Shown piece after piece: positions 1 to 64,000 of a stretch of 64,000 nt of DNA. The number at the start of each line of letters is the position of its first letter. Position 1 is the stretch's first letter. Where the stretch lies: the NCBI GenBank assembly GCA_006212045.1, contig PZPK01000011.1, positions 62,001 to 126,000 of the forward strand, read 5' to 3'. A program made the translations under genes and the position numbers. Source of the stretch: Oleiphilus sp. Its GTDB lineage: Bacteria > Pseudomonadota > Gammaproteobacteria > Pseudomonadales > Oleiphilaceae. Under the pieces are notes generated by a model. The model saw only the letters and a program-made list of their open reading frames with translations, ran no database searches and was not told where the DNA came from.

Positions 1-1
1 C

Positions 2-79
2 GTGGATCGTATCGAAGTTATCGAGAAAGATGCCGGAAAAGACGCGGGTAATGAAGCCGGCGATAACGAGCAGGACTAG
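2..79 (+). CDS. C-terminal end of an unidentified upstream gene (partial)
   Basis: One frame is open from the left edge to a TAG at 77-79 and encodes the last 25 residues of a protein. The tail is very acidic and hydrophilic, rich in Asp, Glu, Asn and Gly. The stop lies three bases before the serB start, so the two genes are probably co-transcribed and perhaps translationally linked. Too little is visible to identify the family. Confidence 0.55.
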   Translation: MDRIEVIEKDAGKDAGNEAGDNEQD

Positions 80-82
80 CAC

Positions 83-1294
83 GTGAGTGAAATTATTCTG
101 ATAAATGTGTCGGGGCGAGACCAATCCGGTTTGACCTCCGAAATTACCGGTATCATGGCGCAGTATGATGTGCGGATTCTTGATATTGGCCAGGCGGTCA
201 TACATGACTATCTGACTTGGGGCATTCTGGTGGAAGTGCCGGGCGATGCCGGTGCCTCGGGTGTCATGAAGGATTTACTATTCCGCATGCACGAGCTGAA
301 TCTGGATGTTTCCTTTAAACCGGTGACGGCTGAGGAGTATGGCCAGTGGGTCGAAGGCAAGGGCAAGGCGCGTTATATCGTTTCCCTGCTGTCGCGTTCT
401 ATCAGTGCTGAACAGATTGCCCGTGTCTCCGAGATCACCGCAAACCATGGCCTGAATATCGATAACATCTCTCGCTTGTCCGGGCGTCCGGCGCTGGATC
501 GTCAGGTCGCGCGCAGTCAGGCCTGCATCGAATTTTCAGTGCGGGGTACGCCGCCGGGTCTGGATCAGTTGCGCGCCGATTTTCTGCATATTGCTTCCGA
601 GCTGGGGGTCGATATCGCCTTCCAGGAAGACAGTATCTATCGCAGAAATCGCCGTATGGTGGTGTTTGATATGGATTCCACGCTGATTGAAGCGGAGGTC
701 ATTGATGAGCTGGCCAAGGAAGCCGGTGTGGGTGAGCAGGTGGCCGAAATTACCGAGCAGGCCATGCGCGGCGAGATTGATTTTACCGAGAGCTTTGCCC
801 GGCGCGTCGGATTGCTGGAAGGGTTGAGTGAATCAGTGCTGGAGCAGGTGGCCGCGCGACTGAAAATGACTGAGGGCGCAGAGCGTTTGATTGCGACGCT
901 AAAAAGCTTGGGTTATAAAACCGCGATTCTGTCAGGAGGATTTACTTACTTTGCCAAAGGTTTGCAGGACAGGTTGGGTATCGATTACGTCTATGCCAAT
1001 GAGCTGGAAATCAAGGATGGCAAGGTGACGGGTCAGGTATCCGGTCGGGTCGTGGATGGACAGCGCAAGGCGGAATTACTCGACGAGTTGGCCCAAAAAG
1101 AAAACATAGGACTCGCTCAGGTGATCGCGGTGGGAGATGGCGCCAACGATTTGCCCATGCTGAGTCGGGCAGGGCTTGGCGTCGCGTTTCGGGCCAAGCC
1201 TTTGGTCAAGGAAAGTGCGAAACACGCGATTTCGAACCTCGGGCTCGATGCTGTGCTGTATCTGATAGGTTTTCGGGACCGCGAAGCAGAGTAG
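83..1294 (+). CDS. serB: Phosphoserine phosphatase with N-terminal ACT domains
   Basis: Cytoplasmic enzyme that removes phosphate from L-phosphoserine, the last step of serine synthesis. The C-terminal half is a HAD phosphatase. Motif I FDMDST lies at residues 195-200, with Asp196 as the nucleophile and Asp198 as the acid/base. Motif II is the SGG near 284 and motif III is GDGAND at 351-356. The first ~185 residues resemble ACT-type ligand-binding repeats, as in the ~400-residue serB of pseudomonads and mycobacteria; the E. coli enzyme is shorter. Translation begins with GTG just three bases after the preceding stop. The family and function are secure; the number of ACT repeats is inferred. 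Confidence 0.96.
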   Translation: MSEIILINVSGRDQSGLTSEITGIMAQYDVRILDIGQAVIHDYLTWGILVEVPGDAGASGVMKDLLFRMHELNLDVSFKPVTAEEYGQWVEGKGKARYIVSLLSRSISAEQIARVSEITANHGLNIDNISRLSGRPALDRQVARSQACIEFSVRGTPPGLDQLRADFLHIASELGVDIAFQEDSIYRRNRRMVVFDMDSTLIEAEVIDELAKEAGVGEQVAEITEQAMRGEIDFTESFARRVGLLEGLSESVLEQVAARLKMTEGAERLIATLKSLGYKTAILSGGFTYFAKGLQDRLGIDYVYANELEIKDGKVTGQVSGRVVDGQRKAELLDELAQKENIGLAQVIAVGDGANDLPMLSRAGLGVAFRAKPLVKESAKHAISNLGLDAVLYLIGFRDREAE

Positions 1295-1359
1295 CCGTCC
1301 GCAACTCTATGGTCAAAGAGGGTCAACTGTCCAAGTGTGCTTCGGGAATATTCCTGCCG

Positions 1360-1704
1360 TCAGCTATTGGCGGCTTTCTGTTCCTTTTTGATCACGCTGT
1401 GGTATTTCTTGCATAAATCCAGAAACCTGGGGGTTGGGCCGATATCTTCGTAGATGGGGTCACCCATTTCGTCGTGTTCCGTTACACGAGAACCCTGAAT
1501 ATAGGGGAAGTTGGTTTCCAGTTCTTCCAGGGCGGCCGAAACCAGTTCGCCAAGGATTTCGTTTTTCGTGCGCTTGGGGTACATTTCTGCCAAAGCGGCT
1601 ATTTTGGCGGCGTCCTCCAGAGGGAGGCGGAACGAGTACTCTTCTGAAGTCAGCGTCGCTTTAGCTTGCTTTTCCCAATGATTTGCTAGAGCTTTAATTC
1701 TCAT
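1360..1704 (-). CDS. Small conserved hypothetical protein
   Basis: A 114-residue soluble acidic protein beginning MRIKALANHWE. I chose the ATG at 1704 because AGG-rich sequence precedes it; an in-frame start at 1758 would add 18 residues of unconvincing sequence. The middle (LPLEDAAKIAALAEMYP followed by a leucine-rich helix) looks helical, and the end contains YEDIGPTPRFLDLCKKY. I recall very similar proteins in Pseudomonas relatives, often labelled 'type 1 pili tip component', but nothing here supports a role in pili. It is convergent with serB and divergent from ppc. Function unknown. Confidence 0.75.
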   Translation of the reverse strand: MRIKALANHWEKQAKATLTSEEYSFRLPLEDAAKIAALAEMYPKRTKNEILGELVSAALEELETNFPYIQGSRVTEHDEMGDPIYEDIGPTPRFLDLCKKYHSVIKKEQKAANS

Positions 1705-1785
1705 AATACCTGCATCCTGTTTTGCTAGACCAGTGGTCCAAAATCGCTCATAAAACAACCAGGGTTGTCTTACTACTAAGTCTAG

Positions 1786-1841
1786 TGTCAGATGTCAGAA
1801 ATGTAAGTGCAAAGTGTGTGATTTTTTTTAAGAAACTTAAA
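1786..1841 (+). promoter_or_regulatory. Repeats in the ppc leader
   Basis: A tandem 7-bp direct repeat, TGTCAGA twice, occupies 1786-1799. A palindrome, TTTAAG-AAA-CTTAAA, occupies 1827-1841, about a dozen bases before the ppc ribosome-binding site. Either could be a protein-binding site, but no regulator can be named. Confidence 0.3.
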
Positions 1842-1866
1842 GCATTTGTCACAAAAGGGGGTCCTT

Positions 1867-4533
1867 ATGTCTGAAGTGCATCAATCGTTGCGAGATAACG
1901 TCCGCATGCTGGGAGAACTACTGGGTGAAAACATCCAGGAGCATCTGGGGGCGGAGTTTCTCAAGACCATTGAGACCATTCGACAAACGGCCAAGGCTGA
2001 CCGGGAAGTAAAAGATGGTGATGCCAGTCCGGAGCTCGTTAAGCTGCTTAAAAGTCTGGGTGATGATGAGGTGATCTCGGTGGCACGCGCCTTTAATCAG
2101 TTCCTGAACCTGGCCAACATTGCTGAGCAGTATCATGGTGTAAGGCGGGGCCATGAAGATACCCAGGACGGAGTGGAAAGTTTCGACACGTTGTTTGGGC
2201 GACTGAAACAGGCGGGTAAATCCGAGCAGGATATCGCGAAGTTGCTTGAGGATCTCAAGATAGAGTATGTGTTAACGGCACACCCCACAGAAGTCACCCG
2301 TCGTACCCTGATCATGAAATATGATGCCATTGCAGATTGTCTGGCAGCCGGAGATCGCGATGACCTGCGTACTGCCGAACGCAAGCAGCTTCGGGATCAG
2401 CTCAGTCAGCTGGTGTGCGAGGCCTGGCATACCAATGAAATCAGGCAGGACCGGCCGTCGGCTGTTGAAGAGGCGCGTTGGGGCTTTGCTGTGATCGAAA
2501 ACAGTCTCTGGGAGGCTTTGCCGGTATTTTTGCGTGAGTTTGATGCGGCACTGAAAGACAATTTTGACCTGGGGCTGCCTGTGGATGCCGCGCCCATTTC
2601 GATCGCATCCTGGATGGGAGGAGACCGGGACGGTAATCCGAATGTGACAGCCTCTATTACGAGCGAAGTGCTGGCGCTGAGTCGCTGGATGGCGGCGGAT
2701 CTTTATCTGCGCGATGTCGGGCAGTTGCTGAACAGCTTGTCGATGTGGGAGTGTTCGGAAGAACTGAAACAGGCTGCCAATGCCTATCGTTCCAAAGAAT
2801 ACCGGAACCGGGACGAACCCTATCGGCTTGTGCTCGCAGGATTGCGAGAGCGCTTGTTGGCGACGCGTCATTGGGCGGCACAGGCGGCTAAAGGCAAACA
2901 TGCCAGTACCGAGCACGTACTGTTCGACAATGACGAGCTGCTTGCGCCTCTGTTGCTGTGCCATCGTTCGTTGACCGAGACCGGCTTGCACAATGTCGCC
3001 AACGGGCTTCTGCTCGACACCATCCGCAGGGCCAAATGCTTTGGCATGGAGTTGGTGAAACTGGATATTCGTCAGGATTCGGAGCGCCATCAGGATGTTA
3101 TGAGCGAACTTACCCGCTATCTTGGGCTGGGTGACTTTGCCAGTTGGAGCGAGCAAGAGAAACAGTCTTTTTTGCTGGCTGAACTGGAAGGCCGGCGGCC
3201 GTTGATTCCTTTTGACTGGGACTGTTCTGAAGAAGTCAGAGAAGTGCTGGATACCTGCAAGGTCATTGCGCGCCAGCCGGAGTCCGCCTTGGGATCGTAT
3301 GTGATTTCCATGGCCAGCTCACCTTCCGATGTGCTGACTGTTGTTTTGCTATTGAAGGAGGCGGGAATCCAGCATCCGCTGCAGGTCGTGCCCTTATTTG
3401 AAACTCTGGATGACCTTTCCGGTGCGGCTGAATCGATCGACCGATTGTTGTCGATCGACTGGTACAAGGACTACTGTCAGGGCCATACTCAGGTGATGAT
3501 CGGCTATTCGGATTCGGCCAAGGATGCCGGTCAGATGGCTGCGGCATGGGCTCAATATCGTGCCCAGGAGTCGCTGGTGGATGTCGCACGAAAGCATGGC
3601 GTGAAGCTGACCCTGTTTCATGGTCGTGGCGGGACGGTAGGGCGTGGTGGTGGCCCGGCAAATCGAGCCATCCTTTCGCAGCCCCCGGGATCTGTGGACG
3701 GAACCTTCCGCATCACCGAACAGGGCGAGATGATTCGCTTCAAGTTTGGTTTGCCGGCCGTCGCACGCCAGAGTTTCAAGTTGTATACCAATGCAGTGAT
3801 AGAAGCGAGTTTGATGCCTCCACCAAAGCCCAGGCAGCAATGGCGGCAGATGATGGACGATCTGACCCGGATTTCACTGGCGTCTTATCGCGAGGTGGTA
3901 CGCGAAACCGAAGGCTTTGTTGAATATTTTCGCTCTGCAACGCCTGAGCCCGAGCTTGGCAAGTTGGCGCTGGGGAGTCGGCCCGCACGCCGAAAAGCCG
4001 GTGGTGGCGTAGAAAGTCTGCGTGCGATCCCCTGGATCTTTGCCTGGACCCAAATGCGATTGATGTTGCCGGCCTGGCTCGGAAGCGACGAGGCACTGAA
4101 GCAAATGCAGGATTCGGATGGTGCGCCGATACTGGACGAGATGCTGGCGCAATGGCCGTTTTTCAAAACCCACATTGATATGCTCGAAATGGTGGTTGCC
4201 AAAGGTGATTACCGCATTGCGCGCTACTATGACCAGATATTGGCTCCGGAACACCTCAAACCTCTGGGTCGCAATTTGCGCCACCGCTTCAGTGATGTAG
4301 TGGATATCGTGAATAGCCTTAAGCATCAAACGGAATTGCTGGAGGACAGCCCTAAGGTCAGTTGGTCACTCAAGGTCAGAGCGCCCTACACAAACCCCCT
4401 GCATTACCTGCAGGCAGAGCTGATGCGTCGTGAACGTGACAGCACGCTGGCGGGTGAGGCGCATGCGCGCGTGGAGCAGGCACTGAAAGTCACCATGGCA
4501 GGCATTGCCGCCGGTATTCGCAACACCGGTTAG
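1867..4533 (+). CDS. ppc: Phosphoenolpyruvate carboxylase
   Basis: Cytoplasmic anaplerotic enzyme that converts phosphoenolpyruvate and bicarbonate to oxaloacetate. It is 888 residues from the ATG at 1867, which follows a purine-rich AAAGGGGG ribosome-binding site; an upstream in-frame TTG at 1846 lacks such a site. Visible family motifs are LTAHPTEVTRR (catalytic His near 139), the glycine-rich loop FHGRGGTVGRGGGP near 595 and QGEMIRFKFG near 630. The C-terminus ends in NTG, the usual end of bacterial enzymes. Length is normal. It is monocistronic, with its own leader and the next gene 145 bases away. Confidence 0.97.
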   Translation: MSEVHQSLRDNVRMLGELLGENIQEHLGAEFLKTIETIRQTAKADREVKDGDASPELVKLLKSLGDDEVISVARAFNQFLNLANIAEQYHGVRRGHEDTQDGVESFDTLFGRLKQAGKSEQDIAKLLEDLKIEYVLTAHPTEVTRRTLIMKYDAIADCLAAGDRDDLRTAERKQLRDQLSQLVCEAWHTNEIRQDRPSAVEEARWGFAVIENSLWEALPVFLREFDAALKDNFDLGLPVDAAPISIASWMGGDRDGNPNVTASITSEVLALSRWMAADLYLRDVGQLLNSLSMWECSEELKQAANAYRSKEYRNRDEPYRLVLAGLRERLLATRHWAAQAAKGKHASTEHVLFDNDELLAPLLLCHRSLTETGLHNVANGLLLDTIRRAKCFGMELVKLDIRQDSERHQDVMSELTRYLGLGDFASWSEQEKQSFLLAELEGRRPLIPFDWDCSEEVREVLDTCKVIARQPESALGSYVISMASSPSDVLTVVLLLKEAGIQHPLQVVPLFETLDDLSGAAESIDRLLSIDWYKDYCQGHTQVMIGYSDSAKDAGQMAAAWAQYRAQESLVDVARKHGVKLTLFHGRGGTVGRGGGPANRAILSQPPGSVDGTFRITEQGEMIRFKFGLPAVARQSFKLYTNAVIEASLMPPPKPRQQWRQMMDDLTRISLASYREVVRETEGFVEYFRSATPEPELGKLALGSRPARRKAGGGVESLRAIPWIFAWTQMRLMLPAWLGSDEALKQMQDSDGAPILDEMLAQWPFFKTHIDMLEMVVAKGDYRIARYYDQILAPEHLKPLGRNLRHRFSDVVDIVNSLKHQTELLEDSPKVSWSLKVRAPYTNPLHYLQAELMRRERDSTLAGEAHARVEQALKVTMAGIAAGIRNTG

Positions 4534-4678
4534 CGGGAAGCATGCCAGGCACAGGAAACAATTGCTTACAAAATGATCAATATTGATACCTCAGAGTGTG
4601 AACAAGTGGCGTATAGTCTCTGAATTACAGACTACACTTAAAAACATCTTCATATAGCCATCGTGTCAGGTCAGCAAC

Positions 4679-6088
4679 GTGCCAATAGCTTCAAAACTCG
4701 GTCAATTCCTGCTCCAACAGGGCATCGATTGCCAGCCCATTCATCATCCTCGCAGTGCCAGTTTTCAGCAGGCCATTGAGCAGGCAAATGTCGTCCCGGA
4801 ATTGACTCTGAAGGCGGTTCCGCTTCTGGACCGTAAAGGTCCGGTTCTGGCGGTCATTCCCTACCTCGCAGAACTCGATCTGAACGTGGTGAATGAGACG
4901 CTGGGACGGGATTTTCAGGTGATCGACGAGGCCAGGATCAGTCGGCTGTTCAAGGACTGTGAGCCAGGCAATATTCCCGCACTGGGTATGGCTTACGGAA
5001 TGCCGGTATTGGTGGATTCGGATGTATTGGAATTTGATCACTGTTTTGTACGCTGTGGCTGTTCCAGCACCATGCTCAAGCTGTCTGGCAATGCCCTTCA
5101 GCTTGCCATGAGAGGTGCGATTAAAGTCAGGGTCAGCCGTTGGCCGGAAGTACTGTCCGAGACACTGGGTGTTGGTGTTAATAGCTGCAGTGGCTCGCTT
5201 TCTTTGGATACCGTCGCCAGGAAACTGGAAAAAGTCTACAAACTGCCGCCTATGCCTGAAACGGCGGTACGCATCATGCATTTGATTTCCGACCCGGATT
5301 CGGATGTCTTTCAATTAGCTGAAATTATTGAGCGGGACCCGAGTCTGTCTGCCCAAATAATGCGTTATGCGCGATCGGCACTGTTTCATTATCGTGGTGA
5401 GTTGACCAGTATCAAAGATGCCATCAATATTGTGTTGGGATTTGACCGTGTTTCCAAACTGGCTATGGGGATTGCGTCGGCAAAGGCTTTTGCGATCAGC
5501 ACGGAAGGACCGCTTGGCTTGCGCGATTTTTGGCAGCATGCGCTTTATGCCGGTGTTTTGAGCCAGGCGCTGGCGCTGATGGCAGATCCGCAACTGCAAC
5601 TGGACGACAAGGATGCCTATCTCAATGGTTTGCTGCATAATTTTGGCATTCTGTTGATTGGTCACCTGTTTCCACCTGAATTCAAGATGCTCAACAAGCT
5701 CAGGGAGTCTGATCCTGAGGCCAGTATGCAGCAGATAGAACAACAGGTCTTTGGCATTGGCAGCGCGCAGGAGTTTATTGCCTTGGGCCATGGTTCAATG
5801 GGGGCGATCCTTCTGAAGCTCTGGGGCATGCCCGAGGCTACGGTCAAAACAGCTGCGATGCACCAGAATTATGGTTACGAAGGTGAGTATCAGACGGATG
5901 TGAAACTGGTGCAGTTAGCCAACTATCTGTTGGCACAGTACGGCATTGGCGACGAACCGCAGGAGATGGATGCCAGTCCTCTTTTTGAAGCGCTCGGGAT
6001 TGATCAGGACAAAGCTTTTGCGCTGGCCGAGTTGACTGTTGATCAGTGTCGCAGTCTCGATGGTATGGCTGAGCAAATGGTGGCCTGA
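4679..6088 (+). CDS. YbaK-type deacylase domain fused to an HDOD domain
   Basis: A 469-residue soluble protein with two parts. Residues ~1-155 resemble the YbaK/ProRS-INS fold that hydrolyses misacylated tRNA. Residues ~185-400 form an HDOD domain, recognisable from KLPPMPETAVRIMHLISDP at its start, RDPSLSAQIMRYARS after it, and NGLLHNFGILLIGHLFP in the centre. HDOD domains are catalytically inactive HD relatives found in signalling proteins. Translation appears to begin with GTG at 4679. It stands alone between ppc and adk on the same strand. Whether the YbaK part still deacylates tRNA cannot be judged from sequence; the combination suggests a sensory or regulatory role, which is inference. 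Confidence 0.8.
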   Translation: MPIASKLGQFLLQQGIDCQPIHHPRSASFQQAIEQANVVPELTLKAVPLLDRKGPVLAVIPYLAELDLNVVNETLGRDFQVIDEARISRLFKDCEPGNIPALGMAYGMPVLVDSDVLEFDHCFVRCGCSSTMLKLSGNALQLAMRGAIKVRVSRWPEVLSETLGVGVNSCSGSLSLDTVARKLEKVYKLPPMPETAVRIMHLISDPDSDVFQLAEIIERDPSLSAQIMRYARSALFHYRGELTSIKDAINIVLGFDRVSKLAMGIASAKAFAISTEGPLGLRDFWQHALYAGVLSQALALMADPQLQLDDKDAYLNGLLHNFGILLIGHLFPPEFKMLNKLRESDPEASMQQIEQQVFGIGSAQEFIALGHGSMGAILLKLWGMPEATVKTAAMHQNYGYEGEYQTDVKLVQLANYLLAQYGIGDEPQEMDASPLFEALGIDQDKAFALAELTVDQCRSLDGMAEQMVA

Positions 6089-6110
6089 TGGACCGATTTC
6101 TAGCGAAGTG

Positions 6111-6141
6111 AGTGGTTTTCTGCGACCACTGTGTTGTTTTT
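6111..6141 (+). terminator. Possible rho-independent terminator
   Basis: A short hairpin (AGGTGG-type stem: AGTGGT at 6111-6116 pairing with ACCACT at 6125-6130) is followed by GTGTTGTTTTT. It lies 23 bases after the YbaK-HDOD stop codon. The stem is only six pairs, so the assignment is weak. Confidence 0.35.
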
Positions 6142-6251
6142 ACCCAAAGCTTTTCTATTTTTTGATCAAGCCTTCCGGCCTGTTTTCGTGGTCCGGCACT
6201 CGTAAAATCCGCTGCATGAAGTATCAGGCTTTAACTGCCTTTCGGTTGCTG

Positions 6252-7241
<990 letters not shown>

Positions 7242-7407
7242 AATTGACGAGTCCGGATGCGGTTTCGACATTCGGACGCCAGGTCATCAAACAGAAGTGG
7301 TAGTCTTTTTGAGAGGCATCCGCTTCGATGCCTGGGTCAGAGAAACATAAAGACCAATCGGATCTGTGCCTCGTCACGTCGGGGCAACCTAGAAATGCTA
7401 TGGAACC

Positions 7408-8121
7408 ATGATGCGTATTCTCTCCTTCGATACCTCGGCCGAAGCGTGTTCTGTGGCACTCCTGATCGACGACCAATCTTATGAGCGCGTCGAAACATCG
7501 CCACGTCAGCATGCGCAGACCCTGCTACCGTTTATCCAGTCTTTGCTTAACGAGCACTCGTTAAAACTGTCTGATCTGAATGCGATTGCGTTTGGCTGCG
7601 GCCCCGGTTCCTTTACCGGATTGCGCATCGCGGCCGGTGTTGCACAGGGCTTGTCATATGGCAGCGCCTGTCCGGTATTGCCTGTTTCCAACTTACGGGC
7701 GATGGCTTTCCAGGCGTCAGAACACACTTCGCTGAATCATATACTGCCGGCTTTTGATGCGCGCATGGATGAAGTTTATTGGGGGGCTTTTGAGCTGATA
7801 CGGAGTCAAGATTCCGGAAGGCTTGTTGCGATCGAAGCGCTTGCGCGCGAACAGGTGACGCCACCCGAGCATGTTGTTTGCCCCTTGGGCAGCGACTGTT
7901 ACGGTCTGGGAAGCGGGTATGCCTTTTTTGATCGATTTGACGCCGACAGCAAATCGCGCATCAAGGAATTCGACGAAACGGCAAGGCCAATGGCGTCAGA
8001 TATTGCACGGCTGGCCAGACTAGATCTGGAGCAGGGCAGGTCCTGCGTTGAGGCCGCGCAGGCCAAACCCGTTTACATAAGGGATGAAGTCGCCTGGAAA
8101 AAACTTCCGGGGCGTGGATGA
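7408..8121 (+). CDS. tsaB: tRNA threonylcarbamoyladenosine biosynthesis protein TsaB
   Basis: TsaB is an ASKHA-fold partner of TsaD and TsaE in making N6-threonylcarbamoyladenosine at position 37 of ANN-decoding tRNAs. The family hallmarks are visible: ILSFDTSAEACSVALL at the N-terminus and CGPGSFTGLRIAAG near residues 69-82. Length (237 residues) is typical. Two ATG codons stand in tandem at 7408 and 7411; the second may be the true start. The 166-base gap after adk contains a perfect 7-bp hairpin (AGGCATC/GATGCCT, 7314-7333) with no T-run. Confidence 0.94.
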   Translation: MMRILSFDTSAEACSVALLIDDQSYERVETSPRQHAQTLLPFIQSLLNEHSLKLSDLNAIAFGCGPGSFTGLRIAAGVAQGLSYGSACPVLPVSNLRAMAFQASEHTSLNHILPAFDARMDEVYWGAFELIRSQDSGRLVAIEALAREQVTPPEHVVCPLGSDCYGLGSGYAFFDRFDADSKSRIKEFDETARPMASDIARLARLDLEQGRSCVEAAQAKPVYIRDEVAWKKLPGRG

Positions 8122-8167
8122 TCATGACAATACGCTTAATGGCGAAATAAGCCAGGGAACCGTTTCA

Positions 8168-8974
8168 ATGGATAGTGTACAAGCAGTCTTGTTGGCCCTG
8201 ATTCAGGGGCTGACTGAATTTTTACCGATATCGAGTTCAGCGCATCTGATTCTGCCTGCTCAGTTGCTGGGTTGGGAAGATCAGGGGCTCGCCTTTGACG
8301 TTGCGGTGCATGTCGGTACGCTACTGGCCATCGTAATCTATTTCAGGGGCGAAGTGCTTAACCTTTCACAGGCCTGGCTGCTCAGCCTTACCGGCAAACC
8401 GGTCAATGAAGACAGCCGCCTGGCCTGGCTGATTATCCTGGCGACAATACCGGCCGGATTGGCAGGTGTCATTTTTAATCAAGCGATCGAAACACACCTG
8501 CGTTCCACCGAAGTGATTGCGGCAACGACCATTGTTTTTGCCCTGGCGCTGTACTGGTCTGATCGGGCAGGGGGCAAATCATTCACATTACAGAGACTCG
8601 ACTGGAAAAGTGCTCTGGCCATTGGTGTAAGCCAGGCATTGGCGCTGATTCCGGGCACCTCCCGTTCCGGCATTACCATGACCGCAGCCCTGTTTCTGGG
8701 TTTTAGCCGTGACGCCGCTGCGCGATTTTCGTTTCTGCTGTCGATTCCATTGATTACTGCGGCCGGCCTGCTTAAAACCAGGGAGTTGCTTGAAAGCGGC
8801 TCTGATACGGACTGGACCTTGATTGCTCTGGGGGCTCTGGTGGCCTTCATCAGCGCATATGCCTGCATTCATCTGTTCCTGCGCTTTCTTGAGCGAATAG
8901 GTTTTACACCTTTTGTCATTTATCGACTGTTATTAGGGGCTGTGCTGATTGTAATGCTCTTCGCAAATGCCTAA
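8168..8974 (+). CDS. uppP: Undecaprenyl-diphosphate phosphatase
   Basis: Inner-membrane enzyme (BacA/UppP family) that converts undecaprenyl diphosphate to the monophosphate carrier used in peptidoglycan synthesis; overexpression is known to give bacitracin resistance. The two catalytic signatures are present: LTEFLPISSSAHL near residues 16-28 and PGTSRSGITM near 164. The rest is hydrophobic with about eight membrane segments, and the length (268 residues) is normal. I place the start at the ATG at 8168 after AGGGA; the frame is open farther upstream through the end of tsaB but that sequence is hydrophilic and unlike the family. Confidence 0.95.
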   Translation: MDSVQAVLLALIQGLTEFLPISSSAHLILPAQLLGWEDQGLAFDVAVHVGTLLAIVIYFRGEVLNLSQAWLLSLTGKPVNEDSRLAWLIILATIPAGLAGVIFNQAIETHLRSTEVIAATTIVFALALYWSDRAGGKSFTLQRLDWKSALAIGVSQALALIPGTSRSGITMTAALFLGFSRDAAARFSFLLSIPLITAAGLLKTRELLESGSDTDWTLIALGALVAFISAYACIHLFLRFLERIGFTPFVIYRLLLGAVLIVMLFANA

Positions 8975-9024
8975 AACCGGAGTAGAATCCTGAGATTGAT
9001 GCAGAATCTCGCCGGACGAACGCG

Positions 9025-9348
9025 ATGCAAATAACCAATCAGCTACTGACAGAAAGACTGTCAACAACCATTAACAGTCCTGCGCAGGCCGAAAGACAGT
9101 CTCGGCCAGAGCGTCAGAGTCGTGTCGACAGTCCTGAGCGGCGTTCGGCAAATGCCTCGGTTGAAATTGATCAGCAGCAATTGGAAAGTCGTGGTCAGGC
9201 ACTGCAGGCCAGTCGTGTTGAACGTCTGAATGATATCGAGTCCGCGCCGCTGAAAACCCAGCAAGCCCTGAATACCTATCAGCAAACAGAGCTGGCATCC
9301 GAGCAATTCGAGTTTGGTGAACTGGTGGGGGTTGACCTGTTTGCCTAG
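9025..9348 (+). CDS. Small hydrophilic conserved hypothetical protein
   Basis: A 107-residue protein rich in Gln, Ser, Arg and Glu, probably partly disordered, beginning MQITNQLL. Its end (ALNTYQQTELASEQFEFGELVGVDLFA) looks like a short conserved helix plus a hydrophobic tail. I recall small proteins ending in a similar way in other gammaproteobacteria but know no function. It has no signal peptide and no membrane segment. It lies between uppP and rsmJ on the same strand, 50 bases after uppP, and may be in the same transcript. Confidence 0.7.
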   Translation: MQITNQLLTERLSTTINSPAQAERQSRPERQSRVDSPERRSANASVEIDQQQLESRGQALQASRVERLNDIESAPLKTQQALNTYQQTELASEQFEFGELVGVDLFA

Positions 9349-9399
9349 AGCGCAGCCTTTCGGTTGTGTTTCAATCTCTACTTTCTGTTTAAGATTCCT

Positions 9400-10263
9400 G
9401 TGAATACCTTCCTTTCTCAAAAATTAAGCGTACTGGCGTCCAGTCAATGGTGGGAACATGCCGAAGCATTTGCCCGCGCGTATCAATTGCAATGTTTGCC
9501 TTGCAGCGAGGATGACGCCGATCCATGGTCGAAACGAGACGCAGTCGCGGACAGTGGGTCGCGGGTGATTGAAACGCCATATGTTTTGGCGTTTCTTGAT
9601 GATGGCGTCTCTTTGAAGCAATTGGGGAAGCGTGCTCCCGGGCCGATCAGCGCCAGTTTTTTACATGGTAAAAATGCACATCGCCGTCAGTTTGGCGGAG
9701 GTAAGGGACAATTGATCGCTAAAGCGGTGGGGCTGAAATCAGGAATCATACCGTCCGTTCTGGACGCCACTGCGGGCCTCGGAAAGGACGCTTTTGTATT
9801 GGCCTCCCTTGGCTGCGGTGTGCAGATGCTGGAAAAATCTCCGGTGGTTGCAGAACTGTTGCGTTGGGCACTTGAAGAGGCGAAAGACAGCGAAATCAGC
9901 GACATCATTCAGCGAATGCACTTGATTGAGCAGGATGCAGTCGACTGGATGCAGGCTCAGGATGGCCCTCTGGCTGATGTCATACATCTCGACCCGATGT
10001 ATCCCGAACGGGACAAAAGCGCGCTGGTCAAAAAGGAAATGCGGGCATTTCATGATCTGGTGGGTTCAGGTGAAGATGAATCTGATTTGCTGGAAATTGC
10101 CCTGACACGAGCGCGCTATCGCGTGGTTGTGAAACGGCCGCGCAAGGGCGAACTTATTAGCGGCCCGGCGCCAACTTACCAATTGAGTGGTAAGACCTGC
10201 AGATACGATATTTATACTCTCAAGTCCATGAATGAACTTAGACTGGACGAAAAACTGCCATAG
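9400..10263 (+). CDS. rsmJ: 16S rRNA (guanine1516-N2)-methyltransferase
   Basis: Rossmann-fold SAM-dependent methyltransferase of the RsmJ (YhiQ) family, which modifies G1516 of 16S rRNA. The SAM-binding motif DATAGLGKDAFVLASLG lies about residues 127-143 and the catalytic region HLDPMYPERDKSALVKKEMR about 200-220, both diagnostic. I chose the GTG at 9400 (287 residues), preceded by TAAGAT; a TTG at 9364 would add 12 residues. It converges with the DMT transporter gene across only 58 bases. No clear terminator was seen between them. Confidence 0.9.
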   Translation: MNTFLSQKLSVLASSQWWEHAEAFARAYQLQCLPCSEDDADPWSKRDAVADSGSRVIETPYVLAFLDDGVSLKQLGKRAPGPISASFLHGKNAHRRQFGGGKGQLIAKAVGLKSGIIPSVLDATAGLGKDAFVLASLGCGVQMLEKSPVVAELLRWALEEAKDSEISDIIQRMHLIEQDAVDWMQAQDGPLADVIHLDPMYPERDKSALVKKEMRAFHDLVGSGEDESDLLEIALTRARYRVVVKRPRKGELISGPAPTYQLSGKTCRYDIYTLKSMNELRLDEKLP

Positions 10264-10321
10264 TCTAACTTATCCAAGGATCCTGTATTGATCCCGGACA
10301 GCGATCTCATTCTGACTGCTG

Positions 10322-11224
10322 TCAATGTGTTGAATGCGTCGGTTGGGCTGCTTTAAGGTCTTCGCGGCCAAGGTATACGCCCGCAAAAATCAGTCCGCAT
10401 GCCAGCCACTGTGCCAAGCGCAAACGTTCATCCAGCACCAGCATGGCCATCAGCACGGCGGCTACCGGGATCAGATTGACATATGCACCGGCGGTGGAAG
10501 CTTTCAGGCTGGCTAGGGCATAGTTATACAGGCCATAGGCGCCCAGGCTGACAACCGCACCGAGATAGATGACGCTTGCCAGCGCTTTGGCAGAAAGTGT
10601 GTCAGGCCATTCGACAAACGCCGCCAACGGCAGAAAAAACAACATGCCAAGAAAGCTTTGCAGCGCTGCGATTGCAAACGCCGAATAGCGCACCATCAGC
10701 ACCTTGGCGATCAGTGTATAGCCAACCGCCATGCACATCGCCATAAACTCCAGAAAATTGCCCAGTAGGGCATTCGGTGCGTGGGCGCTGGGCGGGTTGT
10801 CGAGCGACATCCAGATGACGCCTGCAATCGCCAGAGAAAGTCCGGTCCATTGCCGTCTGTGTATATGTTCCTTTAGAAAGACAACCGCAGCGACTGCAAT
10901 CAGAACCGGCAAGGTTGCCGTGACCATGCCTGCCTGTGCAGCACTGGTGTATTGCAGTGCCAGCGCTTCAAATACAAAGTACAGGCATGGCTCACAGAAG
11001 GCCAGCGCAGAGAGCGCTTTCCAGTCGCCCGGACGGTAGTCAAAACGGGGTCGGAATATCCTGACCAGGGCGAGAAATGTAAGACAGGCAATCGCCATGC
11101 GGCCAAACACGACCAACATGGGGTTGGCTTCCAGTATCGCAATTTTCAGGGCGACAAAGGAGCTACCCCACAGCAGCATCGCGATCACAAGCGCGAGGTG
11201 CGCCCGGTATTCCCGGCGAAGCAA
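10322..11224 (-). CDS. EamA-family (DMT superfamily) transporter
   Basis: A 300-residue inner-membrane protein with about ten hydrophobic segments arranged as two EamA repeats. The first starts ALVIAMLLWGSSFVALKIAI and the second begins near residue 155. This is the usual layout of drug/metabolite exporters such as RhaT or YdcZ relatives; the substrate cannot be predicted. Its start lies 11 bases after the plsB stop on the same strand, so the two are very likely co-transcribed. Confidence 0.85.
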   Translation of the reverse strand: MLRREYRAHLALVIAMLLWGSSFVALKIAILEANPMLVVFGRMAIACLTFLALVRIFRPRFDYRPGDWKALSALAFCEPCLYFVFEALALQYTSAAQAGMVTATLPVLIAVAAVVFLKEHIHRRQWTGLSLAIAGVIWMSLDNPPSAHAPNALLGNFLEFMAMCMAVGYTLIAKVLMVRYSAFAIAALQSFLGMLFFLPLAAFVEWPDTLSAKALASVIYLGAVVSLGAYGLYNYALASLKASTAGAYVNLIPVAAVLMAMLVLDERLRLAQWLACGLIFAGVYLGREDLKAAQPTHSTH

Positions 11225-11235
11225 GGGGGGGGCCG

Positions 11236-13701
11236 TTACTGCATGGAGGTGACTTGAAGAATTGACTGCCGCAGCTCAGCGTTGAGCACCAGTCTGGCGT
11301 CTTCAGCGATTTGGGTGATCTGTTCGTCGAAGACCAGCAGGTCCTCTTCATTCTTGGTCAGAACCTTTTTCTCCAGCAGTACACCGATAAAATTGCGGAA
11401 TAGGGATTTATCAAAGAATTCCGGTGCGTTCAGGCCAAACAGCATCGCCATGCGTTCCGCCATTTGGGTACTCTTCTCTTCGAGTTGTGCGGCATTAATT
11501 CTGCCGGAACCCTGGCGAGTGAGCACCGCAATGGCGATATAGTACCGTTCAAGTGTCGGCATGATAAAGCGGGCAAGCACTGACAGCTTTACGAACAGAC
11601 TGCTGCCAATGCCCGGACGGAGAATGTCACCGTCTTCCAGGTCGATCAGCTTGTGTTTGGCCATAATGGCAAGCCATTGCTCAAAAACCTGATCGATCTC
11701 CGTGCGATCCCAACGAATATACAACTCGGCACGAATGTAGGGGTAGATGGCACGGAACAGTGCATGTACCTTTTGCTTGGAAATACGATTGTTGTTGTGG
11801 ATGATGCTGGCAATGAGTGCCGGTACGGCAAAAAGGTGCAGGATATTGTTGCGGTTATAGGTCAGTAGAATGGCATTGCGGTCGCGCAGGGTAATGATAT
11901 CCCCCAGGCTGTTGGACAGCCGATCCACGAGCCCCATCGTTTCCGCATACTCGAGCCAATCCGCGCCATCTCCCTCGGCAAAACTCATTTGCTCGCTATA
12001 GGGGAGAGACTTGATCAGGTCGGAAAAGAAGGTCATAAGATTGGCCAGCACCCGTGCATCCATGGCCTGGCGCTGGGTCGACAGCAACACCAGTGCCGTG
12101 AGGTTGATCGGGTTCAGTGCGGCGGCGGCATTGATTCGTGTCACGATCTCCTGAGATAGCTGGTTCACGACGCCTGGTAACCAATTGGGTTTTTCTTCTT
12201 CGGTGCCAGTATCGTTTTTCCAGTTTGGTTCGGCCCGGTTCAGGTAACTCTCAAGATAGATGGGGTCACCAAAGTTGACGGATACTTTGCCAAAGGACTT
12301 GCGTAGGTTTTTCAGCGTTTTGAACAGGCCAAAAATGGATTCTTTTTGCTTTTTCTTGCCGCGCAGCTCACCCAGGTAAGTGGCACCCTCCAGCACTTTT
12401 TCATAGCCCAGATAGACAGGCACGAAGGCGATGGGCTTCTCCTGATCGCGCAGGTAGCTGTTGACCGTCATGGCGACCATGCCGGTTTTTGGAATCAGGG
12501 TGCGTCCGGTGCGGCTGCGACCGCCTTCAACGAAGTATTCAACCGAGTAGCCTTTCTTGAAAATGGTGTGAATGTACTCAGAAAAAATCGCGGAGTAGAG
12601 TTTGTTACCCTTAAAGCTGCGACGCATAAAAAATGCGCCGCCCCGACGCAGTACCGGGCCGACGACGGGCAGGTTCAGGTTAATGCCGGCGGCAATGTGC
12701 GGCACCATAATGCCCTCTGCAAACAGCAGGGAAGAGAGCAGCAGATAGTCGATATGGCTGCGGTGGCAAGGGACATAGATAACAGCGTTGTCTTTGGTGA
12801 CGTCGCGCACCACATCGACATTGTTGGCGGTGATGCCCCGGTAGATCTTGTTCCATAGCCGGTTAAGAATTCGTTCCAGGAAATGGATGGTGGAAATCTG
12901 CAGGTTGGCGGCGATTTCATCCGAGTATTTAAAGGCTTTTTCACGCGCCTTGTGGATAGTGATATCTTCCGTCTGGGCGTGCTCTTCAATGGCCTGCTGA
13001 ACCCTTGGCGTATTTACCAGCTGATTCACCAGATTCTCCCGGTGCGACAGACTGGGCCCCAATACGGTCTGCCTTACCCGACGGAAATGCACACGCAGCA
13101 GGCGCGCCGTTTTGCGACTGGTGCGGCTGGTGTCCTGCAACACATCATTATGAATATCATGCAGGGAAAAAGGTTTGCTGAACTGCACCATGGTGCGTCG
13201 ACCATGTATCAGGATGGTCAGAAACTGCCGAAAGGGTCCGGCCAGGCCTCCTTTGTCTGCCAGTAATAGCTGCAGCCAGGATTTTTCACGCATCGGAGAG
13301 CGCCCCCAGAACAGAGACACCGGGACAATCTGGACGTCCAGTTCCGGGTTTTCCGAAATGTCAAAGACCAGTTGCTTCAAACGGCCTGTCACTGTTGGTC
13401 GTTGACGACGTTTCGCGCCGCGTCCGAGTCTTTCATAGAGGAAAAAAAAGGAACGCCGTATCGTGTCTTCGCCCACTTGCAGTTTGGCCTGAGAGGGGGG
13501 CAGCCCGGATCTGATACAGGCATCCTCCAGTACCAGTCGGGCCGAGAGCGAGCTGTATTCGAGCACATAGACAACAGGCTTGTCCGGGTCCAGTTCCAGG
13601 TTCTCCTGTTCTGCACCTTTAACTTCGGTGCGTACCCACAAAAACATCATTTTGCGGCAGAGTGAGAACAGAAGGGTCGAAAGCGTAAAGAAACGGCTCA
13701 T
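11236..13701 (-). CDS. plsB: Glycerol-3-phosphate 1-O-acyltransferase
   Basis: Inner-membrane-associated enzyme that makes lysophosphatidic acid from glycerol-3-phosphate and acyl-ACP or acyl-CoA, the first step of phospholipid synthesis. It is 821 residues, normal for PlsB. The acyltransferase block I HRSHIDYLL is present, followed by the block near RRGGAFFMRRSF, VEGGRSRTGR and IAFVPVYLGYE, all family signatures. The plsB - ABC/GldG adjacency also occurs in Pseudomonas. It is divergent from the ABC operon across a 443-base region. Confidence 0.96.
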   Translation of the reverse strand: MSRFFTLSTLLFSLCRKMMFLWVRTEVKGAEQENLELDPDKPVVYVLEYSSLSARLVLEDACIRSGLPPSQAKLQVGEDTIRRSFFFLYERLGRGAKRRQRPTVTGRLKQLVFDISENPELDVQIVPVSLFWGRSPMREKSWLQLLLADKGGLAGPFRQFLTILIHGRRTMVQFSKPFSLHDIHNDVLQDTSRTSRKTARLLRVHFRRVRQTVLGPSLSHRENLVNQLVNTPRVQQAIEEHAQTEDITIHKAREKAFKYSDEIAANLQISTIHFLERILNRLWNKIYRGITANNVDVVRDVTKDNAVIYVPCHRSHIDYLLLSSLLFAEGIMVPHIAAGINLNLPVVGPVLRRGGAFFMRRSFKGNKLYSAIFSEYIHTIFKKGYSVEYFVEGGRSRTGRTLIPKTGMVAMTVNSYLRDQEKPIAFVPVYLGYEKVLEGATYLGELRGKKKQKESIFGLFKTLKNLRKSFGKVSVNFGDPIYLESYLNRAEPNWKNDTGTEEEKPNWLPGVVNQLSQEIVTRINAAAALNPINLTALVLLSTQRQAMDARVLANLMTFFSDLIKSLPYSEQMSFAEGDGADWLEYAETMGLVDRLSNSLGDIITLRDRNAILLTYNRNNILHLFAVPALIASIIHNNNRISKQKVHALFRAIYPYIRAELYIRWDRTEIDQVFEQWLAIMAKHKLIDLEDGDILRPGIGSSLFVKLSVLARFIMPTLERYYIAIAVLTRQGSGRINAAQLEEKSTQMAERMAMLFGLNAPEFFDKSLFRNFIGVLLEKKVLTKNEEDLLVFDEQITQIAEDARLVLNAELRQSILQVTSMQ

Positions 13702-14144
13702 AAAGAGACTGGTCCGAATGGCAATATCAATGGTTTAGTGTCGGTGCGCTGTTTATTTTGTGGATCTTGAGAGCTTCATGACAAGACCCTGACCATCACA
13801 GCAGGCGCTAGTTTAAGTGGAGGGCGGCGCGAGAGTAAAGCCTGTTGTCCTTCCCTGTATTTTGCTTGACCGGGTAAGACGGGGTCTTGTGACGGCATAC
13901 AGCTGTTGTTTTTCTGTACAGCCCAAGGTCGTTGCAATCAGGCATTTGAATGGCTTACTGCATGAAGATCTGGAAAGGTTCGTGATAAAGCCTTGAAATG
14001 CTTAGGGGTGATCCCTATATTCGCTTTTCCTGAACCAGCGTCGTACAGCCTTTTTTCTGGCGATGCGGCGCCCCGTGACTGCCAATCAATCGCTTGCAGT
14101 CAAACTTCTTTTATTAATCAGAATGCAAAAGAACAGAGTTTTCC
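13702..14144. other. Divergent intergenic region between plsB and the ABC operon
   Basis: This 443-base stretch has no convincing gene. It carries the ABC-operon promoter and palindrome listed separately (13993-14021) and presumably the plsB promoter on the other strand, which I could not place with confidence. No tRNA-like or small-RNA-like fold stood out. Confidence 0.5.
13993..14021 (+). promoter_or_regulatory. Sigma70-type promoter with embedded palindrome
   Basis: A -35 element TTGAAA at 13993-13998 and a -10 element TATATT at 14016-14021 are separated by exactly 17 bases. The spacer contains TAGGG-GTGAT-CCCTA (a perfect 5-bp inverted repeat, 14003-14017) that reaches into the -10 box. 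That placement suits a repressor operator. The next start codon is 14145, so this is the likely promoter of the ABC transporter operon. Confidence 0.55.
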
Positions 14145-15083
14145 ATGATTAAGGTTTCCAATCTTTCAAAATACTTTGATGACTTTTGTGCCGTTGACAA
14201 CATTTCCTTCCAGGTTGAACCGGGAGAAGTGCTTGGATTTCTCGGTCCGAACGGTGCGGGTAAATCCACCACGATGAAGATGTTGACCGGATTTCTCAGT
14301 CCCAGTGCCGGAGATATTTCAGTGTTGGGGCATGATATGCAGACAGACGCGCTCGCGGCGCAGCGCCTGATCGGATATTTGCCTGAGGGTGCACCGTCCT
14401 ATTCGGATATGACCGTCCAGTCTTCCCTCGAATTTATTGGGCAGGCACGCGGTTTTAGTGGTCGTGAGCTAGGGCAGAGGATCGCCGATGTTGTGGCGCG
14501 CGTAGAACTGGATTCGGTTCTCGGTAAACGTATCGAAAACCTCTCCAAGGGTTTCCGGCGTCGTTTGGGGCTCGCGCAGGCCATTCTGCATGATCCGAGA
14601 ATCCTGATTCTTGACGAACCGACCGACGGTCTGGACCCGAATCAGAAACATCAGGTGCGTGAACTGATACGGAATCTGGCACAAGACAAAATCGTGATTG
14701 TGTCTACGCATATTCTGGAGGAGGTGAGCGCCGTATGCTCACGGGCCATGATTCTCGCGCATGGGAAAATTCTGTTCGACGGTACGCCTGACGAATTGGC
14801 GGCGCGCTCCGAGTATCACAATGCCATTACGCTGCGTGTAGACAAGCTTCCGGAAGGGCTGGAGCAGTCGATTGCACAGCTTCCTCACGTAACGCGGGTT
14901 CAGCGAGCAGAGCAGGATCAGTTAACGATTTTCCCGGAGCAGGGGCAGAATATTCTGGCGGAGGTTAACCGCACACTGCAGGCGCATCCTTGCCAGATTG
15001 AAGAACTGCATGTGGAAGTGGGCAGACTGGATGACGTATTCAGATTACTGACAACTGGAAAAGCGGAGGATGTTTCAGCATGA
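14145..15083 (+). CDS. ABC transporter ATP-binding protein (GldA-like)
   Basis: The 312-residue cytoplasmic ATPase of an ABC-2 type exporter. Walker A GPNGAGKST lies about residues 35-43, the signature NLSKGFRRRLGLAQ near 131-144, and Walker B ILILDEPTDGLDP near 152-164, followed by the H-loop in STHIL. The signature LSKGF replaces the canonical LSGGQ, as seen in GldA/NosF-type ATPases. The C-terminal ~80 residues form an extra domain. The stop overlaps the permease start by four bases (ATGA), indicating translational coupling. Confidence 0.9.
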   Translation: MIKVSNLSKYFDDFCAVDNISFQVEPGEVLGFLGPNGAGKSTTMKMLTGFLSPSAGDISVLGHDMQTDALAAQRLIGYLPEGAPSYSDMTVQSSLEFIGQARGFSGRELGQRIADVVARVELDSVLGKRIENLSKGFRRRLGLAQAILHDPRILILDEPTDGLDPNQKHQVRELIRNLAQDKIVIVSTHILEEVSAVCSRAMILAHGKILFDGTPDELAARSEYHNAITLRVDKLPEGLEQSIAQLPHVTRVQRAEQDQLTIFPEQGQNILAEVNRTLQAHPCQIEELHVEVGRLDDVFRLLTTGKAEDVSA

Positions 15084-15814
15084 ATGCTGTCAATGTGATT
15101 TTGAAACGCGAACTGGCCAGTTATTTTGCGACGCCGGTGGCGTATATTTTCATCATAATTTTCCTGATGCTGGCAGGTGTTTTTACCTTTTATCTGGGCC
15201 AGTTTTTTGAACGTGGTCAGGCTGACCTGAGCGCATTCTTCGGTTTTATTCCCTGGCTGTTCATTGTCCTGGTGCCTGCAGTTGCGATGCGATTATGGTC
15301 CGAAGAGCGGCGAAGTGGCACGATTGAGTTGCTGATGACCTTGCCCATTACAACCTTTCAGGTAGTGATCGGGAAATTCCTGGCGGCCTGGTTCTTTGTA
15401 GGGCTGGCGCTGGCGTTGACCTTTCCTTTGTGGGTTACGGTCAATTATCTGGGAGAACCCGATAACGGAGTGATACTGGCAGGTTATTTGGGCTCCTGGT
15501 TCATGTCGGGAGGGTTTCTTGCGATTGGCTCCTGCCTGTCTGCGACGACCAAAAACCAGATAGTGGCCTTTATTCTGACACTGGTGGTTTGCTTTGTACT
15601 GGTGGTGGCCGGGTTCCCTATCGTGCAGGACGTATTCTCAGGGTGGGCGCCCTTGTGGCTGGTAGACGGTGTATCGAATATCAGTTTCCTGGCTCACTTC
15701 AATGCCATTTCGCGAGGTGTAATTGATCTGCGGGATCTGGTGTATTTCTCGGTGCTGATCGCGGCATTTCTTTACGCGACTGCACTGGTCATTGATATGA
15801 AAAAAGCTGACTAG
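15080..15814 (+). CDS. ABC-2 type permease (GldF-like)
   Basis: A 244-residue inner-membrane permease with about six hydrophobic segments, beginning with a short cytoplasmic helix then TPVAYIFIIIFLMLAGVF. EERRSGTIELLMTLPIT near residue 75 is typical of the ABC-2 permeases that pair with GldA ATPases and GldG proteins. The start overlaps the ATPase stop, and its own stop lies inside the ribosome-binding site of the next gene. Substrate unknown. Confidence 0.88.
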   Translation: MNAVNVILKRELASYFATPVAYIFIIIFLMLAGVFTFYLGQFFERGQADLSAFFGFIPWLFIVLVPAVAMRLWSEERRSGTIELLMTLPITTFQVVIGKFLAAWFFVGLALALTFPLWVTVNYLGEPDNGVILAGYLGSWFMSGGFLAIGSCLSATTKNQIVAFILTLVVCFVLVVAGFPIVQDVFSGWAPLWLVDGVSNISFLAHFNAISRGVIDLRDLVYFSVLIAAFLYATALVIDMKKAD

Positions 15815-15826
15815 GAGGGCGAATCA

Positions 15827-17719
15827 GTGAAAACGAAATATGCACCCAATCTTCTGATCGCCGTCTTTATCGCGATGTTCGTTGTGATCATGCTCAGCTC
15901 TAAATATTTGAGCGGCATGCGTATCGATCTGTCCGAAAACGGCTTATACACTTTGTCCGACGGCACCATCAACATCCTGCAGGATCTGGAGCAGGAAGTG
16001 ACGCTGGACTTTTACTTTTCCGAGAAAGCGACATCCCAGTTGCCGGCCTTGCGCACGTACGCGCAGCGCGTGCAGGAGTTGTTGCAGGAATATGTGTCTC
16101 ATGCGGATGGCAAGCTCAGTCTGAACAAAATCGACCCCGAGCCTTTTTCCGAAGCGGAAGATCAGGCCGCCATGTCGGGATTGCAGGGTGTGCCTGCAGG
16201 AACCCGTGGCGATGAGGTTTATTTTGGCCTGGTGGCGAAAGGGGGTGAAGACCGGGAAGAAGTGATCCCGTTTTTCCAGCCCGATAAAGAGGCTTTTCTG
16301 GAGTATGACCTGACACGCCTGATTTCATCCCTGTCGCAAGACAGTATGCCGAAGGTAGGTATCTTCAGCGGCATCGAAATTAATGGCGGGTTTGACTACA
16401 TGACCCGCCAGCCAAGGCAGGCCTGGGCAATTTTGCAGTTCATTGAAGATTCCTTTGAGGTCGAGTGGATTGAGCCCAAGGCGACCCGTATCGAAAATGT
16501 CGATGTGTTGTTGTTGATTGCACCGCAGAATCTGTCTGATGAGTTGCAGTTTGCGATTGATCAGTTTGTCCTGTCGGGCGGTCGAACGCTGGTGTTTCTG
16601 GATCCATACTCCGAAGCTATGTCCTCTATGAGTGGCATGCCATCGGTGCAGCGTTCAGACTTGGCCGATTTGCTACCCGGATGGGGTTTGAAACTTAAAG
16701 AAGAGGTCTTTGTGAAGGATTACGCCAACTCCATGGTTGTGGGCGTAGGCCCGCAACGTCAGCCGACACGCCATCTTGGTTTGCTTAGTCTGACGCCGGA
16801 AGATCTGGATAACGAAGACATCACGCTGTTCGGGCTCGAAAGTCTGAATTGGTCCTCGGCTGGTATCCTCGAAACAACCGAAGAAGCAACCACCGAAGTT
16901 ACCGTGCTGGCACAATCAAGTGATCAGGCCCAGCCTCATAAAGTGGAAGACCTGTTGCAGCTGCATGACCCTCAAACGCTGATGCAGAATTTCGCGCCAA
17001 CCGGAGAGCGCTATGTATTGGCGGCTCGCGTTTCCGGGCAGGCTAAAACGGCCTTCCCGGATGGTGTTGAGATTCAGGTGGAAATTCCTGCCAACGAAGA
17101 AGACGCAGCGGAGCAGGAAACGCCCGCAGAACCGGAATTCGAAACTCGCCTGTTGACACCGGAAGTGACCGATGCGGAAGATATTCAGGTCATGGTCGTG
17201 AGCGACACTGATATTCTGTCGGACCGGCTATGGGTGCAGGTACAGAACTTTTTCGGTCAGCAGATCGTTACTCCCTGGTCGGACAATGGCAGTTTCCTGA
17301 TAAATTCACTCGAACACATGTCGGGGCATCCGGACCTGATCGAAGTGCGCAGTCAGGGCCGTTTCAATCGGCCATTCACCCGAGTAGAAGCCTTGCGACG
17401 TGACGCAGAAGAGCGCTTTTTGGCGGAGCAGGAAGTACTCGAAAGCGAGCTCGATTCGCTGGAAACCAAGTTGGTTGAGCTGGAACAACTGCGAGATGAA
17501 GGTGACGGGGCTCTGTTTACTCCGGAGCAGGAAGCCGAGTTGATGAAGTTCCAGGAAGAAAAACTGAAGATACGTAAAAAGCTGCGTGATGTGCAGCATC
17601 AGTTGGATCAGGATATCGAAGCCTTGGGTACGCAATTGAAGCTGATCAATATTCTGTTGCTTCCCGGTTTACTGATGTTGTATCTGCTGTTCGCGGCGGC
17701 GCGCAAACGCTTCAGTTAA
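15827..17719 (+). CDS. GldG-family ABC transporter auxiliary protein
   Basis: A 630-residue membrane-anchored protein. The N-terminal helix (residues ~8-27) is followed by a large extracytoplasmic GldG/ABC_transp_aux region, a coiled coil rich in Glu, Leu and Lys around residues 530-600, and a C-terminal membrane segment ending AARKRFS. The GTG start is preceded by AGGAGG, which overlaps the permease stop. In Bacteroidetes GldG works with GldA and GldF in gliding; in proteobacteria the role is unknown. The DUF4340 gene that often follows in related operons is absent: a terminator comes next. Confidence 0.85.
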   Translation: MKTKYAPNLLIAVFIAMFVVIMLSSKYLSGMRIDLSENGLYTLSDGTINILQDLEQEVTLDFYFSEKATSQLPALRTYAQRVQELLQEYVSHADGKLSLNKIDPEPFSEAEDQAAMSGLQGVPAGTRGDEVYFGLVAKGGEDREEVIPFFQPDKEAFLEYDLTRLISSLSQDSMPKVGIFSGIEINGGFDYMTRQPRQAWAILQFIEDSFEVEWIEPKATRIENVDVLLLIAPQNLSDELQFAIDQFVLSGGRTLVFLDPYSEAMSSMSGMPSVQRSDLADLLPGWGLKLKEEVFVKDYANSMVVGVGPQRQPTRHLGLLSLTPEDLDNEDITLFGLESLNWSSAGILETTEEATTEVTVLAQSSDQAQPHKVEDLLQLHDPQTLMQNFAPTGERYVLAARVSGQAKTAFPDGVEIQVEIPANEEDAAEQETPAEPEFETRLLTPEVTDAEDIQVMVVSDTDILSDRLWVQVQNFFGQQIVTPWSDNGSFLINSLEHMSGHPDLIEVRSQGRFNRPFTRVEALRRDAEERFLAEQEVLESELDSLETKLVELEQLRDEGDGALFTPEQEAELMKFQEEKLKIRKKLRDVQHQLDQDIEALGTQLKLINILLLPGLLMLYLLFAAARKRFS

Positions 17720-17742
17720 GCGCGTGGTTCAAGTGTTTTCAA

Positions 17743-17767
17743 GGGTGCTTATCAAGCACCCTTTTTT
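17743..17767 (+). terminator. Rho-independent terminator of the ABC/GldG operon
   Basis: A perfect 8-bp stem (GGGTGCTT at 17743-17750 with AAGCACCC at 17754-17761) with a three-base loop is followed directly by TTTTTT. It lies 24 bases after the GldG stop codon. This is a textbook intrinsic terminator. Confidence 0.9.
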
Positions 17768-17842
17768 GTATTGGTCTGCAGTCTTGTCGGGACAGGTGTT
17801 TCCAGTACAATGGGGATCGACTAGCGAAGGAATATTCACACC

Positions 17843-18739
17843 TTGACGACCGAGACAACCACTTGCCCGCAAATGCAGGCCTCGAATGTAAGTAGCCCGG
17901 TGATACTGGTGTTGGATTCGGGGATCGGCGGTCTGAGTGTTTGTCGATCCATATTGAGCTTGTCTCCTGAAGTACGGCAGGTGTATGTTGCCGATGATGC
18001 CTATTTCCCGTATGGCACAATGACCGAAGAGACGCTAATCGCACGACTGGTGGGCTTATGCGAGCAGTTGATTCCGCTGTATCAGCCTGCGCTGGTGGTG
18101 TTAGCCTGCAATACGGTGAGTACGCTGTTGCTTCCCGAATTAAGATCACGTTTCAGCGTTCCCTTTGTTGGCGTTGTGCCTGCAATCAAACCGGCGGCCG
18201 AGCTTAGTCATACCCGTCACATAGGCCTGTTGGCGACACCTGCCACCATCATAAGGCCCTATACGGACGAGTTGGTCAATAGCTTTGCTGCTGATTGCAG
18301 GGTGACTCGCGTTGGAACGCGTGAGTTGGTGGAAGAAGCCGAAAAGCTGTTTCGTGGAGAGCCGGTTTGTCAACGCAAGATTCAGGAAGTGATTGCGCCA
18401 TTAGCTAGGCATCCGGATCTGGATACGGTGGTCCTCGGCTGTACACATTTTCCTTTTCTGAAATCTTATCTGTCCGAGTGCCTGCCCGGGAAGCAGTGGG
18501 TGGATTCCGGGCAGGCCATTGCGCGGCGAGTACAGTATTTATTGCATGAAAAGGGCTTTAAGCAGGCTTCGCAGGACACAGTCATTGCCGCAGGTAACGA
18601 ACATCTTTCTTCGGGTCACGGGGCCACAGATCACGTGTTACATCGGCTGTGTTTCTCCGGAACTCTGCCCGGGCATACGGCATTTGAGACCTATCTTCAG
18701 GAGTTGGGTTTTTTCAATTCTGAAATGCACTTGCTGTGA
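17843..18739 (+). CDS. murI: Glutamate racemase
   Basis: Cytoplasmic enzyme that supplies D-glutamate for peptidoglycan. Both catalytic cysteines sit in recognisable motifs: LVVLACNTVST near residues 82-92 and VVLGCTHFPFL near 194-204; the first motif LDSGIGGLSV is near 24-33. Length is 298 residues from a TTG at 17843 with GAAGGA some 12 bases upstream; an internal ATG at 17873 has no ribosome-binding site. It is isolated from the preceding operon by a strong terminator. Confidence 0.94.
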   Translation: MTTETTTCPQMQASNVSSPVILVLDSGIGGLSVCRSILSLSPEVRQVYVADDAYFPYGTMTEETLIARLVGLCEQLIPLYQPALVVLACNTVSTLLLPELRSRFSVPFVGVVPAIKPAAELSHTRHIGLLATPATIIRPYTDELVNSFAADCRVTRVGTRELVEEAEKLFRGEPVCQRKIQEVIAPLARHPDLDTVVLGCTHFPFLKSYLSECLPGKQWVDSGQAIARRVQYLLHEKGFKQASQDTVIAAGNEHLSSGHGATDHVLHRLCFSGTLPGHTAFETYLQELGFFNSEMHLL

Positions 18740-18872
18740 TCCCGGCGATCGCTCAGTGGCTAGCCTGTTGATTAATTTGAAATTTCGTTTGGACCAAAGG
18801 GTGTAAGTTTTGGGACATGCCGGGTAAGCGAATGCAAAACACCACTACAACAACACGACAATAGGCGCCACT

Positions 18873-19298
18873 GTGACTTATAAACGCATGGAAATTCCAG
18901 AAACTTTCGAGAAACTGTTTCGCAGCAGTCCCTATTTGGATTTGATTGGTCCGGTATACCAGTGCCGGACAAAAGAAGGTTTAGTGATCGGTTTGTCGGT
19001 GGAAGAAAAACACTGCAATGCGCGTCAGTCGGTTCATGGCGGTGTGCTCAGTGCGTTGGCTGACATCGCTTTGGGCTACAACGCAGCCTTTCAGACCGAT
19101 CCACCGACCCCTATTGTCACCGCAAGCCTGAATATCGATTACCTGGGGGTTGCCAAGCGAGGCGATTGGATAGAAGTGCGCACGGAGGTGGGCAAAGTAG
19201 GGCGGCGGCTGGCTTTTGCAAACTGCTGTTTTTCGGTGGCAGATAAAACCATCGCCCGTGCCAGTGCTGTGTTTGGTGTGGTTGAAGGCCAAACATAA
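18873..19298 (+). CDS. PaaI-family hotdog-fold thioesterase
   Basis: A 141-residue single-domain hotdog protein. The motif HGGVLSALADIALGYNA (residues ~48-64) is the PaaI-type signature, with the Asp that acts in thioester hydrolysis and a typical helix. Members hydrolyse acyl- or aryl-CoA thioesters in the cytoplasm; the natural substrate is not predictable. The start appears to be GTG at 18873, although the ATG at 18888 is possible. It is 133 bases after murI and convergent with the TonB receptor gene. Confidence 0.88.
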   Translation: MTYKRMEIPETFEKLFRSSPYLDLIGPVYQCRTKEGLVIGLSVEEKHCNARQSVHGGVLSALADIALGYNAAFQTDPPTPIVTASLNIDYLGVAKRGDWIEVRTEVGKVGRRLAFANCCFSVADKTIARASAVFGVVEGQT

Positions 19299-19344
19299 GC
19301 GGCATCCCATGCCAGATGAGTTGGATTTTGGCCCGATACAGGCG

Positions 19345-21348
19345 TTAGAACTGGTGCCTGAACCCGAACAGAATATTGAACCTGTCTATGTTCTGGATGC
19401 TGTTCTCTGCACTGTAACGTCCGTCGGGTTCGAGGTTTCGGCGATCAGTCAGATTTCGCAGACTGATGAACACTTCATTGTCATCATGCTGATATTCATA
19501 AGACGCATTCAAGCTCCAGGCGGGATTGTATCCGGCCCTGTTTCCCTTCCACTGGTGCGATATCCCCAACGCATGTCTCGCGTTCAGCGCATAGCGTAAA
19601 CCGGCATTGGTGCTTAATCTGGGGCTAATGTATGCCGACTGTTTTAGCATGTTTTCAGTGCCGCCTTGGCTTAGCCAGGCCGTATTGAGGTAGGTTTTCC
19701 AGGGGCCATTATGATATTGCAGATCTGTTTCGATACCAGAGCGGTAGATGGTGCTGCTGGCGTTGGCCGGTACGCCGTTACCAGTGGTCTCCAGTCCAAG
19801 CAGGTTGCGCACCTCTGTGTAAAAGGCATTTGCGACAAAAAAGTACATGCTGTCTTCAAAGCTGTAAGCGACCTCGGTGGTACTGATCTCTTCGGCCTTG
19901 ATATCAGGGTCAATCGGATTTCCCTGCGAGTCGACATCCCGGTCCTGGCTGAATACCGGCGTGCTGAAGCCCTGGGAATACAGAAACTTCAGGCTTTGCG
20001 TATCCGACAGGCTGTAGAGTGCACTTAGGCGTGGCGTTGTCTTGGCGCCATATTTCTGATTATGGCTATAACGCAGCCCCCCAATCCAGCGCCATTTTCC
20101 GAGCTGGTAATCGAGCTGAGCGAACTGGGATAACTCATAAGCGCTATTCTTTGGAAAAATTTTGATGTTGGTCTGGTCTGGTGGCAAGCCCCCGACGAAC
20201 AAGCCAATATCGGCCCCGCCAACGTCATCACTCAATCGGTAATCCTCGGTACTGCGGTCTTCGTACTCGATGCCCGCCAGTAGTTGCAAATCCTGCTGCA
20301 CTGGATAGCTGGCGTGAAAACCATTGCGCCAGCGGAAGTTGTCCCTGCCGCCGTTGTCGGAACGAAACCTGCCGGCTGAACTCTGAACATTCAGTACTGC
20401 AAGCACATTGTCGATTTCGGTAAAGCGATCATACTGGTTATATTCACTGAAAGCTGAAAGGCTCCAATCCCGAAGGACCCAATCATGTTTCAGGGCGAGC
20501 AGAAAGCTGCGTTGAACGAAAGTGGATTGATCATTCAGACTTCCAAACGCAGAGGCATCCGTGCGGGATTCAAACGCATGCAGAGTCAAACTGGTTTGAT
20601 CATGGGCGACATCCAGAAAGGCCGACTTGATGTCTTCAGCAAACCGGAAAGAGCCCTCACCGATGGGATCAAAACCCATGCCATTAAACTCCAGTGCTTT
20701 CTCGATTCGCGCCGGATAGCCACGACTGCCTTTTCTTTCTGCGCCGAAGTGCAGCTGCCATTTATCCTGCTGCCAATACTGATAGGTGCTAAAGCCCTTG
20801 AGTCCATGTGAACCGGTGGTTAACGCGAGCGAGTCGTTGGCATCTTTGCGGGTCACCACTTTGATGACACCAGCGCTGGCATTGCTGCCATAAATGACGG
20901 AGCCAGGGCCCCGGATCACTTCGACATGACTGATCAATTCCGAGGGAATACCGAGCAGGGGGTTATCCGCATGTGAGGGGCTCCATACCGGGGTCTCATC
21001 AAGCAGAAACAGTACTTTCTGGTTGGTTAGATCCATCAAGCCGCGCATATGAATGCTGTAATTGCCATTAATGGCGCGCTGCACACTGACGCCGGGAATA
21101 AACGTCAATACGTCAATGAGAGTGTGCAGACCCAGATTCTCCATATCGCGCATTTCATAGCGGGAGACAATACCGGGAGCATTGATCAATCGCTCTGTTT
21201 CCGTCGAGGCAACAGAGACCAGAAGCAGGTCCTGCAATGGCATCGAAAACAGGGGGTCGGTCGGAGTACCGTCGCTGGTTTTTGCGTTGAGGCTTCCTGA
21301 AATGATGAGGACTATCAAGGCCGGAATCAATACCAGATCAAATCGCAA
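19345..21348 (-). CDS. TonB-dependent outer-membrane receptor
   Basis: A 667-residue outer-membrane receptor. A hydrophobic signal peptide (residues 1-22, ending SLNA) is followed by a plug domain with VEVIRGPGSVIYGSNASAGV near residues 145-164 and a beta-barrel that ends IDRFNILFGFRHQF with the terminal aromatic. Such proteins import siderophores, vitamins or other large nutrients using TonB energy. No partner ABC transporter, Fur box or cobalamin riboswitch was recognised nearby, so the ligand is unknown. Confidence 0.9.
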   Translation of the reverse strand: MRFDLVLIPALIVLIISGSLNAKTSDGTPTDPLFSMPLQDLLLVSVASTETERLINAPGIVSRYEMRDMENLGLHTLIDVLTFIPGVSVQRAINGNYSIHMRGLMDLTNQKVLFLLDETPVWSPSHADNPLLGIPSELISHVEVIRGPGSVIYGSNASAGVIKVVTRKDANDSLALTTGSHGLKGFSTYQYWQQDKWQLHFGAERKGSRGYPARIEKALEFNGMGFDPIGEGSFRFAEDIKSAFLDVAHDQTSLTLHAFESRTDASAFGSLNDQSTFVQRSFLLALKHDWVLRDWSLSAFSEYNQYDRFTEIDNVLAVLNVQSSAGRFRSDNGGRDNFRWRNGFHASYPVQQDLQLLAGIEYEDRSTEDYRLSDDVGGADIGLFVGGLPPDQTNIKIFPKNSAYELSQFAQLDYQLGKWRWIGGLRYSHNQKYGAKTTPRLSALYSLSDTQSLKFLYSQGFSTPVFSQDRDVDSQGNPIDPDIKAEEISTTEVAYSFEDSMYFFVANAFYTEVRNLLGLETTGNGVPANASSTIYRSGIETDLQYHNGPWKTYLNTAWLSQGGTENMLKQSAYISPRLSTNAGLRYALNARHALGISHQWKGNRAGYNPAWSLNASYEYQHDDNEVFISLRNLTDRRNLEPDGRYSAENSIQNIDRFNILFGFRHQF

Positions 21349-21678
21349 TATGGCTATCTCTCATATGTGTTTAACGACCAGCTTGGGCCAGCCAGATAAC
21401 TTGCCTGGTTTTACCTACAATATAGATCATCATCAGGATTCGACAGCCCTTAAAGCGTTCAGCCATATTAATCAGCTATGTGAGCGTAGCCTGATGTCGT
21501 TTGGATCGGGGCGACTAAATTGCCTTAGCCAAGAGAACGCTGTTTTTCTTTTCACCGGTATATCCGGGACGGTTTTAGCAGTACAATCGTTTCGCAGAAA
21601 CATGCTGAGGCTGCAACTTGTTTGCTGCAGTCGAAATTAGGTAAATCAATTACCAAGGCAATTTCCAAGGGGTTAAGA
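21349..21678. other. Divergent region between TonB receptor and MDR reductase
   Basis: This 330-base stretch holds no gene I can support. An inverted repeat GTTTC-GCA-GAAAC lies at 21589-21601, 78 bases before the reductase start, just after a TACAAT at 21582-21587 that lacks a good -35 partner. The repeat could be an operator but no regulator is implicated. Confidence 0.35.
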
Positions 21679-22686
21679 ATGCTAAGAGCAGAATATCAAA
21701 CAAGAGGTCCGGTTCCTCAGGACGTGATCGAGGCCGTTAATTTCGAGCCACCAGAGTTGAAGGAAGGCGAGGTACTGCTGGAGCTATTGGCCTCGCCAAT
21801 TAACCCATCCGACGTGCTGACCCTTACGGGTCAATATGGCATCCTTCCACCGCTACCCGCGATTGGCGGTAATGAAGGCGTTGCCAGAGTCGCTGAACAT
21901 GGTCCCGGCGTTTCGGCACCGGCGATTGGTCAGACGGTTCTGTTACCCGTGGGCATTGGAACCTGGGCAACGCATATGGTTGCCAAGGCCAAATCTCTGA
22001 TACCACTGCCAAACGAGGTCGATCCGATTCAGATGTCCATGGTGACGGTCAATCCTCCTACCGCCTACCTGATGCTGAGCGAATTTGTCGATCTTCAGGC
22101 TGGCGATTGGGTAATACAAAATGCCGCCAATTCCGGGGTAGGGAGCTATCTGATTGCCTTGGCAAAAATGCGTGGTTTGAAAACCGTTAATGTTGTTCGG
22201 CGCGAATCGCTGGTCGCTCCATTGTTGTCGGTTGGCGCCGATGTGGTGCTGGTAGATGGTGTTGTGGACGGACGGAGTTTGGCTGAGCGCGTTAAGGAAG
22301 CGACTGGTGGTGCCAGTATTATGTTGGGTATAGATGCCGTTGGTGGAACCGCCACTGCAAGGCTCGGAGATGCCCTGTCCGAAGGTGCGACCTTAGTGAA
22401 TTATGGCGCGATGAGCGGAGAGCCTTGCACTTTGGCTCCGGGCGTCATTATCTTTAAGGATGTGACGGTGCGCGGTTTCTGGCTGGCGAAATGGTTCCGA
22501 ACCGCGACACCTGAACGGCAGCAAGAAGTCTATGGCACTCTGACCGGGCTCATCGCGACCGGAAAACTGGTGGCGCCTGTCCATGCGACCTACGGGATCG
22601 CGGATATTAAGGAAGCCGTTACGGTAGCCGCCGGTGGTGAACGCAATGGTAAAGTGGTGATGGTCGCTGATCATTTGCTGAGATAG
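21679..22686 (+). CDS. Zinc-independent MDR oxidoreductase (enoyl reductase-like)
   Basis: A 335-residue medium-chain dehydrogenase/reductase, resembling the MECR/ETR branch that reduces 2-enoyl thioesters with NADPH. The nucleotide-binding region NAANSGVGSYLIALAKMRG lies near residues 146-164. INPSDVLTLTGQYG near residues 40-53 fits the quinone/enoyl reductase group, and no catalytic or structural zinc cysteines are seen. The ATG at 21679 follows AAGGGG. The physiological substrate is unknown; it has its own upstream region and ends before the START-gene promoter. Confidence 0.85.
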   Translation: MLRAEYQTRGPVPQDVIEAVNFEPPELKEGEVLLELLASPINPSDVLTLTGQYGILPPLPAIGGNEGVARVAEHGPGVSAPAIGQTVLLPVGIGTWATHMVAKAKSLIPLPNEVDPIQMSMVTVNPPTAYLMLSEFVDLQAGDWVIQNAANSGVGSYLIALAKMRGLKTVNVVRRESLVAPLLSVGADVVLVDGVVDGRSLAERVKEATGGASIMLGIDAVGGTATARLGDALSEGATLVNYGAMSGEPCTLAPGVIIFKDVTVRGFWLAKWFRTATPERQQEVYGTLTGLIATGKLVAPVHATYGIADIKEAVTVAAGGERNGKVVMVADHLLR

Positions 22687-22705
22687 TGCAAAAGTCGTAT
22701 TGATA

Positions 22706-22733
22706 TTGACAGATGATATTTACACTGTATAGT
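22706..22733 (+). promoter_or_regulatory. Promoter of the START-tetR pair
   Basis: TTGACA (22706-22711) and TATAGT (22728-22733) are separated by 16 bases, a near-consensus sigma70 promoter. Its spacer and -10 box overlap the first of two palindromic operators described next. It precedes the START-domain gene by about 85 bases. Confidence 0.7.
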
Positions 22734-22760
22734 TTTGCCTTGAATTTACAGTGTAAATAT
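22716..22760 (+). promoter_or_regulatory. Paired TetR-type operators
   Basis: Site one, TTTACACTGTATA, at 22719-22731 is a near-perfect palindrome; site two, TTTACAGTGTAAA, at 22745-22757 is perfect. Centres are 26 bp apart. The two arms also form one perfect 14-bp inverted repeat (22716-22729 with 22747-22760, 17-base gap). The first site covers the -10 box, so binding would block transcription. The nearest regulator is the TetR protein encoded at 23603, which is probably self-repressing. Binding by that protein is inference. Confidence 0.7.
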
Positions 22761-22817
22761 TCTGTGCCTTTTATGGTGTATGCGAGGTGCAGGTTTTCCA
22801 AGAAGGAAGATTGAGCC

Positions 22818-23495
22818 ATGAAGAATCTTGCGATCAGCTTCAGTACGATGTTGCTGTTGTCGAGTGCGTTGGCGCTGGCGGATAATGCGTCAGGCCAATC
22901 AGGCTGGTTAAGTGACTGGGAGAGTGCGGGCCAGGATCAAGGGGTCAGCGCCGAATGTCGTCAGCACAAAACCAAAATCAATCAATGCCGGTTTACCTAT
23001 ACGACTGATGTGTCTGTCGCCGCATTGAGTTCTGTCATCATGGACGTGGATCGCTTCACCGAATGGGCGGAAAGCGTCAGTTTATCCCAGCGTGTGTTTG
23101 AGCAGGAAGACCCTTCGCAAACCTATGTGTATACAAATTACGATTTCGTTGGGGCCTACGACCGTGATGCCGTAACCCTTTACACGCCCGAGTACGATGC
23201 GGACAGCAAGCGTATGCGCATTACCTTCCAGACGGTAAAGCGCGATCTGCCAAACCGGGATTTGCGCCTCGTACGCTTTCCCTTAATGGCGGGTTACTGG
23301 CAGTTTACCGAGTTGCCATCCGGGAAAACGGAGATAGAGCATCTGAGTTTTACCTTGCCGGGAGGCGCGGTCCAGAAGACGCTTTATTATCTGTATAATG
23401 TCGCGTATGTGGATGCTTCATTTGTGACTGTTCGTGCGCTGGAAAGACAGGCGCGTAAACAGGAATATCAGCAGGTGGCCGGCCTTCCAGATTAA
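22818..23495 (+). CDS. START-domain (SRPBCC) periplasmic protein
   Basis: A 225-residue secreted protein. The signal peptide (residues ~1-21, ending ALALA) is followed by a START-like lipid-binding domain with VIMDVDRFTEWAESV near residues 75-89 and an amphipathic C-terminal helix after LPGGAVQKTLYYLYNVAYVD. START folds bind lipids or other hydrophobic ligands; the ligand here is unknown. AAGGAAG precedes the ATG. It sits under the two-operator promoter and upstream of the TetR gene, so the regulator may respond to the same kind of hydrophobic molecule. Confidence 0.82.
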   Translation: MKNLAISFSTMLLLSSALALADNASGQSGWLSDWESAGQDQGVSAECRQHKTKINQCRFTYTTDVSVAALSSVIMDVDRFTEWAESVSLSQRVFEQEDPSQTYVYTNYDFVGAYDRDAVTLYTPEYDADSKRMRITFQTVKRDLPNRDLRLVRFPLMAGYWQFTELPSGKTEIEHLSFTLPGGAVQKTLYYLYNVAYVDASFVTVRALERQARKQEYQQVAGLPD

Positions 23496-23602
23496 CACTG
23501 AGTGCAGAGCTTGTGAGTTGCCCCAGTGATGATCAGCTGCCGTCCGACATGAAGCATTGTCAGCGCAGATACGCACAGCTTGAATAAGGACAGAGTACAG
23601 AT

Positions 23603-24199
23603 TTGAACAAGGCCAATTCTTCCTATCATCATGGCGACCTTAAGGCCGCATTGATTTCCGCTGCGGAAACCATTTTGAAAGAGCATGGGCTGCAAGCCCT
23701 GTCTTTACGAACGATCGCCGCCCAAGTCGGTGTCAGTCACATGGCGCCGTATGCGCACTTCAAAAACAAGACGGAGCTGTTCCAGGGCATCGCCGCTTCG
23801 GGGTTCAAAGCCATGGCGCAGCGCATGGAACAGGTACCTGATAGCCTCTCGCCCGAGCAGCGCATATTGGCCTATGGCACTCAGTATATTGAGTTTGCGT
23901 TGGCCAATGCACCTTTGTACCGACTGATGCTGGCGCAGACGCAGGAGACCGGGCCAGATAAAGTTGATAAGGGTGCGGGGCATTTGTCGGAAGAGCTAAC
24001 GCTTGCCAGCAGAAGACCTTATGACTTGCTCGAGAGGGAGTTTTCCCGCTTGATTAAAGACAAAACCTTACGCAGAATCCGCACCCAAGGTGCCTGGGCA
24101 ATGGTCCATGGCATGGCGGCCCTGATCATCGACGGGCACTTGAGTATCCCCAAGGGGATGTCGGTGAATGCCTTCCTTGCCAAGGCCGCGATGCACTAG
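23603..24199 (+). CDS. TetR/AcrR-family transcriptional regulator
   Basis: A 198-residue regulator with an N-terminal helix-turn-helix: GLQALSLRTIAAQVGVSHMA then PYAHFKNKTELFQGIAA, residues ~31-68. The rest is the helical ligand-binding domain of the WHG/TetR_C type. The start is TTG at 23603 with AAGGA upstream. It lies 107 bases after the START-protein gene on the same strand and has no obvious promoter of its own, so it is probably transcribed from the operator-bearing promoter at 22706. The inducer is unknown. Confidence 0.9.
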   Translation: MNKANSSYHHGDLKAALISAAETILKEHGLQALSLRTIAAQVGVSHMAPYAHFKNKTELFQGIAASGFKAMAQRMEQVPDSLSPEQRILAYGTQYIEFALANAPLYRLMLAQTQETGPDKVDKGAGHLSEELTLASRRPYDLLEREFSRLIKDKTLRRIRTQGAWAMVHGMAALIIDGHLSIPKGMSVNAFLAKAAMH

Positions 24200-24301
24200 A
24201 ACTTCCCCGGGCCATATGCGCATCGCCAAACGTACTCAGGAATGCCAATTGGCATTGGTCATCCATGGTGTCTGGACAGGTGGTTTTTTGCGATAACCTC
24301 T

Positions 24302-24787
24302 TCAGACAGGCATGAAATGTAAAAGCATCGATATGCTGACGGCCAGAATCAGTATCGCACTCAGTATGTATAGCATCAGCCTGGGCTGACGATTTTGCGC
24401 CGGATCGTCTGTATTTGCCCGCCTTTTTCGTTCTTCATCGATATGCGTGACCAGCAATTTCATATTGCGGACATTTGCCTTGAATGCGACATCGGCAATA
24501 TCACCAGCGATCGGCACCAGACCGATCAGCCAGTCCAATGCAATATTGCGGAGCATTTTGAATTTCAGGCTTCGGGGTACACCAATTTTTGAGGCTTCGA
24601 ACAGGATCGTCAGCGAAATCAGGAGTCCGATAGTTTCGCCCAGTATCGGAATGAGGCCTATCAGTGCATCGACGCCGAATCGAATCCGGGTAAAGGGGAT
24701 ACGGAATTTGCTGTCGCTAAGTTCCGCAATCCTGTCCAGACGTTTTAGCGTCGCCATCAGCTGAGCGTCAGAGAGTTCGTCTTTCAT
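24302..24787 (-). CDS. DUF4112 membrane protein
   Basis: A 161-residue protein of the DUF4112 family, recognised from LDRIAELSDSKFRIPFTRIRFGVDALIGLIPILGETIG (positions ~13-50, where SKFRIP-type and LIGLIP motifs define the family) and the second repeat DWLIGLVPIAGDIAD. It has a C-terminal membrane segment after an Arg/Lys-rich stretch, plus hydrophobic stretches in the middle. The start is the ATG at 24787; a TTG at 24853 would add 22 residues. Function unknown. Confidence 0.82.
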   Translation of the reverse strand: MKDELSDAQLMATLKRLDRIAELSDSKFRIPFTRIRFGVDALIGLIPILGETIGLLISLTILFEASKIGVPRSLKFKMLRNIALDWLIGLVPIAGDIADVAFKANVRNMKLLVTHIDEERKRRANTDDPAQNRQPRLMLYILSAILILAVSISMLLHFMPV

Positions 24788-24956
24788 ATCCGCAGGGATT
24801 CCCGTCAAGCTTATCAGAATTGCAAAGTATCGCCTTATTTCGTTTCGAATCAAAGGCGCGGTTTGTCAGTTCCAAATACTTCCAGTCTAAACTTTAGAAC
24901 CGGCCACAGTAGTGCTATGTTGTACATTAAATGATCGATTCATGGCAGGAGTTGTT

Positions 24957-25769
24957 ATGCCCATCAATGTCAATGGTGCACCTTCTTACCCGGTCGGGGG
25001 AAGTGCGCGAAGCGATAGTGTTTCCACGGGCTTTGAGCGTGTCAGTTCCGGGAGGCGTATCAACAGCGCTGAGGATGATGCCGCAGGCTTGGCCATTGCC
25101 AGCCGTTTCTCAAAGGAAATTGACGGTCTGGCTGTGGCGGCACGCAACGCCGGGGACGGGATTTCGCTGACACAGGTGGCGGATGGCGCACTTCAGAATC
25201 TGAGTGACAATGTTGCGCGTATTCGCGAACTGGCGCTGGGTGCCGCTAATGGTGCGCTGAATGATCAGGACCGACAGGCACTGTCCGCAGAAGCTGAGCA
25301 GTTGACTGAGGAAAACCGGAATATTCTGGAAAACACCACGTTTAATGGTGTCTCCCTGTTTGATAATCAGGACTCGTTGAGTTTTCAGGTGGGACCGAAT
25401 ACCGAAGACAATCTGAGCGTAGAAGGGAATAATCTGAATGGAGCGCTGGACGCCTTGGGTTTAAATGACGTAGATATCGGGACACAGGCGGGTGCGGCGG
25501 AAGCCTTGGGCACACTGGATGAAGCGGCACAGGCAATCAGGTCGCAAGCCAGTGAATTTGGCGCGCTGGCCAATCGATTTGAGTCTACGGCGGATGCTCT
25601 GGAAACCACGCGCATCAATAACAGCGAAGCCCGCAGCCGGATCGAAGATGCTGATCTGGCTGAGGAGCTGGCGAACATCTCGGCCGGGCAGGTGCAGGAC
25701 CAGATTGGCATAGCGGTGCAGGCCCAGGCCAATACCAATCAGGATTTTGTGCTGCAATTGCTGCAATAG
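24957..25769 (+). CDS. Solitary flagellin-like protein
   Basis: A 270-residue protein that carries the conserved flagellin core RVSSGRRINSAEDDAAGLAI (residues ~27-46), RNAGDGISLTQVADGAL and a C-terminal helix ending QANTNQDFVLQLLQ. The N-terminus is odd: the usual hydrophobic heptad helix is replaced by Gly/Pro-rich NGAPSYPVGGSARSDS. There is no central variable domain, so it is short. The ATG at 24957 follows AGGAG. No other flagellar or chaperone gene is adjacent (motY is 35 kb away). It may be a minor or repurposed flagellin. Confidence 0.85.
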   Translation: MPINVNGAPSYPVGGSARSDSVSTGFERVSSGRRINSAEDDAAGLAIASRFSKEIDGLAVAARNAGDGISLTQVADGALQNLSDNVARIRELALGAANGALNDQDRQALSAEAEQLTEENRNILENTTFNGVSLFDNQDSLSFQVGPNTEDNLSVEGNNLNGALDALGLNDVDIGTQAGAAEALGTLDEAAQAIRSQASEFGALANRFESTADALETTRINNSEARSRIEDADLAEELANISAGQVQDQIGIAVQAQANTNQDFVLQLLQ

Positions 25770-25778
25770 GGCTGCGGC

Positions 25779-26876
25779 CTAAAATACCTTGGTCGCCGCT
25801 TCGGTGCATTCCGCACGGTCCGGAAAACTCTTGCAGCGGACTTTCTTCAGCAGTTTAAGCATTTTCGGGTTGTAGATGCCGGCGGTCGCCAGATCATTTC
25901 TGGCCCGGGTAAAGACATTGTCCCAGTGGTAGAAATCCTGCAAGGGAATATCAAACCAGTATTTATCGGGAACGGGCTCCTCATAATCACGAATGGTTTT
26001 TACGATGGACAGGTGCGAATCGGCAACAAATTCGCGTGATTTCTGTCCGGCATCCTCCGGAAAGTTTTCCCAGCGGCCGACCAGTTGCATGGTAGCCATC
26101 GCAAAGGGATAGCGGCTGATGCCTCCATTGGGTTCCAGCCCTTGGTATAACTCCAGTCCTTCATAGACAATCAGGGGAGCAACGGTATAGTCCACCTGCT
26201 TGGTATTGAATTGGTGGAACATGCCTGCAAGGTCTGTTTCCACCGCAATCATGCCGTTCTGCTCAATCAGGTAATCACTTTCTTCAATACCCTCCAGAAT
26301 ACTGATACGGCGTCCAACCAGGGCTTCGGGGCGGGTCATGGCGCGATCGGTGACGAAGGCGTGTAGACCACCAATGAATACGATGCCCATAATCTCGTAC
26401 TCTCCAGAGCGCATCAGAGGCTGGGCTTCGGTTTGAGCAAGGGACTGAATGACCTGGCCAAGATGCTTCTCGTCAGGAATGGCGCCAACGGCGTTGATCG
26501 AGCCGGTGAAATGATTGTACTTGCGGGCTCGAAAATCCGGCAGGTTAATCAGGTCGCAATGTCCTGCATCGAACTGGGCACTGGCCTCCTGTTCATCCTT
26601 GTAATATTCGGTGCTTAACTCGATGCCCCAGCGCAGGGCCCGGATCTTGTAATCATCGACCATCTGTTTGGCGGGGCCCGCCGCTCCCAGCACATCAAAT
26701 ACACACCAGTGAATACGGGTCAGATGTTGCTCGCTTGCAGCCGTCGTTGAAGCTGTCGCTGCCATTGTCGTGATGCTGAAAAACAGTCCGGTCAAACAGC
26801 ACAGTACTGCCAAAAGTCTTTTCGACCCGTACAGTGACGCGGGTGGGTGGGGGAGTGAAAACCGGTCGTTAGCCAT
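25779..26876 (-). CDS. Putative periplasmic solute-binding protein (DUF6091-like)
   Basis: A 365-residue exported protein with a hydrophobic signal segment around residues 19-40 after a polar head. The mature part contains CDLINLPDFRARKYNHFTGSINAVGA and VDYTVAPLIVYEGLELYQG, and looks like a two-lobed binding protein distantly related to TRAP DctP proteins. I recall this as a putative solute-binding family in marine gammaproteobacteria. The ATG at 26876 follows AGGAGG. No permease gene is adjacent, and it converges with the flagellin-like gene across nine bases. Confidence 0.7.
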   Translation of the reverse strand: MANDRFSLPHPPASLYGSKRLLAVLCCLTGLFFSITTMAATASTTAASEQHLTRIHWCVFDVLGAAGPAKQMVDDYKIRALRWGIELSTEYYKDEQEASAQFDAGHCDLINLPDFRARKYNHFTGSINAVGAIPDEKHLGQVIQSLAQTEAQPLMRSGEYEIMGIVFIGGLHAFVTDRAMTRPEALVGRRISILEGIEESDYLIEQNGMIAVETDLAGMFHQFNTKQVDYTVAPLIVYEGLELYQGLEPNGGISRYPFAMATMQLVGRWENFPEDAGQKSREFVADSHLSIVKTIRDYEEPVPDKYWFDIPLQDFYHWDNVFTRARNDLATAGIYNPKMLKLLKKVRCKSFPDRAECTEAATKVF

Positions 26877-26910
26877 GAGACGCCTCCTTTCCTGGTCAGG
26901 ACATGCCATT

Positions 26911-26922
26911 GCGCTTAAGCGC
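26911..26922. promoter_or_regulatory. 12-bp perfect palindrome
   Basis: GCGCTTAAGCGC is perfectly symmetric and lies 35 bases upstream of the start of the solute-binding gene, between it and the divergent GST gene. This is a plausible dimer-binding site, but without a known regulator it may be coincidental. Confidence 0.3.
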
Positions 26923-27099
26923 GCTATGTGAATTTAGGCACGTGTCTGGAGAGGATGCAAGTTTTTGCGGATGTGAACAGAATCATGGCCTCGCCATGGC
27001 AATAGAATGTTTCGCTTCAAATCTCGAAAGTGCGTAGCTATCGGCCTGTATTTGGTTACAATACTTGCCCACCGATCATGATTCAAACGGAACCCGTTC

Positions 27100-28047
27100 A
27101 TGCACTTTATCCTTCATCACTACCCCATGTCACCGTACTCTGAAAAAATCCGGGCCATGTTTGGCTATACCGAAATGGAGTGGGATTCCTGCCTGACCTC
27201 CGAAGCCCCGCCCAGAGGCAAACTGGATTTGCTAACCGGAGGGTATGGCCGCATACCGGTTGCGCAGGCAGGTTCGGATATCTATTGCGATACCAATATC
27301 ATTGCGGATGAGATAGCACAGGCGAGTAAACAGACGGCTTTGGCAAATGCCTTGCTCAATGAAGATGACCTGGCACAACGGCAGTGGTTTGAAAGCAAGT
27401 TGTTCTTCGCGTGTGTGAACAGGGCTTTTTCAGCAACTTTGCTGAAACGCATCGCGAAAGAAAAGGGGGTCTGGAATCTGGCCAAATTTCTGAAGGACCG
27501 GATTCAAATGGGCTTCAAGGCGTCAATTCCGATGGGCAGTCCGAAATCTGCACCCAAATATATCTCGCGAGCGATAGAGGATATTACCGGCGTGGTAGCT
27601 GAGCAGTCCTATCTGGCCGGGGAGTCTCCGGGTGTGCTGGATTTTGCCGCATATCATTGCTTTTGGTTTCTGGTCGAGGTTGGTCAGAAAAATGATCTGG
27701 ATGCCCATCGACACGTGCAGGCCTGGTATCAACGCATGGCGGCCTTCAGTTCAGACCCGGTGAATGAACTGGCCATCGAAAGTGCCTTGGCGGAGGCCCA
27801 GAAGACAGAGCCAAAGCCTCTGGAACAAAGGTTCCTGCAGGACCACAGAATCGGCAGTGATATTGTCATTGCGCCCAACGATTATCGGCAGGTTCCGGTG
27901 TCGGGTATCCTCGCGGGGGTGGATGAAACACGTTGGATCGTGCAGCGTGATCATCCGGAAACCGGGCGTTTGCATTTGCATTTCCCGAGCCACGGAGTGG
28001 ATGTCACACTTCGTTTGCCGAAAGACCCTGCCGTCACGCCCGCTTAG
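27100..28047 (+). CDS. Glutathione S-transferase-like protein
   Basis: A 315-residue protein with an N-terminal thioredoxin-like domain (LHHYPMSPYSEKIRAMFGY, with SPYSEKIR corresponding to the catalytic-loop region and YGRIPV near the cis-proline) and a helical C-terminal domain containing LAGESPGVLDFAAYHCFW. An extra ~90 residues at the end form a region unlike ordinary GSTs. Glutathione conjugation is assumed from the fold only. It is divergent from the solute-binding gene and convergent with the DUF1428 gene. Confidence 0.8.
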   Translation: MHFILHHYPMSPYSEKIRAMFGYTEMEWDSCLTSEAPPRGKLDLLTGGYGRIPVAQAGSDIYCDTNIIADEIAQASKQTALANALLNEDDLAQRQWFESKLFFACVNRAFSATLLKRIAKEKGVWNLAKFLKDRIQMGFKASIPMGSPKSAPKYISRAIEDITGVVAEQSYLAGESPGVLDFAAYHCFWFLVEVGQKNDLDAHRHVQAWYQRMAAFSSDPVNELAIESALAEAQKTEPKPLEQRFLQDHRIGSDIVIAPNDYRQVPVSGILAGVDETRWIVQRDHPETGRLHLHFPSHGVDVTLRLPKDPAVTPA

Positions 28048-28102
28048 CCGGCAAGCAATTTGTTGTGGGGGCCCCGAATCAGAAAATCGAAGCGGGGCGG
28101 GT

Positions 28103-28459
28103 TCAACTTTCGAGAATGGTTTCGAAACCACCGAAGATCATGCGCATACCATCGAATGGCATGGCATCAGGGCCCATTGCCTTGAAGCGCGGGTCCTCCA
28201 TTGCCAAGGGCATGCCCTTTTCGCGCACGGCTTTGGATGGCCAGGTAATCCAGGAAAAGGCAACATTCTCGTCGTCTTCACGCTTCACTGCCATACTGAA
28301 GGAAGTGATTTTGCCTTCCGGCACATCGTCTCCCCAGCATTCGACACATGAAAGTGCGCCATGGTCCTTGAAGACTTCGGCGGCGATTTTCGCCATTGCG
28401 ATGTAAGCCTCTTTGTTGGCTTTCGGAACCGGGGTAATAAATCCATCGACATAGTGCAT
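28103..28459 (-). CDS. DUF1428 (YbaA-like) protein
   Basis: A 118-residue protein beginning MHYVDGFITPVPKANKEAY and containing CVECWGDDVPEGKITSF and FDGMRMIFGGFE. These are typical of the DUF1428 family that includes E. coli YbaA; its function is unknown. The fold is a ferredoxin-like dimer in relatives. GGAG precedes the ATG. It is the last of a set of minus-strand genes (VOC, metallo-beta-lactamase fold, DUF4239) and may share a transcript. Confidence 0.88.
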   Translation of the reverse strand: MHYVDGFITPVPKANKEAYIAMAKIAAEVFKDHGALSCVECWGDDVPEGKITSFSMAVKREDDENVAFSWITWPSKAVREKGMPLAMEDPRFKAMGPDAMPFDGMRMIFGGFETILES

Positions 28460-28530
28460 CAGTATTCTCCTTTCTGGGGTGGGTTACGACGGCTGTTGCA
28501 TCTGCTTCGCCGCCACTGCGTAACAGGGGT

Positions 28531-28902
28531 TTATATGTGTTGATCAATCAGGATCAGATTGCCATCCGGATCACTCAGCGTCAGACTGCCCGGGCCGCTG
28601 GTGTCGGGTTCGACTTCCGATTGCAGGGTCAGACCTGCAGCTTTCAGTGCCTCTTGAATAGCGCGAACGTCGGGCCCGGACTTGGTTAAACTGGCGTTCT
28701 GATCCCAGCCGGGATTAAAGGTCAAGATGTTCTGTTCAAACATGCCCTGAAAAAGACCGATCAGATGGTCGCCGTTTTTCATGATCAACCAGCTTTCCGC
28801 TTCGTCGCCACCAAATACCTTGAAGCCGAGTTTCTCGTAAAACTGTCGGGAAATCGCAATGTCCCTGACCGCCAGACTGACGGAAAATGCGCCCAGTTGC
28901 AT
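28531..28902 (-). CDS. VOC-family (glyoxalase-like) protein
   Basis: A 123-residue vicinal-oxygen-chelate protein: [28 protein letters not shown] at the start and [14 protein letters not shown] at the end, the paired beta-alpha-beta repeats. The family includes glyoxalase I, dioxygenases and drug-binding proteins. The ATG at 28902 follows AGGGAG. Metal ligands and the substrate cannot be assigned. It lies 37 bases downstream of the metallo-beta-lactamase fold gene on the same strand. Confidence 0.85.
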
Positions 28903-28939
28903 GTTGTTCTCCCTCATCATTTGTCTCACTCGTACTGGT

Positions 28940-29542
28940 TCAGGCAATGGCGAGCATCAGCTCCGACAGCACTTTTCCGGCGTCTCTGAAGACAGGCCAG
29001 CCATCCCCCGGCAATACGGCCTGAAGCGTGGAGATGGATGCCAGTCGGCTGACACTCTCTATGGCCGCGGCCTTGTTTTTGAGCTTGGCGTCCGGCAGTA
29101 AACACAAGCTGCCACCCTTGTGCGCGCGAATCAAATCACCGGTGACAAGCGTATCTCCATCAAGTACGAAGGCCAGCTCGCCTTCGGTTTTGGAACCTGA
29201 CAGGGTGTAGACATCCAGATCCCGGAAAAGTTTTTCGTTATCGCCAAGCCAGCGTGCGCAGAGGATCGGGAAGTTGTTCTGTTCCGATGCGGGCCCCCAG
29301 ATTTCTGCGCCGGTTAATTGTGCGAGCGCCTCGGCATCGCGAACATGATCCGAATTGGAAATCAGTATCAGACTGGCCCCGCCTAGCGACATGAGGTGCT
29401 GTGTATCGTGCGCTGACAGCGGAAGTGGGTCGAAGACAATATTGCCTTCCTCCCTGAGCCAAAGATAGCTGTGAAAATCGATGTTGCGTGTTTCGTCGAA
29501 TTGGGTCCAGCAATACAGACTGTCTTTGTGAAGCTGTTTCAT
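28940..29542 (-). CDS. Metallo-beta-lactamase-fold protein with altered metal site
   Basis: A 200-residue protein with the overall fold. [18 protein letters not shown] near the N-terminus looks like strand sequence, [13 protein letters not shown] occupies the usual HxHxDH position, and TGDLIRAH is the second ligand region. The first His pair is missing (SNSDH instead of HxHxDH), so metal binding and hydrolase activity are doubtful. AGGAGG precedes the ATG. It is flanked by the VOC gene and a DUF4239 gene in the same orientation, suggesting one transcription unit. Confidence 0.75.
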
Positions 29543-29566
29543 GGCGGCCTCCTGTCGGAATAATGT

Positions 29567-30358
29567 TTAGGGTTTAAGGCTGTCGTAAAGCGTCACCATG
29601 GGGGCCTGGCTGACCTGGATGACACCGCGTTTCGGACGGTCGAGGTCAATGATGATGAATACAATCAATGTGATCAAGAGCGATACCAGCAACAAGGGGA
29701 CGGAGATGCGTTTGCCGCTGAGCCCGGAGGAATACCCCATGATGCCGCCGGAGGAGACGAATACGATAAACAACAGCAGCAGGACGGCTTCCGGCACATG
29801 CATTTGCAGCAGGGCATTACGCTTGCCCTGCGTGTCAATCACATCATTCAGTGATTTTATGAATGCACCGGTGGTGACGGGTCTCGGGTCGATGTCGGTG
29901 GCATTGACGGCGAGTTGCCATAGCGCATTCTGTGTCTGAAAGATTTTTTCGTCATAGCTGCGACGTGCTTCCTGACGCGTCAGGTCGAGCTGACCGATGG
30001 CGACACGTAACTCGACGTATTCCAGAAACAGGAGCTTGGCCTCTTCCCGCAGATTGTCAGGCAATAGCTCAACGCGCAGCACGGCGGTACCGATGGCATT
30101 GGTTTCGTCAATCAATGCCATATTGCGACTGTCGAAGCGTTGCATCGACATGCTGAAGGTAAAGCCCAGCAGCAGGGCAAGTAAACCCAGGATGCTGGCC
30201 TGCACGGAACCGGTCAGCGCCTTGACCTCGTCATCCGTTCGGGCCTGCACATAGCAACCCACCTTAAAGCCCGCCTCACTGCACAGTACGATGGCGAAAA
30301 AAAGTATGCCTGCAATGACTACGCTGCTGTACCCGTATAGCAGTTCGAATTCGTTCAT
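29567..30358 (-). CDS. DUF4239 (bestrophin-like) membrane protein
   Basis: A 263-residue inner-membrane protein with about four hydrophobic segments (residues ~8-27, ~52-68, ~187-203, ~215-240). The signature SILGLLALLLGFTFSMSMQRFDSRN followed by DETNAIGTAVLR is typical of the DUF4239 family. In Pfam this family is called bestrophin-like; channel activity is unproved. AGGAG precedes the ATG. It is 24 bases upstream of the metallo-beta-lactamase fold gene. Confidence 0.82.
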   Translation of the reverse strand: MNEFELLYGYSSVVIAGILFFAIVLCSEAGFKVGCYVQARTDDEVKALTGSVQASILGLLALLLGFTFSMSMQRFDSRNMALIDETNAIGTAVLRVELLPDNLREEAKLLFLEYVELRVAIGQLDLTRQEARRSYDEKIFQTQNALWQLAVNATDIDPRPVTTGAFIKSLNDVIDTQGKRNALLQMHVPEAVLLLLFIVFVSSGGIMGYSSGLSGKRISVPLLLVSLLITLIVFIIIDLDRPKRGVIQVSQAPMVTLYDSLKP

Positions 30359-30418
30359 GTTTGCTCCTGAAGTGTTGGCAAGGCGGCCTATTGGGCCAGT
30401 GGGGAAAGAGTATCTGGC

Positions 30419-31381
30419 TCAGCTACCAAAGAATGTCAGGCTGAGGTAAAGGTAGAGCAGGTAGGCCAATAAAAGCACCGCACCTTCGCTGCGGCTCAGA
30501 ATGCGTTTTGTGAACAGAAAGAGTAACAGCAGCAGGGCGGTCCCGAATACCACCCATTGGTCAAACTGCATGATTCTTTCGTGTACCGGTAAGGGTTGCA
30601 GCAGAGCTGAAATACCCAAAATGCCAAGGATATTGAAGATATTGCTTCCGAGCACATTGCCCACCGCGACATCCGCCTGTTTACGAATAGCCGCAATCAG
30701 CGAAATTGACAGCTCGGGCAGGGAGGTGCCCACCGCAACCAGCGTCAGGCCTATCAAGGCTTCAGATACCTGGAAATAAGTCGCAATGCCGATGGCGCCG
30801 GTCAGCAACAATTGAGAACCGCCGATCATGAGTACCAGACCGAGCACGATGGCCCCGGCAATGCCAAGCGTGTTTGAAGGCAGCGTGGTGACGGCTTCGC
30901 TTTCCGCCTGATGCAGATCACCTGATGGCAGGTGCTGTGTGCGCTCGGTTCGATAGGCCCAAACCAGATAGCCGGCCAGAGACAGAATGAATATTGCAGC
31001 GTCCGTGGTGCTGACATGCTGGTCGATAATCAGCACCAGAAACAGCGCTGTGGCGGCGACCATGATCACGGCATCTCGCCATAGCACCAGTGGTTTGGCC
31101 GCCAGCGGTGTGATGATTGCGCAGAGCCCGAGAATCAGCAGGATATTTCCGATATTGCTGCCAACGACATTACCAACAGCAATGTCCGGGCTTGAACTCA
31201 GGGCGGCATCGATCGACACCACCAGCTCTGGTGCCGAGGTTCCGAAACCGACAATCACCAGACCACTCAGCAAAGGGGAGACGCCGAGACGTTTTGACGT
31301 CGCCAGCGCTCCGCGGATCAAAGCTTCTCCGCCAAAGGTCAGCAGCAGCACCCCCAAACCGAGATAGAAGGCATTTTGCAT
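30419..31381 (-). CDS. Calcium/sodium antiporter (YrbG family)
   Basis: A 320-residue inner-membrane exchanger with ten hydrophobic segments in two inverted repeats. Each repeat has the ion-binding signature: FGTSAPELVVSIDAALSS with VGNVVGSNIGN in the first, and VGTSLPELSISLIAAIR with VGNVLGSNIFN in the second. The acidic and polar residues in the paired GTS-PE motifs bind the cations in CaCA family members. Length is normal. It has its own short leader before the ATG (GGAG). Confidence 0.92.
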   Translation of the reverse strand: MQNAFYLGLGVLLLTFGGEALIRGALATSKRLGVSPLLSGLVIVGFGTSAPELVVSIDAALSSSPDIAVGNVVGSNIGNILLILGLCAIITPLAAKPLVLWRDAVIMVAATALFLVLIIDQHVSTTDAAIFILSLAGYLVWAYRTERTQHLPSGDLHQAESEAVTTLPSNTLGIAGAIVLGLVLMIGGSQLLLTGAIGIATYFQVSEALIGLTLVAVGTSLPELSISLIAAIRKQADVAVGNVLGSNIFNILGILGISALLQPLPVHERIMQFDQWVVFGTALLLLLFLFTKRILSRSEGAVLLLAYLLYLYLSLTFFGS

Positions 31382-31566
31382 CTAGTAGTCTCCGGGCCAT
31401 TTCGAAGCCGTGTCAGGGGTTGAAGAGCCTGCGGTTCAGGCAAGCCATGTGCTGGGAGCATTCTATGCTTAATTGGCAGCGGGAGAATACAGAAACAATG
31501 CTTCAGTGAAGGTAATTCGATTCGTTGTGGTCGCTGTGAAGCTCTGTTTAAACTGATCCAGGTGCA

Positions 31567-32172
31567 TCATCCGGCCGTGAATAGTGTCAGTATGGTGACG
31601 ATGGCGGCCAAACCCAGCGCGGCGGCGATTACCTGAACCAGTCCGTCGCGCTCCAGTAGTCCCATTCCCATCATGATCACGATGGCGGCCGGTGCCAGAT
31701 TGGTCAGAGGAAGAGGGATGGCAATGATGCAGCCGAGCAGGGCCAGGACAATGCCATTGATACGGTCGACGATGGGCGCTTCGGTAAAGTGCCAGCGTGG
31801 CCGGATATAGCGTTCAATTTTACGCACTCTTGGAGCTACGCTCAGTAACGCGGATTTCACCTTGTCCGGCGGTAACTGTCGATCAAGAATAAAACGCGGC
31901 AAGCGGGCCTGCCGTAATCCAAGCGCCATTTGCGCGCCAAGCGCAATCACCAGCAGGCCGGAGATAATTGAAATCAGCGGCAACACGTTAAACACAGCAA
32001 TCAGGATCAAAAGCATACCGAATGAGCGATCGCCCAAACCTTCTGTCAGAGTGCGCAGACTGACATTGGCATGGTCACTGCGTTCGGCGAGCGAACGCAG
32101 GACTTCAGAGGTCCGGCTGCGGGTTTCGTTTGGGACTGAAAACAGGGGCGCAGGTTCGGGTTGACTGGTCAA
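31567..32172 (-). CDS. ExoD-family membrane protein
   Basis: The product resembles ExoD of rhizobia (exopolysaccharide synthesis, alkaline tolerance), with RSLAERSDHANVSLRTLTEGLGDRSFGMLLILIAVFNVLP near its start and several membrane segments, including IPLPLTNLAPAAIVIMMGMGLLERDG. The hallmark is the GDR-FG motif preceding the first membrane helix. The start is uncertain: a TTG at 32172 has GGAGG 13 bases upstream (201 residues), while a TTG at 32244 would give 225 residues without a good ribosome-binding site. Function beyond membrane localisation is unknown. Confidence 0.8.
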   Translation of the reverse strand: MTSQPEPAPLFSVPNETRSRTSEVLRSLAERSDHANVSLRTLTEGLGDRSFGMLLILIAVFNVLPLISIISGLLVIALGAQMALGLRQARLPRFILDRQLPPDKVKSALLSVAPRVRKIERYIRPRWHFTEAPIVDRINGIVLALLGCIIAIPLPLTNLAPAAIVIMMGMGLLERDGLVQVIAAALGLAAIVTILTLFTAG

Positions 32173-32413
32173 GGGGCTTCGTTTTGCCTCCGGGGTGATG
32201 ATGGTTGCGGCATGCCTGGAATTTAAAGGTGCAAGGCAGAGCAACGCCGATGGTGCGATAGTCGTCTGCGATCGCTCCAGTATAACGCAAGACTACTGGT
32301 CTGTGCGGCCTGAATGAAGCCCGGTTAACCGGCAGGCGATGCCTCATTTTTTTTAAACTGTACTACGCTTGTTGGTGCAACAACGTGTTCAGCAACAGAT
32401 AGGTCTCGGGATT

Positions 32414-33139
32414 ATGATCAGGATTATTTTCGCATCTGCTGTATTGGTATTCGCATCGTTGGCCAGTGCCAAGGATTTCACTTTACTCACTTCCGAACCT
32501 GCGCGTAAGGCCAAGCAGGAAGTCAGCGTGGAAGAGCTCTTTATCGAGGTGATTCAGGAAGTGTTCAAGCGTTCCGGCATGAATGTCCGGGTGGAACAGG
32601 GGCCCTGGATCAAGGCACAGCGCAGAGTTGAGCGCTCTGTGCCAGAGGATCGGTATCTGATCGCACCGCTGACGCGAATTCCAGAGCGTGAAGACAAGTA
32701 CGACTGGATTATCCCGCTTCGCTCTTACACACTTCAGTTTGTGACCGTAGACAAGTCTGTTAATTTGTCTGATCTGGAAGCGCTAAAACAACAGGAAGTC
32801 TGTGTCCTGCGCGAGTCGGCAGCCGAGCAGAAACTCAAGGAATGGGAGTTTCCGGATATTCTGAGCCGGGTGCAGGAACAAAAATGCTACAAGGAGCTAC
32901 GGTCCGGCAAACGCAAAGTCGTGCTGGCTCATGGTGAACGTGCCGCGAGAGCGCTCTACGAGCAAGTGGGTGGTAAGGTAGACGAATTGATCTTTGGGCG
33001 TCCCTTCACTGAATATACCGTGTATCTGGCGGCCACCAAGGCATCGATTACGGAACCTGTTAAAGAGCAGCTGTTGCAGTCTCTGGTTGGGATGAAGATC
33101 GACGGTACTTACGACAAGATTTTCGCCAAGTACAAATGA
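32414..33139 (+). CDS. Periplasmic substrate-binding-like protein
   Basis: A 241-residue exported protein with a signal peptide (residues 1-20, ending ASLASA) and an SBP_bac_3-like two-lobed fold: EVFKRSGMNVRVEQGPWIKAQRRVE and LKQQEVCVLRESAAEQKL. Such solitary binding proteins without a permease are common in marine gammaproteobacteria. The ATG at 32414 fits the signal peptide. A strong hairpin lies 80 bases after the stop. Ligand unknown. Confidence 0.78.
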   Translation: MIRIIFASAVLVFASLASAKDFTLLTSEPARKAKQEVSVEELFIEVIQEVFKRSGMNVRVEQGPWIKAQRRVERSVPEDRYLIAPLTRIPEREDKYDWIIPLRSYTLQFVTVDKSVNLSDLEALKQQEVCVLRESAAEQKLKEWEFPDILSRVQEQKCYKELRSGKRKVVLAHGERAARALYEQVGGKVDELIFGRPFTEYTVYLAATKASITEPVKEQLLQSLVGMKIDGTYDKIFAKYK

Positions 33140-33217
33140 CCGAAACAGGATCAGCAGGGCTTTAAGTTTTTTCATATCCCCGATCGAGCGCAATCTCTGT
33201 TGGCTATTCTGTCTCCC

Positions 33218-33246
33218 CGGCACTGAATCCTGAGCATTCGGTGCCG
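33218..33246 (+). terminator. Strong hairpin, possible terminator
   Basis: CGGCACTGAAT (33218-33228) pairs with ATTCGGTGCCG (33236-33246) over 11 positions with one T-G wobble and a seven-base loop. No T-run follows, so it may be a terminator of the substrate-binding gene lacking a classic tail, or another RNA element. Confidence 0.4.
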
Positions 33247-33308
33247 TTGCATGTTAGTCTGATTCTCCATCAATAGCCGTCAAAAATCAGGCTTGCAAGA
33301 GGGAATGC

Positions 33309-34610
33309 ATGACAGAAAATAATGGACAACCTCCGGAAAAGTCACCGGCCAAGGATGCCAAGGGCGTGAGTCGTGAAACCAAGAATATGACTTCGATGTC
33401 ATCCAACTATCGGAGCTCGCGCGACGCGTTGGGCACAGGAAAGCTCGCCGTGGATGGGGTGCTTGCTGTCACGGATATTGTCGAAGACATGCATCAGACG
33501 ATTGTGAGCATGGCTGGGGCGCTTGGAAAGTCTGAAAGCGGTCGTACGTCCGGTATTAGCGGTCTTGTTTATCAGAGTATCAGAAGCATATCCGGGTTGG
33601 TCGGGAGTGCGATGGCTCTGCCGCTGCAGCATTTGTCTGAACTGGCCGATGACCGCCCTTCCTCTCGGGAACGAGAGGCCATACTGGGGGCCATCAATGG
33701 CGTGATGGGTGATTATCTGGCCTCTTCCGCCAATCCACTCGCCATCAGTATGCAGTTCAGGCGCGATGGCCGCACTCTTGATAGAGCGGCGCTGGCTGAA
33801 CAGCTGCGCAGTAGCAATGGACGACTGTTGATCATGGTGCATGGTCTTTGCATGAATGATCTGCAATGGCAACGCGAAGGCCATGATCATGGTGCGATTC
33901 TGGCCGCAGAGCATGACCTTTCGTCTGTTTATCTGCACTACAATTCCGGCAAGCATATTTCTGACAACGGCCGGGAGTTTTCCGAATTGTTGCAAATGCT
34001 GGTCGATATTTCTGATGTTCCCCTGTCGCTGAATCTTTTGGCGCACAGCATGGGAGGGCTAGTGTCACGCAGTGCTTTTTATTATGCGCAGTCTGTCGGA
34101 CACACATGGCCGGAGCAAACTGAAAAGCTCATTTGCCTTGGCACGCCGCATCATGGAGCGGCGCTGGAGAAAGGCGGTAACTGGCTTGAAAACATACTGA
34201 AAGTCAGTCCCTAAAGCGCGCCGTTCGCCAGGCTGGCCAGATTACGCAGCGCCGGCGTGACCGATTTGCGCTATGGTTTTGTGCGCTCAGAAGACTGGCA
34301 CGGAAAAGATGCGCATGCCTTGTCCGAGGCGCCGCTGAATGTGCTTGCTTTACCGGACGGTGTGGACGCGTACGCCATTGCGGGCACGATACGCAAAGAG
34401 GCCGGCAAGTTTGATGAGCTCATTGTTGGCGACGGACTGGTGAATGTTGCCAGTGCGCTGGGACACCACAAACTCAAGGAAAAAACGCTCGGCTTTGCCG
34501 GAGACCGGCAGTGGATTCTGCGCGGCGTCAATCACATGGCATTGTTGAATCATCCCGAGGTTCTGGAAGTGCTGAAACAGATATTTTCCATCCAGGGCGC
34601 TTTGCGCTGA
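33309..34610 (+). pseudogene. Lipase-like alpha/beta hydrolase gene interrupted by an in-frame TAA
   Basis: The gene starts at ATG 33309. Residues ~30-170 form a polar, mixed region, and the hydrolase core follows: LIMVHGLCMNDLQW then LLAHSMGGLVSRSA with the GxSxG-type serine (AHSMGG), then CLGTPHHGAALE. Reading stops at TAA 34212-34214, after residue 301. The same frame then continues open from 34215 to 34610 with SAPFARLARLRSAGVTDLRYG and, near the end, GVNHMALLNHPEVLEVL, which supplies the expected catalytic His. In relatives I recall SPY[ST]APFARL at this site, so the TAA replaces a Tyr codon. It is a nonsense mutation, not a frameshift; sequencing error remains possible. Confidence 0.85.
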
Positions 34611-34622
34611 ATGCAAATTTCC

Positions 34623-35279
34623 TTACTGCCTGATCGCCCTTAGCGCAGAATACATATCCACACCCAGCACTTCAAAGTCCTGCTGCTCGACAATGTCGAA
34701 CCCCAGTTTTTCGAGCATAGGGGCATAGTCATAGATGCGATGCACGGCATTCCCTGCCGCGAGGAAAAAAGCACTGGCGGCGGCATACCAGTAAAGATTC
34801 TGGAAGCCCTGTTTGAGCAGGTTGCCCTGACCGGGTTTGAAATCACCAATGACCATGGCGCCGCCCGGATTGCAGTGTCGGGCCAGATGCTGCAAAAGAA
34901 GCGTCATCTTGTCCCGGTCAAAGACATTCAGGAAAAAGTTCGCGACCACTACGTCATAATTCCCGAAGTCTTCGAACTTCAGGATATCGCCCAGAATGGT
35001 GTCTATGTTGAGCTCTGCTGCATTTGTTTGATTCGCCACATTTTTTTGCAGTCTGGAAAGCATGGTAGGGGAGATATCCACGACGGTAACCTGAGCGCCC
35101 AACGAAGCGGCATGAATCGCATCTTTTCCAAGACCGGCACCGGCTATCAGCACGTTGGATTCAGGACCGAGCGTATCCTGACGAAGCATCGCCAGCTTGC
35201 AATTGTGAATCGCATTGCCACTGTAGGCTTTACTCAGCGCATCGTAGGCCGGGCCGACCAGTTTGTATTTATCGAGCAT
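34623..35279 (-). CDS. SAM-dependent methyltransferase
   Basis: A 218-residue class I methyltransferase. Motif I VLIAGAGLGKDAIHAASLG lies about residues 43-61, then VTVVDISPTML, with motif IV region YDVVVANFFLNVFD near 108. Substrate is unknown; small-molecule methylation is most likely. It has no signal peptide. It is convergent with the broken hydrolase gene, 12 bases apart. Confidence 0.83.
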   Translation of the reverse strand: MLDKYKLVGPAYDALSKAYSGNAIHNCKLAMLRQDTLGPESNVLIAGAGLGKDAIHAASLGAQVTVVDISPTMLSRLQKNVANQTNAAELNIDTILGDILKFEDFGNYDVVVANFFLNVFDRDKMTLLLQHLARHCNPGGAMVIGDFKPGQGNLLKQGFQNLYWYAAASAFFLAAGNAVHRIYDYAPMLEKLGFDIVEQQDFEVLGVDMYSALRAIRQ

Positions 35280-35458
35280 TACGGGAACTTTAAAAGAAGT
35301 GAAGTTGAAGGCACATCTGCGGTGCCAGTCTAACGTTCCGGGAGTGGATGTGGAAGGGTTGATCGCCGGAAATTTCGCCCCGATAGCCGTATTAAACCCA
35401 GGCTTTGCCTAGTGTTTGGGTCCTCGCTAACATCACTTAAGTGTAATTAAGCCAAAGG

Positions 35459-36346
35459 TTATTCCGTGACTTTGGCTTTTTTGCTGTTCGGCCTTTTGGA
35501 AGTTGAAGCGGCGTTTGCTTCTGTCAGGTGGCGATGTCGCGTGTCATTTTTGCCGCAGGCCTCTCCCAGTATCACCGCGGTATATTCTTCCGGTGCTTCG
35601 GAAGGCGCCCAGTGGCCACAGTCAGGCACAACCCTGACACTCCGCGGGTGCATTAGACTGGCCTGATGGCTTGCCACATAAGGGTCGTTTTCACCCCAGA
35701 TCAAATCGATCGGAACCTGCTCTGACAAGCGCTTGAGGCGCGCCTGCCAGGGGATAAACTTATCCATATCGGCACTGCGATACAGCTTCAGGATATGAAA
35801 GCGCGTGCGCCATTGGGTAAGTTTGCCTTCGTATACCCGTCGCAGACCCGTCTCGCTTAAACGGCGAGAGCCACGTTTGAGTTCGAGTTTGAATATGGGC
35901 CAATTCATGACCAGCATGGAAAGTTCACCCAATACCGGAGTACGCCAAACGGTGGCCCATTCATGCCAGGTGTAGAGGTGACTGAAAGGAAAGTCGCCGC
36001 CAATGATGCGCTTTACCTTGTGCGGATATTTACAGGCCCAGAGCAAGCCGAAAATTCCGCCCCAGTCATGTATGACGAGATCCAGCGGTGTGGGCAGTTC
36101 AAGCTGTTCAACCAATTGATCAACGAACTCGGCATAGTCATCCAGTTCGTAGCGAAAATCTTCGGGTAAGCCGCTACGAAAGAATCCCGGCATGTCAGGG
36201 GCATAGCAAGTGTAGCGGTGTTTTACCTGTTCGATAAGACCGTCCCAGAGTTCCGCCGAATCCGGCACGCCATGCAGCATCAGCAAAGGTTCGCCGCTAC
36301 CCACCTGATTGACAAAAATAGGCGTTTGATTGAAATCGATAAACAT
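35459..36346 (-). CDS. Alpha/beta hydrolase (epoxide hydrolase-like)
   Basis: A 295-residue cytoplasmic hydrolase. LLMLHGVPDSAELW contains the oxyanion HGxP region, and VIHDWGGIFG near residues 98-107 is the nucleophile elbow with Asp as in epoxide hydrolases and haloalkane dehalogenases. DCGHWAPSEAPEEY holds the catalytic His. The ATG at 36346 follows AGGGAG; the frame is open further but those residues are not family-like. It is the second gene of an operon with the amidohydrolase, 10 bases apart. A clear paralogue is encoded at 58065. Substrate unknown. Confidence 0.85.
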   Translation of the reverse strand: MFIDFNQTPIFVNQVGSGEPLLMLHGVPDSAELWDGLIEQVKHRYTCYAPDMPGFFRSGLPEDFRYELDDYAEFVDQLVEQLELPTPLDLVIHDWGGIFGLLWACKYPHKVKRIIGGDFPFSHLYTWHEWATVWRTPVLGELSMLVMNWPIFKLELKRGSRRLSETGLRRVYEGKLTQWRTRFHILKLYRSADMDKFIPWQARLKRLSEQVPIDLIWGENDPYVASHQASLMHPRSVRVVPDCGHWAPSEAPEEYTAVILGEACGKNDTRHRHLTEANAASTSKRPNSKKAKVTE

Positions 36347-36356
36347 GCGCCACTCC

Positions 36357-38105
36357 CTAGGCATTGAATGTGGAACGTAAGAAACGGCCAAAGTTCCGGG
36401 TCTTACCCAGCTCAGGCGTAAACTCCGTACCATTGTAGGCAGCCTGACCATTGATAAACACATGCTCGATGATACCGTCGTTGCGATTTACCATGCGTTC
36501 CAGGCCATCAAAGCCTTCCATGGGAGCTTCGTGATATGCATCGAGTGGCTGATCCAGCTTTTCCGGATTGAGTATCACCAGATCGGCACGATCGCCTTCG
36601 CGAATCTTGCCTGCATCCAGTCCGAACCAGTCGGCCAGTTCGCCGGTCAGCCGGTAGATTGCCTGTTGTGGCGTCAGATCATGTTCGTCCCGGCGGGATT
36701 TTTGCCAGGCCATCTTCAGCAAGCGCAGAGGAAAGTTATAGAAGGCCATGTTGCGAATATGCGCACCGGAATCGGCAAAGCTGATCAGGCTGTCGCGGTT
36801 TTTGACAATACGGTCGAGCACTTTGGGGCGAGCATTGGCGATCACGGTATGCCAGCGTAGTTTATTCCCGAATTCCACCACCAGATCGAGAAAAAGATCG
36901 GCCGGGTGCAATCCCCGTTGATCGGCCACTTCACCAAAACTGCGGCCTTCAAGCGTGGTATCCGGGCAGCCGACAATCGTGGCATCATGAAAATCGCGTT
37001 GCCAGACGCGGCTGCCCCACTTTTTGTCGTAGTCTTTGCGAAAACGGCGCCGGTAGCTCTCGTCTTTGAGCAGACTGTTGCGCTCCAGTTCATCCTGAAG
37101 ATGCAAGGCTGCCTCGCCGGCACCGAACTCTTCGAATACCACCAGATCCATGCCATCGGCATAGACCTCAAAAACGTTGGGTAGTGCCTGCCACTTGAAG
37201 TCGGCTCGCAGCCAGTTAAACAGTCGGGTAGCGGGAATGATGGCCCACACGGTGCCGGGCGTCGCCTTGGCATCCATCAGGGTGATCAGAGTGGTTTTCA
37301 GTTTCTTGCGCCAAAGTCCGAGGCTTTCAAAAAAGAATAGGATGGTGTTCCATTTGGTGACGATATTGGGTGCCCCCTGATGGATACGGCCATATTTGCG
37401 CAGCACTTTGTTGAGTCGGCGAAACTCCTTCCAGCGGGCATACGTGGAGGGTAGGGACGCGCTGCGATAACGATCACCGTCCACTTTGTCCCACTTGGTG
37501 GTCATGGTTGATAAACCCAACAGGCCTTGCTGAAGTCCGTCCTCAAGCAAGTCGCACATGTGCTGCAGTTCTTCCTCGCTGGGTTCTGCCTTGCGATCCG
37601 TGGCCCGGCCGAGGCCCATCACCTTCGTGCGTAAGTCCGAATGACCCAGATAGCTGGCAATATTCGGCCCCAGCGGCTGCTGATCAAAATAGCGGATGTA
37701 ATCCTCCACCGAATGCCAGGTTTTGGTCTTTTCCAGAATCGGCAGCACCTGCTCGCGCGGCACACTTTCGACGCGTGTAAACAGGTCTGAACAATCCAGT
37801 GCTTCGCTCAGTATCATGCTGATAGAGCAGGAGCCTATCAGGGCGGTGGTTACGCCATGCCTTACCGATTCTTTCAGAGCAGGGGCGGCCATGACTTCGG
37901 CATCGTAATGGGTGTGAGTGTCCAGAAAACCGGGCGTCACCCACTTACCGCTGGCGTCAATTCGCTGACAGTCGGCGGGCACGTCGAGAGGTGTGGTAGA
38001 GACACGCTGAATCCGGCCCTCGGCGATCAGCACATGCGCTTTGACCGGGTCGACACCGGTGCCATCAAAATACCAGCCGTTTTCGATAAGGGTTTGCGTG
38101 CCCAT
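36357..38105 (-). CDS. Amidohydrolase, D-aminoacylase-like
   Basis: A 582-residue metal-dependent amidohydrolase of the N-acyl-D-amino-acid deacylase type. TLIENGWYFDGTG begins the beta-sandwich, TPGFLDTHTHYD at ~50-61 supplies the HxH metal ligands, and LISFADSGAHIRNMAF near residues 446-461 supplies the metal Asp/His site. PEKLDQ-type sequence follows in the sandwich. The ATG at 38105 has GGGAG upstream. The product and the next gene (alpha/beta hydrolase) form an operon probably controlled by the divergent AraC regulator. The substrate is not identifiable. Confidence 0.87.
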   Translation of the reverse strand: MGTQTLIENGWYFDGTGVDPVKAHVLIAEGRIQRVSTTPLDVPADCQRIDASGKWVTPGFLDTHTHYDAEVMAAPALKESVRHGVTTALIGSCSISMILSEALDCSDLFTRVESVPREQVLPILEKTKTWHSVEDYIRYFDQQPLGPNIASYLGHSDLRTKVMGLGRATDRKAEPSEEELQHMCDLLEDGLQQGLLGLSTMTTKWDKVDGDRYRSASLPSTYARWKEFRRLNKVLRKYGRIHQGAPNIVTKWNTILFFFESLGLWRKKLKTTLITLMDAKATPGTVWAIIPATRLFNWLRADFKWQALPNVFEVYADGMDLVVFEEFGAGEAALHLQDELERNSLLKDESYRRRFRKDYDKKWGSRVWQRDFHDATIVGCPDTTLEGRSFGEVADQRGLHPADLFLDLVVEFGNKLRWHTVIANARPKVLDRIVKNRDSLISFADSGAHIRNMAFYNFPLRLLKMAWQKSRRDEHDLTPQQAIYRLTGELADWFGLDAGKIREGDRADLVILNPEKLDQPLDAYHEAPMEGFDGLERMVNRNDGIIEHVFINGQAAYNGTEFTPELGKTRNFGRFLRSTFNA

Positions 38106-38194
38106 GTTGACTCCCGAGGAAGGTGTTGTCGGTGGCAAGCAGGGGTGTCGCTTGCATGAAAGTCCTTATCTTAGGGAATACTCTCACTCTATAC

Positions 38195-38230
38195 TTGATA
38201 AAATGCGACACTAATTGATTAAATACGACA
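38195..38230. promoter_or_regulatory. Direct-repeat operator between amidohydrolase and araC-type genes
   Basis: TTGATAAAATGCGACA (38195-38210) and TTGATTAAATACGACA (38215-38230) are 16-bp direct repeats, 14 of 16 identical, spaced 20 bp start to start. Paired direct repeats about two helical turns apart are the usual AraC/XylS binding site. On the minus strand, TATAGA at 38193-38188 follows the repeats directly, so the site covers the -35 position of a promoter serving the amidohydrolase operon. The gene for an AraC protein begins 28 bases away. Binding is inferred. Confidence 0.75.
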
Positions 38231-38258
38231 GATATTTGAATTGACGCAGGAGAGGCCA

Positions 38259-39296
38259 GTGGCGGCCCATTTTAGTCGTAGTGCTTCACTGATGGGTTTT
38301 TTCGAATTGGTGGAAGAACTCGATGGTGATCCCCAGGATCTTTTGGCGAGTTGTGCGATACCTTCTGCATGGCTGGAAACCGATGACAATCTGATTCCTT
38401 CCGAAAAGCTGGCCGAGTTACTGGGGCGCTCTGCCAGTTCACTGGCGTGTGAGGACTTTGGCATGCGCCTGGCCCGCCTGCAGTCCCTGAGTATGCTGGG
38501 GCCAGTGGGGCTGCTGGTACAGCAATGCGAGACGCTCGGTGAGGCTTTGTCGCAACTGCAGCGTTTTCTATATATTCACTCACAGGCGGGATTGCTCCAG
38601 GTCGATACTCGCCAGGATACGTGTCTTGTCAGTTTCGCGCCTCTGGTGAGCTACGAAGGCCGTGATCGTCAGCTGATTGATCTGACCCTGATGGCAGGCC
38701 TGAGCATGTTGAGTGAGTTGGCACATCGCACCATCCCTCTGCAGCACGTCTATTTTTCCTATCGCCGACCAGACAATCTTGAACCTTACCGGCAAGTGTT
38801 CGGTTCCGGTGTGCAATTTGAAGCCGAAGTCAGTGGTGTTGCTCTACCAGCATCGGTATTGAACTGGCCGTTGAAGCCGGAGCGCGCCAGAATTCAGGCG
38901 CTGGTTCAACGTTATATTTCGAGCATTGAAGCCGCGCACCCGGCTCAGCTTGAAAGTCAGGTGAGGGCCCTGATTCGTCAGCTTCTGCCTTTGGGGCAAT
39001 GTCGACTGGCGCAATTGGCCAGCGTGTTGCAGCTCGAACCTCGTACCCTGCAACGCCGTTTATCCGAACGCGGCCTGCGTTACAGACAATTGCTGAGTGA
39101 GGAGAGGGCATTGCTTGCGCAGCGCTATCTGGATGAGTCCGAGGTGCAGTTGAGTCACCTGGCCGATCTACTCGGGTTCTCTGAGCAAAGCGTCTTTACT
39201 AACAGTTTCCGGCAATGGACAGGCAAATCTCCTACCCAATATCTGAAAGAACGAGGCAGACGTTTAAAGTTCAGGGCAGGGAAAGTACAGGTTTGA
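38259..39296 (+). CDS. AraC-family transcriptional regulator
   Basis: A 345-residue regulator with an N-terminal Arabinose_bd-like ligand domain (residues ~20-200) and a C-terminal double helix-turn-helix: LAQLASVLQLEPRTLQRRLSERG and LSHLADLLGFSEQSVFTNSFRQWTGKSPTQYLKER. The GTG at 38259 is chosen because AGGAGAGG lies directly upstream; a TTG at 38241 would add six residues. It is divergent from the amidohydrolase operon and shares with it a control region bearing direct repeats. It probably activates that operon on binding its inducer. Confidence 0.9.
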   Translation: MAAHFSRSASLMGFFELVEELDGDPQDLLASCAIPSAWLETDDNLIPSEKLAELLGRSASSLACEDFGMRLARLQSLSMLGPVGLLVQQCETLGEALSQLQRFLYIHSQAGLLQVDTRQDTCLVSFAPLVSYEGRDRQLIDLTLMAGLSMLSELAHRTIPLQHVYFSYRRPDNLEPYRQVFGSGVQFEAEVSGVALPASVLNWPLKPERARIQALVQRYISSIEAAHPAQLESQVRALIRQLLPLGQCRLAQLASVLQLEPRTLQRRLSERGLRYRQLLSEERALLAQRYLDESEVQLSHLADLLGFSEQSVFTNSFRQWTGKSPTQYLKERGRRLKFRAGKVQV

Positions 39297-39331
39297 ATGG
39301 TCTTGGTTAGTCTATAAAATCGGTGCGTCTT

Positions 39332-41359
39332 TTAAGGGCTCACAATATTAAAATCGCCTTTGGGCTGATCCAGCAAGGTAAAAAAGTCGATCAATTCCCA
39401 TACGCTCCCCTCGACGGATAGCGCGTCCCCGAGCAGCGTTTCTTTCAAGCCGGCTTTGCCGGTGATCATCGCTACCAGCAAGCCCTGCGTCAGCTTGAGC
39501 GTGGTCTTGGCTGGTGTATCCATCGCGACGGGTTGATGTCGCATAACGGAATTGTTGACCGTAATCAGAAAACTCTTATCGATATCCGTAAAAATCATTT
39601 TGAATGTGATTTGCTTTCCCTCGGCCTCGGGGCCGTTCAAGCGGACTGACATGGAGTCCAGAAAATTTTCTATCGGTGTTTTTAACAGCACGCCTTCCAT
39701 CATAGCCATGTCCAAGCCTTGTTCGGGCACGCCATGTCTTAATTCGTAGGCGCCGGACAGATACACATCCCGCCAGGGGGCCGATTCGGCCTGATAGCCT
39801 AGTTGGTCATATACTTTGGCCAGCAGTGCTTTTGCCTGCTTATGATCAGGCTCAGCAAAAACCGCATGATTGAGCAGCTCGGCAAGCCAGCGATAGGTTT
39901 CTGTGCCCGCCTCGATAGATTCGTTTGCTGTATTATCAAAGGCTGCCTGAGCCTTGGTCAGAACCGTTTCGATGCCGCCCATCATCTCCATATAGCGCTG
40001 GGCGGCCTGTGTCTCGGGCAAGGGATCCAGTTTTGCAGGATTTGCGGTATACCAGCCCAGATATGCCTGATACACCGCCTTGGCATTGTGTTTGACCGTC
40101 CCGTAATAGCCCTGGTTATGGAAGGCGGTGTTCAGGCTTTGCGGAAGACTGAGTTCTTCAGCAATCTCATTGGGCGTCAAGCCATTATTGAACAGGCGCA
40201 CACTCTGGTCGTGAATATATTTGTAGGTATCACTCTGCTGTGTCAGGAAATCCTGAATATTGTCTTTGCCCCACATGGGCCAGTGGTGGCTGCCAAAGTA
40301 AATTTCACTCTCCTTGAACATCACTTTGGCTTGTTCGATATAGTCGCTCCATAATTTCGCATCGCGTACCTTGGCTCCTCTGAGGGTGTACAGATTATGC
40401 ATGTTGCGGGACAGCATTTCCGCACCACAGAAAGCTTTGTGATCGGGGAGGTAAAAGGTCATTTCTGCTGGCGCTTCAGAGCCGGGCACATACTGAAACT
40501 CAAAGGGCACGCCATCAATATTCAGTGTTGTTCCTGTTTTGCCGATAATTTCCGACGGGGCAAGCAGGGCAAAGGCACCAAAAGCGGGGCCTTTGCCCAG
40601 CCCGGTTCCGATATGCCCTCGTTCGTTTAGGGACAGGGACCGGCCGTACATATAAGCCGCTCTGCGGCCCATGGCAATGCCTGCAATGATATTCTCGCTG
40701 GTGGATTCTTCCATAAAACCCTCGGGCGCGATAACCCTCAGGGTTTGCTGTTCGTTCTCGCTCATATTGGCCAGAATACCCTCGACGCCGCCAAAGTGAT
40801 CGATATGGCTATGGGTATAGATGATGGCCGTGATACGTTTTTTGCCAAGGTGCTCCTGTGCGAACCGGAGGGCTTTATCAGCGGTTTCTCCGGCAGTGAG
40901 CGGGTCAACCAGAATCCAGCCGTTATCGCTTTCAATAATGGTCATGTTTGCCAGGTCAAAGCCACGTAGCTGATAAATGCCTTCAGTGACCTGAAACAAG
41001 CCATGGATATTATTGAGATAGGCTTGCCGCCAAAGGCTCGGGTTAACGCTTCCGGGGGCGGCTTTGCTATCGCTTGCATCATGGATAAAACCGTAAGAGG
41101 GCATATCCCAGACCACATTACCGGCCTGATCTTTAACAATCAGCTTGCTGTCTTGTGCAATCAGGCCTTTGCGAGCATCTTTAAAGTCATCGATATTGTC
41201 AAAAGCCCGTTGCTCCAGCACGGCTTTATTCGCCTTAATCGTTAGCGCGCTTGGCGCCGTATGGCCGCTGGCATCACTGCCTTGTTCAGGCTCGAGGGTA
41301 TCATCGCATGCAAAGAGTACCACCAGCAGTGGAAGAACGAATATGTAACCTGGTCGCAT
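39332..41359 (-). CDS. Alkylsulfatase-like metallo-hydrolase lipoprotein
   Basis: A 675-residue protein with the linear primary-alkylsulfatase (SdsA1/BDS1) layout. A short hydrophobic N-terminus ends LVVLFAC, a likely lipobox although Phe at -2 is unusual. The metal motif THSHIDHFGG lies near residue 181, followed by a helical region with FGSHHWPMWG. The C-terminal ~120 residues resemble the SCP2-like domain. These enzymes cleave sulfate esters of alkyl alcohols. It is preceded by a 286-base leader and followed closely by the convergent AraC gene. Substrate unproved. Confidence 0.85.
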   Translation of the reverse strand: MRPGYIFVLPLLVVLFACDDTLEPEQGSDASGHTAPSALTIKANKAVLEQRAFDNIDDFKDARKGLIAQDSKLIVKDQAGNVVWDMPSYGFIHDASDSKAAPGSVNPSLWRQAYLNNIHGLFQVTEGIYQLRGFDLANMTIIESDNGWILVDPLTAGETADKALRFAQEHLGKKRITAIIYTHSHIDHFGGVEGILANMSENEQQTLRVIAPEGFMEESTSENIIAGIAMGRRAAYMYGRSLSLNERGHIGTGLGKGPAFGAFALLAPSEIIGKTGTTLNIDGVPFEFQYVPGSEAPAEMTFYLPDHKAFCGAEMLSRNMHNLYTLRGAKVRDAKLWSDYIEQAKVMFKESEIYFGSHHWPMWGKDNIQDFLTQQSDTYKYIHDQSVRLFNNGLTPNEIAEELSLPQSLNTAFHNQGYYGTVKHNAKAVYQAYLGWYTANPAKLDPLPETQAAQRYMEMMGGIETVLTKAQAAFDNTANESIEAGTETYRWLAELLNHAVFAEPDHKQAKALLAKVYDQLGYQAESAPWRDVYLSGAYELRHGVPEQGLDMAMMEGVLLKTPIENFLDSMSVRLNGPEAEGKQITFKMIFTDIDKSFLITVNNSVMRHQPVAMDTPAKTTLKLTQGLLVAMITGKAGLKETLLGDALSVEGSVWELIDFFTLLDQPKGDFNIVSP

Positions 41360-41604
41360 AGTGGGTTCCGGAGACTTGCAGTCAGAATTTGTGGGTTGAA
41401 GACATTACCCTCTATTGTATAAGTCTTCCTGCCAAACGCGAGCAAGGGATCCACGTCCAATTTGGCCCTGTGATCCAGACAATGTCCTTTCGATGTTCGA
41501 GTGATGCTTCGGCGATGCCGCTTTCAGGAACGGGCATCAATATCTGCCTGTGCCTGGATCAGTTCAGGGTGAAATGATTAAGGGGTTCAAGGGGGGGGCG
41601 AATG

Positions 41605-41636
41605 CGATTCCGCATGCCATTGGGCAAACGGAATCG
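41605..41636 (-). terminator. Hairpin after the receiver-GGDEF-EAL gene
   Basis: CGATTCCG (41605-41612) pairs with CGGAATCG (41629-41636) with a 16-base loop, nine bases after the stop of the minus-strand signalling operon. No T-run follows in that direction, so it is a candidate terminator only. Confidence 0.35.
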
Positions 41637-41645
41637 GTCACCTTT

Positions 41646-43805
41646 TTAGATAGCAATTGAATGGGACGAAGAGTTTTGCAAACGTTGTAAAATCAGTGTG
41701 CCTTGTTCGGCGCGCCCAAAATAAAAGCCCTGCATTTCCTGGCAGCCCAGGGAGCGCAGATATTCGGTTTGAATACGTGTTTCGACTCCTTCGGCGACGA
41801 TATTCAGTCTCAGGCCATGTGCCATTGAAACAATGGCGTTGACGATACAGGCCTCACCTTGGGTGTCCTCTATTTCACGAATGAAGCTCTGGTCAACCTT
41901 CAATGTATGGATGGGCAATTTGCTGAGATAATTGAGTGAGGAATAACCGGTACCAAAGTCGTCGATAGCAATCGAAATTCCGTGTTCTGCCAGTTGGTTG
42001 AGTTTGCCGGTCATATGCTCGAGATCTTTCATAATGACTTCTTCCGTCAATTCGATCTCCAGATTTCCGCAAGGGAAGTTACAGGCTCTCAGCGCGTCCA
42101 CCAGTCGTTCTACGAAGCGTGGGTGTTCCACCTGCAAGGGAGAAAAATTGACGGACAGGCAAATGGATTCATGTCCGTCCCGAATCCATTGGCCGACTTC
42201 GGTACAGGCGGTGCGCAGTACCCAGTCATTCAGGTCTGGCATCAGGCGTGTTTCTTCGGCCAGAGGAATAAAGTCGCTCGGATACATGAGTCCGCGTTCT
42301 GGATGTTCCCAGCGTACGAGCGCTTCTACGCCAACAATCTGCTCGGTTTTTCCACACACTTTGGGTTGGTAGTACACCTTGAATTCGCTGCGTTCCAGGG
42401 CCAGTCGAATGTCCCGTTCCAGATTCAAGCGATCTGAATCCACAACATTCATATCCTTGCTGAAGAACTGGTAGCCGTCCTTGCCACGGCCTTTAACGTG
42501 ATACATCGCGACATCGGCATTCTGGATCATCTGTTCCACACTTTCGCCACCTTCCGGCGATAGCGCGATACCGATACTGACACCCACAAAAACTTCGTGA
42601 TCACCCAGCGTAAAGGGTTCCTTGAGAATATTGATGACTTTTTTGGCGATGGTTCTGGCATCTTCCGGGGAGGAGATTGCAGGCAGCAGCAATGTAAATT
42701 CGTCTCCGCCAAAACGCGACAGGGTATCGCATTTCCGGATGCAGCTTTCCAGGCGCAGCGCCACCGACTGCAATAGTCGGTCGCCCATCGCATGACCCAG
42801 CGTATCATTCACAATTTTAAAGCGATCGAGGTCCAGAAACATCACGGCAACTTTTTTATCGTTGCGCTTGGATTGGGACAGTGCCAGATTCAGACGGTCC
42901 TTGAACAGGGCACGATTGGGCAATCGCGTCAGCAGGTCATGGTAGGCCTGAAAGTTGATAAACTCCTCGGCTTCCTTGCGCTCGGTAATGTCTCTTGCCG
43001 TGCCATAAGTACCCAGCATCCGGTCCTGCCCCTCTTTGCCGGGCATTTTGTTCTCTATCGGGAAAAAGGTCACTTCAAAGTAACGGGCTTCATGATCCTG
43101 TTTTTTCATGCGTAGGCGCAGTTCGGAACTCCAGGCGCCGGTATGCCGGTTGATCTGTTCTTTGAAGATGTAGTTGGCGCGTTCCTTATCCGCAGCGTCA
43201 ACAATGCTTTGATAATGCTGCCCCATCAGTTCATCTTTTGTGTAGCCCAGCAAGGCTTCAATTTTCTTGTTCAGAAAGGTGAAGCGACCCTGTTTATCCA
43301 GCATGAAGACCACATCGGGGGAGCTGTTAACGATATAACGATGCAATTCCTCCGATTTCTGAAGACGCTGCTGCATGGCAACATGGGCTTTCTCCAGCAA
43401 AACCTTTTGTAAGGCGTTATTGACCGTGTTCAGCAGTTCTTCCGGATCGTAAGGCTTTTTCAGGTAGTCGTAGGCGCCGCGACGCAGCGCCTTGCTGACG
43501 GCACTGAACGAGGATTCGCCACTCACCACGATAGTGGCAACATCAATCTCGTTTTCGGCAATAAAGTCCATCACCTGGTGGCCACTGACATCGCCCATAT
43601 TCAGATCTAGCAGGACCAGATCAAAATTCTCTTCAATCAGCTTTTCACAGGCAGCGATCCCGCCTTGCGCTGTCGAGGCGGTGTAACCTTCGTTGACTAA
43701 AATCTTTTGCAGGCTTGTCAGCATGCGCAATTCGTCGTCAACGACGAGAATCCTGGCTTTGTCTGTATCAATCACAGCATTTGTTTGGGTTTTACGTATT
43801 TTCAT
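41646..43805 (-). CDS. Response regulator with PAS, GGDEF and EAL domains
   Basis: A 719-residue signalling protein. Receiver domain (~20-140): VVDDE, phospho-acceptor Asp67 in LVLLDLNMGD, and LKKPYDP. A PAS/PAC region follows (residues ~150-280), then GGDEF with intact FGGDEF, and EAL with intact GVEALVRWEHPERG and ETRIQ end. It may therefore both make and break c-di-GMP. The ATG at 43805 follows GAGAAG; the frame is open further upstream without family similarity. It starts 25 bases after the kinase gene stop, implying that the kinase phosphorylates this receiver. Confidence 0.93.
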   Translation of the reverse strand: MKIRKTQTNAVIDTDKARILVVDDELRMLTSLQKILVNEGYTASTAQGGIAACEKLIEENFDLVLLDLNMGDVSGHQVMDFIAENEIDVATIVVSGESSFSAVSKALRRGAYDYLKKPYDPEELLNTVNNALQKVLLEKAHVAMQQRLQKSEELHRYIVNSSPDVVFMLDKQGRFTFLNKKIEALLGYTKDELMGQHYQSIVDAADKERANYIFKEQINRHTGAWSSELRLRMKKQDHEARYFEVTFFPIENKMPGKEGQDRMLGTYGTARDITERKEAEEFINFQAYHDLLTRLPNRALFKDRLNLALSQSKRNDKKVAVMFLDLDRFKIVNDTLGHAMGDRLLQSVALRLESCIRKCDTLSRFGGDEFTLLLPAISSPEDARTIAKKVINILKEPFTLGDHEVFVGVSIGIALSPEGGESVEQMIQNADVAMYHVKGRGKDGYQFFSKDMNVVDSDRLNLERDIRLALERSEFKVYYQPKVCGKTEQIVGVEALVRWEHPERGLMYPSDFIPLAEETRLMPDLNDWVLRTACTEVGQWIRDGHESICLSVNFSPLQVEHPRFVERLVDALRACNFPCGNLEIELTEEVIMKDLEHMTGKLNQLAEHGISIAIDDFGTGYSSLNYLSKLPIHTLKVDQSFIREIEDTQGEACIVNAIVSMAHGLRLNIVAEGVETRIQTEYLRSLGCQEMQGFYFGRAEQGTLILQRLQNSSSHSIAI

Positions 43806-43830
43806 GCTTCTCGCTGGCCATCTACTTTTG

Positions 43831-45963
43831 CTAAATTTCGGGTTTAGAGCGATCAGAGCCTTGCGAAGTGCTTGGCAGAAGGATCTGAAAACTCGTGCCG
43901 TATTCATTACTACGACAACTTATGGTTCCCTGAGCTTCCGTGACCAGGTTCTTGGTTATACTGAGTCCCAGGCCCGAATGCGCCCCACCTTTGGTGGATT
44001 GGACCGGAGAAAACAGTGTCAGGAGAATGTCCCGGGGAATCCCCGGGCCAGTATCCTGAATAATAATTTCGACAAAGTCTTTGCCATTTACGTTTACGGA
44101 GTCTGCTGTCGAGATTGTTAATGTTCCTCCATCTGTCATCGCCTCGACGGCATTCTTGATCAGATTGGTGAGTATTTGACGAATACTGTTTCGGTTTGCC
44201 CGGTTGCGCGTGAGGCTGCTATCCAGCTTCAGTACACATTGAATACCATTGGTCAGAAACAATGAGCTTTTGTAGAGTGTGACGAGGCTGTTGATCTCGT
44301 GATTGATCTCGACGCCAGGTTCCTGGTCAATACTGCTGTGCTGCAAATCTTTAAGACGCAACAATATATGTCCTGTTCGCTCAACTTCTTCTTTCAACAC
44401 CTGTAACTCTTCCTGTAGTCCGGGCTCGTTGTCGAGTTTCCCTGCCAGAGAAGCGAGGTAATTGTTGATGATGTTGAGCGGGTTGTTGGCCTCGTGCACC
44501 AGTTCGGCGACACGCTGGGTCAGGTCATTGATATTGAGACTGTTTTCATTGTAACTGATCTGGTTCAGTGTCTTTTCACAGGTCAGGGCAATCTCACGGG
44601 CAAAATAGTTCAACAGGTTGTCTTGTGAGGGGTTTTCCTTCAGCCCGTGTTCGGTACCGACGGCAAGGACGCAGAAAACCTTCGCGTCACTGAAGATGGG
44701 GATGCATAGCATGCCGGGCGCTTTGACGAGACGTATAATCTGCTGATCGACGACCGGGAATTGGTCAAGCGATCTTGTGTCATCGAGTGAACTCAGGTTC
44801 TCCCGCCGGATGGCCGCTTTCGCGACGAGGCTGCGTTCCGGGTCGAGCTTGAACTTCAAGGGTGCGTTTTCGGGGCGCTCGGGTGTAATGAAACTCAGTT
44901 CTTCGTTGTCTTCCTCATACCAGAATACTGCGCTGTGCATGTAGCCAAACAATAATTCCAGTGTACTCTGGAATCCGCGCCCAAGCTCTTGTTTGGAACT
45001 GGCCCGATTCAATTCGGAGGCAGCCGTCTGTAACAGGCCGACATTGCGCACCTGCTTGGCGAGCTCGATCTGTTTTTGTTTGTCAGCGTTATCTTCCCCC
45101 GGGGTGCCATCCATATCGACATCAAGTTTGATTCCGAGCGAGCGGGCGATGCCGACTACCTCGGTTTCGATCTTGCCGACAATCTCACTGACCAATGAGG
45201 CATTCAGTTCAAACAACTGATCTGCCACGTCATAGTGTCTGGCGGGCAGGAGAGGGTCCGGCTCGCTGAGCAGACTGGACAAGTAGACCAGTTTAACCAA
45301 ATGATGTGCGTCCTGAATGGTAGAGTCCGGGGCATGATGAAACTCTATCGCGTCTGCCATAAACTCATGCAGACCCCATTCTTTTGCCAGCCAGGCTCCG
45401 ACATCCGCATGCGTGAGAGTGAACAGTTTTTGTTCCTCAAAGCAGCGTTCTACTTCACTTGGGTATTGCTGCATCAGTGTATCGAACTTGCTCGGATAAT
45501 TGGTTTCCAGCACCAGTTCACCAATGTTATGCAACAATCCGGTCAGGTAAGCTTCCTCCGGGTTGGGGTAGCTGGTCAGAATTGCAAGTGATTTCGAAAT
45601 CAGTGCGCAAGTCAGTGAACGTTTCCAGAATGCTTTCAGGTGGCCGGTGTGACTGGAGTTGAAACCGGAAAAGAACTGCTGCACCGAGGCCGTGATCACA
45701 ATGGTCTTGATGGTATCCGTGCCCAGCACGAGCAATGCTCGTTCCAGGCTGTTGATTTTTGTGCCGCGGCTGAAGAAGGTTGAGTTTGCCAGAGATACGA
45801 CGCGCGCCGCGATGGCTGCATCCCGGCTGATGATCGCAGCCAGGTCCTGAAACGATATTTTATTGCCCTGACAGGCATGCAGCATATCTACGAGGACATG
45901 CGGCAGCGAGGGCAGGCGGTGTACCTGAAGGTCCGCCAAAATATCGGTCTGGCTTGATGACAT
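43831..45963 (-). CDS. HDOD-GAF-type sensor histidine kinase
   Basis: A 710-residue protein with no membrane segment. Residues ~15-215 form an HDOD domain (SLPHVLVDMLHAC, AARVVSLANSTFF, LTGLLHNIGELVL). A GAF-like region lies about residues 325-465. The kinase core has His490 in LVHEANNPLNII, the N-box LTNLIKNAVEAM, DTGPGIP and GLGLSI. The HEANN box differs from the usual HExxxP but keeps the histidine. It is the first gene of an operon with the receiver-GGDEF-EAL protein. HDOD domains are not enzymes, so it may sense or bind something. Confidence 0.9.
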   Translation of the reverse strand: MSSSQTDILADLQVHRLPSLPHVLVDMLHACQGNKISFQDLAAIISRDAAIAARVVSLANSTFFSRGTKINSLERALLVLGTDTIKTIVITASVQQFFSGFNSSHTGHLKAFWKRSLTCALISKSLAILTSYPNPEEAYLTGLLHNIGELVLETNYPSKFDTLMQQYPSEVERCFEEQKLFTLTHADVGAWLAKEWGLHEFMADAIEFHHAPDSTIQDAHHLVKLVYLSSLLSEPDPLLPARHYDVADQLFELNASLVSEIVGKIETEVVGIARSLGIKLDVDMDGTPGEDNADKQKQIELAKQVRNVGLLQTAASELNRASSKQELGRGFQSTLELLFGYMHSAVFWYEEDNEELSFITPERPENAPLKFKLDPERSLVAKAAIRRENLSSLDDTRSLDQFPVVDQQIIRLVKAPGMLCIPIFSDAKVFCVLAVGTEHGLKENPSQDNLLNYFAREIALTCEKTLNQISYNENSLNINDLTQRVAELVHEANNPLNIINNYLASLAGKLDNEPGLQEELQVLKEEVERTGHILLRLKDLQHSSIDQEPGVEINHEINSLVTLYKSSLFLTNGIQCVLKLDSSLTRNRANRNSIRQILTNLIKNAVEAMTDGGTLTISTADSVNVNGKDFVEIIIQDTGPGIPRDILLTLFSPVQSTKGGAHSGLGLSITKNLVTEAQGTISCRSNEYGTSFQILLPSTSQGSDRSKPEI

Positions 45964-46243
45964 AATATTTTTAAAAAAACGTTTTATAGAAAAGTTTAGT
46001 CATTACTTTTTAAAATTAAAGGTTTATTGCACTTAATTGAAGTTTTTATTGAACATGTTAGATGACAATTTGGTTATAAATTGAACGTCAGTAAGAATTC
46101 ATGGCTTTTTAAAAAAGCGGAATCCCGATAAAATCACCCCAATGTTTCTCCTGCATGACAATGACAGGGCAAAAGGCCAGGGCGCATAAGACGGTCGGCC
46201 GTGTTGCCACAATAACAACCATCTAACGAGTAGTACATCAGGC

Positions 46244-47908
46244 GTGTCATCATTCACCATGAATAAAGCATCCACTACCAGATCGACGCCAAGAGTCCTG
46301 GCGATTACCGGGGGCAAAGGTGGTGTTGGTAAAACAAGTCTTGCCGTGAATCTGGCGATTGCTTTGTCACGCAATGGATCCAAGGTCTGTCTGTTTGATG
46401 CGGATACCGGTCTGGCCAATATTAATATCATGCTGGGACTGCACCCCGCCTACACGCTGGAACATCTGTTCACGGGCGAAAAATCCATTCAGGATATTGT
46501 GGTCGAAGGACCGGAAGGCATTCACATTATTCCCGGTGCTTCCGGGTTCGCGCAATGTGTCGACCTCGATGTCGGCCAGCAGCAACGACTGGTGACCTCG
46601 GTGCGGGCCCTGGAACCTCATTATGACTACATGCTGGTGGATACCGCGGCAGGCATTGCACCTACGGTGTTGCATTTTATCGCGGCTTCCCAGGTAGCCG
46701 TGGTGGTTGTGACCCCTGAGCCGACTTCTCTAACCGATGCGTTCTCTCTGGTCAAAGTGCTCAAGCGGCGGGGGTATCGGCGCAAGATTCAGGTCGCTGT
46801 AAACATGTCGCAGAACTCATCGCAGGCCGAAAAGGTCTATCGGCGATTCAGTCAGGCTATCGACAAGTATCTAAAGATTCAGAGTGAATATCTTGGTTCT
46901 GTCTGGATGGACGAAAGCATGCGTTCGGCGGTCACTCTGCAGCGTCCGGTTGCGCTGTTCCCGAAGAACGATCCATCCGCCCGCAGTTTTTATCGCTTGG
47001 CTGAGCGTATTGACGACGTTTTTTCGCGTCCGGGGGTTCCGAAGCTGGCGTTTAGTGCCTACTGGCAGAAACTGGTAGAGGCTTATGCGGCCCGGCGGCA
47101 GGAGATGCAGGACGCTGGCCCCGAGGACCTTTCTCCGAATGCGGGGCAGGGGGCAAAACTCAGGGTTGTACCCCGGCATGAGGGCCAGGACAGCGTCGAT
47201 AATGTTTCACGCCCACAGGTGGCAAATGTCTATGCTTTGTCAGGGCAGCAGTTTGGTGCATCCTCGACACAGGACGACAGTCATGGTCCGGATTACGCAG
47301 ATCGAGATGATGTAGAGAAGGCGTCGGAAGATCCGGCGGCCGATGCATCCGGCATGGGGAAAGTTCTGACCCAGGTCGAGAAACAGCAGTTGGAAATACA
47401 GCGTCAAAAGCAACGCGAGGCGCAACAGCAGAAGGCGCATCAGGAAGCGTCTGGTGCAGAAGAATCTGTCAATCTCAATGCGGATGCCGAGCAGCGCTGG
47501 ATTGATTTGCGCATTCAATTGAATCGATTTATGGCTGACCCGAACACCACGCCCGAGCAGGTGATTACCTTGATGTCGAGTTGTATTTTCGGTTTTAGTG
47601 ACCGTTTGGGACCGGCCCTGCACGACCTCTTACACGGTCTACTCGCCGTCATCGAGCCAGATTCGCTGAACGAAGAGCAGAAGTACTTGCTGCGCTCGGA
47701 TTTTCAACGTCTGGGGCTTGGGTCGGCAGAGACCAAAGATGAGGTAATCGAAGTCGAAGAGGGCAAAAGCGAACGCTACGATGCGGAAGGTTTCGGCTGT
47801 CAGCAGAATCTCGCACAAACGATTCGCGGGGCTTCAGAAAAAGTGTCTCTCGAAAACCTGCTCGAATCCATCAAGTACGCGTCGCTGGTCGATAACAGTA
47901 AAGACTAG
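46244..47908 (+). CDS. MinD/FleN-like ATPase with long C-terminal extension
   Basis: A 554-residue protein whose first ~270 residues are a deviant Walker ATPase: GGKGGVGKTSLAVNLA near residues 23-38 and LFDADTGLANINIMLGL near 49-65, which resemble FleN (flagellar number) more than ParA. The following ~280 residues are a Glu/Gln/Lys-rich linker and a helical C-terminal domain (LMSSCIFGFSDRLGPAL). A true FleN is about 280 residues, so this is a larger relative. The start may be GTG 46244 or ATG 46259. No flagellar genes adjoin it. Confidence 0.82.
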   Translation: MSSFTMNKASTTRSTPRVLAITGGKGGVGKTSLAVNLAIALSRNGSKVCLFDADTGLANINIMLGLHPAYTLEHLFTGEKSIQDIVVEGPEGIHIIPGASGFAQCVDLDVGQQQRLVTSVRALEPHYDYMLVDTAAGIAPTVLHFIAASQVAVVVVTPEPTSLTDAFSLVKVLKRRGYRRKIQVAVNMSQNSSQAEKVYRRFSQAIDKYLKIQSEYLGSVWMDESMRSAVTLQRPVALFPKNDPSARSFYRLAERIDDVFSRPGVPKLAFSAYWQKLVEAYAARRQEMQDAGPEDLSPNAGQGAKLRVVPRHEGQDSVDNVSRPQVANVYALSGQQFGASSTQDDSHGPDYADRDDVEKASEDPAADASGMGKVLTQVEKQQLEIQRQKQREAQQQKAHQEASGAEESVNLNADAEQRWIDLRIQLNRFMADPNTTPEQVITLMSSCIFGFSDRLGPALHDLLHGLLAVIEPDSLNEEQKYLLRSDFQRLGLGSAETKDEVIEVEEGKSERYDAEGFGCQQNLAQTIRGASEKVSLENLLESIKYASLVDNSKD

Positions 47909-47909
47909 C

Positions 47910-47931
47910 ACCCGGGCGATTTTGTCCGGGT
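47910..47931 (+). terminator. Hairpin between the ATPase and acs genes
   Basis: ACCCGG (47910-47915) pairs with CCGGGT (47926-47931) just after the ATPase stop. The loop is ten bases and there is no following T-run. Weak. Confidence 0.3.
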
Positions 47932-48089
47932 CGATCGCAGCGCAGAGTCTTCAGACACGCGTGCGCGGTGTTTTGTTGCGGCAGTGACATACAGGGCAAA
48001 CTCCGGCCTTTGCTCCGTTGAAGTTTACGCGAGCGTCAAGCACAATGCGTCTATTCTTCTGTTCCTCCTAAACAATAAGAAGGTAGATC

Positions 48090-50042
<1,953 letters not shown>

Positions 50043-50066
50043 AGACGTCGCATTCTCAGGAAAAGA

Positions 50067-50106
50067 GGCCGGGTAAGGCAGAGAGTCTTTGCCTGGCCGT
50101 TTTTTT
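50067..50106 (+). terminator. Terminator of acs
   Basis: A GC-rich stem (AGGCA at 50076-50080 and TGCCT at 50090-50094, extended on both sides by GGCC-type pairing with a small internal loop) is followed by TTTTTTT. It begins 24 bases after the acs stop codon. Confidence 0.75.
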
Positions 50107-50280
50107 GTTGGTTGGTCTCATTACTTGAGTACTTCTGAACCTGCTCTTATCGTCTCGGAACCCGTGGCGGCAATCTACGATCCGTAATTCCTTGTACTAT
50201 AGTAAAGAACTGGAAGTTGGATAAGCGCGAGTTGCTTAGGTAGATGGCCTTGCAGGGCTTTGCACATCAGGACTGAAGTT

Positions 50281-52092
50281 ATGGCGACCAAGGAATTACT
50301 GACAGGTATAAACTATTACCGCTATCACTTTGTCGCCGCACTCACCTTTGGCGCTTATGCCGCCTATCATTATCTGTTCGGAAATGTTGTTATCAGTGTC
50401 ATGACCGGCATGGCATCAGCGTCGACTTTGGGGCTGATCCTTAGTCGTATGTTTGGTCGTGATAGTGCGGTAGTGCGTGAGTCGATTACTGTCGCGATTA
50501 TCTGTGCTGTATTTTCCGCCTGTTTCTTTCTGGGCGTCAGGGGGATTGCCTGGCTTTTTCCACTGGTTGTCGGGATCTTTTTTAATTACGAAACGCGCAA
50601 TGCCCTGATTATTTCCTTTTTATCCGTCATTGTCGGTTTGCTGCTATCACTCAATCAGGTCGAGCCGGTGTTTGCTGCACGCTTGTTTTTTCCGCTGGCT
50701 TTCGTGATTGGATTTGCATGTTTGTACCGTTTCACGATCGATAAGGAGCGGCGCGCGCTCGAGAAAGAAGCCAATGAAGACCATCTGACCGGAATCTTCA
50801 ATCGCAGGAGTTTTCAGCGTTGGTTGCAGCGGGCTGTCTCGGATACCCATACTTCAAACGAGATGCTCGGCGTCTTTTATCTGGATATTGATGATTTTAA
50901 GCAGATAAACGATACCCATGGCCACGATGTAGGCGACAGGATACTGACAGAAATCAGTCGCCGTCTGGTCGAATCCATGCGGCAAACCGATGCGGTAGGC
51001 AAGCCAAACGAACATCAGATCGCCAGAATTGCAGGCGACGAGTTTGTTGTAGCGGCTTCGAGCTTAAAGCATGAACGAAATGCCCAGCTGGTGGCAGCTC
51101 GCCTGTTGTCGGCAGTCAATAAAACGATCGATATCGAAGGGCTTGAGTTCAAGCTGAGTACCAGTATCGGTGTCGCAATGTGTCTCGGGAGCGATGCCAG
51201 CGCCGAAGATCTGTTGCGGGACGCGGATGCCGCGATGTATCGGTCCAAGGAGCGGGGCAAAAATCGAATTACCTATTTCGATGAGGCCATTGCCAAACAG
51301 ATTGCAGAGAAACAGAAAATTGCCAAGGGCGTAGAGGAGGCGCTCAAAAGTGAAGCATTTTTCCTGCATTTTATGCCGATTTTTCGATTGGCTGAGGATC
51401 GAACTACCTCATTGGCCGGCGCTGAGGTGCTGGTGCGCTGTGAATCCGAATCACTGTCTGGTATTGGTCCGGATCAGTTCATCCCGGTCGCTGAAGAATT
51501 CGGCAGTATCAAGGAGATTGATCTGTATGTGATCGAAAAAGCCTTTTGTCATTTGAAAGAGGTGCGGGACAGACTTCCGGCCGGTTTTGTTCTGGCGATC
51601 AATATCTCCGCGAAGGAGCTATACAATGAAGTCTTTCCTGACCTGGTCGCGTCTCTTGCGATGCAGTATGCAATACCGTTTTCGATGATTGAGTTCGAAA
51701 TTACGGAGACCAGCCTGATTGAGTTCGATGAAAGATGTATTGAATTACTGAATAGCCTGAAGGAAAAGGGCTTCAGTCTCTCTCTGGACGATTTCGGGAC
51801 AGGCTACACCGCGTTCAGTCAGTTAAACAACTACCCGGTAGATACACTTAAAATCGATCGCAGCTTTGTCTGGAATATTACCGCGAATAATCAGGATCAG
51901 GAGCTGATGGTTGATGTGATTCTGTCATTGGCCAAGCTTTATAAGCTGAGAATCATTGCGGAAGGGGTAGAGGATCAATTGCAGCTTGATTATCTTGCCA
52001 AGGCGCAATGCGATTACCTGCAAGGTTTTTATCTGAGCAAACCCCTGCCTTGGAATGAGTTTGTTGATCGCTATGTTGAGCCGGTTTTCTGA
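50281..52092 (+). CDS. Membrane GGDEF-EAL protein
   Basis: A 603-residue c-di-GMP signalling protein. About five or six membrane segments occupy residues ~15-145. GGDEF: the signature reads IAGDEF, so the first Gly is Ala, a variant that is still active in some proteins. EAL: the signature reads AEVLVR, keeping Glu but replacing Ala with Val. The downstream LDDFGTGYTAFSQL and KIDRSFV motifs are intact. The EAL half may therefore be active. The ATG at 50281 follows AGGA; an upstream TTG at 50260 is possible. It is monocistronic. Confidence 0.88.
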   Translation: MATKELLTGINYYRYHFVAALTFGAYAAYHYLFGNVVISVMTGMASASTLGLILSRMFGRDSAVVRESITVAIICAVFSACFFLGVRGIAWLFPLVVGIFFNYETRNALIISFLSVIVGLLLSLNQVEPVFAARLFFPLAFVIGFACLYRFTIDKERRALEKEANEDHLTGIFNRRSFQRWLQRAVSDTHTSNEMLGVFYLDIDDFKQINDTHGHDVGDRILTEISRRLVESMRQTDAVGKPNEHQIARIAGDEFVVAASSLKHERNAQLVAARLLSAVNKTIDIEGLEFKLSTSIGVAMCLGSDASAEDLLRDADAAMYRSKERGKNRITYFDEAIAKQIAEKQKIAKGVEEALKSEAFFLHFMPIFRLAEDRTTSLAGAEVLVRCESESLSGIGPDQFIPVAEEFGSIKEIDLYVIEKAFCHLKEVRDRLPAGFVLAINISAKELYNEVFPDLVASLAMQYAIPFSMIEFEITETSLIEFDERCIELLNSLKEKGFSLSLDDFGTGYTAFSQLNNYPVDTLKIDRSFVWNITANNQDQELMVDVILSLAKLYKLRIIAEGVEDQLQLDYLAKAQCDYLQGFYLSKPLPWNEFVDRYVEPVF

Positions 52093-52205
52093 TCCAAAGA
52101 GTCGAGTAAAAAACTGCAGCGCTCTCTGCCTTGTCCCTGGTACGGGTAAAACGGGGGTTCTCTTAAACGGCCTTCGCTTCAGGTCTTTTTCGTTCCCGCC
52201 GGTCT

Positions 52206-52937
52206 CTAGGGGTGCTTGCCTTCCCTTATCTGTGAAACGATCTGGAGGCTATGCTCTGATACGACGGCTTCGATCGCATTGTCACGTCTTGCTTGTTTCA
52301 GGGCTTTCCTGAATTTCTGGAACAACTCCGGCCGGGCTTGTTGGCATATGATGCTTTCATAGTTCGTGAACAGGGAGTAGTGATCCGAGTAGTGAACCTG
52401 ATCAAGATAGGGGAGGATGTCGCTGGTCGCGCCCAGTACTGCGTCCAGACGGTTCCGCTGCAGCATGGCAATGAGTTGTTTGTGTCTGACGACCTTGACG
52501 GGCGTTTCGTCGAGGGCATCGAGAATGGGGAGTTTTTGGGGTAAGTCGCCAAGAACATTGCCTACGCTAAGACCCTTCAAATCCTCAAGAGATTCAATCA
52601 GAGGCGCCTCCCGGAGTGTCATAATGACATAGCGTGTATGGTAGTATCCTTCACCCGGGTCGTGCGCGGGCTTACTCAGGTAGAATCCGGCGACCTCGGA
52701 ATTACCGAGCCCAAAACAACTCTCGGGTTCGCGTTCATAGGTGAGAACGGCCCGCTTGAACGGGAGTACTTGGAAGCGCAAATCCATCATTTCATAGGAC
52801 AGCAGAAGCTTCCAGATTTTGTTATACAGTCCCTGTTGGTTTTGCTCGGAGATATATTCAATCTCGGGAAGAATCACCAGTGTTTCTGCACGGACTGAAG
52901 TGACGGCCAGCAATAGAATGAACAGTAAGGCTTTCAT
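52206..52937 (-). CDS. Periplasmic solute-binding-like protein
   Basis: A 243-residue exported protein: signal peptide MKALLFILLLAVTSVRA with cleavage about residue 17. The mature part resembles the SBP_bac_3 fold, with AVLTYEREPESCFGLGNSEVAGF and DAVLGATSDILPYL. There is no neighbouring permease. The start is the ATG at 52937, preceded by AAGGA; the open frame upstream is Arg/Lys-rich and lacks a signal. It is convergent with the GGDEF-EAL gene. Ligand unknown. Confidence 0.75.
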   Translation of the reverse strand: MKALLFILLLAVTSVRAETLVILPEIEYISEQNQQGLYNKIWKLLLSYEMMDLRFQVLPFKRAVLTYEREPESCFGLGNSEVAGFYLSKPAHDPGEGYYHTRYVIMTLREAPLIESLEDLKGLSVGNVLGDLPQKLPILDALDETPVKVVRHKQLIAMLQRNRLDAVLGATSDILPYLDQVHYSDHYSLFTNYESIICQQARPELFQKFRKALKQARRDNAIEAVVSEHSLQIVSQIREGKHP

Positions 52938-53273
52938 CTGTGTGTCCTTACTTAATGCGATGTGCTTAGTATAACGCTTTTTGTGCGCTAAGACTTTCCC
53001 GGCATTTTTCTTCTTTCTGAGTGCGTTTCGTTGGCGCACTTTCGGTTACTGTGTGACTACGATATGAATCTGTTCAAACAGAGCGCGCTTTTTGTGCGTC
53101 TTTTATATCAGGGCTTTTTCCGTATCATTTTCGAGATGCCAGCCGGTAGGAGATAGCTCCCTGTTCTCTGGTTGGCTTGGCTCTTGCTATTACATCGGTA
53201 CGTTCATAAAAAACCACGATAAAACAACAGTTTATTTGTTCTTGCGCGCAAAGTTGGTGCATCAAAAAATTGT
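52938..53273. other. Intergenic region upstream of the molybdoenzyme operon
   Basis: About 336 bases without a gene. A 12-base near-palindrome CTGTT-CA-AACAG is centred near 53075. AT-rich DNA follows towards 53274. I found no convincing FNR, NarL or NtrC-type site and cannot place the promoter. Confidence 0.4.
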
Positions 53274-55514
53274 TTGAAAGTCACTATGACTCATTGTGGT
53301 GCGTCAGATAAGGGCTACCAGTTTATGCTTTTTGGTCGAAAAGACAGAAAACCGATTCGTATTGTTGAGAAAGAGATTGCGGAGTGGAAATACACCACTT
53401 GCGGTTATTGTTCTACCGGATGCTCCATTGAGGTGGGAGTGAACAATGAGGGGCGTGCCGTGGCGACTCGCGGGCACGCCGGCGCGGATGTTAACCGGGG
53501 AAAACTGTGTATCAAAGGGATTTTTGAGCACGAGCTGTTTGAGGCACCCGGGCGCGGTGATATGCCACTGATGCGCGACAAAACCTATCAGCCCTGGCAG
53601 GAGGCCGGCTGGGACACTGCGATGGACCACATGGCGTCCGAGATAAAGCGTATTCAGTCGACTTACGGGCGAGATTCTTTCGCGATTATTTCCACCGGAC
53701 AGCTGCTGACTGAAGAGTTTTATTCACTCGGAAAACTGGCGCGCGGTTGCATCGGCACCAACAACTATGACGGGAATACCACACTTTGCATGGCTTCCGC
53801 TGTGTCTGGCTACAAACGCTCTTTCGGTTCCGACGGACCTCCCGGGTGTTATGAGGACTTTGAGCATACAGAGTGTCTGATTGCCTGGGGCTCGAACCTC
53901 CCCGAACAGCACCCGATTATTTACTGGCGTTTGAAAGAGGCCATGGAGAAGCGCAAGTTTCCGTTGATCGTTGTCGACCCACGCGTGACCATGCTGGCAC
54001 AGTTTGCGGACATTCACTTGCCAGTCACACCGGGTACTGATGTCGTGCTGCTGAACAGTTTAATGCATGTCATCCTCGACGAGGGGCTGGAGGACAGAGA
54101 CTATATTAATGCGCATACCAATGGTATCGAGGAAGTGGAGGCATGCGTCAGGGATTACGACCCGACTACCGCCGCACGCATTTGCGGGATCGATGAAGAC
54201 ACCATTCGCGTAGTCGCGCGACTGTATGCCAAAGCCGGTGCTGCGATGAGCATTTGGACGATGGGGATTAACCAGAGTACGCACGGCTCGGATGGTGTGG
54301 TTGGCATCAATAATCTGAATCTGATTACCGGGAATATCGGCAAACCCGGTGGTACCAGCCTGTCGATTACCGGTCAGTGCAATGCCATGGGTACACGCGA
54401 GTGGTCTTCCTGCTCCGGATTGCCGGGTTATCGCGCGCTTGAAAAGCCCAAGGATCGCAAGGAGATCGCCGATTTCTGGGGAATTGACGAAAGCTTTTTT
54501 CCGGAGAAACGCGGGCTGACCGAAACGGATATCTTTCCGGCGATTGAAACCGGGCAGATCAAGGGCCTGTGGCTGGTGGCAACCAATCCAATCACTTCCA
54601 TGCCGCAGACATCCCGGATCAAGAAAACGCTGGAAAAACTGGACTTTCTGGTGGTTCAGGACGCCTACCAGGATGTCGAAAGTGCGCATTTTGCTCACCT
54701 CTACCTGCCAGCCGCTGTCTGGGCCGAAAAGGAAGGGGTGTTCACCAATACCGAACGCCGGGTCAATATTGTGCGACAGGTGGTCGAACCCATAGGCAAT
54801 ACCAAACCGGATTTCTGGATCTTCAAAGAACTGGCGAAACGTTTCCCGAATGGCGAGAAGATTCATTTTCCTGATACCCCGGCGGAAGCATTTGAGGAGA
54901 TGAAGCAACTCTCCAAAGGGGACAAGCGCACACTCGATATTTCGGGCATGAGCCATGAGAAAATCGAAGCCGCAAAGGGAATTCAATGGCCATTTCGCGA
55001 GGGCAGTGAATCTGAAAAAGGTGACCCACGACTCTACAGTGACGGTGTGTTCCAGACCGCCGATGGCAAGGCCAACCTGATTCCCTTGCCCTTCACCGAC
55101 AACAATGAGCGCCCTTGTGAGGACTATCCGTTCTGGCTGAACAGCGGCCGGGTGGTTGAGCACTTTCATACCCGCACACGCACCGGGAAAATCGGCAACT
55201 GCAACAAGTTCAGCCCAACGCCGTATATGGAAATGAATCCGGATGCGGCGAAGGAAATGGGCATTGCACACCAGAGTTATGTGCGGATCGTGTCGCGACG
55301 CGGCGACTCGGTCGTGATGGTGCAGCTGACACAGCGCGTGCCTCGCAACATGGTCTTCATTCCCTTTCATTTTTACGACTGCGTTAATCGCGTTTCTCTG
55401 GGACTGTTGGACCCGCATTCACGCCAGCCTGCTTTCAAGCAGTGTGCCATCAGAATTGAACATGTGGACCAGGAACTGGCCGCAACATTGAACGTAGAAA
55501 GAAGAGGTTACTAG
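53274..55514 (+). CDS. Cytoplasmic molybdopterin oxidoreductase (NasA/NarB-like)
   Basis: Catalytic subunit of 746 residues. The [4Fe-4S] motif TTCGYCSTGC begins near residue 42 with a later Cys in NRGKLCIKG, as in assimilatory nitrate reductases. NYDGNTTLCMASAVSGYKR near residue 165 carries the likely Mo-ligand Cys. INNLNLITGNIGKPGGT follows, and the C-terminal molybdopterin-guanine-dinucleotide domain is complete. There is no twin-arginine signal peptide, so it stays in the cytoplasm. The start is uncertain: TTG 53274, ATG 53286 or ATG 53325. It overlaps its partner within two bases (stop 55514, start 55516). Nitrate reduction is a guess; formate or another substrate is possible. Confidence 0.85.
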   Translation: MKVTMTHCGASDKGYQFMLFGRKDRKPIRIVEKEIAEWKYTTCGYCSTGCSIEVGVNNEGRAVATRGHAGADVNRGKLCIKGIFEHELFEAPGRGDMPLMRDKTYQPWQEAGWDTAMDHMASEIKRIQSTYGRDSFAIISTGQLLTEEFYSLGKLARGCIGTNNYDGNTTLCMASAVSGYKRSFGSDGPPGCYEDFEHTECLIAWGSNLPEQHPIIYWRLKEAMEKRKFPLIVVDPRVTMLAQFADIHLPVTPGTDVVLLNSLMHVILDEGLEDRDYINAHTNGIEEVEACVRDYDPTTAARICGIDEDTIRVVARLYAKAGAAMSIWTMGINQSTHGSDGVVGINNLNLITGNIGKPGGTSLSITGQCNAMGTREWSSCSGLPGYRALEKPKDRKEIADFWGIDESFFPEKRGLTETDIFPAIETGQIKGLWLVATNPITSMPQTSRIKKTLEKLDFLVVQDAYQDVESAHFAHLYLPAAVWAEKEGVFTNTERRVNIVRQVVEPIGNTKPDFWIFKELAKRFPNGEKIHFPDTPAEAFEEMKQLSKGDKRTLDISGMSHEKIEAAKGIQWPFREGSESEKGDPRLYSDGVFQTADGKANLIPLPFTDNNERPCEDYPFWLNSGRVVEHFHTRTRTGKIGNCNKFSPTPYMEMNPDAAKEMGIAHQSYVRIVSRRGDSVVMVQLTQRVPRNMVFIPFHFYDCVNRVSLGLLDPHSRQPAFKQCAIRIEHVDQELAATLNVERRGY

Positions 55515-55515
55515 G

Positions 55516-57432
55516 ATGTTGAGCATGTTGACCAAGGTACGTGACCGTCTGGATCAGATGGGCGTAGAGCCGAAGCCTGTGAATACCGAAGCGCGCCCCA
55601 TTTTCCCGACGCGCGAGGAAGAGCAGGGCTATGCCAAGTTGTTCGATCCCAAGGTCGAAGAGGCCAATCGTTATGGCCAGAAGATTGATTTGCTCGACCT
55701 GACCGAAGGGGCCTTCGATCCCGGTCGGTCCATGATGATCAACGAAAACCCCAGCGTTGGTGACAACCCGAATCGCAACAAGCAACATGGCTTTCACTTT
55801 ACGGCAGACAATTGTATCGGCTGTCATGCCTGTGAAGCCGCTTGTAGTGAAAAGAACGAGAATCCTGCGCATATTGCGTTCAGGTCGGTGGGTTATGTGG
55901 AAGGCGGAACGTATCCTGACTACAAGCGCATGAATATTTCCATGGCCTGTAATCACTGTGATGACCCGGTTTGCCTGAAAGGCTGTCCCACCAAAGCCTA
56001 TACCAAGCATGTTGAGTACGGTGCCGTGTTGCAGGACCCTGAAACCTGCTTTGGTTGTGGCTACTGCACATGGGTTTGTCCCTATAATGCGCCACAGCTG
56101 GACCCGATCGAAGGGCAGGTGTCCAAATGCAACATGTGTGTAGACCGGCTTGAAGTCGGTCTCAAGCCCGCTTGTGTTTCAGCCTGTTTGGGGAACGCAT
56201 TAAACTTCGGGGTGATCGAGAACACGCCGGAAAACCGGGAGCAAGTGGAAACTCAAATTCCCGGATTTCCCGATCCATCCATTACGCACCCTAATATTCG
56301 TTTCCAGCAAACCAAGACCCTGCCGGAAGAAATGACGCGTACTGACGTAGCCCCGTTGAAGTATCACAAAACCGAGGATGGCAGTTATCGTTCGGTGGTT
56401 GATGAGAAGGCCGGTATCGCGCGCTCCTGGAATCTGAAGCGGCTCAGTTCACGTGAGAACCCGTTGGTCATCTTTACGCTGGCGACTCAGGCGGTGATTG
56501 GTGCCTTTGCCCTGTTGTTTTTGGGGCCGGTGTTTGCTCCTGAAGCCTTTGGCGGTTTGGAACGTTCCGGGGTGACGTATCCATTGCTGTTCACTCTGAT
56601 CTTTCTGCAGGGCGGCGGATTATTTCTTTCGACCTTGCACCTCGGTAAGCCAATGCGTTTTTATCGCGGTTTCAATAATCTTCGCTGGTCACCGGTTAGT
56701 CGTGAAGCGCTGGGTATTGCGATGTTCTTTGCCGGCCTGTGCGGCTATACCTTTGTGAGTCTGGTGAACGAGTGGTTGCAATGGAGCATGCTGTCAGCCC
56801 TGGCCGATTTTGCTGCGGTCTTTGCCCTGGTTGCCGCGGTGATAGGCTTGTACTTCATGCACCGTATTTATCGCATTAAGGCACGTCCATTCTGGAATCA
56901 CTGGCAGGTGTTGACCAGCTTCTTCGGTACCACTTTGAGTGCCGGCGGAATGTTGTTCGGTTTATTCGCCGCTGCGGCCTATGGACTCACCGGGCAACAT
57001 GTGGCCAGCCTGATCTCACTGGTGGCGGGTGTCGCGCTGCTTGGTTTGCTGGCAGAGGGCCTTGGTCTGATCTGTCACGCTAAATATCTCAATACCGAAC
57101 AGGGTGAAGGGGCAGCAGCACACTATGTGCAGTGGACCACCTTTGGTAAGACCTATCTGGCGCGCAATATGATGCTTGGCTTCTCGGCCTTGCTGGCACT
57201 GACCCTGTTCCTCTGGGAGCCAAATAGCTGGTTGATGGCCACAGTTGCGGTGCTGACCTGCCTGCTGATGACGGCGGCTCTGGTCGCGGGTCGGGCCCTG
57301 TTCTATGTGCTGGTTATTCCCACAACCATGCCGGGTGCGTTCTTCTGGAAGAACAAGGGGTTTGAAGAACACGCGCGCGATGTGGGGCTTGCGAACATGC
57401 CGCAAGTGGGTGTGGTGCCTGATTTACATTGA
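55516..57432 (+). CDS. Fused DmsB-DmsC type iron-sulfur/membrane anchor subunit
   Basis: A 638-residue electron-transfer protein. Residues ~95-235 hold four [4Fe-4S] cysteine sets: CIGCHACEAAC, CNHCDDPVCLKGC, CFGCGYCTWVC and CNMCVDRLE with a later CVSAC. From residue ~315 on, about eight membrane segments form a DmsC-like quinone-reactive anchor. Normally these are two proteins; here they are fused. It directly follows the molybdoenzyme gene, suggesting that quinol electrons flow through this protein to the cytoplasmic active site, or the reverse. Complex formation is inferred from the gene pair. Confidence 0.88.
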   Translation: MLSMLTKVRDRLDQMGVEPKPVNTEARPIFPTREEEQGYAKLFDPKVEEANRYGQKIDLLDLTEGAFDPGRSMMINENPSVGDNPNRNKQHGFHFTADNCIGCHACEAACSEKNENPAHIAFRSVGYVEGGTYPDYKRMNISMACNHCDDPVCLKGCPTKAYTKHVEYGAVLQDPETCFGCGYCTWVCPYNAPQLDPIEGQVSKCNMCVDRLEVGLKPACVSACLGNALNFGVIENTPENREQVETQIPGFPDPSITHPNIRFQQTKTLPEEMTRTDVAPLKYHKTEDGSYRSVVDEKAGIARSWNLKRLSSRENPLVIFTLATQAVIGAFALLFLGPVFAPEAFGGLERSGVTYPLLFTLIFLQGGGLFLSTLHLGKPMRFYRGFNNLRWSPVSREALGIAMFFAGLCGYTFVSLVNEWLQWSMLSALADFAAVFALVAAVIGLYFMHRIYRIKARPFWNHWQVLTSFFGTTLSAGGMLFGLFAAAAYGLTGQHVASLISLVAGVALLGLLAEGLGLICHAKYLNTEQGEGAAAHYVQWTTFGKTYLARNMMLGFSALLALTLFLWEPNSWLMATVAVLTCLLMTAALVAGRALFYVLVIPTTMPGAFFWKNKGFEEHARDVGLANMPQVGVVPDLH

Positions 57433-57467
57433 TTGGAGTCAGACCTCCGACGTCTGTCGCTATCGCT

Positions 57468-57872
57468 TCAAGCCATCGAGGCGATAATGACAGACATCAG
57501 CGCAATGCTCACAATCCGGTAGCCCACCTGTATAAGTAACAGGCGCGTGCCCCAGCCGCAAAACAGATTGTCTGACAGCATGGCGGGGAAGATGATCAGC
57601 AGGCCAAGGCTTAAACCCAGCCAAAGCGCATTGATCGGGGTGTCGATGCCGGAAAATGAGATCAGAATGGCGACACCTGTCGCGCTCAGAAAACTGGCAA
57701 CAATGCTGCCCAGCATCGGCCCGGTGGCAGATCCGAGTTGATCCCTGGTTTTGCCAATGCATTGCATCCATTGATTTCCAAACGCCACTGGGGAATACCA
57801 GATCGCACCCAGTGCCATTCCCGCCAGAGTTGCCGCAAGTATCGCAAATATGTCCAGATTAATCGCGTCCAT
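57468..57872 (-). CDS. DUF1761 membrane protein
   Basis: A 134-residue membrane protein of the DUF1761 family, recognised from GMALGAIWYSPVAFGNQWMQ near residue 18 and four hydrophobic segments in all. The start is placed at 57872 because AGGAG is about eight bases upstream; an ATG at 57878 gives two more residues. The function of the family is unknown. It is convergent with the DmsBC gene. Confidence 0.83.
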   Translation of the reverse strand: MDAINLDIFAILAATLAGMALGAIWYSPVAFGNQWMQCIGKTRDQLGSATGPMLGSIVASFLSATGVAILISFSGIDTPINALWLGLSLGLLIIFPAMLSDNLFCGWGTRLLLIQVGYRIVSIALMSVIIASMA

Positions 57873-58064
57873 AATCATCGCTCCTGAGGATTTTGAAAAA
57901 GATCCTAGCGCATACGAATTCGCTTGAGTAGCACGCGCGGCTGTGCGGCCTATTGATCGGAATTCTCTGTTTCGTTTTGACTGTTCTCAGCATGCGGAAT
58001 TTTGTGAGATCGTTTGATTCGGATGTCAGTGGCAGTAGTACAAGTCGTTCCCGGAGAGAGCAAT

Positions 58065-58847
58065 ATGGAAGTCAACATTGAAGGCGCCAGTATTCATGTA
58101 GAAACAGCAGGGCAGGGTAGCCCGGTCTTACTCCTTCACGGAGTACCGGATTCCTCGGAAATGTGGCGCGGGGTGGTTGAACAATTGTCGCTGTATTACC
58201 GCTGTTATGCGCCGGATTTACCGGGCTTCAATCTCTCGGAAATACCTTCCAACTATCAATATGATCTACCGCATTACGGACAGTTCGTTAAACAGTTGTT
58301 GGATGCGCTGGGTATTCAGGAGCCGGTACGTTTGGTTTTGCATGACTGGGGTGGCATCTTCGGTATGTCATTCGCGTGTCAGTTTCCGGAGCGAGTGGCG
58401 GGCATAGTCGGGGGTTCCTTTCCCTTTACTGCGCAATATCGCTGGCATGCCTGGGCCAGAATATGGCGCACACCGATCCTCGGTGAGCTGGCTATGCTAG
58501 GAATGACGAAAGCCCTATTCAAGTGGGAAGTCAATCGGGGCGGTGGCAATATTTCCCAAAAACATATCGACAGTACCTATGCAAAGCTTGAATGGAAAAC
58601 CAGACAAAACATGCTCAGGCTTTATCGATCTGCCGACCCGGAAAAGCTTAAGAGTTTTGAAGCGGCTTTGGCGGTTCTGGCTGAGCAGGTCCCGATAGAT
58701 TTGATCTGGGGGAATGACGATATCTATGTTGCCCCCAGGTTCGGAAAATTTCTGAATCCCAGAACGCAAATCAACCTTGAAGGCTGCGGTCATTGGGTGC
58801 CCGTTGAGGCTCCCCTGTCGATTGCTGAAATGATGGTGCCAGGCTAA
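58065..58847 (+). CDS. Alpha/beta hydrolase, paralogue of the 35.5-kb hydrolase
   Basis: A 260-residue cytoplasmic hydrolase with LLLHGVPDSSEMW, nucleophile elbow VLHDWGGIFGMSFAC and GCGHWVPVEAPLS with the His. Along its length it aligns by eye with the protein at 35459-36346, sharing YRSAD, AEQVPIDLIWG and WRTPILGELAML-type segments. The ATG at 58065 is preceded by GGAGAGAG; a start at 58014 is possible but the added residues are not conserved. Isolated on the plus strand. Substrate unknown. Confidence 0.87.
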   Translation: MEVNIEGASIHVETAGQGSPVLLLHGVPDSSEMWRGVVEQLSLYYRCYAPDLPGFNLSEIPSNYQYDLPHYGQFVKQLLDALGIQEPVRLVLHDWGGIFGMSFACQFPERVAGIVGGSFPFTAQYRWHAWARIWRTPILGELAMLGMTKALFKWEVNRGGGNISQKHIDSTYAKLEWKTRQNMLRLYRSADPEKLKSFEAALAVLAEQVPIDLIWGNDDIYVAPRFGKFLNPRTQINLEGCGHWVPVEAPLSIAEMMVPG

Positions 58848-58885
58848 TGGTGCGCAGCGGCGGCGAACGCCAATTGCCTGGATTG

Positions 58886-59554
58886 CTATGCAGGCAGTGG
58901 CCAGCCACCCAGATGTCGCCATTTGTTGTAAATTCGGCAGAATAGCTCGGCTGTTTTTTCGGTGTCGTACTTGGCCGAATGTGCCGAATTACCGTCAAAG
59001 TCTATGCCAGCCTGGGCACAGGCTTTGGCAAGCACGGTCTGGCCATAGGCCAGCGCGGATAGGGTCGCTGTGTCGAAGCTGGAAAACGGATGAAAGGGGT
59101 TGCGCTTGATGCCGGTGCGCTCGGCCGCAGCAAATACGAAGCCGTGGTCGAATGAGGCATTATGTCCGACCAGAATGGCGCGGGTGCATTGTGTTTCCTT
59201 GACCGCCTTGCGAATCGGGGTGAAGATCTTATCCAGCGCCAGTTTTTCAGGTTGGGCATTGCGAAACGGGCTATGCGGGTCGATGCCGGTAAATTCCAGT
59301 GCCGATTTTTCCATATTGGCACCACGGAAAGGTTCTACATTGCAGTGCACGGTTTCCTTGGCAAACAGGTCGCCGTCCTTTTTCATACCGATAATCACCG
59401 CGGCAATTTCGAGCAGGGCATCGGTTTGAGAATTGAAACCAGCCGTTTCCACATCTACCACGACAGGCAGGTAGCCTCGAAAGCGCTGGTTCATGGCGTG
59501 GGAATTGCTACTGACGGTAGTATCGAAGTTTTGGTGGTCACTTGAATCGGGCAC
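58886..59554 (-). CDS. rnt: Ribonuclease T
   Basis: A 222-residue DEDD exonuclease that trims the 3' ends of tRNA and other stable RNAs. Exo[24 protein letters not shown] holds the Asp-Glu pair, ExoII is [11 protein letters not shown], and the ExoIII region [17 protein letters not shown] holds the last Asp. The GTG at 59554 follows AAGGA. It is divergent from motY, as in Pseudomonas, where pyrC sits between them; pyrC is absent here. Confidence 0.95.
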
Positions 59555-59584
59555 GTTCTGTCCTTATCCGCCTGATTGGGCGGC

Positions 59585-59650
59585 GCCCCGCGGGGCCGTG
59601 GTTTTCTTGGCTGATCGAATGGCTGCGGCAAGACGGAAAAAGCTTGCCGC
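59585..59650. repeat. Palindromes between rnt and motY
   Basis: GCCCCGCGGGGC is a perfect 12-bp palindrome at 59585-59596. GCGGCAAG at 59625-59632 pairs with CTTGCCGC at 59643-59650 (10-base loop). These lie in the divergent region and may be promoter or RNA elements; nothing decisive was found. Confidence 0.35.
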
Positions 59651-59711
59651 CTCTGAAGGGGGCTAGATTATCAGGTGAGTCAGAGCGGACTCAATGCCTG
59701 ATGGATGATTT

Positions 59712-60617
59712 ATGAAAGTATTTATTCGCTTTGGACTGCTGGTATTACTGTTTTCGTGCGGACTGTCACGCGCGCAGACCTACGAAGCGCAGTTGGACCG
59801 CAGTCAGTGGTATCTGACCTCATCGATCTTTGAGTGTACTCTGGTGCATGACGTTCCTAGCTATGGTACCGCGCTGTTTTATCATGAAGCCGGGGAAACG
59901 CTCAGATTTCATACCTCTGTGGCACGCAATGTGATGCAGCCCGGCAAGGCGGCCCTGGTGATCGAAGCATCGAGCTGGCGCCCCGGGGAGGGAATTCAGG
60001 ATTTGGGCTATGTTCGGGTCGAGTCGGGAAATAAACCGCTCAGCGTCGAGGCCAAACGGGCAGATTCCATGATGCAGGGGCTATTGCAGGGGCGTGCCCC
60101 CACCTTCACGCGAAAGTCCCTGCATAGCGATGAACGGGTGCGTTTGCGTATCAACAGTATCAATTTCGCCAAAGCCTACACCGGCTACAAAGATTGCCTG
60201 CGCTCTTTGTTGCCAGTCAATTTCCGGCAGGTAGAGCGCACGCGTGTGCACTTTACCGTCGATAAGGCTGATTTGACCAGAGAAGATAAAAAGAGTCTTG
60301 ATCGCGTGATTCTTTACGTATTGGCCGACAGCAGCGTCAGCGAAATCTATGTGGATGGGCATACGGACAACAGTGGTCGTAGGATTTACAACCGCCGTTT
60401 GTCCAAAGCGCGCGCAGAAGCGGTCACAGAATATTTGTCTGGCAAAGGGATCAACCCGGATATTATCCAGACACGCTATCATGGTGAACGCTACCCTGTG
60501 GTCAAGAACAATACCAAAGGCAACAAGGCCAAGAACAGGCGTACCACCGTGCGATTGGTGCGGGGTGAAACCCTTTCCATGCCTAGCGATGACTCCCCGG
60601 ATGGCGAGATTAACTAG
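59712..60617 (+). CDS. motY: Flagellar stator-associated protein MotY
   Basis: A 301-residue periplasmic protein with a signal peptide (1-21, ending LSRA) and a C-terminal OmpA-like peptidoglycan-binding domain (residues ~190-285; SEIYVDGHTDNSGRRIYNRRLSKARA, then RYHGERYPVVKNN). The N-terminal half is typical of MotY, which forms the T ring of sodium-driven or pseudomonad motors. The neighbours rnt and argG match Pseudomonas. The ATG at 59712 has little Shine-Dalgarno sequence. Flagellar genes otherwise lie outside the window. Confidence 0.9.
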   Translation: MKVFIRFGLLVLLFSCGLSRAQTYEAQLDRSQWYLTSSIFECTLVHDVPSYGTALFYHEAGETLRFHTSVARNVMQPGKAALVIEASSWRPGEGIQDLGYVRVESGNKPLSVEAKRADSMMQGLLQGRAPTFTRKSLHSDERVRLRINSINFAKAYTGYKDCLRSLLPVNFRQVERTRVHFTVDKADLTREDKKSLDRVILYVLADSSVSEIYVDGHTDNSGRRIYNRRLSKARAEAVTEYLSGKGINPDIIQTRYHGERYPVVKNNTKGNKAKNRRTTVRLVRGETLSMPSDDSPDGEIN

Positions 60618-60678
60618 TCAGCCGTGGCCCTGATCTCTGACGCTTTGGGTGTATCGGTACCACAAGCGCTTCCATCCA

Positions 60679-60707
60679 TTGAGTCCCTTCCCTCAAACAA
60701 GTAGAAT
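60679..60707 (+). promoter_or_regulatory. Promoter of argG
   Basis: TTGAGT (60679-60684) and TAGAAT (60702-60707) are separated by 17 bases. This is a reasonable sigma70 promoter 64 bases before the argG ATG. Confidence 0.6.
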
Positions 60708-60737
60708 ACCCGCCTTTTTCCCAGCAGCGAATGGATT

Positions 60738-60754
60738 GTGTGGCCGAGCCACAC
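60738..60754 (+). promoter_or_regulatory. Hairpin in the argG leader
   Basis: GTGTGGC (60738-60744) pairs perfectly with GCCACAC (60748-60754) around a three-base loop, ending 16 bases before the argG start and just before its ribosome-binding site. No T-run follows, so it is unlikely to be a terminator; a translational control role is possible but speculative. Confidence 0.4.
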
Positions 60755-60770
60755 GGTTGGAGTCAGAGTC

Positions 60771-61985
60771 ATGTCAAAAGTAAATAAAGTGGTATTGGCG
60801 TATTCAGGTGGTCTGGATACTTCGGTCATTGTGAAGTGGCTACAGGAAACCTACGACTGTGAAGTCGTGACCTTTACTGCCGATCTTGGGCAGGGTGAGG
60901 AAGTGGAACCGGCGCGTGCGAAAGCCGAAGCGCTGGGCGTCAAGGAAATCTACATCGAAGACCTGCGCGAAGAGTTTGTGCGTGACTACGTGTATCCCAT
61001 GTTTCGCGCCAATACGATCTATGAAGGCGAATATCTTCTGGGCACTTCAATCGCCCGGCCGCTGATTGCCAAACGCCTGATCGATATTGCGAATGAAACG
61101 GGTGCCGATGCCATTTCCCATGGTGCGACGGGTAAAGGTAACGATCAGATTCGTTTCGAACTGGGTGCCTATGCACTTAAGCCTGGTGTACAAGTCATTG
61201 CACCATGGCGTGAATGGGACCTGAATTCTCGCGAGAGCCTGATGGCCTACTGTGAAACACACGGCATTGAGGTTGAAAAGAAGAAGGGCAAATCGCCTTA
61301 CTCCATGGATGCCAACCTTCTGCATATCTCCTATGAAGGCGATATCCTGGAAGATCCATGGCAGGAACCTGAAGAAGAGATGTGGCGCTGGTCCGTGTCA
61401 CCTGAAGCGGCGCCTGACAGCCCCACTTATATCGAACTGGGTTATGAGAAAGGCGATATCGTTTCAATCGATGGCGAAGCCCTGTCTCCTGCGACGATCC
61501 TGGAAAAACTCAACAAGATCGGCGGTGACAACGGGATTGGCCGATTGGACATCGTCGAGAACCGCTACGTCGGTATGAAATCCCGTGGCTGTTATGAAAC
61601 ACCCGGCGGTACCATTATGCTGAAAGCACACCGAGCGATTGAGTCCATCACACTGGATAAGGAAGCCGCCCACCTGAAAGACAGCGTCATGCCCAAATAT
61701 GCCGAGCTGGTGTACAACGGCTACTGGTGGTCGCCGGAGCGCAAGGCTTTGCAGGCCCTGATCGACGACACCCAGACTTACGTCAACGGTACTGTGCGAC
61801 TGAAACTTTATAAAGGCAACGTGGTTGTGGTGGGACGCAAGTCAGACGACACCCTGTTTGACGAAAGTATCGCGACCTTTGAAGATGATGCCGGTGCTTA
61901 CGATCAGAAAGATGCCGAGGGCTTTATCAAACTCAACGCCCTGCGACTGCGCATCGCTGCAGGAAAAGGGCGCGATCAGGGCTAA
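60771..61985 (+). CDS. argG: Argininosuccinate synthase
   Basis: Cytoplasmic enzyme that joins citrulline and aspartate using ATP in arginine biosynthesis. At 404 residues it is normal for the shorter bacterial form. The N-terminal P-loop-like motif [32 protein letters not shown] near residue 115 and [12 protein letters not shown] near 180 are diagnostic. The ATG at 60771 follows GGAG; the extra open frame upstream includes the leader hairpin. A strong terminator follows. Confidence 0.97.
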
Positions 61986-62010
61986 TCCCTGAAAGCGTTC
62001 TGCCAGAAAA

Positions 62011-62034
62011 AACCGGGTTTGCCCGGTTTTTTTT
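62011..62034 (+). terminator. Rho-independent terminator of argG
   Basis: AACCGGG (62011-62017) pairs with CCCGGTT (62022-62028) around TTTG, followed by a run of T to 62034. It begins 26 bases after the argG stop codon. Confidence 0.92.
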
Positions 62035-62180
62035 CGTTTGGCGCAACGCATTGGTTACAGGTGAATTCTCGCATCGGCAGACGTAGCCCCATTTATGTGA
62101 AAGCCTTACACTAGGCTCACCGCAGCAAAGCCATTTGCCCGGACACAATTAACAAGCAACATCGTCTTTACAGGAAAACA

Positions 62181-63386
62181 ATGGAAACACAACGCAAACG
62201 TCCTCTGGAAGGGATTCGGGTCGTCGAAATGGGCCAACTGTTGGCCGGCCCTTTTACCGGTGCCATGCTCGGGTATTTCGGTGCCGAAGTGATCAAGATT
62301 GAGCCTCCCGAAGGCGGTGATGCCTTGCGCGGCTGGCGTTTGATGGACAATGGCACCTCCTATTGGTGGCACAGTATTGCCCGTAATAAAAAGTCAGTCA
62401 CGATCGATCTGAAGTCCGACAGCGGACGCCAGCTGGCGCGCAAACTGATCGATAAAGCCGATGTGCTGGTTGAGAATTTCAGGCCGGGCCTGATGGAAAA
62501 ATGGGGCCTTGGGCCTGACGCACTGAAACAGAGCAATCCCGGGCTGATTTATACCCGTATCTCCGGATACGGTCAGGACGGCCCCTACGCCAGCAAGCCG
62601 GGTTTCGCCTCTGTATGCGAAGGTTTTGGCGGTTTCCGGCATGTGAATGGTTTTCAGGGGCAGGCTCCGGTGCGGCCCAATCTCAGCATTGGCGATACCC
62701 TCGCGGCCTTGCATGCAGCGTTGGGCGTAGCGATGGCGATTATTGAGCGTAGCAATAACCGGAAGGGGGAAGGGCAGGTGATCGATGTAGCCCTGTATGA
62801 GGCGGTATTCAATCTGATGGAGGGCGTGGTGCCGGAATATTCCGGTTGTGGTGCAATACGCGAACCCTCCGGCACAACCGTGACAGGTATTGTTCCGACC
62901 AATACGTACCGCTGCGCGGATGGCAAATATGTGATTATCGGCGGCAATGGGGATTCCATTTTCAAGCGCTTGATGTCTGCCGCGGGCCGCGACGACATGG
63001 CCAACAATCCAGCGATGGCAGACAATGCCGGTCGGGTAAAACACGAAATGGAAATTGATCAGGCGTTGACCGACTGGTGCGCCGGTCTGGAGTCACGGCA
63101 AGTGATCGCAAAACTCGAAGAGGCGAGGGTGCCAGTCGGACCGATTTACAACGTCGAGGATATGTTCAATGACCCCCACTATCAGGCGCGTGGTATGTTC
63201 GAGTCGGTTGAGATAGACGGAAAGCCCCTCGAAATACCGGCATTTATCCCGAAGCTAAAATCCACACCGGGAAAAACAGAGTGGTCCGGGCCAAAGCTTG
63301 GGCAGCATACGCATGCGGTATTGCAGGAAGTCGCCGGTCTGGACGATAAAGAGATCAGCGCGTTGGCTGCAAAAGGCGTGATTTAG
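62181..63386 (+). CDS. CaiB/BaiF-type class III CoA-transferase
   Basis: A 401-residue class III CoA-transferase. LLAGPFTGAMLGYFGAEVIKIEPPEGGD near the start, LVENFRPGLMEKWGL, and PNLSIGDTLAALHAALGV with the catalytic Asp near residue 174 are characteristic. These cytoplasmic enzymes move CoA between carboxylic acids or act as racemases; the substrate pair is unknown. AGGA precedes the ATG. A long inverted repeat lies after the gene. It is isolated from argG by a terminator. Confidence 0.9.
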   Translation: METQRKRPLEGIRVVEMGQLLAGPFTGAMLGYFGAEVIKIEPPEGGDALRGWRLMDNGTSYWWHSIARNKKSVTIDLKSDSGRQLARKLIDKADVLVENFRPGLMEKWGLGPDALKQSNPGLIYTRISGYGQDGPYASKPGFASVCEGFGGFRHVNGFQGQAPVRPNLSIGDTLAALHAALGVAMAIIERSNNRKGEGQVIDVALYEAVFNLMEGVVPEYSGCGAIREPSGTTVTGIVPTNTYRCADGKYVIIGGNGDSIFKRLMSAAGRDDMANNPAMADNAGRVKHEMEIDQALTDWCAGLESRQVIAKLEEARVPVGPIYNVEDMFNDPHYQARGMFESVEIDGKPLEIPAFIPKLKSTPGKTEWSGPKLGQHTHAVLQEVAGLDDKEISALAAKGVI

Positions 63387-63412
63387 GCACTTATTGGTTG
63401 GAAGGACCGATG

Positions 63413-63452
63413 GCCAGTCCAGCCCGGCGTTTAATCGCGGGGCTGGACTGGC
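63413..63452 (+). terminator. Long perfect hairpin after the CoA-transferase gene
   Basis: GCCAGTCCAGCCC (63413-63425) is exactly complementary to GGGCTGGACTGGC (63440-63452) with a 14-base loop. It lies between convergent genes, so it may terminate both. There is only a short T tract (TCTTT) after it on the plus strand. Confidence 0.6.
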
Positions 63453-63463
63453 TAAGGGGCTCT

Positions 63464-63883
63464 TTATGACACAAAGACGTCGAGTAGCCCGTAACACCAA
63501 TAGACGCCAATGGCCATTTGTACCGCAAAGGCACTAAACCTTAGTGTTACTGCCATTGGACTCAAAGACGTAAGATGAATAACAGATTGAATGATTCTTG
63601 CGCCCAAAAACCAAAAGGCCAACTGATCTGTTATCGCCGTATTGGAAGTAACAATCGCCGCGATCAACAAACCGCCAAATATTGGAAGCCCTTCAATACA
63701 GTTTGCGTGTGCACGCGCAAGCCTTTGCATAAACGGGGATAAATTCGAGTTTTCAGGATTGAATCCGTTGGGAGCCACCTCTTTCGTAAGAACCAGTTTT
63801 GATCTGATGCTCTCCATTAGAACAAGCAAAAACAAGCTCCAGGCAATGAATCCGAGTAATGCGATAATCGTTTGTGACATCAT
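63464..63883 (-). CDS. MAPEG-family membrane protein
   Basis: A 139-residue inner-membrane protein with four hydrophobic segments. ARAHANCIEGLPIFGGLLIAA near residues 56-76 is the MAPEG signature (Arg/His-Asn-Glu). Relatives include glutathione-dependent microsomal enzymes and prokaryotic proteins of unknown function. Two ATG codons stand in tandem at the start. It is convergent with the CoA-transferase gene. Enzyme activity is not established from sequence. Confidence 0.88.
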   Translation of the reverse strand: MMSQTIIALLGFIAWSLFLLVLMESIRSKLVLTKEVAPNGFNPENSNLSPFMQRLARAHANCIEGLPIFGGLLIAAIVTSNTAITDQLAFWFLGARIIQSVIHLTSLSPMAVTLRFSAFAVQMAIGVYWCYGLLDVFVS

Positions 63884-64000
63884 ACATTGAGCGGTCTTCT
63901 TCTAGCTGAGAGCTTTCATCATCGTAGAATTGGATAGCATACTCATTAAAGAAAACAGACTTTGCCTATTCGAAGGCTATACCATGCTTTTTAATATTGG

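Follow-up and report, generated by a model that had tools for sequence, protein, structure and literature searches.

The window analysed here is a 64,000-nucleotide stretch of an Oleiphilus sp. genome (contig PZPK01000011.1, positions 62,001 to 126,000). It contains two adjacent genes, here called A and BC, with a promoter-like element upstream:

53173..53188, + strand: sigma-54-like -24/-12 element (TGGCTTGGCTCTTGCT), matching 10/12 consensus positions, about 137 nt before ATG 53325
53325..55514, + strand: catalytic subunit A, a Nas/Nap-type Mo-bisPGD enzyme judged by the tree and motifs; 729 aa from ATG 53325, the start marked by the invariant Met18
55516..57432, + strand: fused electron-transfer and anchor subunit BC, 638 aa
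55783..56223, + strand: DmsB-like four-[4Fe-4S] domain of BC, residues 90-236; TIGR02951 at 157 bits (under the cut-off of 214), 16 invariant Cys
56455..57312, + strand: DmsC/NrfD-type anchor domain of BC, residues 314-599, assigned from PF04976, an HMM alignment to E. coli DmsC, the predicted model and Foldseek

The genes are separated by one base (55515), and not by two as the first-pass annotation had it. BC adjoins A in 123 of the 126 loci that carry A, so the adjacency is not a matter of chance. The open frame of A has a longer start at TTG 53274 and stops at 55514. Since Met18 of this frame is invariant among 24 aligned sequences, ATG 53325 is the better choice and likely the true start.

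Catalytic subunit A

A contains the Pfam domains Molybdop_Fe4S4, Molybdopterin and Molydop_binding, all over the gathering score, and inspection of its sequence by eye revealed neither a twin-arginine motif nor a hydrophobic N-terminal stretch. Together with the tree, these observations bear out the earlier description of a NasA/NarB-like catalytic subunit without a Tat signal. Its motif residues include C43, C46, C50 and C79, the pair C172-M173, and R375. The same Cys-Met pair occurs in every Nas and Nap sequence of the alignment except the one from Streptomyces. A carries the motif T-G-Q-C/S-N-A-M-G-T-R-E, whereas the formate dehydrogenases have Cys/Sec-His or Cys-Gln (the latter in one reference) together with R-G-Q/H-N-N-V-Q-G.

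Among the NCBIfam models, Fdh-alpha gave A its top score (574 bits, cut-off 666), and formate dehydrogenases also head its PDB sequence matches. The NasC and haloarchaeal NasA models scored 509 and 472 bits, under their cut-offs of 1100 and 1000; the 887-aa NasA of locus L082 likewise falls under both (457 and 388 bits). These scores could suggest that A-BC is a cytoplasm-facing formate:quinone oxidoreductase, a reading that we consider very improbable, given that A lies under the Fdh-alpha cut-off, is missing the Fdh motifs, groups with Nas and Nap, and belongs to a nirBD context. As a formate dehydrogenase, A was ruled out by the tree and motifs despite the best HMM and PDB scores.

The final tree was built after removal of 7 of 39 sequences, of which four were redundant and three were long (the genome's own contig-34 protein, DmsA and a Thermus YdeP-like protein); FdnG was retained as the outgroup, and neither AioA nor SoeA was among the sequences. 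The 12 A sequences formed a single clade with support of 100/100, on a branch of length 0.93. This clade falls within Nas plus Nap (98/96) and also within a branch that leaves out a Paenibacillus Nas (99/94), apart from the five formate dehydrogenases, which form a clade of their own (99/95). Nas did not form one clade. A first tree had long branches and placed A alike, with better support in the final one. The first-pass annotation would have been overturned had A grouped with a characterised enzyme of known complex and electron donor; A instead stands in its own clade, and grouping inside the nitrate reductases rather than the formate dehydrogenases suggests that it belongs to the former.

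A resembles NasA, NasC and NarB in belonging to the same catalytic radiation, in its Cys-Met motif, in its nirBD/NarK neighbourhood and in the absence of a visible export signal. NasA, NasC and NarB are soluble and receive their electrons from ferredoxin or an NADH flavoprotein; the neighbour of A is instead a fused four-cluster and anchor protein. A is about 33-38% identical to gammaproteobacterial NasA and lacks its Cys-rich C-terminal tail: only 17-18 residues follow the dinucleotide domain, compared with 186-193 residues bearing 6-8 Cys in gammaproteobacterial NasA. A would therefore need a partner.

The fused subunit BC

The first-pass annotation described a single protein combining four [4Fe-4S] motifs with a DmsC-like anchor, and this description holds. 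The 16 cluster cysteines (C100/103/106/110, C145/148/153/157, C178/181/184/188 and C205/208/220/224) are conserved without exception in an alignment of 36 sequences, Pfam places Fer4_11 at residues 141-233, and DmsC (PF04976) scores 70 bits over residues 314-599 (cut-off 22). H375 and E397, both invariant in the 36 sequences, align with H65 and E87 in an HMM alignment to E. coli DmsC, so that the C-terminal half has the features of the NrfD/DmsC superfamily, a His in TMH2 and the quinone-site Glu.

The predicted model of the anchor contains eight long helices. A Foldseek search with BC returned chain C of alternative complex III at ranks 1 and 4 and PsrC at rank 5 (E 1.4e-3 to 2.3e-2), with cytochrome bd subunits at ranks 2 and 3 and no match with E below 0.001, which lends weak support to a NrfD/DmsC-type anchor. 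In the N-terminal half of the model pLDDT was below 50 over residues 59-269 (mean 60.5), and we therefore draw no claim from its structure.

The positive-inside charge bias places the N-terminus of BC in the cytoplasm in all 36 sequences, in agreement with the quinone-type module facing the cytoplasm that had been suggested earlier. On this basis BC is expected to sit inverted relative to E. coli DmsC.

Genomic context and promoters

The BC fusion occurs in 46 of 274 genomes sampled evenly from the class of the window, taken to be Gammaproteobacteria from the named relatives. Named carriers of A include Shewanella, Colwellia, Photobacterium, Moritella, Methylophaga, Rhodoferax and Ketobacter. 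A has 788 matches among plasmid records, all of them below 60% identity.

Many relatives have the gene order nirB-nirD-A-BC, and NirB, NirD and a NarK-family transporter were found over NCBIfam cut-offs at their loci; some loci have a TusE/DsrC-family gene downstream. In 64 of 126 loci, NirB is encoded no more than 3 kb upstream of A and in the same orientation. It is present in 43 of the 46 genomes with BC and in 81 of the 228 without (Fisher p 5e-14). In the Oleiphilus sp. window A-BC stands alone and nirB is on another contig of the same genome. That genome encodes NirBD, MoaA/MoaB and an ANTAR regulator, as well as two NarK-family proteins (over the cut-off) and an Nrt-type ATPase (over the cut-off) together with a permease (under it) and a binding protein of the NMT1 type. 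No NasA or NapA was found in this genome. A separate NarG on contig 65 could be an alternative source of nitrite.

A NasA is also present in 19 of 53 A-BC genomes, at several loci next to A-BC itself. A-BC therefore cannot be seen simply as a substitute for NasA, and such substitution as a rule was ruled out. NasA (at least 50% identity), NarG and NapA are all absent from 18 of the 53 genomes, 15 of which belong to the class set, and NirB is present in 14 of these 15.

Sigma-54-like sites were scored against the -24/-12 consensus, with a threshold of at least 10 of 12 positions. Such sites precede nirB in 48 of 54 nirB-led operons (76 of 2700 shuffles) and A in 21 of 60 regions where no NirB was called upstream (52 of 3000 shuffles); the reverse strand of the A-upstream regions gave 5 of 60. 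The signal at A is weaker than at nirB, and 8 of 61 A-upstream regions had a score of 7 or less or no site. Expression of A-BC is probably under nitrogen control via sigma-54.

Alternatively, A-BC could reduce nitrate with quinol mainly for redox balance or anaerobic conversion of nitrate to ammonium with NirBD, and not for assimilation. Respiratory enzymes are typically coupled to quinol, NapA (over the cut-off) and NarG occur in 22 and 5 of the 53 carriers, and NirBD acts in both assimilatory and dissimilatory routes according to the accessible part of PMC12830290. However, the promoters and the ANTAR and Nrt-type genes of Oleiphilus sp. fit nitrogen control, and a quinone site on the cytoplasmic side, as expected here, would conserve no energy; we regard this alternative as unlikely.

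Proposed function and comparison with known systems

A-BC is probably a cytoplasmic quinol:nitrate oxidoreductase that serves nitrate assimilation. We infer the substrate, donor, direction, assembly of A with BC and assimilatory use from computed domains, pairing, phylogeny, topology bias, genomic context and promoter enrichment. The first-pass annotation had left the substrate open; the phylogeny, the nirBD/NarK context and the sigma-54-like promoters now point to nitrate for assimilation. Quinol would be oxidised in the DmsC-type half of BC; its electrons would travel along the four [4Fe-4S] clusters in the DmsB-type half and then, by way of the N-terminal cluster in A, reach the Mo-bisPGD centre. 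There nitrate, imported by NarK- and Nrt-type transporters, would be reduced to nitrite, which NirBD would convert to ammonium. Being fed by quinol, A-BC would spare NAD(P)H or ferredoxin; with its quinone site presumably on the cytoplasmic side, we expect it to generate no proton-motive force.

Nitrate assimilation is a main route of nitrogen into aquatic biomass, and the A-BC pair is carried by many water-living bacteria. If the proposal is true, nitrate assimilation of many Gammaproteobacteria draws on the quinone pool and not on NADPH or ferredoxin. A quinol donor would also change models of what growth on nitrate costs the carriers in energy and of how they keep their redox balance on it. 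We lean towards regarding A-BC as an additional architecture among prokaryotic nitrate reductases, next to the Nar, Nap and soluble Nas classes, in which cytoplasmic Nas-type catalysis is quinol-fed via an inverted fused DmsB-DmsC, and as the assimilatory nitrate reductase on which many Gammaproteobacteria mainly rely.

The halves of BC are related to DmsB and DmsC of E. coli DmsABC and keep the quinol residues, but the DmsABC subunits are separate, and BC is fused and has the opposite membrane orientation by charge. DmsA is exported, whereas no Tat signal was seen in A, which reached only 138 of the 778 bits needed on the DmsA model. NarGHI is reportedly used with NirBD for nitrate assimilation in Mycobacterium tuberculosis. 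It is likewise a cytoplasm-facing, membrane-bound nitrate reductase (PMC7759655, in the excerpts available), but NarG represents another family, and A scored 42 of 1084 bits on the narG model.

Excerpts of PMC8076601 describe SoeABC as a predicted cytoplasm-facing, quinone-linked molybdoenzyme with a MopB subunit, a four-cluster subunit and an inverted NrfD-type anchor with His65 and Glu87. BC shares the inverted, cytoplasm-facing anchor, as judged by charge bias in 36 of 36 sequences. SoeABC differs in oxidising sulfite, in having B and C as separate subunits, and in its catalytic lineage: in the accessible portion of Wells 2023 (PMC10100899), SoeA clusters with bSreA, and Nas, Nap and formate dehydrogenases lie in another clade. 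The common layout and expected orientation, and the TusE/DsrC-family gene downstream in some loci, would suit action of A-BC on another small oxyanion (sulfite, for example, or nitrite) with the nirBD link serving that reaction. We find this quite improbable in light of the separate lineage of SoeA, the nitrate-type motif of A and its position inside Nas/Nap (in a tree without SoeA).

The earlier suggestion of a distinctive system thus stands in part: it is unusual for a Nas-type catalytic subunit to be combined with a DmsBC-type module, but SoeABC and NarGHI are precedents for a quinone-linked molybdoenzyme facing the cytoplasm. The pair contradicts the generalisation, in the available part of Wells 2020 (PMC7331816), that four-cluster and anchor subunits are absent throughout the clade to which Nas, AioA, Nap and these formate dehydrogenases belong. 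The accessible portions of the open PMC literature yielded no description or assay of the pair; an earlier mention is possible, since the gene may appear in papers under the plain name nasA, as exemplified by nasA-nirBD clusters in Zetaproteobacteria (PMC8114936, in part). If electrons do come from quinol, homology-based counts of nasA or dmsABC in surveys may likewise misread A-BC genes.

The gene pair and its distribution

The first-pass annotation had placed a molybdoenzyme next to a single protein carrying four iron-sulfur clusters and a DmsC-type anchor, with no Tat signal on the catalytic subunit. The coordinates and domain matches bear out this arrangement, and inspection of both sequences by eye showed no export signal in A or BC. 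The genes, from the window annotation and domain searches, and a promoter-like site are:

53173-53188: sigma-54-like site before A, 10 of 12 consensus positions
53274-55514 (listed frame), + strand: A, molybdopterin oxidoreductase
55516-57432, + strand: BC, 638 amino acids, DmsB-like four-cluster domain then DmsC domain

Met18 of the listed frame of A is invariant in 24 of 24 aligned sequences, and A therefore probably starts at the ATG at 53325. The 16 cysteines of the four clusters in BC are unvarying across 36 aligned sequences.

Counting tblastn identity over 55% as an A ortholog, we obtained 126 loci, which are not independent because some contigs are common to both sets of genomes sampled; in 123 of them BC lies downstream of A on the same strand within 700 bases. 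In two of the exceptions (L128 and L195) the sequence stops about 200 bases past A, and in the third (L185) BC is present but outside the pairing rule. In genome G015, A adjoins nirB on one contig and BC is on another. Near full-length BC relatives (E below 1e-190) occur in 46 of the 274 genomes of an even class draw, the window's own included; weaker matches (164 bits and less), which to judge by their lengths seem to be B-type proteins or B and C genes side by side, were left out of this count. The phylum draw had a BC relative at E below 1e-120 in 6 of 398 genomes, again including the window's own, with two of the six outside the class. Scanning named genomes with the alignment of A confirmed at least 577 relatives, the best 80 of which are 72-84% identical to A and include Shewanella, Colwellia, Photobacterium, Moritella, Methylophaga, Rhodoferax, Aquabacterium, Ketobacter and many uncultured Gammaproteobacteria.

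Probable quinol site and orientation of the anchor

Residues 314-599 of BC match DmsC in the domain search, and the BC profile scores 79.7 bits against residues 6-283 of E. coli DmsC. His65 and Glu87 of DmsC align with H375 and E397 of BC, both invariant in 36 sequences. The AlphaFold model of BC (mean pLDDT of the whole model, 60.5) has eight long helices in the DmsC part. Foldseek returned weak matches to this model, none under E 0.001, in the order alternative complex III chain C (ranks 1 and 4), cytochrome bd (2 and 3) and PsrC (5). With loop borders taken from a hydropathy scan of the window's protein, Lys+Arg counts between the helices have a mean of 20.2 on the N-terminal side versus 1.0 on the other (10.8 versus 1.0 for the inner loops alone), and the N side is richer in all 36 sequences. 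E. coli DmsC is N-out, and there this tally is higher for the other loops, 8 versus 4. This opposite charge bias points to an orientation of BC inverted relative to DmsC, as is also expected for SoeC in a passage of PMC8076601. A passage of the same source states that replacement of His65 in DmsC blocks quinol oxidation, and the title of a menaquinol-binding paper, as cited in PMC13059093, names Glu87.

Alongside the computed pairing, lineage, charge bias and context of A-BC, we infer nitrate as substrate, quinol as donor and the direction of the reaction. BC would oxidise quinol at the cytoplasmic side and pass electrons to its four clusters and then to A, which would reduce nitrate to nitrite, with NirBD completing the path to ammonium. 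Since quinol oxidation and nitrate reduction would share one side, no energy conservation is expected. The orientation has a precedent in SoeABC, the cytoplasm-facing membrane nitrate reductase in NarGHI, and the catalysis and physiology in NasA; we therefore count A-BC as a variant and not a new kind.

Lineage of A and other nitrate reductases

The earlier annotation had also proposed placing A by phylogeny and looking for moa and nitrate/nitrite transporter genes. In a tree of 32 proteins with FdnG as outgroup, whose reference labels come from record annotations or else from similarity, 12 A rows formed one clade (100/100) within Nas+Nap (98/96), nested deeper than the Paenibacillus Nas (99/94), and the five formate dehydrogenases formed a separate clade (99/95). 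The Nas rows were not one clade, and the A branch length was 0.93. C172-M173 of A is common to all Nas and Nap rows except the Streptomyces one, and a second A motif reads T-G-Q-C/S-N-A-M-G-T-R-E; the formate dehydrogenase rows have Cys/Sec-His or Cys-Gln, with R-G-Q/H-N-N-V-Q-G. A has 17-18 residues past the dinucleotide-binding domain, whereas gammaproteobacterial NasA has 186-193, with 6-8 cysteines; without this extra C-terminal part, A therefore needs a partner. Wells and co-workers, in a passage of PMC7331816, state that the clade uniting NasA/NasC, AioA and NapA with one lineage of formate dehydrogenases has no member with canonical four-cluster or membrane anchor subunits, a generalisation which A-BC contradicts.

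Among 53 A-BC genomes (the 46 and seven relatives), NasA at 50% identity or more to the L082 reference occurs in 19, NarG in 5 and NapA above cut-off in 22, plus one fragment. None of the three was recognised in 18, of which 15 belong to the class set; NirB is present in 14 of these 15, the exception being the 55%-complete G238. Where it is the sole recognised nitrate reductase beside NirBD, A-BC is the natural candidate for the first step. The 19 genomes with both NasA and A-BC, adjoining in several loci, speak against a simple story.

Genomic context

In 64 of the 126 loci NirB is encoded upstream of A, no more than 3 kb away and in the same orientation. Neighbour representatives of NirB, NirD and a NarK-family transporter were above NCBIfam cut-offs; a Ser/Thr kinase-phosphatase protein, also common beside A-BC, was under them. 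In the class draw, NirB was present in 43/46 genomes with BC versus 81/228 without (Fisher p 5e-14, ignoring kinship in a draw to which most families contributed one or two genomes). The three BC genomes without a NirB call are G101, with a NirB fragment at a contig end (L081), G187 (86% complete) and G238.

Sigma-54-like sites, in which GG and GC had to be present, were scored out of 12 informative positions over about 400 upstream bases; four duplicates were dropped, and the loci scanned were those with 450 or more upstream bases. Sites scoring 10 or higher precede 48 of 54 nirB-led operons versus 76/2700 shuffles. Upstream of A with no NirB called upstream, a set that includes some loci with NirB cut by a contig end or beyond 3 kb, such sites occur in 21/60 regions (shuffles 52/3000, reverse strand 5/60), and sites with at least 9 matches in 40/60 (249/3000 and 12/60). 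Before duplicate removal, 8 of 61 regions scored 7 or less or had no site (L072, L120, L122, L137, L146, L171, L188, L194). A relaxed pattern also matches the window at 39016-39031 and 59494-59509, making three versus 0.53 expected, with 1 of 100 shuffles as high.

RavA- and/or ViaA-like genes, whose representatives were both under NCBIfam cut-offs, lie downstream of BC in L067, L070, L084, L088, L111, L152, L164, L169, L171 and others, and may help assemble the complex. A TusE/DsrC-family sulfur-carrier gene (above the TIGR03342 cut-off in L105) is close downstream of BC in L068, L074, L079, L093, L095, L104, L105 and others; there is no obvious reason for it in a nitrate operon.

In the window's genome, nirB is absent from the stretch that starts about 7 kb ahead of A and runs to 8 kb beyond BC. 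Both the moa genes and the transporters were found, as was nirBD:

Contig 78: NirB and NirD (each above its curated cut-off), kinase-phosphatase protein
Contig 12: nitrate-type ABC ATPase (above its cut-off), ABC permease (163 bits versus cut-off 209), NMT1-type binding protein, ANTAR response regulator, NarK-family transporter
Contig 65: MoaA, MoaB, NarG

The five molybdopterin oxidoreductases found in this genome are NarG, A and three others, with no NasA or NapA among them. A 709-residue molybdopterin oxidoreductase on contig 34 (L117:7458-9584) passed no NCBIfam cut-off, has a very long branch and adjoins, by eye, a carbonic anhydrase-like gene. Contig 1 (L215:5699-11492) holds a redox cluster around a 694-residue flavoprotein that resembles the front half of NirB, with a BFD-like domain and a weak C-terminal DUF4405 match; its neighbours are a multiheme cytochrome, a Tll0287-like protein, a small cytochrome c, a truncated globin and a ferredoxin reductase.
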